From contig JAJEKV010000072.1 in assembly GCA_021234155.1 (NCBI GenBank), positions 6,305,676 through 6,369,675 of the forward strand: a stretch of 64,000 bases of DNA. The letters run 5' to 3'. The stretch comes from Isoetes taiwanensis. Lineage: Eukaryota; Streptophyta; Lycopodiopsida; Isoetales; Isoetaceae. Below, piece after piece: positions 1 to 64,000 of the stretch; position 1 is the first letter of the stretch; every line of letters begins with the position of its first letter. A model generated the notes under the pieces. It had not been told where the DNA came from. It did no database searches and saw only the letters and a list, made by a program, of their open reading frames with translations. A program made the position numbers and the translations under genes.

Positions 1-957
1 AAAACATTGGTCTCTCTCTCTATGCCGTCATAGGCACAACACTTTTTAAAAATTGTCTTTGCTTATGCCACCATGGGCACATCTCTTTTTTTCATTTTCC
101 TGTTTTTCTTTTGGAACGAAAATTGGTTTTTGCCTATGTAAGTATAGGCACAAATATAATGTCTGTTTCTAGAAGCATCTACACTCTCCTACATTTTATT
201 TTATCATGTCTTTTGGTTGTATCATTAAATACGGAAGGTTTTAGCTAGACTCGTCATTGTTGCCTTGGCTTTATTTGCACCTGAGCCACCACTGCATAAC
301 TTGCAGACCATATACCCCCTCAAAAAGAAAGAAAAAGCGGAACGACGATTTCTAGATAACTTGTTTGCTGCTCTTGTACATCATGTTGCGTTTTGTAGTT
401 TAGATCTTTTTTGTCTAATCAAGGTGCTATGCGCGCATAGGCTTATGTTATTTTTATCGTACGAATGACATGTTTGACAACCTTGTTTGCGCTTTTTATA
501 ATGATGTGTATAAATTAATGTCATCATGTCTTACAAAAAACCTTCATATGAACTTTTCAAAGTGTGGTTCTTATATCATTTATGTACTCTATTTCTTTTT
601 ATCTAGTTTTCTAAAAGAAGCTAAATTTGTTAAAATTATTTTAGTAAAATGACCCTTCAAATGGAAATTTTATTTTAAAATATGTTAATTTTCTTCTTTT
701 GACCCCTCCAAAATAGCACCACACTCCTACGAAATAGGGCCTTTTTTAAAGTTTGAGGCCAAAACTAGCATATTTTAGGGAATCTTAGGGAATATTCTTT
801 TATTAGTGCAACTACAGGTCATTAGTGCATTTGCTAGGTCACCTTGTTTATAGCCTAGATCAAAGCCTACCGCCATATCACACGAACATCCAGGAAGAAA
901 CTGGATCAAACCCTCACGCCATCGGCTTTCATGGGTAATTTCAATAAAATTTTTTTA
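1..957. other. AT-rich stretch, no supported gene
   Basis: Short open frames occur here but have no recognisable domain and biased AT-rich content. The only notable piece is at about 800-850, where roughly 45 bp (including ACAGGTCATTAGTGC) closely match 47090-47135, the start of the DUF7869-family pseudogene further right. This suggests a fragment of the same repeat family. Confidence 0.5.
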
Positions 958-1090
958 AGTTTATAAAAATGGTTTATAAGTTTCTACGGGGGTAAATACC
1001 TCGGCTACCGGGGCTCTCTGCCTTCGCCCTCGCCCTCCCTATTTGGCTGGCGGTATTTATCCCGTAAAACCTATAAACAATTTTTATATA
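958..1090. repeat. Foldback (hairpin) repeat, MITE-like
   Basis: The left arm, about 958-1000, contains TATAAAAATGGTTTATAA followed by a CGGGGGTAAATACC end. The right arm, about 1052-1090, is its imperfect reverse complement, and the roughly 50-bp loop is GC-rich (CTCTGCCTTCGCCCTCGCCC). The arms pair over about 37-40 bp with a few mismatches. No flanking target duplication was resolved, so the class is unknown; a foldback MITE is the simplest reading. Confidence 0.6.
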
Positions 1091-1621
1091 ATACGTGAAA
1101 ACAATTTAATTGACCATTCACCGGAGGAGGTTATCCACATGGATTAAAACCCTAATAGGGCAAATTTATACATGTATACGCCAAGTTCAGGGAATGCTTT
1201 CTTGAAATCTTGTTTTCCACGTTCTTTATCCCATTTATTTTAGGCGCAATATGAGAAAGCGGGTTGAAGCTTGCTCATGATGCTCTGAGGGTTTACAAAG
1301 ATTTTTTCGGTGCTTGGCGGTCCCGGTGATGGAGTAACGACCTCCGATATTTAGCATCATGGGTACGCTTCGCTATGTTAACCGTTGCTAAAAGCGACCT
1401 TGGGGTATGCCAATTTTGACATGATTTTTGCCATCATAGCTTTTTGATGATAAGAAACTTCATCTTGTTTGCTCGTTATATTCCTTACCTTTGTTACCTG
1501 GCGCGGTTTATCGCTTCGAGCCTTGTAAAGGTTCTTGGTTTTGAAACTTTTATTGTAAAGTTGTTTATAGTTCGTCACGGGAAGAAAGCTAGGTAATCGT
1601 TTGAGTCCATAGAGTATCTTA

Positions 1622-1797
1622 TGTTGGAATGTTGGAGCATGTGTAATGGGCACACATGAAGAATGACTTCAGTGGAGGAGTGCCGAAAGCCCATCAAAGG
1701 GCCGTGCTTCGGTGGTAGAGTACTTGGCTTGCAAGCAAAAGAGGTCTGGGTTCGATCCCCACTGTCCACCCAATCATAGGAGACTCATTTCTCAACA
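1622..1797 (+). repeat. 5' LTR of TRIM
   Basis: The 176-bp left LTR runs from TGTTGGAATG to CTCAACA. It contains GGTGGTAGAGTACTTGG and GGTTCGATCCCC, which resemble tRNA A and B boxes. It differs from the right LTR by a handful of substitutions and small indels, so the insertion is not brand new. Confidence 0.9.
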
Positions 1798-1813
1798 TGG
1801 TATCAAGCCATGG
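1798..1813 (+). other. Primer binding site of TRIM (tRNA-iMet type)
   Basis: TGGTATCAAGCCATGG begins at the first base after the left LTR. Plant LTR elements primed by initiator methionine tRNA carry TGGTATCAGAGCC at this place, so the assignment rests on both position and sequence. Confidence 0.85.
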
Positions 1814-1974
1814 TCCCAAGTTGAGGGTGCTTAACCGCCCGGGATAATCCCGATGGTGAAGGGGTGAGAATGAGCAAAAGCTTGGCGATGGAAAGCCCAA
1901 CTCCTGATGGTGGAGTTGCAGGGAGGGAACATGTGGATTGTGGTGAAGGGCTGGAATGGATTGGTGTGCCCATT

Positions 1975-1982
1975 AAGGGGAA
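1975..1982 (+). other. Polypurine tract of TRIM
   Basis: AAGGGGAA abuts the first base of the right LTR, the expected place for plus-strand priming in an LTR retroelement. Confidence 0.7.
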
Positions 1983-2165
1983 TGTTGGAATGTTGGAGCA
2001 TGTGTAATGGGCACACATGAAGAAATGACTTCGGTGGAGGGGTGAGAATTTCTTGAAAGCCCATCAAGGGCGGTAGCTTCGGTGGTAGAAGTACTTGGCT
2101 TGCAAGCAAGAGGTCCTGGGTTCGATCCCCTGTCCACCCAATCATAGGAGACTCATTTCTCAACA
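1983..2165 (+). repeat. 3' LTR of TRIM
   Basis: The 183-bp right LTR has the same ends as the left one and is followed at once by the target duplication TCTTA. Confidence 0.9.
2068..2140 (+). other. tRNA-like block inside the LTR
   Basis: The block reads from GGGCGGTAGCTTCGG to TGTCCACCCA and can be laid out as a rough cloverleaf. It has a D-arm-like GGTGGTAGA, an anticodon-arm-like CTTGGCTTGCAAGCAAG whose 7-base loop CTTGCAA would place TGC at the anticodon, and a T-arm-like GGGTTCGATCCC. The acceptor stem pairs only partly. It resembles a decayed tRNA-Ala(TGC) type sequence and would supply an internal RNA polymerase III promoter. The left LTR has a counterpart at about 1699-1773. It is not called a functional tRNA gene because the stems are imperfect. 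Confidence 0.65.
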
Positions 2166-2170
2166 TCTTA

Positions 2171-3837
2171 ATGATCACATTTTGCTTGTGTGAATGATAT
2201 GCATGTAATCTTATGTCTTGTTTAATTTCTTGCTTGCACTCATTTCTAATTTATGCTTCATGCTAGAGTGGCTTAGCCCCGATGCATGCATGTATTTTAC
2301 ATTCCACTTCATTGATTTTATCGTTGTATCTTGTTGATAGGTTCTTTGAGACTTCTAGCATGCAATTTTAGAATTAAGTGTTGTTGGATTACATATTGTA
2401 TTAGGTTCTTGAGGGAGCAAACTCTTATAAGCGTGGAATTTTTCAGAATTGGATAAGAAGATCCTTGGCATTGTCTACATACATCATTGCAAATCAGAGG
2501 TAAAATGAATTATTTACTATTTCACTAGCTGTACAAGGCTAGAATTTGCATAAAATTTGCATAGAGTTGATAGTTGCACTTTCGAAATAAATAAAAGGAC
2601 GGGTTTTCTATTATACTAGTCGCCTTTCTCTGTATTTTCTTGTATGCAATGTAATAATTTCTGAACCTGGGCAAAAGTTAAGCTCATCATTTTTTGTAGC
2701 TATTTGCTTTGCTTATATACCTTCTATGTCTCTGCCATTGCCAATGCGTAGAGTCACGTTCTTGAATCGTAGTAAACTTAAACCAAAGCTAGCAATAATC
2801 ATTTCCTCGCATTTCTTTGCTTGCCCCAAAAGCCTTGTTATCGTCCTTTTCCCCGAGCATTCACAAAATTGTGAGTTTATGCGGTGTGGCTCTGCCATGA
2901 TGTCTGCCGGACACGCCATTCTATTACTATATCTTTATAGATAAAGAAATAAAAACAGTTGTAGTTGGAATAAAAAGAAATGAAAGGAAACTAGAATTTA
3001 TGTCTTTATTTGAAAAATATTTAAGTGTTGACAAGGAATTGAGCACTGAATTTGCATTGTCAGCATGTATGTGTGCTCGCATGCTTTCATGGAAGCAAGC
3101 GGAATCTTTTTACTATGTTTTGGAGCTTCTGTCATCTTTTTACATAAACCATAGAGGATCTTGTTCATATTGGGTAGATTGTTATCATTTTGATTCTCTT
3201 GTATTTGCTTTTAATTGAAGATCTTTTATCTTGGGTATATCTAAATGATGTCTTGACAATCAATAGTTTGTGATATTTTGTATAGGGACGAGATTCTAGA
3301 GTTTAATTTTGTATAAGGACGAGATTGCAGAGTTCAATGATGATATATAGTTTGTATAGGGATGGGTCAATTGGAATTATCAGGGTTCAAATCCCTGAGC
3401 ACTCTTTATATGCACTAATATGCATCTATATAGTTTATTAGATATTCGATATCAATTCTCATTGCTTTACAACCAGATGTTTTAGTGAAATAAACTCCTT
3501 TTGAGATTAACAATAAAATGTCAATATGATATGGAATCAACAATTATTAATTTGTTGTATAAACTTATACCAATTTATGCTTTAAAATAACAATGGAAAA
3601 TTAACGATTTTTTGCAAAAACTAACCCCACTCACGTAATAGAAAACATTAAGAATTGGATGGAGAAACTTATAACAATTATTATCTTAAAAGAAGACAAC
3701 AGTTTTCAAGTTGACCATACCTTATTACATTTATTCAGTTATGCCCTCGGACACACACTTGACATGTATATATACATTGATGTATACTTGTACAATTTGA
3801 CAGCATTCTTATTACTGCCACGGTTTTTCCCTCGAAA
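2171..3837. other. No supported gene
   Basis: This is AT-rich sequence with short open frames only. A short imperfect repeat of TTGTATAGGGACGAGATT occurs around 3280-3365. Nothing else is recognisable. Confidence 0.5.
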
Positions 3838-3965
3838 ATCCTTCGGGTCAGGGGTTTTTTTAACCCGGACAGTAATAAGTTTGCTGCGCTCCTTATGGGT
3901 CCCATAGGCCGATTGGCCTCAGTGGACGATAAAAAATCATTCTCATTCTCATTCTCATTTATGAA
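3838..3965 (+). repeat. Retroposon-like 3' tail with CATTCT repeats
   Basis: A GC-richer stretch ends in CCCATAGGCCGATTGG, then GTGGACGATAAAAAATC, then (TCATTC)n. A related end with CCCATA...GTGGACGAAAAA and (TTATC)n lies at 58190-58292. A conserved tail followed by a short simple repeat is typical of RTE-type LINEs and their SINEs. No body or open frame is preserved, so the family is uncertain. Confidence 0.45.
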
Positions 3966-5539
3966 ACTAATATTAATTGCATTGTCAAAACAACATTGAT
4001 TTTTTCATTTATTAAGTATGTCAAAATATGAAGCAGTTACTACTTTGATGAAAAGACCATTACTAGTTAGCCTATTTTTCTCAATAACAACATTGACATT
4101 TTATAATATTGGTTTATTCAAAAAAATGTATATAACTTCATTAGGCAAGCACTTGAAGTTGCACCAATAAACCATTGCTAATTTTTTGACCCAATACTTA
4201 AACAAAGTACTACTATTAAACTACATAGTTAACTACCATAAAATATTATAACCGTAAATGTGATAAAAAACTGAAAAAATAAATCATAAGAACGAACCTC
4301 ACCATATAAGGATGCCTAGTTATTCAACATATTAAACCACAAAATAATATTGCTTTATTATGGTGGTTTCATGCAAAAATTGCTGCAGAAAACTGATAAC
4401 AGTTATTTTTTGGGAGTCTTGTGAAACCCCATTGAAGGTGACGCATCACCCAAGAGGTGTCGAGCTCATGCCTTGCCCTCACGCAGTGGCAAACCATTAA
4501 GCCTAGCCCACTAAGATCCCTGGTAGGCTTTACACACCAGAGGGATCAATCAGTGATAGGACAAGTCCCCCTTATTCCACCGGTCTAACCCCGCCACCCA
4601 CAACCAGGCAGGCTCCTGTGCATGGGCCGCATTAATTGGGAGTTAGTGAGGCTATCTAGGATAATCTGCTACAGAGGCTTTCAGGGTCTCTACCCCCCTT
4701 CCCAATACATAGGAGAGCACATAGTGAAATCACCAGCATCATCAAAGGATTGAAATGTAGAATAACATCTAATCTATCTACTTAAACATCCATAGTTAGG
4801 TTCTTTCGTTAGAGCTTGTGATCTCAGAATCTATAAGGCCTCTAAGGCTGAACTAACATGCTAAACCAGCTCATTGCCGAGCTAAAGGCGGCATTGCACA
4901 ACAGAATGACCATTTACCTGATCCCTGACTCGCTCCAACTCCTCGGAATGCGTCCATGCCTTCATTCCGGCTGAAGACGGCTGCTGCTGGAAGATCTGTT
5001 GTGCAAATGCGGCTTATCGGAGCCTGCCAAAGCGAACTAGAATTTTGGCTTGGTCGGAATAGCCGATCGAAGGAAGCCCTAAATGCGAAAGAAGAAGGTT
5101 TAGGGTTTAAGGAAAGCCCTTATATGGGAACTTTTAGGGTTAGGTTTAGAAGGGATCCAGCAATGGGTTATTGCCACTTGGCAAGGGGGGGGGGGTTTAG
5201 TTGTATATGTTTATTACACATGCACAACTTACGAGGTTGCCCCCTAGGTGCAACGCTTTACGTATCGCCAGTACTTGTCATGATGACATGTACGTGTGAC
5301 GTTGCAGTATAATATATGTATTCAGATTGTATATTATATTGGAACATCACAACAGTGCCAAGCATAATCAGGGCTAAGGCTGAGATCAAAAGGAAAGGGC
5401 AAACCAGTCTGAGACATAAATCTGAGATATAATCTGGTGACATAACCTGGCAAGACAATGGCAAGACCTGGTGGAGATTACTCTGGGGACCAAGTTTCAT
5501 GGCCAGAAGACCACCCATGTTTTCCAAGGAGAGCAAAGT
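3966..5539. other. No supported gene; GC-rich 4420-4720 patch
   Basis: The part at 4420-4720 is much richer in GC than its surroundings and contains an inverted pair GATCCCTGGT / ACCAGAGGGATC at 4524-4556. It may be an old SINE or gene fragment, but no A/B boxes or tail were found. A 10-base G run occurs near 5187-5196. Open frames at 4956-5312 and 5258-5536 have no recognisable domain. Confidence 0.4.
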
Positions 5540-5885
5540 ATACTAGATGTCGTGTATATGTCGCGCGCGATATCACGTAGCACACGACGCGATGTCAATG
5601 ATCAATACCCAGATCACGCACCTGTTGGTGTCACGTGGCCTCAAAGTACTGACACATGGTATATACAGTATTGCGATGCCACGTTGCATGACGTGACGCC
5701 GTTGATGCCCTAGCTGGCGTGACACACGTGGCCTTGTCATAGTGATGTGGTGGTAGACGTCAGGTGTCGCACTAGATGTCGCATGCGACGTCTTTGCGAC
5801 GTGACGTTGCTACTGGTGATGTTGACATAACCTGGTCACGTCAAATGCGATGTCACATGACCCAGACATCGCTACCCCACGTCGC
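5540..5885. repeat. ACGT/GTC-rich degenerate repeat patch
   Basis: More than twenty short words of the kind TGACG, CACGTGG, GACGTC, GTCGC and GTCACG are packed into about 340 bp, with ACTAGATGTCG occurring twice (about 5552 and 5773). Such motif-dense patches resemble the subterminal regions of CACTA transposons, one of which lies in this window, but no CACTA end was found next to it. A cluster of bZIP-type ACGT sites is an alternative. Confidence 0.45.
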
Positions 5886-6205
5886 TAAATGCCCATTTTC
5901 TTGTTGTGGAAATTTCTCCACAATATAAGCTATTACTTACTTAATATTGCTCATTCGTCAAAAGGACATCCATATAGGATGCTTGCATTCTTATATTTAC
6001 AGTTGCTAGTTGTTGCAGCAAATGCTCAATCCGGCTACCAAATCATAGCTCTCTTTCCAAAGCTTGAGAAATTTGTTGATGCATTCCCTACCATAGCTTA
6101 TTTATCTCCCCCCAGCCATAACTCTAATTAAAAGGTCATATTACTTTGAAGTAAGAGCTAAACAGGAACAAAGATTTTTTTATTTATTTTTATTTTTTTT
6201 TTTTT

Positions 6206-6542
6206 ATTATACGTAAGCATGGAAACTGAGAGTTATGGTGCACTTGTGGAACCATGGGTGAATATTTAGCTAAGGTAATTTTTATGAAAGATGGAGGCTA
6301 ATATGAGTTGATACATCTGTGCACTTGTTAAACCATAAGCTGAATTCACGCTTTATGCAGACACTTTCTGGGGCTCCTGGCAATTTTCCAAGCATGAGAT
6401 CCAGGCACTTGTGAAACTCTGAAATTTAAGGGATAAGGGATTATGTTGTTTAGGAAATTCATTGCCATTGAAATTTTTCTTTGGGCATGTTTCTAAACCT
6501 AATTGTATTGCTCAAATCTTTTTGTAAAACTTCAGAAAAAGC
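6206..6542 (-). repeat. Dispersed 337-bp repeat, copy 1
   Basis: From ATTATACGTAAGCATGG to CTTCAGAAAAAGC this segment matches 9082-9418 with a single visible difference (T at 6463, C at 9339). It is preceded by a T-rich tract, so on the minus strand it ends in A-rich sequence like a retroposed copy. Inside, GCACTTGT recurs three times at roughly 80-85 bp spacing (about 6239, 6320, 6404). The family is unknown. Confidence 0.85.
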
Positions 6543-9081
6543 AGGGTCGTTGGATCTAGACTCTAGGTTCAGATATTACAAACGAAAATTAGGGTTTGCA
6601 CAGACGGCCATGGTCAGCACTCCACCGTAAGGTATCAGGGTTTTCTTATTTAGATCTGTGAGCAGATTTATAGCAATAAGCATCTGACGAAAAATATGTT
6701 GCCCGGATCTGAGCGTTGTTGGATTTCCGATGTGTTCTTCTAGCCGAGAATTGAGAATGAACATTGAGCAGTTTGGATTGGCGAAATCCTACTTGAAAGC
6801 AAAGACATGGCTGCTCCTGCATCAACTCTTAGAGTCCTGCTGCATCTGCATCGCTGGGCATCCCTTCATAATTATTGATTGTGTTGGATCAATTTCCATT
6901 AAGACAGCATCTCTGTAGACTGAGGCAAACTTAGAGCAAGCTGAAGACAGCACCGGATATGATTCCATGGAGAAAATACTTGATCTTCAACATATACTCA
7001 GGTCTGGGATTATGTTTTTACAGTTATACATTTAATGTACATATCCTGAATGATCTTGAAGAGTAAATAGCTTAAGACTTTTATCTGAATTTGCACAGCC
7101 ATGCAGCTTCAAATTTGAGTAAAGGATATTTGTACTTAGTACATTTAGCTGAAGAACACTTTTCCAATGTAAATCTAACGGCTGCATCCTCATAATCATT
7201 AAGTGGCAGTTATCCTAATTCGTTTTTGTTTATAACAGAAGGCTTTACTAGATCTGACCATTTGGTTGCACTATTGAACAAGTCTTTTAAGCACATAAGT
7301 CACTCTATCTTTTGCTGCAGAACATGGCCTGCAACAACATGGTTATAGATTACAGACATGAACTACAAATTTGCTCCTCTTATTCGTTATTGCATGTAGT
7401 TGAGGGCATAAATCCTTATTAATTTTAAAGCATGAAGATCTCTGCTGTAAGGGGCTGAGGGCATAAATATTAATGCATTTGACATAGACAGGAGCTTTTG
7501 GCTGGTAGCTTGCAAACCTTGCTTGGGACTTGGCAATCACATGGATCAGGATGAACATAGAGTGCTAAAACTATAGGAAAGAGTGCTAAAACTATAGGGC
7601 CATTGGGAATATAATATGTTGTGAATATCTCAGTGGTATGCAGTATGTGTTTGTTTACATAATTATTAAGGTAGAAGCAGAACTTGAATTTCGGTGCATA
7701 GAATAAATGTTTTAAAGTGCTTAAAAATAAGCCTGACTATACACTCACATGCAGCTTAGAATATGCCTTGCACTGCCTCACATAAGTGTGGGACCTATTA
7801 AGGTCATGCATTTAGAATTCGCTGCAGTAAGTGCAGAAATGCAGTGCTCCCTTGAACAGGATAATCAGGAGCAGAAAAAAGTTGTGCTCTGCCCGAGTTC
7901 TAGGGAGTTGGAATATTTCTAATCTTTTTTTGTTAGTTACAAGTAAGGTGAAGGGTGATAAACTTAAAAGACCCCATGACACCTGCTAGTAGCTTAGGCG
8001 TTTACCCATGTTCTTGGCTAACTGTCCTCTGGTTCTACTGCAGGTAACAGGGTCTTTTACTCCTTGCTATGTTTCTTTAGCATGTTACGAATATTTTGAA
8101 ACTGCTCAAGGCAGTTGCAGATGCTCAAGAGGAGTGTTTCAATACAGTTCAAATGACATTGGCTGATGCCTTAATTTTACATGGTATTTTGTTATGTACT
8201 TATTTTGTTACATGGTATTTTGGCTGATGGCCTACTTTTTACTGTACAAGGCAATCTCTGCTATAACGAAATGTAGCATTGTAGAAATGTCTAAGGATTA
8301 TGTTTCATGACTACAATTAAAAATTGGAAGTTTCTTATGTAACTATGTCCTTGGCCTAAGTTCAAATGCACCTGGTTGATCTTAGGGCTGCTTATTGAAT
8401 AATGCCTTGTTCTTGCAAAGATCATGTCATGATTAAAAGTTATGAAGGTCTTTGGACCTGATTGACTTAAAAGGTTTTTTATTCTTATCCCCAGTTTATT
8501 GGTTATACCAATAGCCAAGGCGTGGTTACTTTCAGGTGATGTCTTTTCTCTTATTCTATTTTACTAAAAATGTTCATTTCACTTATATAGGGCATTGGCA
8601 TTGGCGAGAGCTATGACAAGAACAAACTAGCAGAAAGAAGGAAAATGCTTTGAGAAATAGAGGATGAGAGCTATGATACGAATAATCAAGAAGAAATAAA
8701 GAAATCCATTCGGAAATAGAGGTAACAGGACAGTTGTTATTGATGAAATTATTTCAATAGAACTTGACATGGAAACTACATTTGGCCCAGACTAGCATTC
8801 GTACCAAGGGAAATATTTGTTTATCCTTGATAAGAAAGATGATATTCTGAAAAATCCAAGTGAGCACATTGTTGTTCACTTGTTTGCCATTTGGCCCATT
8901 CAAAGAAAAATATTTACCATCTGTAAATAGTAAATAGTAAGGTAAAGCTGACTTTAAGATTTTTTGCAGTATAGGAGGGGTAGGGCCTTGGTGCAACAAG
9001 GTCCTACTCTCCTTGTTGCTGAAATTAAATATCACTTTGGCCCATCCTGACCTACGGTTGGAGGCAGGTTTTTTTATTATT
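6543..9081. other. No supported gene
   Basis: Short open frames only. Small local repeats occur, for example two imperfect units containing GAGAGCTATGA and GAAATAGAGG at about 8605-8721. The diverged repeat at 7943-8085 is listed separately. Weak exon-like stretches near 6730-6960 have no recognisable product. Confidence 0.4.
7943..8085. repeat. Diverged repeat, copy A
   Basis: About 140 bp align with 12129-12262. Both contain AAGGTGAAGGG, CTTAGGC, GGCTAACTGTCCTCTGGTT and CTGCAGGTAAC. The copies are clearly diverged with small indels. Nature unknown. Confidence 0.7.
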
Positions 9082-9418
9082 ATTATACGTAAGCATGGAA
9101 ACTGAGAGTTATGGTGCACTTGTGGAACCATGGGTGAATATTTAGCTAAGGTAATTTTTATGAAAGATGGAGGCTAATATGAGTTGATACATCTGTGCAC
9201 TTGTTAAACCATAAGCTGAATTCACGCTTTATGCAGACACTTTCTGGGGCTCCTGGCAATTTTCCAAGCATGAGATCCAGGCACTTGTGAAACTCTGAAA
9301 TTTAAGGGATAAGGGATTATGTTGTTTAGGAAATTCATCGCCATTGAAATTTTTCTTTGGGCATGTTTCTAAACCTAATTGTATTGCTCAAATCTTTTTG
9401 TAAAACTTCAGAAAAAGC
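9082..9418 (-). repeat. Dispersed 337-bp repeat, copy 2
   Basis: This is the near-identical partner of 6206-6542. It is preceded by TTTTTTTATTATTATT and followed by another T-rich run (9419-9440). The near-perfect identity implies recent duplication or transposition. Confidence 0.85.
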
Positions 9419-12128
9419 TTTTTTTTTTTTTTTTTTATTATTATAACTAATGGGGAATGCATGTACCCTTTGATGTTGAAAATCTTAAAGAACATGGTGG
9501 TTTTTTGGCCAAGACGTAATTTAATGCGCCCTGTAAGCTGATTTTCCAATCAGTGGTTCCAAAGATATGGATATTGTTGGTTTATATATTGAACCAAAAA
9601 TTGACAAAAGAAACATTTGGAGGCTTGTTGATCATGACCTTTAAAGGCTAGACAAGATAAAAATTAAAACCAAGTTATAGTTCAACTTGGAGCCAAAGTT
9701 AATTTTACGTTTTACAAAGCCATGGGAGACATGGCGTGCTTAAGAAATGACTGGTTATGGAAATAATGTGATTGGATTTTGAATTAGGGTTTCGACCAAG
9801 AAGTTTATCAAGGCAAAAAGACAGTATGATTAGGTATAATTATCCGGAGCAGATCGGCGACCTAATAGGTGTGACCCGGCTGTTAAGGATGGATCTAAAA
9901 TTCGGCATTGATTCTTCTCTTCTAGTTGCGTACTAATGATTCGTTGCTATGGGTCGGAAGCCTAAATGTTTCTACGAGGAAACGGGTTGAGGAAATGGCT
10001 GGGTCTGCAAGATCACAAGCAAGTTTGTGCCTCATGGCAGAATTATAAGCAAAACAGCACAAGGCATTGGCTCGCAAAATCAAGCTTACCAGGTCTGGAA
10101 GCTTTAGATTATGTTATTTCTTGAATTTCTTTGAATGCTCTTTGAGTAGGGATAAAAACATGTCAGGTTCATGCTCAGTAACGATTTTGGCTCTTAAAGG
10201 GAAATGTGAATCTATCTTAAAGTTGCTGGAACATGCAGATCAGGCTAGCAATACAAAAGGTCTAGCAGAAAACTCAAGATCTGTGGAAGAACATGTAGAT
10301 GAGAAAACGATCTGTGGCGTTAGCACTCTAGCAGCTGGCCAAACTAAGGATTATCCGGCATCTGCAATTCAGGTTGGATGCATAGTCAAATTTATATTAT
10401 AGCTTATTTGCTTGGAAATGGTAGCATATTATGGCTTAGAGTATATGTGATTGCACTATGGTACAATGACTATGGTATATGTTTAGGCTGGTTGCTTGTA
10501 CTTAAAGGACTGTGCTTATTATAAAGTTACAGTTACTATAGGCTTCTAATTGCACGCCATAGAATATTCCTTGGCTCTTAAATTGGCAGAGAAATGGGAT
10601 AACAGAAGAGGCTGCTGAGTATGCATTTGGAAAGCTAGGAATAATTATGCCAACTTAAATTTGTAACTATAGAGTCTCTCAGGCACCTCTCAGGTCTGAC
10701 TACTTCCATTTATTGAATCCTTTTAAGAAATGTGCGCTTTAAATTATGATAAAGCTTGAAATTCAGATCAGTTTTGGCTTAGTGAATAATGCTTTAGAGT
10801 ACATATTTTTGTGCCTACAAGGAAGAGCCTAATATGTTTGAATAGGATGTTGTATGAACTCATGAAGCATGTGATGGACTTACGCAAAGAGAGTAATAAG
10901 AAACGTCAGCCTTAATAGCATTCGTTATGGATATTATGCATGCATCTGTGGCGGCTTATGCTATCACTTGATCGTACTTTCTATTAAATGGTCCCATATG
11001 AAATACATAGTACCTGAACTGTCATAAGGCAATGCTTTATTACTTTGCTTTGCTAATTTAAGTTGGCTAGGATTCCAGCAGATGTTTGCGATGTGTGCAT
11101 TGATTTGTGCATTGCTAACTTTTGTTCAAACATGATCCTTATGCCAATAGCGATTGCCATAGACAGCATCATTTTCTGCATGCTCAGCCATGTAATCACA
11201 ATATGATTTTTTCTTAGCTTTTGGCTTCTATTCATTCAAGTTTGATACACCTGCTTGTTCCCAACATTGTGGGCAGTTTGACATTCTGCCCTTGGTCTGT
11301 AAGAATAGCCTAGACATTGATTACACGTTCATGCATGTTACTGGCCTGCATGACTGTTTCCAGCTGCTTGAGGTAGGTTTCATGATTTATATTACTGGCC
11401 AAATATGGTGGAGGTGTATACATTAGATTCTGCCCGTGCATGATGAAATATGCTGATATGGTGTCCAAAGAAAGTAGATGAATAATAAAAGGGCATTTGC
11501 CTTTATGAAACGTAACATGATTCTAGTAATAGAGATTTTCGGGACATGACCTTAACATCTAACTCTGTGTGCTAGTGGCATAGCTGACTAACATACTATG
11601 GGGGATCTCCGATATGGTGAATGGACACTTGGGAGAAATGTGCCATGGTAAATCAAATAATGACTGGAGTTTTGACAACATATTTGTGGGCCTGCAGGGG
11701 TAGGAAGCCATCAATATATTAAATGAGTAACATACAGTTATAGGCATTCCTAATTCCTAAGGGAAGTACAAATGTCTATTTGCTGAAAACAGTAAGATTT
11801 GAATCATGATTTTGGCTATGATCTATCATTAACTTAAGCATATATATGAGCATCCTGTTTGCATCACCTTTGGTCCTATTGCCTAAATGGTATAAAATGC
11901 ATTAGGTTGGGTAAGCATTTGCTGATGCATAGGGTTGTACAGGACTGCCATTGCTTTCTATTTGTAACTTGAACATTTTGAACTGGTCTAGGCAGGTTTG
12001 GAACTTGAACATTTTGAGGTCCTTTTTTTCTCTAATGCTTTATGCCTAAATGGTAACAAGGCTATAAACATGGTATGCTCTTGCTGATACATGATTGGAC
12101 ATACTTGCATTTTTGGTTGTATAAACAT
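9419..12128. other. No clear gene; one exon-like ORF
   Basis: An open frame at 10067-10402 (111 codons) has ordinary amino-acid composition and could be an exon remnant, but it shows no domain I recognise and no convincing splice context. The rest is AT-rich without structure. Confidence 0.35.
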
Positions 12129-12262
12129 GCAAGGTGAAGGGCGAAAAGCCCAAGAGATCCGTAGCTTACCTGCTAGTGACTTAGGCTCTTACCCTTCTTA
12201 GGCTAACTGTCCTCTGGTTTCACTGCAGGTAACGGGATTTCTTGCTCCTATGTGTGTTTTCC
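12129..12262. repeat. Diverged repeat, copy B
   Basis: Partner of 7943-8085, sharing GGCTAACTGTCCTCTGGTT and CTGCAGGTAAC. Confidence 0.7.
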
Positions 12263-14594
12263 CATTCAAGTTGGAAAAGCTACAAGACAAGACGAGATGA
12301 CATTGAAGATATGTTTTTGACAAGTCTGCTGAGCACTCTATGATGTTGATTTGGAAGATAAAGAAACTTCTAAACTGTATTTTTTTATCTATTCTAGAGT
12401 CGATTTCTTTACTTTCCTAAAGGTAAACATGATGTATTGACCGAATAAATTAATTGAATTGACAAAAGGAGATGGTTTTTGGTAATTTATTTTGCGATGA
12501 TAAATGTTAACCATTCTTAAGGCTTAAGTCAAAATTTACACCTGTTTTGGCTTAAGGCTGCATATTGGCCAGAAGTGGTCTTTGCAAAAGTCCATGGAAG
12601 GTAAAAGTCTGTTGAACAGATTTTAAAAGGTTTTTTTTTTTTTTGAAGGACTTGAGTCTTTATTATCCAGAGAAAGTTACAAAGTACAATGGGGACTAAT
12701 AACTCAGTGGAGAGAATGTCCACTAGAGCAAAACCACCCCACTCAAATACAACATCTAAACAATATGAAGAGCAAGCAAAAACTCATAAGTAAGTATGAA
12801 TCTGAAGATATTGCTCCCAAATATGGCTCTTCACCTCATTAGCAATTGATGAGCACCTGAATGCTTTGACAATTCGTTGTTGGGCATCAAGAAGGACCTG
12901 TGCATCTGAACAAGCAAGACCTTTGAATATGAGAAGATTCCTTCTTTTCCAAATGGACCAGATGATCCATGCAGAAGCCAAATGAAACGCTCTTTTTGCC
13001 AAATTATCCCAACTACTTGGATAAACTGCTCATAACACCTGCTGGCTATTCAAATTGCAATGAAAGAGGCCTTGAAGCCACAACCAAGCATGTCTGACAT
13101 GTCTACATAGGAAGAAGCAATGTTCAATTGTCTCTGCCCCTCTCAGGCACATAAGGGACAAAGTGCGGATACACCTCGACTAAATCATGCACCGTAATAT
13201 TAACGCTGCATAACGATGAGTGACTTGCCACCATAAAACAGATACTTTGGGATGGAGTAGTTTATCCCATACCCACTTCCATACTGCTTTCTGTCGATCC
13301 CTGGGAATGACCAAAGGCCACTTAGACGAAGGAGGCAAGACGTCGGCATCAAGCAAGACCTTGTACAACGAATTCACCAACTTATCTGCTTTGACATGCT
13401 CATGAACTACCCACGGCTGGGGGTCATCCACTTGTGCTACTGGGGGAAGAATTGAAGACACCTTCTGCCAAATAGCTCGATCCCACCTTAAAAGGAGGAA
13501 CTTATCTCTAAACTCCTCCCATGTCAGAAACTGCCTTTGATTATTATACCAATCAGATATCATATGCACACCTGCTGCTCTCCATCGACGTTGCGTCAAT
13601 GGGTGGACTGAAGCAACCAGAGGACCACCATCCAATGGAATCCACCAACAACTTGCAGTCATGCTAGTGTGCGCAAGATGGTGAAACTGAAACAGAGATT
13701 GTACAGTCTCCCATGCAACTAGCAATCCTCTAAGAAATGGGGATGCATTAGGGTATGCCACGCTGGATAGAACAGAGCCCAGGGAAAAGTGGCCTAAGAG
13801 ACCGAGACCCAAAAGAAATGCACATCCGCAAAGACTGGTAAACAAGGAATCATGGGGACTCATCCACATTATTCAAAATTCTCCAAATGAACTTAGAAAT
13901 CATCACCTTGCTCGCAAAAAGAAAATTGATCATTCCAAGGCCGCCAAAATGCTTTGGCAACATGCACTTTTCCCAATCGACTTTGACAAAGACACCCTCC
14001 TCTGTTCCCCGGATGAAGTTCCTAACAACCCCGACGAAAGTCAGATCTTTGACCGTGGAGCCAACATGAACGAAGCCATGTACACATGGGTGCCGCTTAA
14101 AACCGACTTAGCCACAAAAATTGCCCCGCCATGGAAAGCTTCATTGGACCACCAAAAAGGTGCTTTTCCAAGCCCTTAATCATCACTCCCACGCATCTCC
14201 CCGATGAGATATGAACACCTACGAGGGATATCAAGAAGTTTGGTTGCTTTTACCATGGGGAAGGATCTTCCATGGAAAGGTAGCTACACATGGTGGAACC
14301 GGAGAGTCCAATGCCCATAGTGTTTGTACATACGCCAACCCACAAAAATACCGGATGCTAGGGAAAAGGAATCCAACAAGGAAATGGCATTCTGCAAATT
14401 TTGCTCATCTGCCCTCAGAAAAAGGAAAGTGTCATCCACATATTGATTACAGATCTCCTGCGACCCATTGTTCATAGGAAGACCATGCAAGATTCCCTCC
14501 CAGGCGGCAAGAGAGAAGACACAGCAAGGACCTCACCCACAACAGAAATAACAATGGAGCTAAAGGGCAGCCACGGCGGATGCCACGCGACCCA

Positions 14595-14676
14595 AACAAG
14601 ATTAAGTATTAAACGGGAGCAAATCATTGAAACGAGAGCAAAAGGAATATTCATAAAGATTCCCCTTTTTTTTTAC
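14595..14676 (+). repeat. Left terminal inverted repeat of the 8.4-kb element
   Basis: It starts AACAAGATTAAG and contains AAACGGGAGC (14611-14620), a second related AAACGAGAGC (14630-14639) and AAAGATTCCCC, each with a counterpart in the right end. Confidence 0.8.
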
Positions 14677-14947
14677 GAAAAAGGGGGTAAAATGAGGTTA
14701 AAAAAAAAAAAGATGCATGAAATTCTATTTTGACCCCCCAAATGACTAAATTTTTTTTTTTTATGAAGGAATTGACTTTTTTAAGTGTCACTTTTCTTAG
14801 CAAAAAGAATGTTCTTAAAGTATGTTTTAAGAGAGAAACTCTAATTTCAGAGGATAAAATATTTAACAAAAATTGAAGTAAGTCCATGAATTGAAACTGT
14901 AGTATTCTCAAAATTTGAAGATAGAATCTTCATATTCACATCAAAAT

Positions 14948-17900
14948 TTACAGGTCTTTTTTTCTAAGACTTCGATTATGTGCAAAAGTGTGAGGAGTGA
15001 TGAGAGAGGGATCCGGGGCGTCCTCATGTTCATTTATGCCATCGTCATCACCTTCACTTCTTTCAATCACTTTCGAGGAAGTGCTTGAGTTATCTTCCTC
15101 ATCACTATCAACAGGCGGTGAAGCATTGTCACCACCTTCTTCATCATCTTCTTCATAATTACAAGCTTTTTTAAGCAAATTGATAGTCTTCCGCGTGAGG
15201 CGATTGTCGATTTCAATTTAAAATCATAGCACAATATAGTCCGCGTCATTAAGGTTCACTTTCGTCCCTACAACCCACCTTCTTGGACTTTCTCCCTTTT
15301 CCTTGGCTTCTCATTTCTAACTCATATCTACCTTCAAAAGCATTTTACGGCGTGTTGCAAGCCAATGAATCTTGAGTTTAGTGACTAAGCCTTCCTCCTT
15401 GATCGTGTCAAGCACTTTTATCCGATCGAGCGACCTTTGTCATCCTCCTCGGTCGGAAGAGCAATTAGCATACCTTTGGTAATTTACGTGATATTACCTT
15501 GGGGCTCATTCTGTACGTCTTGGTCCGGGTACATGACTCGGTCCTCCTCGTCTTCTACTTCGGTGCAAATGTAGCACCGCTTGGACCCGCTTGGTCTTTG
15601 GGGGTTGATGGAAGGTGTTAGGCCATTGAAATGGTTCTTGCAAGCTGCCTTAGAGCTATGTTTTGTACAACAATTTTTCGTTAGAAAGAAATTACTCCAC
15701 CACATCCGATCTTCTTCTAAGAAGTACTTAAAGCTTTGGAAATTCCATTTTCAATGGCTTTTAAGGATGACTCTGGGTACTTTTCTTCCTTGGACTCCTT
15801 AGGATTTTTGAGAGGAAGTTGCTCAAAGACGCTTCTATGAAGGAAGTGTCCGGAATATATTTAAGGAAGCGTAATCCCTCCGGGCGGACTCCAGGTCCTT
15901 AGTTGTGGTATACTTCTTCCCCAGAAGAAGCTTTGGCCATCCTTCAAGTAGAACTTGATATGATGTTGAAAGGTGAGATCATTCAACTTGTTCCGCCTTT
16001 TGTTCTCTGTTTGAACGTTGAGAAAAAACAAACTCTCTGAAATCGCAGCCTCTTTAAGAAGATGGAATTCACCGGAGTAGGAGTGTAAGAATCTTCAATA
16101 ATTCGAACTAAAAGAAGGAAGACGAAAAGCCTTCTTCCTTCTAAAGGCGCCTGAAAAAATCTCTTTGAACATTTGGTCAATCTGATCATGAGTGTGGCCT
16201 ACAAGTAAGAAACCGAGCTTCACTTTTCTAAAGATCCCTAGCTCCACTAACATGGCACAAGATGCAAAGAGTGTTTGATTCTTGTTCTCCCTTGTAGTAT
16301 TGTCAAGTTGCGGATAAAAGCACCGGGTGGTAATTGCTCTTGCTCGCATGGGACCTTGTTAAGAATTGTAATTGTGAGGTTGGGGTCACCATGCAAGTTT
16401 GGATACGTCAAAAAAAACTTTGCACCTTAGACTTCCTTTGAAGACCATAGCTCCTACAAGGTGGACCTTAACAAAACATTCCTCCGCACATCTTTTTAGG
16501 AATGTTCAAGAAATGTGGTAGAGTTGTTTTTTTGTCCATTCCATCAATCACAAATGGACATGTATTGCGGTGGACGTTCAAGAGCTTTTTTCTATGCTTG
16601 GCAAGCTTTCTTCTCTACTCTGCTTGTTGTTCACGATGTGCCGCAAGGTTCCGTTGCACAATATCCTGTAGAAGAAATCAGGTCAAAGCATTTTCTCTAA
16701 AACAAGTGAGAGATTGGAGAACATGAACTTACTTCTTTCGACCTCTCGTCTTTTGCGGTTTCTCGTTGACTCTTTAATTCTCGCACACCTCGAGCAAACA
16801 AACATTCTATGTTTTCTAGGAATTTTCACAAGACCTAATTCACTTTTCCACACACGGTGAAGTGTGAGTAAGAGATGTCTTTGGCCGAGTGCAAGTCTCT
16901 TTGTACTCATTAAAACATCTTTTTTGTGATGTTATCGGTTAAATGATACATGTTCTTTGTTAGGTAGCTTCTCACATGTTTCTCTAAAATATTTCTCCAT
17001 CCAGACACAAGAAGAAAGGGCATGCATGGTTACAACTCTTCTTGGTCCACAATGATCATCGATTGCTTTTGGATTTTTGTCCGATCTTTTGTGTATTCTA
17101 GACATTCTTGTGGACCCTAAACGGTGGACAACCATAAAACATTTCGGCAAACTTCTTGGCGGTTAATGTAGTGCAAGAAGGTGTTCTTGGCTGCAGTCTT
17201 ACATGATAAGCTAAGTAGGCATTCAGTGCGCCAATGTCATGGAACTGTAGTTGTCTCTAACTGCCGTAATTTAGCCATGTTAAGTCCGTTGATGCAACCC
17301 AATGAGCAGCAGATTTAGTTCTCAAAAGTCTCCTCATTTTTCTGTTCATCCATAAGATTTCTTCTTCTTGCAGAGGAGCAAGCCCTCAAACCAAAATCCA
17401 CCTTGAATTTCTTTGAAGATTGGCTTGAGAACATGTAATCTCTTTGTTCCTCGTTGGTGTCTTCATCTTCTCGTGAAACTTCTACTCTGGGGGTGCCTTC
17501 CTCTCTCCGAGTGGTGTGCTTGTAGAGGAAAAGCAGACCACGTGAAGTTGTTCCCTAATAGGCGGGGGGTGCGGTGTTAAAGGGTGGTGATGGCCCATAA
17601 GAGGTTGTGGCATCACCGTTCTTGTACCATCTTGAAAAGGAGTTCTTGCAAACATCTCCTTTAGAGCGGACTGAATTCTCGCAAATCCATGTGTCACAAC
17701 CGTTGTTGTGTGAAGAGGAGTGCATCTTTGGAGCTTAGGTCCTCATTTGTAGTGAAGTCCCGTGAGAGAAATTGTAGTGAATCTCACAGCCTTACGTGTT
17801 TTCTGTGTTCCTTGTATTTTGCACGAAGGAGGCGAAACTACAAAAGGGGGGGGTAGCTTGTTCTTGAGCACCCTTTGTTGTGGAGCTTCTGCAGGTCCCG

Positions 17901-18150
17901 GGGATGGAACAAAGGGTGGTGGCAGCCCGCTCCGAACTAGTGGTGATTCTTTGGAAGGAGATGCCAGTGTGCTGTCTACAGGACTTGGTGACGGTTGGAA
18001 GGGTGGTGGAAGTCTGTTACGTGCTGGACTCGGTGTGTCTTCGAGAAGCAAGAACGATGAAGCAGAGGTAGGAGTCGGAGAATTCCGGTCTTCAGAAGAA
18101 CGACGTTGGTCCCAAGCGTGTCCTCGTAACTGCGATTTAGCTTGAGACAA
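14948..18150 (-). pseudogene. DUF7869-type protein, putative transposase
   Basis: Pieces in all three minus frames line up in the order of DUF7869-domain proteins. There is an N-terminal Pro-rich part with three LPPPF-x-x-SP repeats (about 17830-18080). A CKTAAKNTFLHYINR piece (about 17180) and WMEKYFRETCEKLP (about 16990) follow, then VKIPRKHRMFVCSRCARIK (about 16800), IDGMDKK...LPHFL (about 16510-16560), and QLDNTTRENKN...LVGHTHDQID (about 16180-16310). A C-terminal very acidic tail (EEDDEEGGDN, DSDEEDN) ends at 14948. The three Asp positions (DGMD, QLDN, HDQID) could be a DDE/DDD-type catalytic set; this is inference from spacing and invariance, not a proven activity. Numerous frame breaks, some probably introns and some mutations or assembly indels. 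It is divergent to the ParB-methyltransferase gene, with the first palindrome array between them. Confidence 0.75.
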
Positions 18151-18605
18151 CGAAAGGTGGTGGAAGTTTGTTGACGGCGGTTTGTCATCTTAAGAACTCG
18201 CAAAAAGATTGTAGAGTTTAGATAATGTTTCTCTCCGCAGCTTTTCTTATTCGAATACAAGCCCGCCTACTAAAAGTAGAACTTCCCCGCAACAATTAAG
18301 CGAAAGGCAAACTAAAAGCTATTCCCAAATACACTAGAGCGAAACAAGAAGGCCAAACGTATTCCACTTCACATAGAAAACGAAAGCAAGACGGAATGGA
18401 CACCTTTTAAAAGGAAATTTTGGCGCCTTGGCCATGTATTCCATCCGAAATTTGAAGTCGCCACGCGCCAAAATATAATATAATTCGTGAGCTGTATTCC
18501 GATACTCATAGAGAAAACATGGAGAGGTGAGTAAGAAAGTACAAGGTACAATCATTTGTGTGTTCCGTTTTTATTCCCATACATTACGCTTTCCTTCCCT
18601 AAAAA

Positions 18606-18821
18606 GTGTATTCCGTATCACTTTCGCCGAGGGAGATTTAATGTGTATTCCGAACACTTTCGCGCCGAGGAAGGCGTAAGTGTATTCCGGAATACACTTC
18701 GCCTTGGAGGAAAGGCGAAAGTGTATTCCGGAATACACTTCGCCTTGGAGGAAAGGCGAAAGTGTATTCCGGAATACACGTTCGCCTTCCCTCAAAGGCG
18801 AAAGTGTATTCCGGAATACAC
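18606..18821. repeat. Palindrome array 1 (GTGTATTCCGGAATACAC, about 41-bp period)
   Basis: Four perfect copies of the 18-bp palindrome start at 18680, 18721, 18762 and 18804, and two degenerate ones at 18606 and 18643, spaced 37-42 bp. The spacers (TTCGCCTT...AAGGCGAA) are themselves palindromic. The array lies between the divergent starts of the two genes of the 8.4-kb element, so it may serve as a shared operator or as a binding platform. A further half-matching copy is at 18993-19008. Confidence 0.9.
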
Positions 18822-19802
18822 ATTCGTGTTCTTTTGTTTTGTAAGTTTGTTTTTCCGTGATTTTTGTAGTGACTTTAGGTGTTTTTTTGCTTTTTAAAAC
18901 TTGTTTAGACCTGTTTTTTTGTCAAGATTGCAGTGTTGTTTTGGCATTTTGGTCCTCTTTTTGCCCTTGTTTTTTCCTTTTCGCAAGACATTTTGTATTC
19001 TGGAATAGTTTTTTGCCACTGCTTTCTCTAACAAGATCGTGTTTACACACAATTTGCACAGACAAGAAGGCAGCAAGAAACAACACAAGAGGACCGTTAA
19101 AATCCCAACGAAACCGCACCCACAGAGAAGGGTTGAGGAGACATCTGCCGCCATCTACGAAAACTTTCAAACTCAATGGTTTTTTACAAGGGGTACTTCT
19201 GGAAAGTACAGCACACTTACTTTCCTACATGTCTGTCGGAGTTCTGGAGCAAAAGGTACGATGAGAGGGAATTTGTTTGCATGGGCACCATCCAAATCCG
19301 TGGAGTGAAGTAGGTCGGGGAGTCCGGCCAAATGAGGGAGACCGCCTCTTTTCAGACATCCCAAGGCTTTATTCATGTTGATGAATCCTATTTTAGAGTG
19401 GTGAAAGTAAATCCTCGTCCTCCAGACAAGTATGTTGCTCACTACATCAAGAAGAGGTCGCCGATTGCCATCATCAACTATGTTCGGAGCTAATAACGAG
19501 CGAAGACTTCCCCTACAAATGAAGTCCGAGGCAGGAAGAGGATGAGCAACCGAGCCGGCAGTTCCTCATCACAACTGAGAGTCCATCACAACCCGGGAAA
19601 AGGCCACCGGCCACCACCACCAAAGAAGCGGCCAAGGGACACAATTGTCGCTAAAGAGCCTAAAAAAAGCGACGGCCTTAATTGCAGCAGAGGATATTTC
19701 GAGGAACCTAAGAAGAAGAAGGGGAAGGGTAAAGCACCCGTGTTGCTATAAAGGAAAAAAAAAAGTTGACAAGACAAATGAAAAGATGGAAGAGATTAAC
19801 TT

Positions 19803-20429
19803 TTGCACAAGTTTGTGCAAGGTGTAATTTATTTGCCGATCCACTTCAATGAAGCTTCCACCGAAAAAATGAAGCGGGTGAAAGGCCACTTTCGTGTTCG
19901 CAAAATTTATGCCGATCACTTAAGGAACTCCGAAGACGTAATAAGGAGCAATCCAAATGCTCATGTGGCCCCAATAGTTGTCCTTGTTGACAGGGGAAGA
20001 GTACAAAACCCCCAGACTATGACGAGAAAAACGCAGACCTACACTCACTACGCCTTGGGAGGCAATCACGACTTTAAGGCAAGAAGGCAACTTTATAAAG
20101 AGAAGAAGAACCCGAGGTACCTCTCCGGCCCTCATATTTGTTTCTTTGGTCTTACCGATGAAGAAGCGAAAATCGTTGCCAACACCCACAATGCTGACAA
20201 CGAATATAAACTAAAGATGAGCTTCGTCGACAAGATCCGGTTCATGCACAGGGAGTACGTAATATTCAAGGAAAAGTACGGTGAGGACCTGAAGAAGCCA
20301 GCATTTTCCTTGGAGCTTAAGGAGGCGTGTGCTATTGAATGCTGCCTGAAATATGACGAGGCCAACAAAAGGCAGTCTCTCATTGGCCACGACAACTGGT
20401 TCCAGTTAGCTTTTAGAGATGGCAAGGTA
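19803..20429 (+). pseudogene. ParB-like domain exon
   Basis: The 209-codon exon reads YLPIHFNEAS, then a GGNHDFKARRQLYKE motif (20057-20100) that matches the G-x-x-H/R...A core of ParB/sulfiredoxin-fold domains, and GLTDEEAKIVANTHN (20150-20193), the usual ParB helix. This exon is the best preserved part of the gene (no internal stop). It ends in a GT donor inside GGCAAGGTAAGC. In ParB-methyltransferase fusions this domain is usually N-terminal, as here. Confidence 0.82.
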
Positions 20430-20783
20430 AGCACAAAATGTATTCCAGAATAGCAAATCAACTATTTAACGTGAATCTTCTTGAACAGATTTGGGAACTC
20501 CAGGACCAGATATTTACAATGTTCGAGCGAGGGGAGTTAAAGAGCAAGGGAAAGGAGACAGCTAAGAAAAAAAGCTCAGACGTACCCAAAAAAGAAATGA
20601 CCATTACCGCTCTCAAGGAAATGCGAAGTTTTCTCCGACCTTGAGCTTCTCGAGCAGCTTCTCCAAAAAGTTGTTGATAAGGAGTTTAGCCTAGAAGAAA
20701 TGTCAAAGGAATTACACAAGTAAGTTCTCTGACACAAACATTAGTTATTGCATGTTAGATTCCCAAAAACATCGGCGTGGCTA

Positions 20784-20963
20784 GTGTATTCCAGAATACA
20801 CATGCCTTTCTTTACACGGGCAATGTGTATTCCTAATACACATTGCTTGTCTCTAGAAAGGCATTGTGTATTCGGAATACACATTGCCCGTGTGAAGGAA
20901 GGCATGTGTATTCCGGAATACACATTGCTCCTCTGAATGTTGGCCTGTGTATTCTGGAATACG
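20784..20963. repeat. Palindrome array 2, inside an intron
   Basis: Five copies or near-copies of GTGTATTCCGGAATACAC start at 20784, 20825, 20866, 20906 and 20946, spacing 40-41 bp. The spacers differ from those of array 1 (CATTGC / GCAATG words), so palindrome and spacing are conserved while spacers are not. Single copies lie in other introns at 20439-20454, 21054-21071, 21818-21833 and 21859-21876. Confidence 0.9.
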
Positions 20964-21363
20964 CATGCGTTCCTTTAGAGAAGCAATGTGTTTGTCCTGT
21001 AGTAGAACTATTTTCTGCATATTGTTTCGAGGTAGCATCACAAGTTAACCGGTTTGTATTCCAGAATACAAATAGCTTGACTTGTATTTGTTTTTTCTTT
21101 TACGCTTGCCTTCATTCTTTCGTTTAAACTCATTGTTTCCTTAACGCCTTGCGACCAAAAAACGCCATAACATGTCAAACATGTTTGATGGAGCAACTAA
21201 ACGTCGACACATGGGAAAGGTGCAAGGAACTCTACCCAATTGCCACATCCGACGAAATGCGCATTGTCCAATATTCACCAAATTTTGAGGGGCTGGGTAA
21301 TTACACTTAGAATTCCTTCTCTCCGCACAAACTCTTCGACAAATTGTTGTTTTGTTTTTCTTA

Positions 21364-22606
21364 GAGCAAAAGAAAAATAAAGACCTACCCGAGGGCTTTA
21401 TGAATTTGGTTAGAACAGCACGGGAAGAGAGGTCGTTAGCTGAAAGAAGAACTGTTGAGCCAGAACCATCCGACTACGAGAGATTCTGCATGTTTGATCA
21501 AAACAATTTATATTCAATCATTCATGGTGATTGCAACGAACCTTGTCGAACGGTTAAGCCACGGGAGGACTTTACTTTGGTTATTGCTGATCTTCCCTAT
21601 GGGTTTAAGCTTAAAGACGGCAGATATCGGCGACCAGCCCTTCAAATTTTCAGAGTTTAATGCTTTTATTGAAGGAATTAAGCGATCTCAACGGCCAAAC
21701 ATTGGCGTTTGAATTCACGCTCCATTCGAGCATGCGATCAGCTTGGTGGAATCAGCTTTCAAAAATCACTTTGGTTCTCCGGTTCGCAGGGATATGAAAA
21801 CCTTTGTTCAGTAAGTCTTATTCCAGAATACAATTACTTTTCTCTTTAATTACGTAGTGTGTATTCCGGAATAGTATTTCCTGTTTCTGGTTTTCGAAGT
21901 GTTTTCTTGTTTTTGCTAATATCACTTTATATGCTTCACTAGGTACAAAACGAACATCAACTACCATGGTGGAGGACCAAGGTTGCTCAGCAAGGTAGAG
22001 TACCTTCATGTAGCTTATTGGAGTTTTGATGGGAAGAGGACCATGGATCACTTTAACACTGCCGCCTGTCAAAACTTTTCAAACGTCCTAGAGTTTCCAG
22101 CAGTCTTACAGAAATTGCAGGACCCAAGTGCACAAGGCAGGATTGTGAATCACTACCAGAAACCACAAAAGCTCATCAACCATCTCCTGGACATGTTCTC
22201 GCGGCGTCCGGAGATTGGGTACTTGATGCTTTCTCCGGGTTCTAGTACTACTATCGCATGTGCACTTAAGAAGGGCCGCAAGCGTAGCCGTGGATATTGA
22301 TAAGGAGGTCGTGCATTTTGTGAAGATGAGACTGGCTGCCTTACCTACTTTACCGGATGAAAATCGGAGTTAGGGGCCAAGTCTTCATCCGATTATGCTA
22401 AACTAACGTCCTCGAGAGATCTGACCTCCATTCTCCACTCACTAGACGATGAGGCAACCTTTGCAGAGCTTAAAGAAGTAGCTTTAGCTACCATTCCGAA
22501 GAACAAGGAGGATACAAAACTCAAGTCTCCAACAAAGGAGCGGATAGAAACGAGAAGGACGAGATGGCGTAGAGCAAAAAAAAGAATGAGGAGGACTATG
22601 ATGTAG
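21364..22606 (+). pseudogene. Beta-class DNA methyltransferase part
   Basis: After an acceptor CTTAG at 21364 the frame reads to motif IV (VIADLPYG, 21580-21603), shifts frame near 21620 and again near 21715, and crosses a GTAAGT intron at 21812. It resumes at YKTNINYHGGG near 21943 and reaches NHYQKPQKLI (about 22150). Motif I is visible only by following a short out-of-frame segment (VLDAFSG at 22219-22239), meaning two compensating one-base shifts around it. Downstream residues AC-x-x-KKGR and the basic C-terminus (RRTRWRRAKKRMRR) precede the stop. The target would be adenine N6 or cytosine N4; the sequence does not decide which. Confidence 0.72.
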
Positions 22607-22896
22607 ATCTTTGACTACTGCATATTAAAATTATCATTATTTATTACAATGAATCTTCAATATTGATGTACAACAATTTATTAAAAACATAGTACTTTTT
22701 TTTCCTTTCTATTCTGGTGCTTGTTTTTTGTAATGCTTTCAGTCTCTTCAAGTCTATGCCTAAATTTTGCTATTTTTATGATTTGTGTTTCATAAGTACA
22801 AAGTTTTCGTCTAATAATGGGCCAAAATGGCATGAAAAAAAATGCAAACCTCTAGAAATTCTTAACAACTATCAAAAAAGGCTTATTTTAGAAACT

Positions 22897-22966
22897 TGGT
22901 GTTTTTTTAAAGGGAATCTTTGAAACGGGAGTGATGCAACACTCCCGTTTAATTTGCAATCGTGTT
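22897..22966 (-). repeat. Right terminal inverted repeat with perfect hairpin
   Basis: Read inward from 22966 it is AACACGATTGCAAATT followed by an 11-bp perfect hairpin: AAACGGGAGTG (22923-22933), loop ATGCAA, CACTCCCGTTT (22940-22950). The left end has direct rather than inverted copies of the AAACGGGAG word, so the ends are not equivalent. Confidence 0.8.
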
Positions 22967-25900
22967 CCCACCTGAAAGAATGCCGAGGGTTCCCCTTGAA
23001 GAGAATAGAAGAGCGAGCAGAATAATGAAGCCTCATGACATCAGCTGTGAATTGTGCACCAAAACCAAAGCGTAAGAGACATCTCTCTAAGAAGGCCCAG
23101 TCAACACTGTCATATGCTTTTGCAAAGTCCAGCTTCAAATATACAATTTCATGGCCCTGAAGTCGAGCTCAGTAAATACCTTCATAGGCAGCAGCTACAT
23201 TGTTTAATATGCATCGTCGTGGCAGAAATCCTGACTGTGTAGAGGATATGGAATCAGCAAGAATATCCTGAAGCTTTTCTGCATAAGCTTTGGCAAAAAT
23301 CTTGTACACAGAAGATAGTAAGGTGATAGGGCGCTAGCCCGAAATTGTTGAAGGTTCCTTACACTTAGGAATAAGAGAAATGCAGCCTGAGTTGAGAATT
23401 TTGTCTAGACGCCTTTGCCTCTTGAAATCCTGAAACGCGTCGTACACATTATCGCCAACACAATCCCATAATTCCTGCAAGAACTCCACGGGAATACCAT
23501 CAATTCCAGGACACTTTCCTTTCTTCAAAAGGAAGGTAGCATCTGCTAGATCATTCACCGTAATCTCTGCTTCTAGAGTAGCTCTTTGTTCTTCAGATAT
23601 AATAGGATGTATCTTTGCCAGTAATGCCTCCTGAAAATCTGATTGGAAGGGAAGACGACGAGAAGCAAAAAAGGAAGAAAAGTGGCCATGCAGAAAGAAC
23701 TTAAGTTGCTGAGGATTAGAGATGAGAGGCCCATCTTGAACTTGGAGAGACACCATCGCAGAAGCTTGTGTCCGAATTTTTGCAGCTCTAAAAAAGAAGC
23801 ATGTGCAACGATCCCCCTCTTTGAACTATTGCAGGCCCGCTTTAACTCGAGCGTGATGAACTTGCTCAGCTTCCATCTGTCTAATGCTGGCCAAAATCTG
23901 CTTCTCCTGCTGAGCATCTGATGGTACAACAGACCTGCAAGCCATTAATTGTTGGTACAGAGCAATCAAAATCCCTCGATTAGCAGCAACTCGCTGACGA
24001 CCCCAATTCTTAGCCAAGGACTTCACGGCAGCTAGAGCATCAACAATCCCAGCCATTCCTTTCCTTCTCACAAATGCAGAGGACCAGGCTTGCTTGCATC
24101 CATCTTTAAACTCCTCATCCTTCAAGTATAAAGTGTTTAACTTGAAATAAGTCTTGGTCCTGCTATGCGATCCATCCTGAGAACTGTCAAGCATGTTTTG
24201 GCGAGAGAAATTATGCAAGTATGTAGCTGCCAATGCATTATAATAGCCCCTGTCATGACGTGCATATGCTCTACCAGCCTCAAGCCAGCCATTGCACCAA
24301 GTGAAGGTTCCATCGCCATCCACCTCTACCAAGCCACAGTCATGTATCAAGCACTGCCATTGTTCATGTTCAAAGCCTTGGATTACTTCTGATCCTCTGC
24401 CGCACCGATCCACTTCCAACTCCACCATATTGAAGTCACCCACCAGCAACCATGCAACATGAGCCCCCAGTCGAACTAGTTTGGATCTCAAAGCAGCCAG
24501 AGTGCACCTCTCTGATGAGGTCTATTGTGTGCATACACATTCACTAGTCCCCACTCTTGACCCTTATCAAACCACTTGATAATGATCCAGCGACCAAATC
24601 TGTCAGCATGACTGAACGTGACTGCTATATCATGTCTCCATGCTGTAAGGACCCCCACTTTTGCCGAGTCTGCTGCAGCCACCAAGACGTTATATTTCCT
24701 ACCGATCACAGAAGCTACCTTTGTGCTCTTGTAGACAATAGAAATCTGAATTCATTCTAGCAAGAGCCATGGAAAGTCTTCTCCTTTTAGTTGGGGAGGA
24801 AGCAACACCCCGAACGTTCCAAGAAACCAGCTTCATAATGCAGGGGGGTCTGGTGGACGGTGTTCCAAATCCGTGGAGTCACTATTAGCAGATGATACTT
24901 CCACCTGATCAGCCCAGGTCAGTCCAGAGGATGCAGGAAGGGTTGTAACAATGGTAGCCACTACTGGTTCAGCTAGAGTAGCACACTCAACAGGAAGAGA
25001 TTGTGGTGCAATAGTGTTTCTCCGACGGGCAACTCTCTTCATATGAGGGATGGACCACTCACCTCGAGATGCTTCCAGTCGTTCTTGTTTGCGAGCAATG
25101 ACTGCAAGCCTCTCACGTTGCTCATCAAGAAGAGCATCTTGGGACACAGAGGAGGCGGGAGGAGAGGGAGAAAAAGGGGCAGGAATAGACACAGGAGCAG
25201 AGGCAGGTTGGCTAGGACCCGAAGCTGCCAAGACTGGAGAGGGATCAAAGGAAGATGGAGACACTTGGCCATGGGCTGCAGATGTTGCAGGAGCAAAGGG
25301 AGGTGTTCTTCTAATGCAAAAACTAGAGAATGCCTCAGCATCAGGAAACATGTCTGCAAGCTCAGGACCATTAAGTAGTGACAAACTATATTTGAAGAAC
25401 AGTGGACCACTTTTGACCACAACAGATTTTGGGAGAGATGCATCAGCTGGAAGAGAGACACAAATACGAGGACCATTCACAATAGAGTGAGCAAGATGGA
25501 GACCCAAGCCACTAGCAATAGCCATCATGAACTCTGGAACTTGCAACTCAATAGGAAAATCTTCCAAGGCAAACCAGCATGGCATCCGAAGTGCACTAGT
25601 CCTGCTAGGCAAAAAGCCAGGAGTGTATACCTGATACAAAAGATAGTGCCCCCATAAAGGATCTACTCCCCGCTCCACCAGCTTATCAACCGCTATGGGA
25701 GACCCAAACATGATTAGGAAATAATTGTTTTCCTTATCAAGGACCTTCAAAGACTCATGCTGGGGTAGACCCAATCTCTGTAGATGTTGCTTCTAAGATC
25801 GACAAACTGACCAGTAAAGTGACACACAACAGCATGAGAGACAAGATTCTGAATACACTGCAAATGTACCCCGTGATCAATCTCAACTACAGGAAGCCCC

Positions 25901-26229
25901 GCCTGTGTGAAAGCATTGGTGCACTCATTAGTCTCATAAAAGACACTCTCTGAAGGGAGTTGAATGTCCATCTTATCTTCCGCAGCCTGTAACTCCTTCA
26001 AGTATGCAGACACTTCCTTCTTATTATTCTCCATCATAATATTCACAGTAGCCGTAACACGAGCAGAGCGTATACCAGATGTCATATCACGCTTTATCCA
26101 ATCACTAAAGCGTGCACGTGACACACGAGCAATTGTATCACTAGAGGTCCAAGGAGCAGGAGCAGAGGCAGGAGTAGGCAGAAGACCCGCAGAAGAGGAA
26201 GGAGTGGCACTACAAGAGAAGGGGTCCAT

Positions 26230-27010
26230 TAGTGTCATTGATTGTGTCGATATTTGGCCTAAAATGGCAACTTGAATTTTTTTAATAACTGACGCTATGG
26301 ATGAGGCAACCCGGTGACACAAATGTGGCAATGAGAACGTCATATATAATGTCAGCACATTTGTCACTTATAACGTCATAATGTTTGTCACTTATAACGT
26401 CAGAGGCAATGTCACCTTTAACGTCAAATATAGTGTCAGAACTTTTGTCACCTACAATGCCACCTTTTATGTCAAATATAGTGTCAGTACTTTTGTTACG
26501 TACAACGTTAGTGGCTACATCACCTGTTACGTCAAATACGGTGTCACCTAGAAGCCAACTATAATGTCAAGCATAATGCCACTATTAACGTCATTGGTGA
26601 AGTCGCTTATAGAGTCGTATGTAGCGTCATCTATAGTTCCACTTACAACTTCGCATATACAGTCGCACACCACTCATAATGCTAAATTATGTCAAACCTA
26701 GTGTCACCTCTAATAGCATCTTTAATGACACTTATAAGACATCTATTTCCTCAATACCAATGTCACCTATGTTGCCAATATCAATGTCATTTATTATGTC
26801 GTCTATATTGTCAATAATAATGTCATTTCTTGATGCATTGTTGCGATATAATTAGTTTTTCTTGTGGCACTAGTAGCTTTTTTACTAGGCCGAAATTGGG
26901 ACAATATTAATGTTAATGTGTATTGTGTCACTTCTATCATTGGATGATATAGATGTCATTGTTTATGTCGTGGTTAAGGTCATAGATAGTGACATCTAGA
27001 GAGCCAATTA
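26230..27010. repeat. Left subterminal GTCA-rich repeats of CACTA
   Basis: The words ATGTCACC, AACGTCA and ATAGTGTCAG recur every 15-30 bp. A longer unit, GTCAAATATAGTGTCAG followed by ACTTTTGT, occurs twice (about 26425 and 26470). Confidence 0.8.
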
Positions 27011-27512
27011 TGCTTTAACAAAATCATTACGAGTGACCATTCAATGTCAAAACAATGGATTTTGTAATACAATCTTATAAATTAAACTAGCCGGATGCAT
27101 AAATTCAAGAATTGCTTTGTAATGTTTTTGTGATACAAAGCTCCCGAGCTTTTATCTACTCCATATGTGTATAACATGCAAGTTTTCAAAGGCGTGCAGT
27201 CTTGGGATGAAAAGGCATGCTTCAATTTACCCCATCTATAGACTTCAAACAGAACCTAAATTGTCGAAAGCTTTTTGCATAGCGGATGTGTGTAAAATGC
27301 TACTTCAAAGGCATTAGGAGCACATTGAACCTTGATATATTATCTTTGAATGTCTTGTTGTTCCCCAATACAATGCCCAAATCAGATCCTCAATCCTCAA
27401 GCCCAACCATTCAAATTGGGCAAGCTCTTTTAGCCATACACATGTGATTATTTTAGCATTTACAGAAAAATTTGAAGAGCATTTTTTTGAAACCTAATTT
27501 TAAGAGTTTTAC

Positions 27513-27821
27513 TTACCGACAGAGGCCATGTAAAAATATCAATATCCCGTGATAGAGTTTAGAGAAACAGTGGCGTTGATACTTTCGTCTAACAATACCG
27601 AGCCAATCGAACATCTTCTTCTCTTGCATTTCGGTTCTCAAATCATTTTGTTTCTCTTGCGAATCCGCATTCATGAACCCGCATGCATTGAAAGAAATAA
27701 GAAACAGAGTCAGTATATGCATTCGTCGAGCCATAGAAGCTAAATGACGGATTTTGATGTCATCTAACCCAATCTGCAAACTTGGGCTTCTGAGAACTGG
27801 CAGCATAGAACATGCAAGCAA
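27513..27821 (-). other. Unidentified ORF inside CACTA, possible captured fragment
   Basis: A minus-strand frame includes MARRMHILTLFLISFNACG, which reads like a signal peptide, then a charged stretch (SQEKQNDLRTEMQEKK). No family is recognised. The upstream region to about 27960 is richer in GC than the rest of the element. This pattern fits exon capture by a CACTA element but could be chance. Confidence 0.3.
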
Positions 27822-28631
27822 TTACAGATGGCTTCACCATGGCTTCCGGTGGCATCACGGCATCCCACTCCATACGAAAGCTTCTGGCCGCATTTCTTGC
27901 TCTCGGGCAGCTGCAACCCTAGCGAGCAACCCTAGCTAGCAGGGGCAGCTGGCTACCGCCAGCAACAGGGTTTCAAATCCATGTCTTCTTTTGAAACCTA
28001 GTAATTATTCATCAGTGCCGTTGTAAATGCACGTTTAAGGATTAATGACTTCACATGGAAATAGGCACAGCCGGACATGCCTATAAGAGGAACAAATAAC
28101 CCTAATTTGGTTCAAAAAGCATGAGCAGATCAAGGCATATATTCACTTATTGTAGAACAAACATCTGAAATGAATATAAACTAGCAAAAATATGGGCAGA
28201 AGGAAGTAAAGGAAGCGAGCATCCAAGAAGCTATTACGAATGCTTGCATGGAGGTTGTCCAATTAGGGAAAAAAAATAGAGAGTTTTTATCATGGGCAAG
28301 TTATTGATATGTACAAAGGTGAATATAATCATCTGAGCCCGATGTTATGCTGGAGATCCATGTTTGCCAGAGATTTATCATTAAACGACGATCTTGGTAG
28401 ATAGTGGACTGGTTTAATGGAGATTTAGAAGGCAATGACATTATAATCGAATGGACCCAGAATATGGGCTGACGGGGCAAAATTGACACATTAGCTTTAG
28501 CTCCAGTGCCTAAGAAATGGAAAGGGGTCAGGCAGTCTTTTGAAGACAAGTTGAATTCTTTTCTATAAGCATCCCAACATTTTTGCTGTAAAGAATGCAA
28601 TATGTCAGTTTCCACTCTGATACAAATCTTT

Positions 28632-28860
28632 TACAGGCAGAAAATGTGTTTCCAATCAAGAGTGCAGGCACGAGCATCTAAGATTTTGCTTCAAATTTAC
28701 AAAATTATACTTGTTTTAGTTATACCTCGCCTTTTATGATTGACTACAAATATTTCACAGGTAAAAAATGTGTTTTCCAATCAAGAGTGCAGGTACGAGC
28801 ATGTAAGTTTTTGCTTCAAATTGAGAAGTTGTTATAGTTATACCTTGCCTTTTATGATTA
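28632..28860 (+). repeat. Two-unit tandem repeat (about 120 bp) inside CACTA
   Basis: Both units contain AATGTGTTT...CCAATCAAGAGTGCAGG and CCTTTTATGATT. The units differ by a few substitutions and indels. Confidence 0.75.
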
Positions 28861-29210
28861 TCTGTTGGATTGCAGGGCACTTTGTGATTGTATTATTTGA
28901 CCTTGAGTTGGAATCTTGCAATGAGTGCAACATTATTTATCCGTAACATGTACTTTACAAAACTGATCACATGTCACTCACAAGGCAATCATCATGAAGA
29001 AAGATTCATAAGGAAGCAATATTGGAAACATACATGGCAGGGAAATAGGCATGTTAAGCATGGGAGGCTGGAATGAAGTAAACAAGTATGGGATGTGGCT
29101 TGATCAAACTTTATCAAGGCAGAATCGTTTCATGGTTAAGGCAGACTACTGCTTTAATGTAGCGATCACATGGCTAAGTTTTTCTGCGGGTCACTAAACT
29201 CTTGAAATCC

Positions 29211-29430
29211 GCAGCCGTTCACATGCTGCTGACCTTTTTTGTGTGCAAAATTTTCTTGTATGGTCTGCTGAATTCACCCGATTGGTTAAGCACTTCTCAA
29301 CCAGACACAAAATTTCGACTCAGCTCGCGCGCCGTGAGTGGCGCGATGCTGAATGGAATTTTCTAAGCTACTGATGAATGGCCCAGTGCTGTCTCAGCGC
29401 TGAAAAAAACTCTTTCATGTGAACGGCCCA
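29211..29430. repeat. Inverted-repeat bounded segment inside CACTA
   Basis: GCCGTTCACATG near 29211 and its reverse complement CATGTGAACGGC near 29418 enclose about 210 bp. It may be a small hAT-like MITE, but no 8-bp target duplication is visible. Confidence 0.35.
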
Positions 29431-29939
29431 TAATATTCATCAGTTGAGCATAGCAGACATGAACCAAATAAATAGAGCAGATATAGATCAAATAATAGAG
29501 CAGACAATTTCTTTATTCCAACATCTTTTTTGTTATTTTGTAGTGCAATAATAGAGCTTACTTTTTTTCTGTATCTCTTACCATCACTTTTGTATGGATG
29601 TAGAAATCTAACTTCGTTTTATTTCTTATTTGCAGATTCTACCATCAAAAGGCACAATGATATTATCCTATTTCCTCCATTTTAAGCTTGGAGGAGCACA
29701 ATTTAGTGGGTGATTTTCTAGGCTTGAGCTAGGACATCTTATGTATTCATATAGATTATTCATGATATAATAATGGCCCAAAATTCAATCTCTGTAACAT
29801 GATGGTTAATGACATCTCTAATGTACCGCTATCATGAGTAACTAATAACTTGCAAGATAATCGTGTATTACAGTGCATCGCTATCATGTATCTGGTCTCA
29901 ATTCTGAAATTCCTAGGCAACATTTTTAAATTTGTTCTG

Positions 29940-30180
29940 TTCTTACTCTACTTTCTTCAACAATCCGATCAGGGACGTCCACGTCTCTGAGATTGATGGC
30001 TGAAATGAGCCTGGCAAACCTTCATTTTAAGAGAATGGTTTGCCGGGGCAAATTCTGGAGCGTCAACTACGGCCTCCGCTTAATGGCCTTGGCGTCAACC
30101 CAGCGAGCCATTCCCTTATACATACAAGGGCAAGATTTAATTACCAAAATTTGCAGGAGCATTTTGGCAGTTTCCTAAAA
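29940..30180 (+). other. GC-richer block inside CACTA
   Basis: The block is clearly richer in GC than its surroundings and may be a captured gene piece. The open frame at 29993-30178 has no recognised domain. Confidence 0.25.
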
Positions 30181-30689
30181 TTATATTAGGTGGGTTGATT
30201 AGTTTTGCTCATTTATATTTGGTCTTGGAGAGGATGAAGCCTATGGACTTTCCCACAGTTTTTAGCCATTAGACAAACCCCTTATGGCCAATATACGATC
30301 ATTTTCTTTGCAATATTAATACCAAAAGAAGGTTCATAACATGTTGCGAAAATTCCCATGCATTTCAAAAACATAAGAAAACTTCTATATGGCCTCTTAC
30401 TATTTGTAGCCATGGAAACCATTCAGATCCCATCTTTATAGCTTGAATCTGGAATTATCCATTACACACAATGAACATCAGTACAACCAATTAGTGTTAG
30501 TCCTTCCTTTGTGCTATTCATAATATCACTATATGAACTAACACAACATTTGGACACAACTACTAGCACAATATTTGACAACATTGATGATAGTCATAGT
30601 AACATCTATTATGGAAACATTGACGGAATTTATGACACTAATGGTGCTATTATATTTAATGCCAATACCACCACCTATAATGTTAGTAT

Positions 30690-30953
30690 TGGGCACTGAC
30701 ACTAATAATGATCTTATATGTGTAACAACTCCTGACACTATACTTGATGCTAATAACAACATCTATAACATCATTAGTGGGTACTGACATTGATACTGAT
30801 GTTATATGTGTAACAACTACTGGCACTATACTTGATGCTAACAACACCACCTATAACGTCACTAATGGGCACTGACACTAACACTGATGCTATATATGTA
30901 ACAACTGGTGACGCTATAATTGGTGCTAATAGCAACATCTATAGTGGCATAGC
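30690..30953. repeat. 88-bp tandem repeat, three units, right CACTA subterminus
   Basis: Units start at 30690, 30778 and 30866 (TGGGCACTGACACT-type starts) with exact 88-bp spacing. Each contains TATATGTGTAACAACT and a GATGCTAATA-like word. Together with neighbouring TGACACTA words they form the right subterminal region. Confidence 0.85.
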
Positions 30954-31660
30954 AAAGTTACTGACACTATTGGTGACACTAAGAGTGAGGCTATATGTGA
31001 CACAAAATGTGGCACCTGTAGCACCACTCTGTAAAAAATGTCACCAATAAGGTCATGTGTATATTTTCTAATGTTTAAGTGACGTTTTCATGACACTAAT
31101 GAACCCATTCTCTTGTAGTGTAGTAGGCAAAAATCCAGCAGAGGCAGCTAGAGAATGGGAAGCATGAGGACTAGGATGTACATGAGAATTAGGACCCGCA
31201 ATTGCAGCAGATGAGGAAGCAGTGAGAGGCAGAAATTGTTGCAAAGTAGTGGATACACTAGCAGAAGGATGTGCAAAAGCAAGAGGATTGAGACGTGAGT
31301 TGGCAAGCAAGGACGGGGGAATTGCAGAAGCACTAGATTGCATAGGGGAGGCAGAAACAGAAGAGAAAGCCATGGAAGCAGAATTGACAGAAGAAATAAC
31401 AACTGAGGAAGACATACCAGGGTTAACCATAGAGGCCGAAATGGGAAACCCCAAATCCGGCACTGATTCCGATGTTGGGCTGCTTGATGCCATATACCGA
31501 CGGAAAGCCTAGAGTCCAAGCTTTCCAACGCACCAAAAATCTTCCAAATCCGACACCCGAGGAGAGAGATACACACAGAAACGGCAAACGGCGCCTCACA
31601 TGGCGCCCACCCAACGAAACGAACTCCCTTTTTCCCAACTCAATTGTTTCCAAGCAAACA

Positions 31661-32879
31661 GGAACAAAGATTTGAAGGATCTACGTAAAGATATGTGAAA
31701 TTCCTGGAATTTCTATGCAGAGGTCTTGAATATACAATTGTGAATAATGTTAAGTAGAAGCTTTACATGGATCTGCCACGAACATCACTCTATATGCATA
31801 AGGTCGGCGCATCATATCCAGGTTCAATCTCTGCTGGCAGAAAGAACTGTACCATCTTGGATTGTATGGAAAAATCATATCAATGATAGGGAATATATGT
31901 TCACAATACGCAAAAACCCCCTTGGTTTTCCAAATCACCAAAAAAGGTAGAGTTTCTATTGTCACTCATCTCCAGGGAGCCCAGACTCCAAGTTCATCTG
32001 ATGACCATCCTCAAGCATGGTTTATCGCACTTGGCAAAAATGATTCTAACGCACTCCAATTCAGTTTATTACTATGCTAATGTGAGCATTATCCCACCAT
32101 GTTCATGATCATACATTTTGGGATGCCTGTAAATATACAACGGGAGGAGGTTTATCCTGACACAACACTGGTTTATCCCAACACAAAATGGTGGCAATGA
32201 GAGCTATCGGATGGGCATATTTGCCCTTTGTTTCTCAATCTGGACCATAGATGGCGATTTTCGTTTGTGGGATATGCTTTATACAAGTTTTGGCATACTG
32301 TATAGTGAGGGTTGTAAAACACTATAAGGTTTGAGGCAACGTACTAAATAGTGTTGATTTTGTACATGTGTTATATGATTTTAGCGTCTCTCACTGCCCT
32401 ATATCATCTCCCATGTGAATATGCAACCAAACCAAAGGGGATTTCGGGGTTTTTTATTTTTAACTGTTAGATGTAATGGTAGTTATGTGTTGGCGATCAT
32501 TAAAAAAATATTTGGGCTCTTCGGGCCCTAACAAAACCAAACATAGGTGAACACTCAACACCCAAGACCCTAATGATAGATGATATATCATAGCATAAGA
32601 ATTCGAACAAAACATAGGTGTTTAAATTAGCGAATAAAACAAAAATTAGCTTATAAAGGGGAGATTTTTTGTTTTGCAATAAATGAGGTATATTACATTG
32701 TAAAACGACATTAAACACAACAATATATAATTATGCACAAAACTTATCTATCTTTAGCTAACCTGCATGTTTGCATTGTTAGTACGCGCCATGAACTAGA
32801 GAGATATATAGCATGATTGATGACAAAATAACACGTATATGTAAAGAGATGAGACAATTTTTCTATATAGATAAATTTT
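31661..32879. other. No supported gene
   Basis: A minus-strand frame at 31750-31965 has plausible protein composition (WKTKGVFAYCEHIFP) but no family I recognise. The remainder is AT-rich. Confidence 0.35.
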
Positions 32880-33135
32880 CTGTCATTGCCTAAGTGATAA
32901 TATTGAGGCCTCCAAAATCATCTGTTGGAAATGTTGAACGGCATGTTTTCCTTATCCATATTAAAAAGATACAGATGTAATAGCACTCCAAGATATCACA
33001 TTTTTCGATGGCATTTATTTAAAGCTCTCAACAGCCCCTTTGAGCTGTTCTTTCCTGGCATAAGCAGCAATTATTATATTCCACGAGACCGCATCGTGCA
33101 GACGCATTTTTATGAATATGTTTTGAACATCATTG
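32880..33135 (-). pseudogene. PPR protein fragment
   Basis: The minus strand encodes VQNIFIKMRLHDAVSWN followed by IIIAAYARKEQLKGAVESF, the signature of a plant PLS-type pentatricopeptide repeat (x-x-F-x-x-M, then D-x-V-S-W-N-x-I-I-x-x-Y). After a stop and a frame change, GKHAVQHFQQM continues the pattern of the next repeat. PPR proteins bind organelle RNA. Only about two repeats remain and they are broken, so this is a relic; its nearest neighbour is the pogo-like element. Confidence 0.6.
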
Positions 33136-33828
33136 AGATTTAAGGGAAGATATTCGCCAATAGTGAAGCGCCCTCTCTGGCGCACCCCTACGTGGCATTT
33201 TGAATGGTCAAAATGGCCCATTTTCAAAGCTGAGTTGGCACAGTTCGTGACTGTTATGTGTGTTGGCCCAAACCCTAAGGGTTTTCAGACAAAAAACAGA
33301 TGGTTATATGCTCACGACAATGGAGCGGGAATTTTTTCGTGATGGCGCGGGATCTTCTCCTGAGTGTTTGCGGTTGTCCCTTAATGGTGCTTGTTAGGAT
33401 CTTGCTGGAGACTTCACTTGCCTACCAAAATCAGGTATCCTAACAATAGTAAAAATATTTAGCCCTGATTTCATGCATACAGACCGTGGCAATGGTTTAG
33501 GGGCGCGGCTTCTACCTAATGCATCCAAAAAAGCATTCCAATCTGCTGTAGAAGGTCCAGATGCTCTAGTATAATGGATTGATGACATGTTTCCATCTCA
33601 TCCTTCCTTTTTTTTTTCCTCCTTTCTCTAATTTTAGCGCCTATGTAGAGCTTTTGTGTATCTGATGGCTGAAATGCCATGTCTTCTTGGATTGATGGCA
33701 TGGTATGCTTCTAGCCTTTGATTCAATTACGTTTGAAGGAAAATTCTTCTATAAATACTTATGCGTCCTTCTCTTCCAGCATTGCACCTTCTCTTTGTTT
33801 GCTATAACTCCTTTCTTTCTTTGTTGAT

Positions 33829-36322
33829 ATGAATCTCAGGAACAGATCATATGCTGTGCCTCCACAAGCTCCTTCAGTAGCTCCTGAAAGTCTAGATGAT
33901 GTAATTCCTGCCCCTTCCAGCAAGAAGAAGAGGTCTTCAAGGCCTATTATTCTGCAACAACAAGATTTGCATGAAGAATTGGGCCCGAAGAAGGTCAGAT
34001 ATTTCAAAAGGGGGACCTGGTCCAAGGAGAACTTGGATAAGGCAATTGATGCTATTGATGATGGAATTTTATCCATCACAAAAGCTGTCAATCACTATGG
34101 CATACCACAAACCACCCTTCGAAATCATCTCTATGGTTTATCTCTCAACAAGTTTGGTGCTATTCCAAAGGGATTAACCATAGAGGAAGAAGAGAAATTG
34201 CTGAATTTGGCCTTTCAATTGTGTGAAAAAGGGAGGCCATTCACACTTGATGTGATGAGGGAGAGGGTTGGTCAGATGACAATAATAGGCAAACATGCTT
34301 TAAGCATGGATTGCCTGGACCTAAATGGTGGAGGGGGTTTAAGAAAAGACACCCTGATCTTGTATTAAGATCCACACAATGTGTGGAGGATAGAATGAAG
34401 GCAATGACCACACACAATTTGCAGAATTTTTATGGCACTCTAATGAAAGTGTATGAAGATTTGCAGCTAGATCCTTCTAGGATATGGAATTGTGACAAAA
34501 CTGGAGTACAAGCTGGAGATAGACATGGTATGTTTTGGCAAGGAAAGGTAAAAAGGAAGTTACTCAAATAGTTCCTGTAAATAGGGAATGGGTTACTGTC
34601 CTTGTTTGTGTTAATGCTAGTGGCATAAAAATTCCTAACTTGTATGTTTTCAAGGGGAAAAGAATCAGGGATACAAATTTGCTTGCTGGTTGTGACGCTG
34701 GCGCCATTCTTAGCTTCCAAAAAAAAAGCTTGGATCACTGATCTTTTATTTGAATCATGGTTGGATCATTTTAGAAGACATGTTCCAGGAGGTGTTTCCA
34801 AAGATAGGCCACATCTTCTAATTTGTGATGGCCATGGGAGTCATGTGACTCTTGAGACCATCATCAAGGCAAAGGAGATGGGACTTCACATTTTGAATCT
34901 GCCAGCATATACCAGTCATCGTCTTCAGCCCTTAGATACAAGTGTTTTTGGGCCGTTCAAGACTAGTTTTAGGAGGCGAAGAGCAAAGTTTGTGCATGAT
35001 AAGTATGGTATGAAACCATCAAAATAAGATATTGCTTCTCTCATTTCCAATGCAAGAATTTCTGCATGCACTTCAGCCAAGATAAAGGCTGGATTCTCCA
35101 CAACAAGTATATGGCCTTTTGATAATTTGAAAGTACAATCTGATCCTGTAGCTGATAGAATGCATGCCGAGAGGATGGCCAACCATGTAATCATAAATAG
35201 TGATGATGATGCAGATTCTGATGTAGCAGAAGATGGACCAGTTGTAGAAGGTAAATTATGTGATTGCTTTTCTTATTTTATTTTATTTTGCATTCCTCTT
35301 ATCTAACACCACTTATTTTTCAAATAGGAGCTCCGGCTGTTGAAGAGCAAGGTGTTATTCTACCAGCAGCAATTGATGTAGGCAATGAGCCTATTCTGCC
35401 AACTAATGCAGGTTTTGAACCTATTCTAGAGGGGCAACATGATATTGTTTTACCTGCCAGGTCTGATCAGCAAACTAATACAACAAATAATGATATTGTT
35501 GTACCTGCCAGGTCTGATCAGCAAACCAATCAAGCAAATAGTGATATTATTGTACCTGCCAGATCTGATCAGCAAACCAATCAAGCCAATCAAGGTAAAA
35601 AGAGTAGGAGAGCCAGAATTCCAAATTCATTAAGTAATAGGTTATATGTTTCTGCAGATGATGTTATTATTGCCAGAATTGAGTTGCAAAGGAAACATGA
35701 TGAAGCAGCTAGAATTAGAGAGGAAAAGGAAGCTGAGAGAAAGAAAATACAGGAAGGGAAAAGAATGGAAAAGGAGATGGAGAAGAAGAGGAAGGAGGAA
35801 GAGAAAAAGAAAAGAGAGGAAGCAAAGAAATAGAGGGAGGAGGAGAAAAGAAAAGCGATAGAGGATAGGAGGCCAGGAAGGCCAAGAAGAGAAAGAAAGG
35901 CTAAAAAATATACAGATTATGATATGGATACTGATGATGGTGAAAAAATGCAGGAGGAATATGCTTCAGACCATAGACAGCAGCAAGAAGTAAGTGAGGG
36001 AAATGCAAATTTGCAGCAGAGCCAAGGACTTGAACTTGTAGTTGACTTGCATGTTGATGAACAACATGCATTGCTCCAGGACAGCCAGCCACCTATTGAG
36101 GAAGAGGATATGATAGGTTGTAGTTTGGAGGAGACTCACATGTGTTCATGGAACCAACATTGCAGGGAAAAAGAGGACCAATTGGCTGAAAATATTCAGC
36201 AAACACCTTCTTCATGTTCTGATAGTTTTGATGAATCTGAAGAAATTCAGAAAAAAACAAAAGCATTGGATGATTTGTATCGAGCCGAGGCACATAACCA
36301 TTTGTTAAACCTTGGCCTTTGA
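33829..36322 (+). pseudogene. Pogo-like transposase (HTH_psq + DDE_1)
   Basis: The start MNLRNRSYAVPP leads to a psq-type helix-turn-helix (RGTWSKENLDKAIDAIDDG ... YGIPQTTLRNHL, about 34005-34130) and a second helical part. The catalytic core follows: IWNCDKTGVQ (first Asp, about 34480), LICDGHGSHVT (second, about 34820), NLPAYTSHRLQPLDTSVFG (third, about 34900-34950) and IWPFD (about 35110). Frame breaks at about 34310, 34550 and 34730 (the last beside an A run) and a TAA at 35025 disable it. An intron, GTAAAT to AATAG, spans about 35250-35328. The C-terminal exon holds three 17-residue repeats, a Lys/Glu-rich coiled stretch, one in-frame TAG at 35831, a GRPRRERKAKK basic patch and an acidic tail. 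DDE_1 enzymes cut and paste DNA at TA sites. TIRs were not found. Confidence 0.85.
35441..35593 (+). repeat. 51-bp tandem repeat, three units, in coding sequence
   Basis: Units start at 35441, 35492 and 35543 and encode DI[VI][LV]PARSDQQTN plus four variable residues (17 residues each). The function within the transposase is unknown; it may be a linker. Confidence 0.9.
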
Positions 36323-39300
36323 TGATAGTGTAAGATTCTTAATGTAAGCAATGTAATTCTTTGATGATTTGGGGTTTAAGCAATGTAAATTGATATTGTT
36401 TATTGTTGTTTTCAGTTGCTTTGAGTTAATTGGTTTAACTATTAACCATCATCCAATTAAATTGGGATTATGTCAACTCCAAAATCACGCCAACCTGCTA
36501 TTGTCTTCTAGGGGGGTTTTGTTTTTTTTAATCTTTTTTTTTGGACTTCAAAAATAACATAAGGTTGCGATTCACGTGTGACTTTTCATATGCGAATTGA
36601 AATATGCAAAAATGAAGAGCAAGTTGCTAACATAGATGAGACCAAAATTGCTTGCTCGATAGATGATAATATTAGGTTTGATAATAACAGATTGCATTAT
36701 TTATGGGGGCAATTCCTGACATCGAAATTATCGATACATGGCACAAATATCATACAAAAATATCATATATTCCAATAAACCATTAAGGGATCAATCCATG
36801 TTTTTCCACGTGTTTAACAAGATGTGGTTCCATGTCAGCCGTTCTATCCAGTTAAGTACGAATCTAACACTTCACCCACCCTCTTCCCCATAGCCAAATT
36901 ATGCATAATAGACACAAACTTCACCGAAAATCATCATGCCGCAAAGTTTTTGGATCGTAAGATGGTGGATTCGTGGCTGCGTTTGATTGTAGAAGCATTT
37001 GAGAGCATCATCATCCACTATGATTATATCATCCTTATTCTCGATACCAAGTTCGGTCCATCATGTTACTCAAGTGTTTGATGAAGATAGGCTTGCATGT
37101 TGGATCCGAGGGGATTAGTGAACTTCACACATTTGTTCTCGATCCCAAAGGTCAACCAATGTCTACGCGATTTCCCCCCCTCCAAAGTATCCTTGATGTT
37201 CCTTAGTTCCATGGATGACCAAATACCAACTCGAAATAACCTGAATGCCTCAGATAGCATCTCCTTCAAGTCGCGGCCGATAGATCCACTTGGTGTTTGA
37301 TTCTCTTTGAGGTGTCCATGAAACCGTTTCTAGCCACTTTATTTTTCGGAAAAGTCTTGCAAAGGACTTCGTTTAGGTCGAACACCACAACCTTCTTAGA
37401 AACGAATGGAAGCTGAAACATCAAACATGTATCCGTCGACCAAGAAGATACTTATAACACAAATAATACAAACGCTTCAAGCGTGATTTGAAAATAGTCA
37501 TAACCAAATCCAAGGCCATGCGTGATTTAGTTTGACAACGAAAAATAATCAAAGCACGCTTTGGCGATTTAATTCAAAGGTAATACAAATTAAATCACGC
37601 TGTAGCGATTTTTGTGGGCAAGGCCATACCTATCATCTTCGGGCCACGCCATTTGCCCGTCATATTCATTCTCCTTCTTCCACCCTTAATCTTAGGTCTT
37701 CCTCCAATCGCTAGAACTGTTATTTTCCTTAGTTAAATTTCGTCCTTCACTAACCATTATTTTACTATTGATTTGGCACCTTTGAATCACTAGAGCCGCC
37801 TTCGTTGCCTTCATTTTCTAGCTCACATCAATTAGTTCATTGTTAACCCTTGTGGATCCTACTCTATTGCTTGCTAGATCACCCGCAATGTAAGGCAAGG
37901 ATATTCCTGCTCGGGCCATCCGCGATGACTTTTGAGCAGCCGGTTAGCAGTTTATTTGTTCATTATTACTTTCCTTATCGTGCTACGATTACTAGTTCCC
38001 TCACTCAAGCAATGTCCACTTTCAAATTGGACAAGTTCAATAGACTTTTGATTGCTGATGATTTCAGGTTGCCATAAGGGCCTTTTAGGAGATTTGGCAA
38101 GCACATGCATGAGGAATGGTTCAAGAAAGTCTTTGGTCTGCCCATCACCACAAAGTGACATCTTCTTGCACCCATAAGAGCCTCCCTGCAATATAAACCT
38201 CCAACATGAAGCTCCAAGCAGTTGTTGCATCAATTGGAGCAAAATGCCCTCACTCAGGTAAGTGCGTAGATGGGGAAATCCATTTTTATTTAAGGGCCCT
38301 TCTCCTTAGTTTGTAGCCCTACTTGATTTCCCACTTAGGGGGGTCCCATCCTCATCCTCTTCCTCGACCATCCCTGCTCGACGATCCCCATCCATATGAA
38401 AGAATATAGTTCTAAGTCCGGATCATCTTAGAAGAAAACATTCCCTGCAATCGCTATTGTCACCCCCGGCCTTAGCAATATCATATTCCTCTGCCCCATC
38501 ATGATGGAGACGGTAATAAAGATCACATGTGCCATCTTCCCGCTTCGTCAGCCATTATCCTTAACATCATATATTAGGGCATCCCTCCCTAATAACTTTG
38601 AGGCACCCATCATGAGCAAATGGATACGATAGTGCATGCAGCATGTGACAACCGTATGTGACAAACGATGACAATAGTGAAGGACCTATACAAATCCTGC
38701 AAGAAGTAAAGAAGTCCTTCCTTCGGGTTCATGCCCATGGCTCTCTCCCACCCCTCGGTCCAACACAAAGAGTGATATTTTTTTGGCCGTGGTTGATTCT
38801 CGCAAGAGACCTTTTGTACCCAATGGAGACCAATACCGGACAAAGGTGCCTTCCAAAGAATCTTCACAAGGGCCACTTTTTCTTCTCTCAACCTACCAAG
38901 TACCTTTAGGGGGTAGAGAGTCTCTTATGTTTTGTATTTTTAGCTCCTCCAATTTTAGGAAGTCCTTTTGACCGTAATACAAACTTCTTGATGTCAATAC
39001 ACCCACCTTGTATTTGTCCAAAGAATCCAATTCCTCGATAATGCCACATCCCCGAGTAGTTTTGTAACTCAGCTCCTACAAACGACTTCATTGTATCGCA
39101 CATCCTTTATATATGGTCGCAAAGACTCAACGAAGGACATCCTATCCTTGGTGAAAGCACCCTCTTGTATAAGACTTCCTTCTTTAAGACTGGGTCTAAA
39201 CCCAAATGGTCTCAAATACTGCCTAGCCCCCCTGAAGTCTTTTTCATCTCTCTCACACATTCAAGTCAAAGATGCTTACATCAACAGGGGCACCCCACCC

Positions 39301-42045
39301 ATATATCCGGCAGCTTTCCTGTGCATAAGCCGCCCCGCATTCATTCCACCCCGCCATACCGCATCCTTACAAAACACAATCTTATACGAACGTCATATTC
39401 GACCGCTAGATGAGCTTTCTCAAGGATCTGCGAATGTCATCCACCTTTTTTTTTTGATTTTCTTGCGCTTTTCTTCTCTCAGATAATTGTTCAAGGACAG
39501 AAGTCCGCCTCCAAAGAAGCCTTTGAAAGCTCGACTTTGACCTCGCTTCTCGTTGGGTAATGGGCAGCCATATTCCACCCATCGTTGATTCAAGGGCGTA
39601 TGCTTTGCTCCACGTATGGACCGCCAAAGTGCATTTGAATCGAATCAAGACGAGACAAGAAACACGGCGCACTTCAATAGGAAAAGATCAATCCTCAAAG
39701 CACGGGCGCGACATGAATTAAATACCAATGCAATTCACGCGGTTGCGTTTTCGACGTTGAATTCACGCCAGCGCTATTTCAATGAATTGAAAAACGCCAA
39801 GCGCAGCCAAATCAAATCAATTCACACCAGTTTTAACATTTCACACGCCTGGCCCGAATCGGGTTTGATTTGATTGTACCGGGCGGATTTTGGTTTCATT
39901 ATTGTGAAATCACGCCGGGCGGAATTGGTTTCATTTGAATGAACGCCCATGGAATATGAAAGTGCTAACATCCCAACACACGCTAGTTACCTTTTGTATA
40001 GAAATGTCTTCCCCATTTCATTCAAAGTTGCACTAATCTCAGCCAAATCCGCAGTGAAGTATTGGCATCCAAGATAATGCACCTCCTATAATGCATAGTG
40101 ATTGTAGAACGCTTTGGCCCCGCTTGTTCGCCTCGCTCGATGAGGGCCTTCAGGCCTCAACACAGTCTGCCCGCCGATGACGCGTAATGCCAATTTAATG
40201 TTATCCTTAACATTACGCCCCTCGGTTCGGCCCACTCACCCGCTTGTTCGGTAGATCATATCCCAAGGTAACACATCCGCCGGCATAGGCATTTGACCGA
40301 TTACTAATCATGCTCAACAATCTCCATGGCATGTGCCGGATCATATCTTCTACTAACATAAATGGAGCTTGGTGAACTTGGATGAGGGACTTCACATGGA
40401 TCGCAAAAGTTCCCTTAAGACCCAATGGATAATGGTCACTGCATTTATTCAACTTGTTCATGGCTCCCCAGTCAGCACACACACCCCACCTGTTCATTCT
40501 CAAAAAAATAAAAATCCATGCCTTCATGGTAACCCCAGTTGAACATCCTTCCCTAGATCTAGGACTCTTTTAGAAGCTTTCAAGTCACCTAATTCTAGCT
40601 TGTCGCAAAATAGTGACGGTGCCTTCCTTAGTGAACATGCCTCACGCACGTACCTGCCAGAACCCCTTGGCAAATAGATATTGGGCGAATCGTACATTGG
40701 TTGGCCAACCATACTTAAAAACATGTCTCACCGCTCACATCCGGCTTTCATGAACGATCCTTGTATGCGAGAGTTTCACAAAGAGTAAGTCCGAGCGCAT
40801 CTTTCTTCCGGCTTCTATGTAATTCCAAGAGCAATTTGGTAGCAGGTGTCATCTTCTTTCCTCACAAGAGATTAGGATCCCTTGTTTGGTCATCTTGTCC
40901 GCTTCCTTTTTCCTCGAGAAGAGAGTTAAGTCGAGCTTGCCATTTGTCTTGGTAAGGTCAACGCATTCACTCCGGCACCCCTCGGCCCATTTCCCTCTTC
41001 AAAATGTGCGGCCGGTTGCTATAAGAATCGGCCCTTCATCATCATCTGAGATCAGATATGGTACCGTGATTCGTCGTCTACCCTTGACTTTTTTAAGTGA
41101 TTAGAACCCCAATTATTAGGGTTTTCTTCCCTTGGGCAATCGTAAAAAGAAGATGAACATTTTTTATAGTACTTTTTCAGAATCAGAGATCACGCCATTA
41201 CGGCATTTAAACCTAAATTAGTACAATTCACGCCATGTTGGTAGCTCCTATTTTGACCATGCTATGCGATTTTGAAACTAAATTAGTTTGCATCCACATT
41301 TTAAGCTACATACCCTTTATGAATTTATATTTCACACTATTTAACCCTCATTGAACATTGCTATCTCCAACTGCCTAACAACACCGATATATTCTATATA
41401 TAAAAATGAGCAAAATTATGTTCTACAAAACGGACAATCGAAAGCATTAACTGATGGTAATACTTTAAAATTCATGCAAAGCATAATAACTCAAACTCAT
41501 GTAAAGTATATTAACCAAGGCAAGGAAATATCTCAAATTCATGCAAGCATAATACTCTCCAATAATGCTGTGTATTCTGTGGGCAAATTAAATACCTTGA
41601 ATAGGGTTCGTATTCCCCGTATTCCGATCAACGCCCTCAAAACTTGAGAAGAGCTGGTTTTGAGATTCCTCTTCCACCGCTTCCTCGCCCCCGGTCCGGC
41701 CGACCACCCTCTTGGTTTTAGAAGACATCTCCGTGAGTCGCCTAGTAACAGTAGCCTGGTCGCTGACACACGCTCGAGCTGCTCGAAGAAATAACTTTTT
41801 TTACCGCATTTAGGCAGCGTTTTCACCGCATGAGAGAAATTTGAATTTCAAGAAAACACAAAAATGCGCCAAATATTCTTTGACACATACAAATAATAAT
41901 GACGAAGACCCGTCTCACGACTTTCTTTCATATTAAGTTTTAAAACCAATCTATCCCGCCAAATTTATCCCGGCCAAAACATAGTTAACCTAATCTTTCT
42001 TTCTAATTCAATTTTTCCCGACCGCCAGAGTTTCCATAGCTACTC
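36323..42045. other. No supported gene
   Basis: About 5.7 kb with many short frames but no domain I can defend. Words such as AATTCACGCC and AATCACGC recur (37480-37620, 39700-39960, 41180-41240), suggesting remnants of related repeats. A minus-strand stretch near 40400-40520 (WGVCADWGAMNKLNK) faintly recalls a retrotransposon reverse transcriptase but is too weak to call. Confidence 0.4.
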
Positions 42046-42303
42046 ATGGATTTCGGTGAACTCAAATCAGCTTTCTCAAGAATGGCTAATTCACTGTACT
42101 CATCTCATTCCTATAGCTTGAACATTAATTTCAATAGTAGGTGTCCTAATAGCAATTTTTTCAAAAGTCTCGAAGATGAATGTTTCATGTTAACTACAAA
42201 TCGAAAAAGGAAAGTAGGATTATGCAAGATCGACTCCATCGATCCGATCAGAACCGCCATGGAATTCGCCGGGATAAGTATGTCCGAAAGTTACGTTGAT
42301 TAA
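42046..42303 (+). other. Unidentified 85-codon ORF
   Basis: The frame begins MDFGELKSAFSRMANSLYSS with a plausible start context after pyrimidine-rich sequence and ends in TAA. It has no recognised domain. It could be a first exon of a gene or chance. Confidence 0.25.
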
Positions 42304-44068
42304 TCACGCGCTATGGATGAAGCTTTTACCTCGGCAGACACCCCCGGTGGGGATACTTCTGGAGAAAGTGTTGGAACATTTGTTGCATGGCCAAGAAACC
42401 GCTTTTAAAAAGGTATGTAAATATGTATTACATTGTAGAAATATAGAAGTAGACAAAATTTGTTGTATTCATTGGAAAAAAGTTTACAATTGTATATAAT
42501 CTCGATAAACCGGATAAACCAAAAAAAATCCCGACTACTTATTTCAAGCCCAGCCTACTAAGTAGCGGCTATCGATAATTCCCATTTCCATAGCTGGTCA
42601 TAGTGAATTGATCGTAAACCCCCAGAAAACACCGTGCTCTAGCTCCACCTCCCCCCGCCGCTTCCACCTCCACCTCCCCTCCTCCTCCCCGCCTCCATTG
42701 GTTGAACCCTCCATGCATCGCAGTAGCGCCTCGGTAGTGGTTCCATTGGTTGAGCCATCTCCATTGCATCAGATACCCTGTGCGGTAGTGGTTCGTGGTT
42801 AGCATCCGGGCATAGAGGGCTAACCACTAAGAAACGCAGCCTCATTTTGAATCTCGAAATGACGGATGATGTAGATTCACTCTCATCAATGCATGTACCG
42901 CATTCTTGGTGATTAGATAAGAGGGCCAGCCTCGCAGTAATGTAGGGCCCCCAGAGTTCGTGATCTTATCATTGCCTCCGGCTTCGCCATCATCATTATT
43001 GATCCAAGTACCTGTGGATTGCAAGATCGGGTGCTCCAAAATGACCGGTGCTCTACGCGTTCAATCGGATCGGAGATTGGTTTTAAACTGAGTCAGTCAG
43101 GTGGGATTGCGGCCCAAATGTAATTCCAATGCATCTTCGCCACCAACCGGGTGATTAATGTAACTTGGCATCTATCAATAGGAAGTGAGCTGAGTATATC
43201 GTGATATTCACGCCTCATGGCTTATATTTATTTATTTATAAACTTAGAAATCAAGAGACACGCCTCGCCTGTTTTAGCGTAGTGCTGAAAAGTAGGGGAT
43301 AAAATTGTTTGCACGCCAAATGGTAAACCGCTATATAAAAACTATACGCCGGAGAGGGGTAGGGAGAAACCAGACATGGGATAATAAAAGGCCGCAATTA
43401 CTTCACACGGCCTTTATCTATTTACTTATCAATCAGCATGTGTTTTTTTCCCTCTCTCTCCGAAAGCAGTGCCGAGCGGTATTCATGTTGAAGGTTGTTG
43501 TTAGCATAAAACACGCTTTAGCGTGTTTCAAATATTATCTTTCGTTTTTAAATATTATCTTTCAGATTTTTCTAATGCTTTCTACTACACTTATTCATAA
43601 TAGAAACTTGCAGATGCAATAGCATGATTAATTCAGAAGAGAAACCAAGAATTTACCCGAACAAAAAGAAGCATGAAGTTTATAAAAACTATTCTGGTTT
43701 CATAAACATCATCTCCCCCGCCCTCGAAAATGCAAAAGCTTATCTTCTTGGATTAAACCCCATTGAGATGAAACTTTAAAACTAAATGAAAACTAACCTC
43801 TGAGTTCGAGGTCGGAAGGATTCAAGAACGGAAGGACTATGCTTGTGGTTTTTAATTCGAGGCTTTTCGATCTGCAGACCTTAGTCCTCCTGCGCTAAGA
43901 TGCAGAACTAAAAGGCGGAGTCTTTTAGTAAGTTAGGAATTGCCAAAACCAAACATCTAACATTGTCAATATAAATCAACCGCCACCAATCGAGGGCGAT
44001 CCAAACACGCCAGGTTTAAACCGGCAAATCGGGATGAAGGAAGGGAAGAAAAAATGTAGGAACTTTGA
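42304..44068. other. No supported gene
   Basis: A CCT/CCG-rich low-complexity patch lies at 42640-42700. The rest is AT-rich, with no recognisable coding part. Confidence 0.4.
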
Positions 44069-44200
44069 GAGCGTGAAATGGATTTATATAGGCATAATTA
44101 GAAATAAGTTAGCGAATAATTGATTGCTTGAATTAACACGCCATGCACGGCTCTTCCCGCCGCATTACGACATGTATATGGTATATATGGAGAATATTGC
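44069..44200 (-). promoter_or_regulatory. Promoter-like block A (TATA plus GCGGGAA)
   Basis: On the minus strand GCGGCGGGAAG (44152-44162) is followed 60-70 bp later by CCTATATAAA (44083-44092). The block aligns with 45288-45410, sharing the spacing of TATA, TAATTAGAAAT and CGGGAA words. The CGGGAA word resembles an E2F site. No downstream gene was identified, so this is a sequence-based suggestion. Confidence 0.4.
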
Positions 44201-44439
44201 ATTTCATGCAATAAATTCTCACGACATTTTATTCCATTTATTGCATTCAAAAAAATAGAATTTAAAAAATTTTATATAGGCTAAATTAAAAATGATTTTA
44301 AAGGCAAAATTATCAAGTCTAAAAAAATGACATGTAAGGTTGGGGAATTGTTTTAGGTCGATAGAAAATTTCCCTATGGTTACCGCGGATGAATCGTAGA
44401 ATTCTCATGTAGTTGATTTATAGTGTTCCCCAGGACTTT

Positions 44440-44510
44440 GTTGAGACAAAATTTGGCAGAGACAAAGTTTAGAGAGACAAAATTTGGTGTAGACAAAATT
44501 TTAGAGAAAA
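44440..44510. repeat. Short degenerate tandem repeat (GAGACAAAATTTGG)
   Basis: Four imperfect copies of AGACAAA-[AG]-TTT occur in about 70 bp. Nothing further is known. Confidence 0.6.
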
Positions 44511-45287
44511 CAGCTGGAGCCAAAATAATTGAGAATACAAATTTGATTTTTATTCAAAAAATTTATGTACGTAAAACTGTTTGAAGACAAAGTTTATGAA
44601 GAAAACTATTTGATTTCATTAAAAATGGGCTTGTATGTACAGATGTCCAAGGTTTGGAAGCAAATGCCCAAGGCTTTCACACAATTTTACAAAAAAATGC
44701 CCTGAGGCGCGTCCAAATTTCAAGAAAGGAAACAAAAAATGGGCCGCCTGGATCGATCACTCTTCTTCCACCGAATAAATAAAGAAGAAAGAAAGGTGTT
44801 AGAAAAAAAAGAAAGGTGCAAAACAAAAAGAAATCACATGCAAAACCCGGGTTCATCTCTCAACCACCCAAAACTGGCCAATTGTCACCTTCTTCCTCCG
44901 GAATCCTCCTCCTCCCTCCTCCTCCTCCTCCTCCCTCCTCTTCCGAGATTTCATTCTTCGCTGTGGTCGGGCCAACCCTGAAGTAGAGCCGGTCAGTGGT
45001 GCTCTTGAGAGGACATCCTCCTTCTTTTCTAACTTCTAATCCTCCTCTCCTCCTTCTCATCGAGGAGGAATCGTGAGGAGCTCAACTTCCTCCTTCCATG
45101 TCCATGTTCTCTTCCTCCTCTTCATCGAGAGGAACCAGGAGAATTGGGCAAGAAAAATCTAGGGGGTTAGAGGGTTTTTCTAACCCGACGCCTTTGACGA
45201 GACCTCGGGTTCTTTTCATGAAGTTCGAGCGCTGAGGCTGAACGCCTATGGCGGCAGAAAAAAAATTTGGACGTAATGGAGGTCTTG

Positions 45288-45410
45288 AGAGAGCGGAACC
45301 CGGATTTTATATAGGGTTAATTAGAAATTAGCTGGAATAATTTATTGCCTCAAATAACAGCGCGAAAATTCCCGCCAAATATAATATCATCTAGGGTATA
45401 TTATTATGGA
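45288..45410 (-). promoter_or_regulatory. Promoter-like block B (E2F-like site and TATA)
   Basis: On the minus strand TTTGGCGGGAA (45369-45379) fits the E2F consensus TTTSGCGS, and CCCTATATAAAA follows about 55-65 bp downstream (45304-45315). Further along the minus strand an ATG near 45222 opens a short frame (MKRTRGLVKGVG) and later Glu/Gly-rich low-complexity sequence. It could be the start of an unrecognised gene, or a duplicated promoter relic paired with block A. Confidence 0.4.
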
Positions 45411-45611
45411 TAATAAATCTCAATGTCCATCAATATATGTTCAGAATCATATATCCAAATTTTCGATAATTAAAATTAGATATATTTATATAAATGTTAT
45501 TTCCTTGTTGTTGCCACGAAAATTTTGTTTTTTAAATGATTTCGCTATCATTGTTATTATTCACTACAACCCCAACATTTGGTCCACGGCCGAAAAACAA
45601 ATAAAGAAAAC

Positions 45612-45870
45612 AAAAAATACGGAGTTTTTTTTTTGAAGATTTGAAAACCCCACATGGAAGTTATATGGAGGTGTGGTTTTTCAAGAATATGTCAGAAGTT
45701 TTTCTTAGGAGTCGTAGCTTTTTTTAAGAATGTGTGGTTTCTAAGAAGGTGTAGTTTCTTTTTTAGGATGTGTTGTTTTCTCAAAAGATGGTTTTTGAAG
45801 GATGTTGTTTTTAAAGTGTTTTTTTTAAGGTAGTTTTTTTTTGAAGTGGTTTTTTATAGTTTTCTAAACC
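45612..45870. repeat. Low-complexity TTTTT/AAG/GTGTGG repeats
   Basis: About 250 bp of degenerate T-rich units with recurring GTGTGGTTT and TTTTTTAAG words, period roughly 20-25 bp. Confidence 0.6.
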
Positions 45871-47084
45871 ATGTATGACCGTTGTCCACAGCGCCATTAC
45901 TCCAATGTATCTGCATAAAAGAGATGTATGCATGCTTGGACTCCTAAGGTGTCCCACCTAAAATTGTTTTGTATCTCTGAAACCATGGCTCCTGATATGT
46001 AATAAGCACGGCAAAGATTTCGGCAGATAAATAGTACACAAGTTTCAACCCGATTCTGAACATGTAATTTCTTTACTTCTTCCTGCTCTGCTTTTGCTAA
46101 GTTTCTTAAATAAATGAACGGGCAACAGGGAAGGCCGAAAACAGAGCGTATACATGAAAATAAATTTGGGTTTCCGGTTAAACAAATTTAGCTTCCGGTT
46201 CTGACCTGATAGAGAAGCTTACCTGATAAGACCTGAAGAAATAGGGTTTGGAAATACAGCTGAAATCTGGCGTTGATGGCCTGCAGTCTGGCGCTGATGA
46301 TCTTAAACACATGAAAGTATGATAAGCCGATCTTTGAAACAAAGTCTGGCGATTGCCGATTTTGGGACAAAGGGGAAGACTCTAAACAAAGAAAATATGC
46401 CTTCCTATGCGCCAAGATAACACATCACGAAAGATTTGCCCATGTGCCATGGGCACTACCTACTGTGTCCTTTTCCTACCTACCCATTCTTTTTCCACTA
46501 CCTACTGGTTTTTTCGAATCTTACTAGGTTCTTTTCCTACTAGGCCCTAATTTTTTTCTGACAACTACTACTAGTTTTAGTTCCTGACCTCAGACATGTG
46601 CATATATGGACCTCTAAACCAAGGATATTTTATTTTAAATGGATATCTTTTTATTTATCTTTTTACCTCTTCTGCATAATAAGAAAAGCTATGCCATGCC
46701 AGATAGCTTGACAATTTGTTTTTTTCTAAATGGTATTAATGTGCACATAGCATGCCAGAACATTTTAGGATGGGTATACATGCACAATGTCTTGGTGTGT
46801 CTTGTTTGTCGCTTGTCTTGTTTGTCGCACATTTTAGCCTTTAGTTTTGGTCAAGATTCTAGTGGTTCTTCAATTTCTCCATTTTCCAGGTACATCCCAA
46901 ATTCACCTAAATGTGATTCTAATTTTACACCTAATTTGGAGGTGTAAAATTAACAAAGCAAAAATTTCCAGTAACTTTGGACCCTAAATGGGTCAATGCA
47001 ATTGTAAATTGAGGGCCATTTTTGTAATTGACCCCTAAAAGTGGCAAAATTTAAGGTTTTTAGGAATTTTGAAAGATTCTTTTT
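45871..47084. other. No supported gene
   Basis: Short frames only; no recognisable domain. The last 100 bp lead into the DUF7869-family pseudogene. Confidence 0.4.
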
Positions 47085-48760
47085 GTGGTGCAAATGCAGG
47101 TCATTAGTGCGTTTGCTAGGTCACCTTGTTATATGACTGACCAACTATCATGTAGATCATGTTATTGGATGTGGAGGACTTTATCTGCATTGGAACCCAA
47201 TAACTATTTATGTATTATACATGACAAGATGGACCAAAGAAAAGACTTGTCTTCCACAATTCAAGTACATACCAAAGTCATGTGGAAGATCATGCCCTTT
47301 ACAGTCTCAATGATCGGGCAATCTTGCATGGGCGTAATCAAACCTACTATGGCCATTTTAGTTTGGAGTTGTGGAGTGATGGTCCAGATTTTCATATTGG
47401 GAGTATCATGAGGTGTTTGAGAACTATGAAAATGGATACAATGGTCACCTCCTGTGACTCTTACATGCCAGCCAGCACTACATAGAGCATTGTTAGATGG
47501 AAACCCTAACAATATTGAAAAGTTAGCAAGGCAAGGTTTAGGAAGCATGGGTCTAATGAACATGTTGGAGCTTCAACTTCACGTGTTAAACCCTCAAGAT
47601 CTACCTAAAAGGTTTCTCTTTGCTACTTGATAATTGGCCGGCCAAAATAAGAACAGTGGATGTTTTCTTTCCTATCCTACTTAACAGCCGTGGGGATATT
47701 TGAAAGAGTTAATTTAGGGTTTCTATGCCCGGCATACCCATGAGGATGTGGATGCATTATTTGGCAAATATAGTTGTATACCGGCTACAAAACAAAGGAC
47801 CAACTTTCCTAGGCTAATGGAAATCTTGCATGAATGCACTACTCCAAACCCTATAGCTTCTCTCATAGAAGAAGTGCCCGATTGGAAGAGCTTTGTGGAT
47901 GGTTATACATTGGATCTGAAGGTCATTCCGTGCCTCCGCAGTTCACTTTTTGGGTGAGAGATGTGGGATTCCAATCTTCCAATGGAAGATGAGACCTTCG
48001 TGAGGATGAGTGGAGAGGAGGGGAGGAAATATGGCGAGATGAGAATGGCAAGTCTATGATACCTCTAGGTCAACCAAAAGCTTTAAAACCTACTAAAGAA
48101 GTGAAGCAATTGGGATTGACTAAGGAAGGAATCCAAGCCTATATAAAGCATTATAAACCAATCCGTGATGACACCAACCGTGCCTTGGTGGCTTACCGGA
48201 AGAAGGTGATTAACCCGGTTGGGGGAGGATAGACACATCCCTGATGAATTGAAAGAAGGGTGGTTGCCTAAAACTAGTGGGAAGACCTTAGCAGGTGCCG
48301 AGGGATTTTGATGACACTGTAAGTAGCATTTGCAGCAATATGCCTCCTCCTTCCCGACAAACACTATGTTGGTCCTTAGAACAATAGGCCAAAGTTTCTA
48401 GGCATGGATGCTTATGAACCTTTCATCGACTTGGAATGCCACCAATTTGTGGTAGTAAAGCCAGCAGATTTAGATACATATCCAAAGGTGGTTGGGGTTC
48501 ACTATCTCCTGATATTTGCAAAGAAGAAAGTAATATTAACTTCAACCATAAAAATGGTGGAATGGTGGTGTCCAAAGGCATCGGGCTTGACCAATGTATC
48601 TGATAAAGAAAGGTACTCAGATTGTTGGACAAAGAGATGGAGGAGAAATTCGAAAGTGATCCTCGATCTTTGGCTAGACTATGAAAGTGTTTTGTACTCA
48701 TGGACTCCAAACACTATTCCAGCTAGAAATGCAGAATTACAATACCTCGTGATGTCGTGA
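47085..48760 (+). pseudogene. Second DUF7869-family protein, different subfamily
   Basis: Broken frames give, in order: YLCIIHDKMDQRK (about 47205) with downstream HGRNQTYYGHFSLELW and FHIGSIMRCLRTM, LDNWPAKIRTVDVFF (about 47625, corresponding to the LDN..N box), a following segment that should carry the GHTH box, and DALFGKYS (about 47750). The C-terminal part (PFIDLECHQF...WWCPK...YSDCW, 48404-48760) ends at TGA. The order matches plant DUF7869-domain proteins. It differs clearly from the minus-strand protein in the 8.4-kb element (HDKMD versus DGMD), so it belongs to another lineage. No TIRs or methyltransferase were found beside it. Multiple stops show it is inactive. Confidence 0.65.
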
Positions 48761-51490
48761 AGAAGGCTATGATATTTGGGGGGTGCTTGAAGAAAGTTGA
48801 ATAACTATGTAAATTTTGTTATCACGCTTTTATGATATGGTGCTATATTGTGAAATATTTACTATTTTGTAAATAACATGATATTACGCTTTCATAATTT
48901 TGAGGTGAAATGTGTGAATTTGAATATGCTACTAAAAACATGCAATATGAAATTTGTCCCAAAAATTAAGACATAAACCCAATTTAATTGAATGATGGTT
49001 ATAACCGGTTTTCCTTTTCTTCCATCTCACATTTTAATCTTCCATTCATGGTTTTTTTGTGAGATGACGCTTTCAAATTTAGAGAATCCAACATGTCGTT
49101 GAAATGGATATTTTGCATTTGAGGGTAATAGTTAGTTTGTGGATTATGCTTCAAGTAGAGGAAACATTTGTATTTGGTCTCTTTGTATTCTAAAAGAACT
49201 AATCTGTTATATTCCATCGCATAACGTAATTTATTTTGGCCTTCATCTTCGCGGTAATGCCGCAACAGTTTAAGATGGGACCATTCGCATCATGAAGCTC
49301 AAAATCAAGGTCCATAGCATTTGTTTGGCACGCTTTCAAGGTATCTGCTTAGTGCAAGCTTTCAACCTTTGGGTTTCTCCAAATCCATCTTCAAAGTGTT
49401 TGGCTTTAGAGAGAAATTTTATATTATAATATTATCAATGTCTTCCAAATTTGGATTCATAATTTGGCATGTGTCGCTCTTTATATTGATGTGTCGCTTT
49501 TGTTAATGAATCAGTTCATGCACATGTCCTTATATTCTTTATCTATCCAAAACTATGTTATTGGTGCACAATCTCGCAGTGACACAAGAAAGGGTTTGTT
49601 ATTTCATTATTCTCAAATTTTGCTACTATTATATCCTTTAAATGGCATTCCTCACTTTTAAACATCTTCAATTCTAAATGGAATTCTCGCTCTAGAACTT
49701 AATAGATCTTCATATAACGTTAGACTATAGCAAGAGTGATGTCCCTCCATGGAGTTTTATTCCTCCTCTTGATCAAACAGATCTCGCAGAGTAGTTAACA
49801 TAGAATGAGTGCAACAGCTTAACATAGAATCGCTGGAACAATTTGTGCATCATAGAAATGCCCGGAGCAAAATGAAATCGGGGCTTGTAGTGCACCACCG
49901 TTAATGCTATAGTAGTAGGTACATGTCTAAATAATCTAAGCTAATTGGATTGCCTTCATGTTGTGCGTGTGTCCGATGCTTTTGCATATATGTTTTATGG
50001 CCTCCACTATTGTTAATCCAGATAAGTCTATTTCGCTTAAGCCATAGGTTATTCTTGAAGAATCTGCAAAATTTTGTCAGATAATCTTCTAGAGTTGAGG
50101 TAGTTTAGAGTTGTTGAATATGTTTTGATTGTGAATGCAGATCTATTCATATTTGCAACCGCTCTATGGTTTGGAATTGCTATCCTTGGCTGTCTCTCCA
50201 TGCAAAAGAGATGCTCAACACCGCGGAAGGTGCAACCTCGTGGTACTCTTTTTATCTTAAAAAGAGATCTATGTCATTGTGGAGACTACACAATTTTCGC
50301 TTGATAGGCATAAAATGGTGCTTTTTGCGTAATTACAATGGGAGTTTTAGGGCCAACATATGTTATTGGACCGTAATTTTCATTCCTTGGTTTTTCTTAC
50401 ATGGCTGCTATCCCATGTGCGCATGATGACCAAGGGATTAGACTCCACCTCTTGCCCGAGTTTAGTATCAAGATATTTGCTTGAAGCTATGAAGATCCAA
50501 CATCAAGATTTCATGCCGCTATGGTGTGCAATCACTCATTTTGTTGCTTTAATGATCATCTCTAATGCATTTAATTGTTTTATTGTGTCAGAATCCATCA
50601 TTGTGCTGATGTGTGGTGCACAATGTGATGTTTGGTTGTAGAGATGGTCATCACATTCAATCAAGGTGCATCTTTTCTTTAATCGCCATTGTAATAAATG
50701 TGCCTTCAATAAGCTTCAAAGAGAAAGGTTATACACATTGTCAATGAAATATTTTTGCATCTAACTTCTGTGATATACATTGTAGGCCATTGTGGTAGCT
50801 AATCGTTTATACATGTATCCTACCCATCCCAAGATGTACATACATAAGCATGGGTATGATGATCAGCAATTCTATAACCCTGCATTTCCAACCGAAGTTG
50901 AACACAAGTGACGGATCTGCTAACAAATTGAGCCAAAGAATAAGCTTTTCACAAATTTTTGCGTAAGAGCCTCTTCTACATTCTAGAATGGGACTCGCAA
51001 GAAACCAACAAACCGCCTCGATAGATAGGCTTCTCATTCATCTCAAAGAGATTTTCTACAATGAGGGATAGTGGGTAGCCGCACACATGTAACTACCCAC
51101 CTAAAAAATAAAGGGAAAATCCAATTAGATCATTTGGACCCCAAAAAAAATACAATGCTAATAGATGAGTGGTTGATGTACCGCCGAAGCTTATCACCGG
51201 GATTAAAAACCTCACCTTTTCGGTTTTCGAGGAAAACCCTAGTGATAAGCCTTCTCGCAAGGGCTTAGACAAACGTGAAGGCATAGAATCGCCCCAAAAA
51301 CCCCCGCGATGGAGAAGTCGAAAATGATGCCGCCGCCAACCTGTACCGCACATCACCAACACAACAAACAGAAAACATACCGTAGAATAGCATCACCCAA
51401 ATGGGTGGAAAGCATCACCCAGGTGGGTGGAAAAATATGATAAACGGAACTTGTACAAAATATAATAAACAAAGAAGGGGGGAGGGTGGG
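48761..51490. other. No supported gene
   Basis: AT-rich sequence. A 34-bp stretch containing TTCTAGAATGGGACTCGC (about 50980-51014) recurs exactly at 51662-51697, just beyond this stretch. Short open frames carry no recognised domain. Confidence 0.4.
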
Positions 51491-52016
51491 TTCAAGAGAA
51501 TAAGGTAACGCCTGAGAGAAGAGGAAGCTACCGATGAGTCGCGGATGGATAAACGCCACCAAATAGTCAATTTTTAACCAAAACCGGCATACCGCGATGC
51601 ATGCATGACATGCATGCTCGCCCCATTCTAGAATGGCGATCCGATGTTCTGGATCGATGCGATTCTAGAATGGGACTCGCAAGAAACCAACAAACCTACC
51701 GACCATCGAGAACTTCCTTACAAACCAGGATCGAGGACTTAAGGTCAGTTGTGGACGAGGCCAAAGGCCGTAAAGGATAGCAAGAAAGATACGCCAATTG
51801 TTAAACCCAGCAGAAGAAGCCCCTCCCCGCCGGAAACAATTCAAGAGAATAAGGTATCACGAGAGAAGAGGAAGCGCCGATGAGTCGTGGATGCGTAAAC
51901 GCCACCGAAATAGCGTCAATTTCAACCGTAACGGGCATGCGCCGTCGCGATGCATGCATGACATGCATGCTCGTCCCATTCTAGAATGGCGATCCGATGT
52001 CTCGGATCGATGCGAT
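51491..52016. repeat. Imperfect direct duplication, period about 349 bp
   Basis: TTCAAGAGAATAAGGTA starts each copy (about 51491 and 51840). Both then show GAGAGAAGAGGAAG, CGATGAGTCG, AAACGCCACC, a palindromic GCATGCATGACATGCATGC and ATTCTAGAATGGCGATCC. The copies differ by several small indels. Confidence 0.8.
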
Positions 52017-55000
52017 TAATACTTTGAGTGTACCAATCCATCCCATATTGGCGTAGGATATTGCCTGCACGGATGCCAATTTTTGTATGTTCGCATGAAA
52101 AAAAAGAGGTATGGAACTGGAATTTGGGTTCACTAGATATCTAACTCTTTACATTATATGCAAATATTCATAAACATGCATTTTCTTTTGTTCTTAGCCT
52201 AGCAATGAGTGTCAGGATGAGGCTCTGGCACTATGCCATCATCATCAGGTTTTCTTTTAAGCATTTGTGATATGGGTCTGAATCCTTGCCAATCATAGAT
52301 TGAAGAAATGGTTGAAGCATGTCTTATTTAGGGGCAAAGGGCTTCTGTAGTAGCAGATCACAACTATTGTCTAATTCCATGACGATGAGTCATCCAACCA
52401 TTGTCTTTAGAAAATCAGCTTCATGCAAAGACGTATCCTTTGATGATGCAAAAAATGCATTTGTATGAACTAGCTTTCACATTGCATTGTTGTTCCTAAT
52501 TTCAATACTCCGCACCCCTCGCTAGCAACACATCAATTCTAGAATGGAAAGGAGCAAGCCCTTATCGAATCATTGGGCTTCATGCAAAGCATGATAGTTA
52601 TTCTTCTATATTTGCTAGGCGAAATTTTCTTTTCTTCTTTTCTAGCAATGGGTAAGAGCTTTCTTCTTTTCAACTCCTTGGTGAAATGGATATGGTATCT
52701 CAGAGTAAGTTTTAATAAATATATGTATTTACTCTCTATATACTTATCATACTTTTACTTTGTCGCGGCATATGTACTATATCACAAGATGATGGAGCAC
52801 AAGATCATATATAGTGCTCTTTACCTGTATTGGTCACAGATCTGCATATCCGACATCCTTATCTTATCACGAATTAAGGCTAGATTTGGTATGTTCTTTG
52901 TTGTGGCATGCCTATTCCATTTTTACATGTACAAGCAAGAAGCGTTGTTTGGTTTAGGAAAATGCCATCCGATTGTTCATAACATGATGCTTCCCTCAGG
53001 CAACATGGCATTTTCCAAAATTGAGAAGATTATAGATACTTAATAGAATTTTACATGCTATAATAACATTTCCATCTAAGGAAGGAACCATGATAAGATC
53101 TATAGAAATGCTCCATGACACTGTGACATTGATAGAATTCAACCTTGGGAATATCCAGTTCAAACCAACTACGAGGGAGATAAACAAGGTTTAAAGCATT
53201 TGACTTCAATTGTCATGGTTATTGCTGTTTTTGTAACTTCGAGGTTCTGTGCTATTAGCATAAAATTCTCAAAGGACTAGAGGTAAATAAACGAGACATT
53301 TTCTCTACTATGTTTTTCTTCATTATGCTGTTAAATTGCTGAACAGAGATGGATATAGCCAGCGATGAGCACAAATGCCTCTCTGCTCAGGCTCTTCTAC
53401 ACAATATTTTTGATACAAGCCTTTTGATCATGGTGGAAATGGAAGATTTGTAACTACTTGATAAATACATCTTTAGATGGATCCAAGAAAATGGCAAGCT
53501 TGAAGGCATTGAGTGTATAATTTTGCGTTGAGCAGATGCATGTTCTATGTGGGTCGTGTTTTCAATCCAGTTCCCATCTTTCATGTAGTTAACGTACATC
53601 TGATGCTACTAACTTCTACATTTCTATTATAATCATAGATTCAAGAAGCTTCAATGGAACTAGGACTTCAATGGTTGTTATTCATGGCTGCACTTCTTCT
53701 CATGCATGTAAAAGTAGTCACCATCAGCCAAGGATCTCCCATGGACATCCGCTTTCTAAGAGGTTTTGTACCTACATTCTCACAACGTGGGTAGACATGT
53801 TTGTTGGAATTTTCTTAACTCATTTTGCAGGCATTGGACAATCTTTTTTATTGATAACAGCTTTATCATTGAAGAATCATTTGCAATGTCTTAGTCAATT
53901 ACGGCAAATAGTAGTACAATACTATTCTCTCCAAGAGTCATGCCCTCAAGTAATGGATGAATTCAAGCTCCACCGGGTGTAATTAAGGGAGGTGATTGTG
54001 TTCTTTGTTTACTCATTGAATCTCTCTTATATTATTTAACCATTATTTCTTTAGAAAATCAAGCTTCCAATTGCTTTTGTTCTTAACTTTTGCATTGTTC
54101 CATGCCCACCTCGTTATATGCATTTAGCTAAGTAATATTTATGACACCTTTTATACTTATGACTATTATTTTTCGAAGTTGTTTTCTCATTTTCACTATT
54201 GCACCTTTAGTAAGCCCCCCCGGCAAGCCGACATATAAATGGTTCTATATTTATAGTAAGCAGCCTCACATTTCGTGGAACATATGTCAATTGTGGTTAT
54301 GCCAAGTGTGCTTCCTTATTTACCATAATACCACCCACCAATAGCCGTCATATGCCATAGGGCCCGAGAGCCAAGTCGTGGAAAAAGCTAATTGTATTTG
54401 CATTTCCTTAGAAGTGGACCTACTTCATTTATTGAACTATTGGTAGTAGCCGAGATTTGTCATACTTTGTAGTGACATTGTAGTGACAGATGAAATGAAA
54501 TCCATCTTCGCCTACTCGATTTGTTTCAGAGGTCAATTTGCATGTCTAAATCGGATGCACCAATATGGAAAGGCTTAATGTATGGTTTAACATTATGTTG
54601 TAGATTCATTTCGTGGATTGAGTTATATATGCTCTCCAGCTTGCAAAGCTCTTTGAAGTTGTCTTTGATATATCAGACTATACTTGGAGCTTGTGTGCAT
54701 TTTCTCGCCAATTTGGCAACATGTAGATAGAACTAAGTGGCTCTTCATTTTAGGTTGTCTACGCTTTTAAACCATTTAATATAAGGTAAAATAGAAAGGC
54801 TATGCCGGAGCTGGGATTGATTCGTTTCTTAGAGTAGTGGATCAAGAGAGATTGAAGGTAGGTCCAGGTTTTGAAAAAGGTGATGGGCCCGGCCACTTAT
54901 TCCAATTGTTGAAAATGTACATCTTCATATCCAGGCTTCATAATTTGTTTTCTGTTTTAGTTGGTCAACATTGAAACACTTGCATACGCAATTGCAAGTT

Positions 55001-55153
55001 TTGAAGATAGTGCTTGATCTGTGGAAATGGATTCTAGGAAACATGTAGATGGTTTGAAGCATCTTGCAAATTTAATGATCATGTAGATGGTTTGATCTAT
55101 TCTATTCTATTCATAAGTACCCATGAAGTCGTCCAACAATTTAAGGTTGTATT
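52017..55153. other. No supported gene
   Basis: The longest frame (52573-53043, 156 codons) is rich in Leu, Phe, Ile and Tyr and would be strongly hydrophobic, but this also follows from AT-rich composition. No family is recognised. Confidence 0.35.
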
Positions 55154-55406
55154 TGGGCAAAAGTATGCTGGTGGGTATCAAAAGCATGCGTCCGGACGCA
55201 TGCTGACAGCACTCATATAGCACCCCATATGGCAGCTTGTTTAGGGTGTTATTGGTACTAGCACATGGTAATTAGGTAATCAATAGAAATATGTAACAGC
55301 TCCAATGAATGACAAGTGGAATACTATGATAGAATAGTACATCCAGGGTGCTGATCTAAGTGCTGGGGCCGCGTTTTTTTGATACCCACCAGCATACTTT
55401 TGCCCA
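55154..55406. mobile_element. 253-bp MITE with 30-bp inverted ends
   Basis: TGGGCAAAAGTATGCTGG and the following GTGGGTATCAAAA at the left end are repeated exactly in reverse complement at the right end (to 55406). Nothing is coded. A perfect 20-bp palindrome GCATGCGTCCGGACGCATGC lies near 55185. TA dinucleotides lie two bases outside each end, which hints at a TA target duplication, but the class stays open. Confidence 0.88.
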
Positions 55407-55963
55407 TTTACCTTTGCAAAGTGAAAAGAGGAGATCTTCTTTGCTGGCTAGCCTAAAACCAATTTTTCTAAGGCTCTTTGCTTCATCTAATCTCAAACAG
55501 ATTCTAACATTTTAAAATGTGTTGTTGGCACTTTAAAAATTCAAAGCTAAGAATGTTATAGGCATGGCACTCCTGACATGACATCAATACATTGTCTAGG
55601 TTTGTCTAATGTCGCCTTTACAATAATCCTAAGCTACATGAGATTTCAAAAGTGGGATGTCATTGTACAAAATCATGTTGTGTTCATGAACAATAAAAAA
55701 TAAGCTCCTTAACCAATCGGATGTCATGTCCTATTGAGCTATTACAAGTCTCAGATTTTGTTCTTTTTAATTTTTAAACGTGGTTGTTACAAGGATCCGC
55801 CAACAAGAAAAGATCAAAATTGAAACCAGACACATGGAGGCCCCAAAACAAAAGGCAATAAGAGTTTAGATAATGACATTGTATATCATGAGTAGTTGTA
55901 TATCATGGAAGTAATTCAAATTTTCATACCTTGAAAGACGTAAAACATCGCTACTATAGTCAC
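55407..55963. other. No supported gene
   Basis: Nothing recognisable. Confidence 0.4.
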
Positions 55964-56090
55964 TCTCTCCTTCATATATTGTTATAGAATCTAGATTCCT
56001 TTGAGTTATGGTCAAAGCGCTAACCATGGTCGGCCTCCTTCATATATTGTTATGGAATCTAGATTTCTTGGAGTTATGGTCGAAGCGTTA
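55964..56090. repeat. Two-unit tandem repeat (about 57 bp)
   Basis: CTCCTTCATATATTGTTAT, then GAATCTAGATT and GAGTTATGGTC, occur twice with a few differences. Confidence 0.85.
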
Positions 56091-58189
56091 TAATATAAAC
56101 TGTAAGATGAATCAACATATAATCAGGATGGATGAAAGTATACGCAGTTGTATTTGAAGAGTCACATCCATAATATGTGTAAAGGTTAAACAACACATCG
56201 CAATAGGATGGTCTCAGACTATGAAACATGGCGGCATTTGGGAATAGGAAGTTGAATGGCTCTCAATTTGCAATGGCCTATCCAGTACCAATGTAGTACT
56301 GGCATGTTCTCAAAAACTTGATGGGGTGGTAGTACACAAGATTCTTTGCCATGTTCTCGAAAGCGGGTGGATAGTACACAACATCTTTTAACTTAAACTT
56401 CTTTGACTTTTATTTGAAATAAAGTTGGGTAAAATAAAAACAAAGTTTCCAATGGAGATTTTCATCTATTATACTTTCAATTTGTATCATAATTAACTTT
56501 TTAGAACATTTTATACATCCGTGCTTTGGCATGGAGAGGTGTTAATAGCTCAAGGTAGAGATTAAATAGCTTAATTAAATAGAGGCATAAAATATCAATC
56601 CCCATTAGGACTTGCAGACAGAAAGTGTCCCACCATTCCATCCCTTGACAATTTAAAAGAAGCATAGAAGATCCCTTCAATGAAGGAATTCGATAATGCA
56701 ACAAGTAGCCAATGGTTAATTATGCGACTTAAAACACAAGAAATGTAATCACAAATTCCTTTATATTGTTAATTGGCTTAAAACCCTAGGGCCATGTAGT
56801 GCTTTTTCACGCAAGAACACGCTTTTTGCATAACTTTTGATCCGTGACTCCGCTGTGTGAGCTTATTGGCGCTGGTGTTTTTTCCAGGATCGTCCGATGG
56901 TGTATGGTATGCCCATCTTTGGTTATGTTTTCCGTGGTCAAACAATCATGTTCCGCCGGCTTTGGTAGGGTTTGCAGTGATTGATATTGTGTTTCAGATC
57001 TTTTAGATTAAGGCTTCGCTTTGATTTAAATTTGGTATATAGCCGCTTTGATTTCATTTGAGAGCTTCACCATGACAGAAAAGGGCCAGTAATAAGGGAG
57101 AGATTTGGTGTAAGGATGGCTAGGGAAAAGAAAAAGCCTCCCACTCAGGGAATCATTGTTTGTACAGAGGTCCCTCGCCCCACAAGTGCTCGGTCTAGCA
57201 TACAGCTCCATGGTGGGCAAGCTAATTCCAAGTAATAATGGATTTGCCATCTTCTCTTTTTGGTCCCCAGCGGCCTCTTCATATCGGCACAAGCAGTGCG
57301 GTACATTTACCTTCCAAGATCTGGGAGGATCTCCAAAGTGCTCTTAGACCCGTAAGTCAAGTGTTTGCTTTACTACACTTCGTGACCTGTGTACAACTCA
57401 TTCATTCTCGAGGGAGGCATGACAGCCACATCTATGATCGTGGTTCATTGAGAGATGGACACACTTATTACAGCTTAATACATGCCTTCGTTCCTGACCC
57501 TAAAGCCCAAAGTGTGTGGGCACAAGTGATGCCTCAAGATTTACACTAGATACGTAATTGCCCACGTAAGAAACATTGTGTTGAAGCGAAGTGCATATTG
57601 GAAAGGGAACATGTTGAGGTGGGCGCATATACATCTCCACAATCCCAAGGGGACCTGTGAGTCGCAGGGCCGCTAGCTTAGCGCATGTGATCGTGCTACC
57701 TCAATATCTTCGCTACTAGGAGCCCGAACTTCATGTGATTATAGGGTTGCAGAGGCGTAAGATGATGCCCTTTCCTCGACATGGATGCCGCTTTGGATTT
57801 TTTCACTGATGTCATGCATGTGAAGGTTGGTGGAGTTGTTCCGCTACTAGGTGGGAGCGCAAGACCTCGATCGCCCTCGCCATCTTTTGGTTCGGTTTCA
57901 AGACACTCTTAGCCGCTTTTACATGTTCTTCAAAGATGGAAACCATCTCAAAGGGACTAGTTTTCTCAAGACATGTGAGGACCTCTCCCCTTCAATTGTG
58001 TAACCATAAGGAGGAGCTCAGAAGGTGAGGGCAGCCCGCCAAGAAAAAGAAATGGGCAAAGGTGGGGAGGCGAATAATTATTTTAGATCAATGGCCTTCC
58101 AACTTTGGACCGCTATGTCTAGATAATTTTAGAAGCATAAATTTACCACTAGCCTTTTAATATTTAGTTATTGTGTTTGGTGATGGGGC
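56091..58189. other. No supported gene
   Basis: Frames at 57026-57292 and 57238-57549 overlap on opposite strands and have no recognised domain. GC content rises slightly at 57250-57700. Confidence 0.35.
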
Positions 58190-58292
58190 CTAGTCCCTGT
58201 GTTTTAGATGGGCTGCTGTTCTTGCATTCGCTGGCCCCATAACCCGCTGGGTTCCCGTGGACGAAAAATTTTTATCTTATCTTATCTTTATC
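58190..58292 (+). repeat. Retroposon-like 3' tail with TTATC repeats
   Basis: CCCATAACCCGCTGGG, then GTGGACGAAAAATTTT and (TTATC)n, parallel the end at 3838-3965. This is probably the 3' end of an RTE-type LINE or SINE. Confidence 0.45.
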
Positions 58293-60227
58293 ATATATAG
58301 ACATAAAAAAACATGCATGCAAAAGTGAAAGCAATCACTTCTTATTGGAAAATGATCTAAACAATCTAAATTCACAGCTTCTATAGAGGGAAAGGATAGC
58401 CGACTAACATTTGCTCATGGCATTGTGTTTCTCATATCCATATAACCATATTAATTTACAGTACATAGGGATTGAATGGTAATATCTTAGCTATCATTCT
58501 TTGTTTAATTATAAACTTTCACTCTGCAACATCCTATATTATAATGTTATTGTGTAAGTGTTGGACCCAGCCCTAATTTGGGCGGCCCAGATTTAATGAA
58601 ATCAATGTAGGAGATCAATGTAGGCGGCTATGGCACCTTTGAGCACTGTGGGCTTCGAGCAGATGCTTGGCTCTATGTCAGTCGTGCAAGTTTCCACGTC
58701 CCTAATACAGGATATGCAGGGCATAGGACCGGATATGCAATTTAACCGCTTATCCATCACTTAGAAAGATAGATGTCTGCGAAGATTTAAAGGGAAATAC
58801 TTAGAATAGAAGATGATTCAGAGATGCGGAAGTAAATTATTGGTTTAAGCCTGTCTTTCTGTTTTTCTTTAATCACTAAATCATAGAGAGCAGAGTGCAC
58901 TTGAATTTAAATTGCGGATCCAAGAATTCATAGAGTCGAAGGAGAAGATGGTTGATGCTATTTTGTATGTCCCGCCATCATGGAGCGTAACACACATGAA
59001 GGATTTACAACATGTCATAGCCACACTTGCTCTAAAAGCAAAAACAATGCCCATCTTACAAGGTATGAGGCCAAAAAAACTCTATAAAAAGGCAAACTAT
59101 TCAACATTGTAATTTTATAGGTGCTTTTGATGATCGGCAAGTTGGAAATGATTTGTTGTTGCTTAAGGTGGAGTTCAATAGGCTATGGGATGACAAAAGA
59201 GTCGGCATCGCGATATCTATCTTCAAGTCGGGCTTTTTGGGCGCTTGGATCATCATGTTTGGATGAAGGGCCCGCTATGGTGCCGGGCCGCTAAATAAAT
59301 GTGCTCCTTTGTCCGCCATATTGGAAAATTTTAATCACCGGTGCTACTTTGTTTAGCAATGCACCATATCGAAAAAGATCGTGGTTCCGTGGAAGGATTT
59401 GGGTAATTCGAGCTCCAATTTGAGTTTAACAAACGCCAAACGTAGAAGAAATGTGGAAGATATGGTATCATGAGAACCACCATCCAAGATATATCCGCCA
59501 TTAGCATCTCTCGACATTTTAATAAAAGATATACCGATCACCCTTCTAAATGTTTGTTCTATTGGGCTTCTAACAACTGCTCGCACTCTGGCCATGGCTA
59601 TGGCGATGTGCAATTGCTCGTAGCCACAAGTAGATTAAGAAAGCTTTTGCATATATGTATGCTTCGCGGATGAAATGATGATGCCGGCCGGTAAAATGCC
59701 ATGGGCGTGGTTAGGCTAGATAAAGCAAATAGGGCGAGTTTTCGCGAAGTTTCGAATTGACCGATGCATGTAAGGGCGCAGTTTTGATGAGATTCGCGAC
59801 CGGCCACATGCATGTACTCGCTAATGGCGCATCTAATCCGGGCGTAAGATGTGAACAAGGGATGGATTGGCAAATCTAAATACCAAAGCAAGAAATGATG
59901 ATATTCGACGATTTCATCAAGTTAATGCCTTGCACGTACCATCCGGTTTCACGATCAAAGAGTTTCGATTCTGCCCTTTCCTTGTGGCTTACCGCTGTGG
60001 TGTATCTTCAAGAGGCCGAAGTGCCGCCACTCAATTTATCATTTTCTTTTATCCGCTAGCATAATCAATCTTCTCTCAGAAACATTGCAGCTTCAAAGAA
60101 AGCTTCATTTGTGTTAGCTTATGCCCCGAGAAGGTTGATTTATTACACATGCAGGGATTTAATGCGCTTTGGTTTTTATCATGTGCTTATAGCTTTGGTT
60201 ATGGCCGACTTATTTAATAGCCGTAAC
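58293..60227. other. No supported gene
   Basis: The frame at 58912-59112 and others have no recognised domain. Confidence 0.35.
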
Positions 60228-60510
60228 ATGTAATGACTTCGCAGACGCCTACTTCCATGTTGACGTATAAAAAATTAGATGAAAACGATTGCAACAACGT
60301 TGTTTATCTTAAACTTATGCAAGAAGATGAATAATGCCCTTCATCCGATGATTTTCGTTATTTCATCATGTCCAATGAAGGCTTCAATCGCTCCTTGCTA
60401 CTTCCTTATTTAGCAGCCTGTAACATGGAATCACTTCTCGTGACTCTCTTCCGTGTTGACGTATAAAACCTAGATGAAAAAAGATTGCAAACAACATTGT
60501 CTCCGTCTTT
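60228..60510. repeat. Imperfect direct repeat, period about 193 bp
   Basis: AACATG-x-AAT-x-ACTTC, GTTGACGTATAAAA and AGATTGCAA-like words occur in both halves (60228-60318 and 60423-60510). Confidence 0.65.
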
Positions 60511-61199
60511 TACCTTTTACACCTTTTGGACCGACATTTTTCCTGATTTCAGATCATGCTATGGTGACCTTTATGCATATCATGGAAAGTGGCACCAAGG
60601 GTTGTGGGAGGTAATTTGAATTAGTTCGCCATATTGCTTACGTAAGAGTTGAAATTATCTTCTAAGTCGCGGGCGATGCTCATGTAGGTTATCGTTAGTG
60701 ATAAGTTAGTGATAAATTCGTGGCTCAACGCAAAATCTATGAAATTCAAGGATGGATACATGATATTATTGGAAAGCCTTGTGATGAGTTAAAGAAAGAC
60801 CCGCACGCTATTTTCTCGAACGGGTATTCTAAAATTGCTTAGGTAGTTATGGGGACACATGCATGCATTGGTATATTACATGTATGGTAATGTTCTTGAA
60901 GTTGTTTCTGACCATAAAAAACTTGATTTGCATGGTAAGATCTAACTATTCTATTTCGAGATTGACGACACTCCATTCATCCTAAATAAGTAGGTTTCCA
61001 TGGGGAGCATATAGGAGTAAACCAAAGTTTTCAAACAACTTAACTGGAGATGCAAACTATACCTATTGCACGGTGGTTATGTGATTGAAAAAGCCAAGAA
61101 TTTTGAAATGCTTATATTTTGTCCATTTTAAAATGTCAGAAATGTTTTTAATGATAATTCCATTTGGAGATATTCTTAAATGAAATTAAATTGTTAGGG
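60511..61199. other. No supported gene
   Basis: Nothing recognisable. Confidence 0.4.
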
Positions 61200-61370
61200 C
61201 AATCGATACTGCTCATGCAAGTTCACAACCTCCACACATGTTCACATGTTCATGCAACTTTGCAACCCTCCACACATATTCACAAGATTATTAAATTGTT
61301 TGTCTAGGCAATCCAGACTTTGCTTTATGCAACTTCCCAACCCTCAAGAGATATTTACAAGATAAACTTT
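61200..61370. repeat. Short imperfect tandem repeat
   Basis: Three loose copies of a CATGCAACTT...CAACCCTCCACACATATTCACA-type unit occur in about 170 bp. Confidence 0.55.
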
Positions 61371-61842
61371 ACAACCTTTCTCAATGAGAACTCATTTGCC
61401 AAGACCTTTGCCCATGCTCCCAACAATGACGCCGAAATTCCTCGAAGATACAATTCAATATCCCTTTTTATAGCCTCTCCATTTTACTTTTTGTCCCAGA
61501 AATTGTGCATTGGTGTGTGCCTAAAGACAAAACGACGGGATTCTTATGAGTAAGGAGGTACTACCTCTTCAATGTGCAATTTTCAAGATGTCAACAATTA
61601 AATGATATTTTAAAAATTTTTGTTATAATAAAAAGTTTATTGCACACTTTTTCCATTGCAATAAAACATTTACAGATTTCCAACTGATGCCCAACAACGC
61701 TGGGCACCATTACTAGTATAGTAGTAATGTGAGACATTCAAACAGAAAAATAGTTACATTCTCATTTTAGTTGATCCCTTTTTTGGGTTGCCCCTAGGGG
61801 GCAAACCTTTGTTTTGGAGTTTTGGCATATCCTAGGTATATG

Positions 61843-62133
61843 CTAGAATATTCCTAGGATATGTTGGTGATCATTCCAAACCTCCCGCTTCCTCAAACTC
61901 TCTGGGTCACCAAAACCGTAAGGTGGAAGTGGAGTTAGTGGTGAGCAAACACTGGCAAAGGTCGGATTTGGTGGTATTGCGGAGGCCTTCGCAGCAATCC
62001 GGCGTAGGAGGAGGTGGGCGGCTTCCAAACACTGAGAAAAGGCACGGGAATATTTGGCCCGAGCATTTTTAATCATCTCTGCATTCAGCACCGCTGCCAT
62101 CACCACCATGGTTAGTAACGCATAGCTCTTCAT
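61843..62133 (-). CDS. Possible small secreted protein, hypothetical
   Basis: The preferred start is the second Met (MKSYALLTMVVMAAVLNAEM) because it opens a good signal-peptide-like segment: a Lys, then about 14 hydrophobic residues, then Ala/Asn. The mature part has only two Cys (QCLEAAHLLL and FASVCSPL) and a Pro-rich middle (LTPLPPYG). The frame continues upstream to 62178. No family is recognised, there is no clear promoter, and the end may run into an intron. It could be chance. Confidence 0.35.
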   Translation of the reverse strand: MKSYALLTMVVMAAVLNAEMIKNARAKYSRAFSQCLEAAHLLLRRIAAKASAIPPNPTFASVCSPLTPLPPYGFGDPESLRKREVWNDHQHILGIF

Positions 62134-62483
62134 TTTATGCCCTTTGATTTGGAATGAAGAATAGAATGACGGAAGCAAAGATTTAAGCAGGCTTCAATAA
62201 GGCATGCATTGGCACTAGCATGTGTCCCGTGGAGTATTTTTCGAACATGGCGTGCCGCCTTTGGAAAGATATCTCCTGAACATGACAAGTAAGTCTCTTT
62301 TACATATGGTCTCCATGATAGCCTAGTTCAATATGCTTATGTATTGTTGATAATATACAATATGCCATATCCCATTCCATTTAAAATTAAGACAAAGATT
62401 ATGGCCTAATTCCCACTAAGTGCCGGCTTTAAAATTAACATAGACATTATGCCCTCTTGAGCAGTAGATAGGCACTTTAGCAA

Positions 62484-62850
62484 ACCAAAGACAAAACGCT
62501 GAGCAAGAAATTGCTTCATGCTTTTGTACACTTCCTTCTTCTCGATTCAAGGTTTTGTACTTTTGAATCAAATGCTTTGATAGCGAAAGTAAAACTTCCC
62601 GCTAGGAAATGAAGAACCATTATAGGCACCAAAGAAACCCTTTTATCGTAAACAACTCAGATTTCGATAAACAACACAAACCAAGACAAAACGCTGAGCG
62701 CAGCCCGTTTCATGCTTTTTGTACACTTCCTCTTTCTGATTCAAGGTTTTGTACTTTGGAATCAATGCTTTGGATAGCGAAAAGTAAAACTTCCTCGCTA
62801 GGGAAATGAAGAACCATTATAGGCACCAAAGCCGAAACCCCGCTTATCGT
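62484..62850. repeat. Tandem duplication (about 196-bp period)
   Basis: Both halves contain AAGACAAAACGCTGAGC, TCAAGGTTTTGTACTTT, ATAGCGAAA and GAAGAACCATTATAGGCACC. They differ mostly by one-base length changes in short homopolymers plus small substitutions. Confidence 0.88.
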
Positions 62851-64000
62851 AAACCTTGATTTTTGTTTTTTGTTTCGGGTCTGAACTTTTCTCATCGGCT
62901 ACTTTGCTTGAGGGATTGATGCTTTGAAGAGCTTTTGCCACCATTTGGCCATGTTTGGTGATTGTTGAATGAAGTTAGGGTAATAAGGATGATGCGGCTT
63001 TTAAATTGAAGATGGCTTAAAGGCCAAGTAAATATGAAAGCGTAACTTGGTTTGACCATGCAATAGTGTGTAGGAAGACCCGCAATAGCATTGCAAATCA
63101 TGTTAGATCTACAAATCATGTTAGATCAGATCGTGAGACTACAAATCATGTTAGATTCAATCGTATTTCAAAATATATGCTAATATTTTAATCAATTACA
63201 AATCAGATTCTCGGTCCGTCCATTCATTCAACAGATAAAGATGATTATATTTTCACTTCCAAGATGAATACTATGCCAAGTTATCGTCATCAGCCCGCAA
63301 CCTTGAGTATTTCACTTTTAATGCCATATTTTCCAAATATCTATCCTCAAATGTCTAGGTTTCCAAACTAAAATGGAAAGAAAATGAATTTCTCGCTTTA
63401 TCATTTGAGAAGTCATGTCATGCTGATATATAGGGCGTTGATGAAGACTTTATGTATGTTAACAAATTGATCACCAAAGATTTATAGAAATCTGGTATTG
63501 TAAACATGACAATAGCACTTTCAAACCAAGCGCCCCAAGAGGGCATTTCTCCATTGTGCCCGGCCAACGCAGATTCGCATGGGCCTCAGAAAAAGATATT
63601 ACATAAAAGTTTTTCTCGAAATCAAAACATGTACCAGCTTCCAACTAGGCATAAATAAAGCATAGTAAGGGCAATGTAAGACAAATAACGATAACATAGA
63701 ACTTAATTTGCCATTTCAAGTGCAAGCTCACCAACCTCTCTCCAAGCAATGAATATTTCACTTGTCACAACCACACTATGTGGTTCAACGACTGAAACAC
63801 GAGATTGTATTATCACAATGAGTAAAAATGACAAATGATAGCTGAATGCCTAGAATTTTACTCATCAAGAACAACTTGTAATCGACCTTTGTTCCGCTTC
63901 AAAGAACCTCATCTTGATGATCCAAACTACCTACATTTTGAGCATGCTTTTTAGAAAGTCACTTTTTGGTCTGATTGGGCTAGCCTAAACATCATGAAAT
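62851..64000. other. No supported gene
   Basis: AT-rich sequence without recognisable coding or repeat structure, apart from CAAATCATGTTAGAT recurring at 63095-63155. Confidence 0.4.

Follow-up and report, generated by a model that had tools for sequence, protein, structure and literature searches.

What would a plant transposon do with a bacterial-type DNA methyltransferase? This question is raised by a locus of Isoetes taiwanensis (assembly GCA_021234155.1, contig JAJEKV010000072.1), where all coordinates given below are positions in the window, i.e., the whole 64,000-nt stretch of DNA that was analyzed. The original prediction had described an 8,372-bp mobile unit with 80-bp ends that carries a DUF7869-type protein, a ParB-like domain, a DNA amino-methyltransferase, and palindrome arrays as its cargo.

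Comparison of the ends places the element at positions 14595-22966 (8,372 bp), bounded by terminal inverted repeats at 14595..14619 (+ strand) and 22942..22966 (- strand) that match in 20 of 25 bases, so that the matching inverted part is only around 25 bp long instead of the predicted 80 bp. The left end of other copies reads AACAAGATTGCGTATTAAACGGGAG. Directly outside the repeats lie two copies of a CCCA target site duplication (14591..14594 and 22967..22970), and the surrounding sequence is a LINE that resumes past the other end of the element. Joining the flanks into a 204-nt query retrieved uninterrupted LINE copies that represent the empty site (90-92% identity); all 40 copies scored among 471 first-look candidates span the junction, and each of the 3 that were aligned has one CCCA there. 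Inverted ends, duplication, and empty sites together confirm the mobile unit and demonstrate its past mobility.

The termini are not unique to this locus but recur hundreds of times. Searches of the 1.66-Gb genome with 35-bp ends (up to 3 mismatches) gave 813 matches for the left and 657 for the right end, with none for the reversed-pattern controls. All 20 copies that we fetched are full length and contain DNA of both genes between a single pair of ends, which rules out that these genes belong to two separate elements. The 25-bp ends are present in the window and in each fetched copy (for L027, whose right end is degraded, the position was set manually), and 4-bp target duplications flank all 21 copies including the window. 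Because copies L009 and L027 occupy one common site, the number of independent insertion sites is 20. Neither of the outcomes named as refuting the original prediction, termini without a second locus or two genes in separate elements, was observed.

The DUF7869 gene lies on the - strand (14951..18190, outer limits approximate) and was delineated from reading frames and its closest relative P0004 (59%); it is spliced, and its frames are broken in the assembly. Its core piece with the motifs QLDNTTRENKN and GHTHDQIDQMF (16098..16358, - strand) matches PF25273 with an E-value of 1.2e-24, in agreement with the predicted protein type, but this protein is probably the transposase of the element and not its cargo. 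It has a transposase-like, RNase H-like fold whose core matches solved transposases. Across 44 DUF7869 proteins, the acidic residues D39, D42, and D119 (P0004 numbering) are invariant and D161 is present in at least 90%, with D39, D119, and D158 or D161 as the candidate catalytic triad. A PDB sequence search with the same 44 proteins as queries gave no matches, and a BFVD fold search gave nothing at E < 1e-3. Named relatives occur in a fern, a liverwort, and a charophyte alga, and DUF7869 is not named in any of the 5.39 million papers searched; the element suggests a probable function, as transposase, for this family of unknown function.

Divergently oriented across a common spacer, the second gene (19158..22373, + strand; the C-terminal tail may reach ~22603) is likewise spliced and was delineated from reading frames and its homologues P0001-P0003; a homologue is present in a fern. 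Its ParB/sulfiredoxin-like exon (19800..20426, + strand) was assigned from weak matches of homologues P0001 and P0002 and from codon-position differences. The 2 homologues match a ParB family of PHROGs weakly (E 0.043), and all 6 of their PDB matches at E ≤ 10 are sulfiredoxins, with a weak best E-value of 0.46 and an aligned GGSH motif. For the predicted ParB-like domain, PHROGs and PDB sequences thus offer weak matches; Pfam yielded no ParB match, and DUF220 was the sole family obtained with the window exon (E 0.0047, short of the cut-off for that family). An AlphaFold model of the ParB part has a pLDDT of 33, and no ParB domain was found in 2 phage methyltransferases scanned as possible ParB fusions. 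Further downstream, reading frames and motif searches revealed a methyltransferase exon with motif IV (IADLPYG; 21370..21652, + strand), followed by one with motif I (21944..22373, + strand). The window's own broken methyltransferase piece matches PF01555 at an E-value of only 0.096, under the cut-off, yet the same exon of copy L021 (7581-7877) has no stop and gives 1.2e-17 (65 bits, where the cut-off is 26.7) as well as 3.4e-8 with CcrM, and this uninterrupted exon supports the predicted methyltransferase homology. Motif IV precedes motif I as in beta-class N6/N4 DNA methyltransferases (PF01555). IADLPYG was found in 19 of 21 copies and DAFSG or VAVDIDKE also in 19 of 21, counting any of the 3 forward frames and not necessarily one open frame. 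We therefore consider the gene product a candidate fusion of a ParB/sulfiredoxin-like part with a CcrM-type N6-adenine DNA methyltransferase.

The window has broken frames, as do most of the fetched copies in their methyltransferase region. Differences between subfamilies nonetheless show an excess at third codon positions (52/58/207 in the ParB/sulfiredoxin-like exon and 15/2/76 in the motif-I exon, which is under the strongest constraint among stretches with countable rows), demonstrating that the methyltransferase is under purifying selection. Differences between copies, including the frame breaks, cluster at and beside CG and CHG sites. Simple deamination of 5mC is rejected as their main source because C>T accounts for only 434 of 880 substitutions at the C of CG, and insertions and deletions are raised as well. 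To a large part, these differences look like assembly errors, as many of the frame breaks probably are, though some of the evidence is ambiguous. The interiors of L009 and L027, the 2 copies at the common site, may differ as much as those of unrelated copies, judged by ranks, but states common to both point the other way. The pattern at CG and CHG sites has wider relevance, since frame breaks in methylated plant transposons may be misread as decay.

The predicted palindrome arrays are real: all 12 core sites of the window (at most 2 mismatches) lie inside the element, where they occupy the spacer and methyltransferase-gene introns but not the ends. Array 1 (18680..18827), located in the spacer that separates the divergent genes, consists of GTGTATTCCGGAATACAC units 41-42 bp apart, a helical phasing of about four turns, and a fifth spacer palindrome follows at 18995. 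On the + strand, one palindrome (20440) lies in a GT..AG intron (20427..20488), array 2 fills another intron (20720..21190, 3' boundary approximate; palindromes at 20786, 20908, 20949, and 21056 plus weaker units), and 2 more (21818 and 21861) are found in an intron whose boundaries were read by eye (21811..21942). Across copies, the sites lie ~3.6-4.5 kb and 5.8-7.4 kb into the element, and the palindrome is common to diverged subfamilies. The 18-bp word has 2,585 exact copies in the genome; its reversed control has none, and no core site arose when the element was dinucleotide-shuffled 100 times, which rules out a chance origin.

Taken together, we envisage an autonomous cut-and-paste DNA transposon whose DUF7869 transposase, built around an RNase H-like DDE/DDD core, would act on the 25-bp inverted ends and leave 4-bp target duplications. 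Its fused ParB-methyltransferase may recognize the repeated palindrome and would bind the helically phased arrays that lie in its own introns and in the promoter spacer common to both genes. It would then mark the element with 6mA or shield it, keeping it expressed despite host cytosine methylation as VANC does for VANDAL transposons. For this explanation as a whole, we see about an even chance; catalysis, the adenine substrate, palindrome binding, self-targeted methylation, and the anti-silencing purpose are predictions. The broader scenario that a plant transposon lineage took in a bacterial-type ParB/adenine-methyltransferase fusion, evolved dense target arrays, and writes 6mA on itself sequence-specifically to escape or time silencing is more tentative. 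If true, the element would use a modification, 6mA, that is alien to 5mC silencing by the host, and we know of no earlier eukaryotic transposon with a self-addressed system of adenine methylation. As the element pairs a selected methyltransferase with a short conserved palindrome, a test of whether 6mA acts sequence-specifically in plants would need just one enzyme and a single 18-bp site.

Alternatively, the GTGTATTCCGGAATACAC palindromes could be sites of the transposase or of a host factor, or act as hairpins, without any connection to the ParB-methyltransferase. Transposases of other families do bind subterminal repeats and the pairing of enzyme and palindrome is itself predicted, but the internal position of the sites in spacer and methyltransferase-gene introns makes this somewhat unlikely. 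A little less likely still, the methyltransferase could gate transposition, with a transposase that prefers or avoids 6mA-marked element DNA and thereby times its activity to replication or distinguishes self from target, much as bacterial IS10 is governed by Dam methylation. In favor of such gating, a CcrM-type enzyme under selection adjoins the transposase gene in all 20 fetched copies, but the conserved palindrome avoids the ends, a position more in keeping with regulated expression than with end recognition. We consider it improbable that the protein is primarily an autoregulator or partition-like factor that binds the promoter arrays and sets copy number with methylation as a secondary matter; the phased arrays between two divergent genes would suit such a role, whereas the particularly strong constraint on the motif-I exon would not. 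Finally, a passive cargo captured by chance and decaying without a role for the element, as the broken frames might suggest, is largely refuted by the third-position excess and very improbable also given the likely assembly errors and the fern homologue.

The preferred reading of a self-marking or self-shielding transposon can be set against several known systems. Sola elements have DDD transposases and 4-bp duplications, so that the duplication found here and a DDD-like core would fit, but their termini differ, and we know of no methyltransferase cargo among them. VANDAL transposases are of the MULE type, with duplications longer than the 4 bp of the Isoetes element. In a search of titles and beginnings of abstracts, no eukaryotic transposon with a ParB-like protein or an adenine methyltransferase was found. 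Among the closest known systems are VANDAL21 elements, Arabidopsis MULEs whose sequence-specific protein VANC21 counters silencing; similar to our element, these plant DNA transposons encode a further protein besides the transposase, and their non-coding parts, among them own-gene introns and upstream regions, contain tandem arrays of a short motif (PMC5735166). Element-specific motif arrays in non-coding parts, a feature of VANC-type systems, are thus also found in Isoetes. In contrast to the 18-bp palindrome, the VANC21 motif YAGTATTAY is not palindromic, and the parts of the source used here do not describe VANC21 as a methyltransferase or ParB-like (PMC5735166). Fungal DNA transposons with TET/JBP enzymes share the principle of carrying a DNA-modifying enzyme that is discussed as countering silencing, but this enzyme oxidizes 5mC, and no ParB domain or palindrome array is described in the sections drawn upon (PMC12730594). 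Their duplications measure 8 bp for Zisupton, 7 bp for Kyakuja and hAT7, 6 bp for IS3EU, and 2-3 bp for others, and we reject KDZ/Zisupton membership given the 4 bp here against the required 8 (Zisupton) or 7 bp (Kyakuja) (PMC12730594). The methyltransferase itself most resembles the bacterial adenine methyltransferases CcrM, MboIIA, and RsrI, with which it shares motif IV before motif I, the FSGSGTT motif, and sequence matches of its exon at E-values of 3e-8 to 2e-7, but unlike these it is encoded by a gene with introns, behind a ParB/sulfiredoxin-like domain, in a plant transposon.

The element (14595-22966) has inverted ends with 20 of 25 bases matching, is flanked on each side by CCCA and interrupts a minus-strand LINE (13180-14594 and 22967-25774) with a reverse transcriptase and a zf-RVT-like end, both recognised by eye. 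The original prediction held that this LINE reads on across the gap, and a 204-nt query of both flanks joined indeed matched uninterrupted copies at 90 to 92% identity in all 40 cases scored out of 471 first-look candidates. A single CCCA lies at the junction of all 3 uninterrupted copies aligned, compared to CCCA on both sides of the element, and the element is therefore an insertion with a 4-bp duplication. The host LINE itself is many-copy in the genome, as seen from its first-look candidates. Tandem repeats of 88-bp units (30651-30943), 51-bp units (35439-35590, inside a 189-aa open frame) and 24- to 48-bp units (26345-26828) are unrelated.

The element has been mobile, and the further copies expected from its termini are abundant: in its own genome (1.66 Gb, 1110 contigs), the 35-bp left and right ends have 813 and 657 matches, respectively, with up to 3 mismatches, and the reversed control has none for either. 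We sampled 20 of the 39 other left-end places listed, best first, as 10-kb stretches, a choice that favours well-preserved left ends. Each of the 20 copies holds an element of 8.3 to 8.5 kb spanning both genes (main matches about 87 to 95% identity), so that the two genes belong to one mobile unit as proposed. All 20 also show a 4-bp duplication with no sequence evidently common among them, though the right end of one copy (L027) is degraded and was positioned by hand; since L027 and another copy, L009, represent one target, the independent sites are 19 plus the window. A plant host is indicated by the relatives of both genes and by the CG/CHG pattern described below.

The bacterial-type DNA methyltransferase was likewise recovered. 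Its exons are broken in the window, and the exon used for searches was the counterpart in another copy (L021), read letter for letter (99 aa), which matches PF01555 (E 1.2e-17), CcrM (E 3.4e-8), MboIIA and RsrI, and also the NCBIfam CcrM model at E 1.2e-11, far under the cut-off of that model. Motif IV reads IADLPYG, which we take to be an adenine-type motif and which suggests adenine as the substrate. The N-terminal domain is probably ParB-like, judging from a weak match of the homologue P0001 to a PHROG ParB-like family (E 0.043) and from PDB sequences, where 6 of 6 matches are sulfiredoxins with the GGSH motif aligned (best E 0.46); the Pfam search of this domain gave no ParB match, and the window exon reached DUF220 at E 0.0047, below the family cut-off. 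Of the homologues, one is from Adiantum nelumboides and the other two are unnamed ENA proteins. In the closest relative of the DUF7869 protein (P0004), residues 390-480 of the C-terminal part are beta-rich with weak Foldseek matches to BAH-domain entries (EBS, AIPP3 and DNMT1 chains), which may hint at a chromatin reader within this probable transposase.

The genome holds 2,585 exact copies of the palindrome GTGTATTCCGGAATACAC (reversed control 0). All 12 core sites of the window (up to 2 mismatches) lie within the element. The divergent spacer has 5 of them (18682-18995); the other 7 are spread over 3 of the 4 introns inferred for the second gene, with intron boundaries partly set by eye. Copies carry 1 to 16 core sites, and adjacent sites are spaced by 41 or 42 bp, about four helical turns, in 40 of 68 pairs lying within 130 bp. 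Eight 3-kb stretches around palindromes, picked among those of the 2,585 sites that were listed first, all contain related elements, mostly at 74 to 80% match to the window element. Across 44 sites in these eight diverged loci, the palindrome itself has a high information content and positions some 10 bp off have a low one, which is partly an effect of the match-based choice. These partial matches represent several element subfamilies with the palindrome common to all, and at one locus (L034) a closer element (89%) starts no more than 250 bp from the palindromes that belong to a more distant element.

Differences from these eight loci at the first, second and third codon positions, counted after excluding rows above 86% identity, are 15/2/76 for the methyltransferase motif-I exon (rows from 2 of 8 loci), 52/58/207 for the ParB exon (3 of 8), 64/67/143 for the N-terminal part of the same gene (4 of 8) and 102/54/191 for the DUF7869 N-terminal exon (4 of 8); the references for the core and the C-terminal part of DUF7869 were left with no row. 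The motif-I exon of one diverged locus, L036, retains FSGSGTT and DLPYG at 94.7% protein versus 82.8% DNA identity, with one stop within the stretch. By these codon patterns and the excess of protein over DNA identity, the methyltransferase is kept by purifying selection.

Differences of every kind (transitions, transversions and indels) heap at CG/CHG among the window element and the 20 copies. Over these 21 copies, substitutions per site are 0.14 to 0.16 at CG/CHG cytosines and guanines versus 0.03 to 0.04 elsewhere, deletions and insertions are likewise raised, C>T makes up only 434 of 880 substitutions at the C of CG, and variation is no more than about 1% at sites lying at least 11 bases from any CG/CHG. 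This pile-up is probably a base-calling signature of cytosine methylation, which can imitate gene decay, and the reading frames of the element should not be judged from the current assembly. L009 (G000:C908:21042374-21052373) and L027 (G000:C908:21010902-21020901) have a common target and flanks, each with an element, 31 kb apart. Their right flanks are 98% identical over 1,527 aligned columns, with the first 960 bp nearly difference-free (the left-flank comparison covers 30 bp), and their interiors, arrays excluded, differ at 545 of 7,624 sites, making them the 48th most similar of 210 pairs (median 637). With 412 of the 545 differences within 2 bases of CG/CHG, a zone that holds 32% of sites, the pattern is consistent with miscalled bases in methylated DNA. 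Random error alone is opposed by the 155 to 169 non-majority states that L027 has in common with each of three other copies (L017, L019, L026) versus only 59 with L009. These common states again cluster beside CG/CHG (143 of 169 for L026). Either the errors would need a systematic component, or real sublineages exist, with gene conversion or targeted mutation at work.

On the favoured reading, the element would be an autonomous transposon with a DDE/DDD-type transposase and the methyltransferase its self-addressed regulator. The data demonstrate mobility, the location of both genes within one unit, and selection; for the ParB-like/methyltransferase protein we infer binding, adenine methylation and anti-silencing. 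The open-licence papers searched yielded no ParB/adenine-methyltransferase in a plant transposon. According to PMC12730594, fungal transposons with TET/JBP also carry a DNA-modifying enzyme, so the general kind is already known. The palindrome layout resembles that of the VANC21 motifs, which PMC5735166 places within introns in both VANC21 and VANB21 as well as upstream of VANA21.
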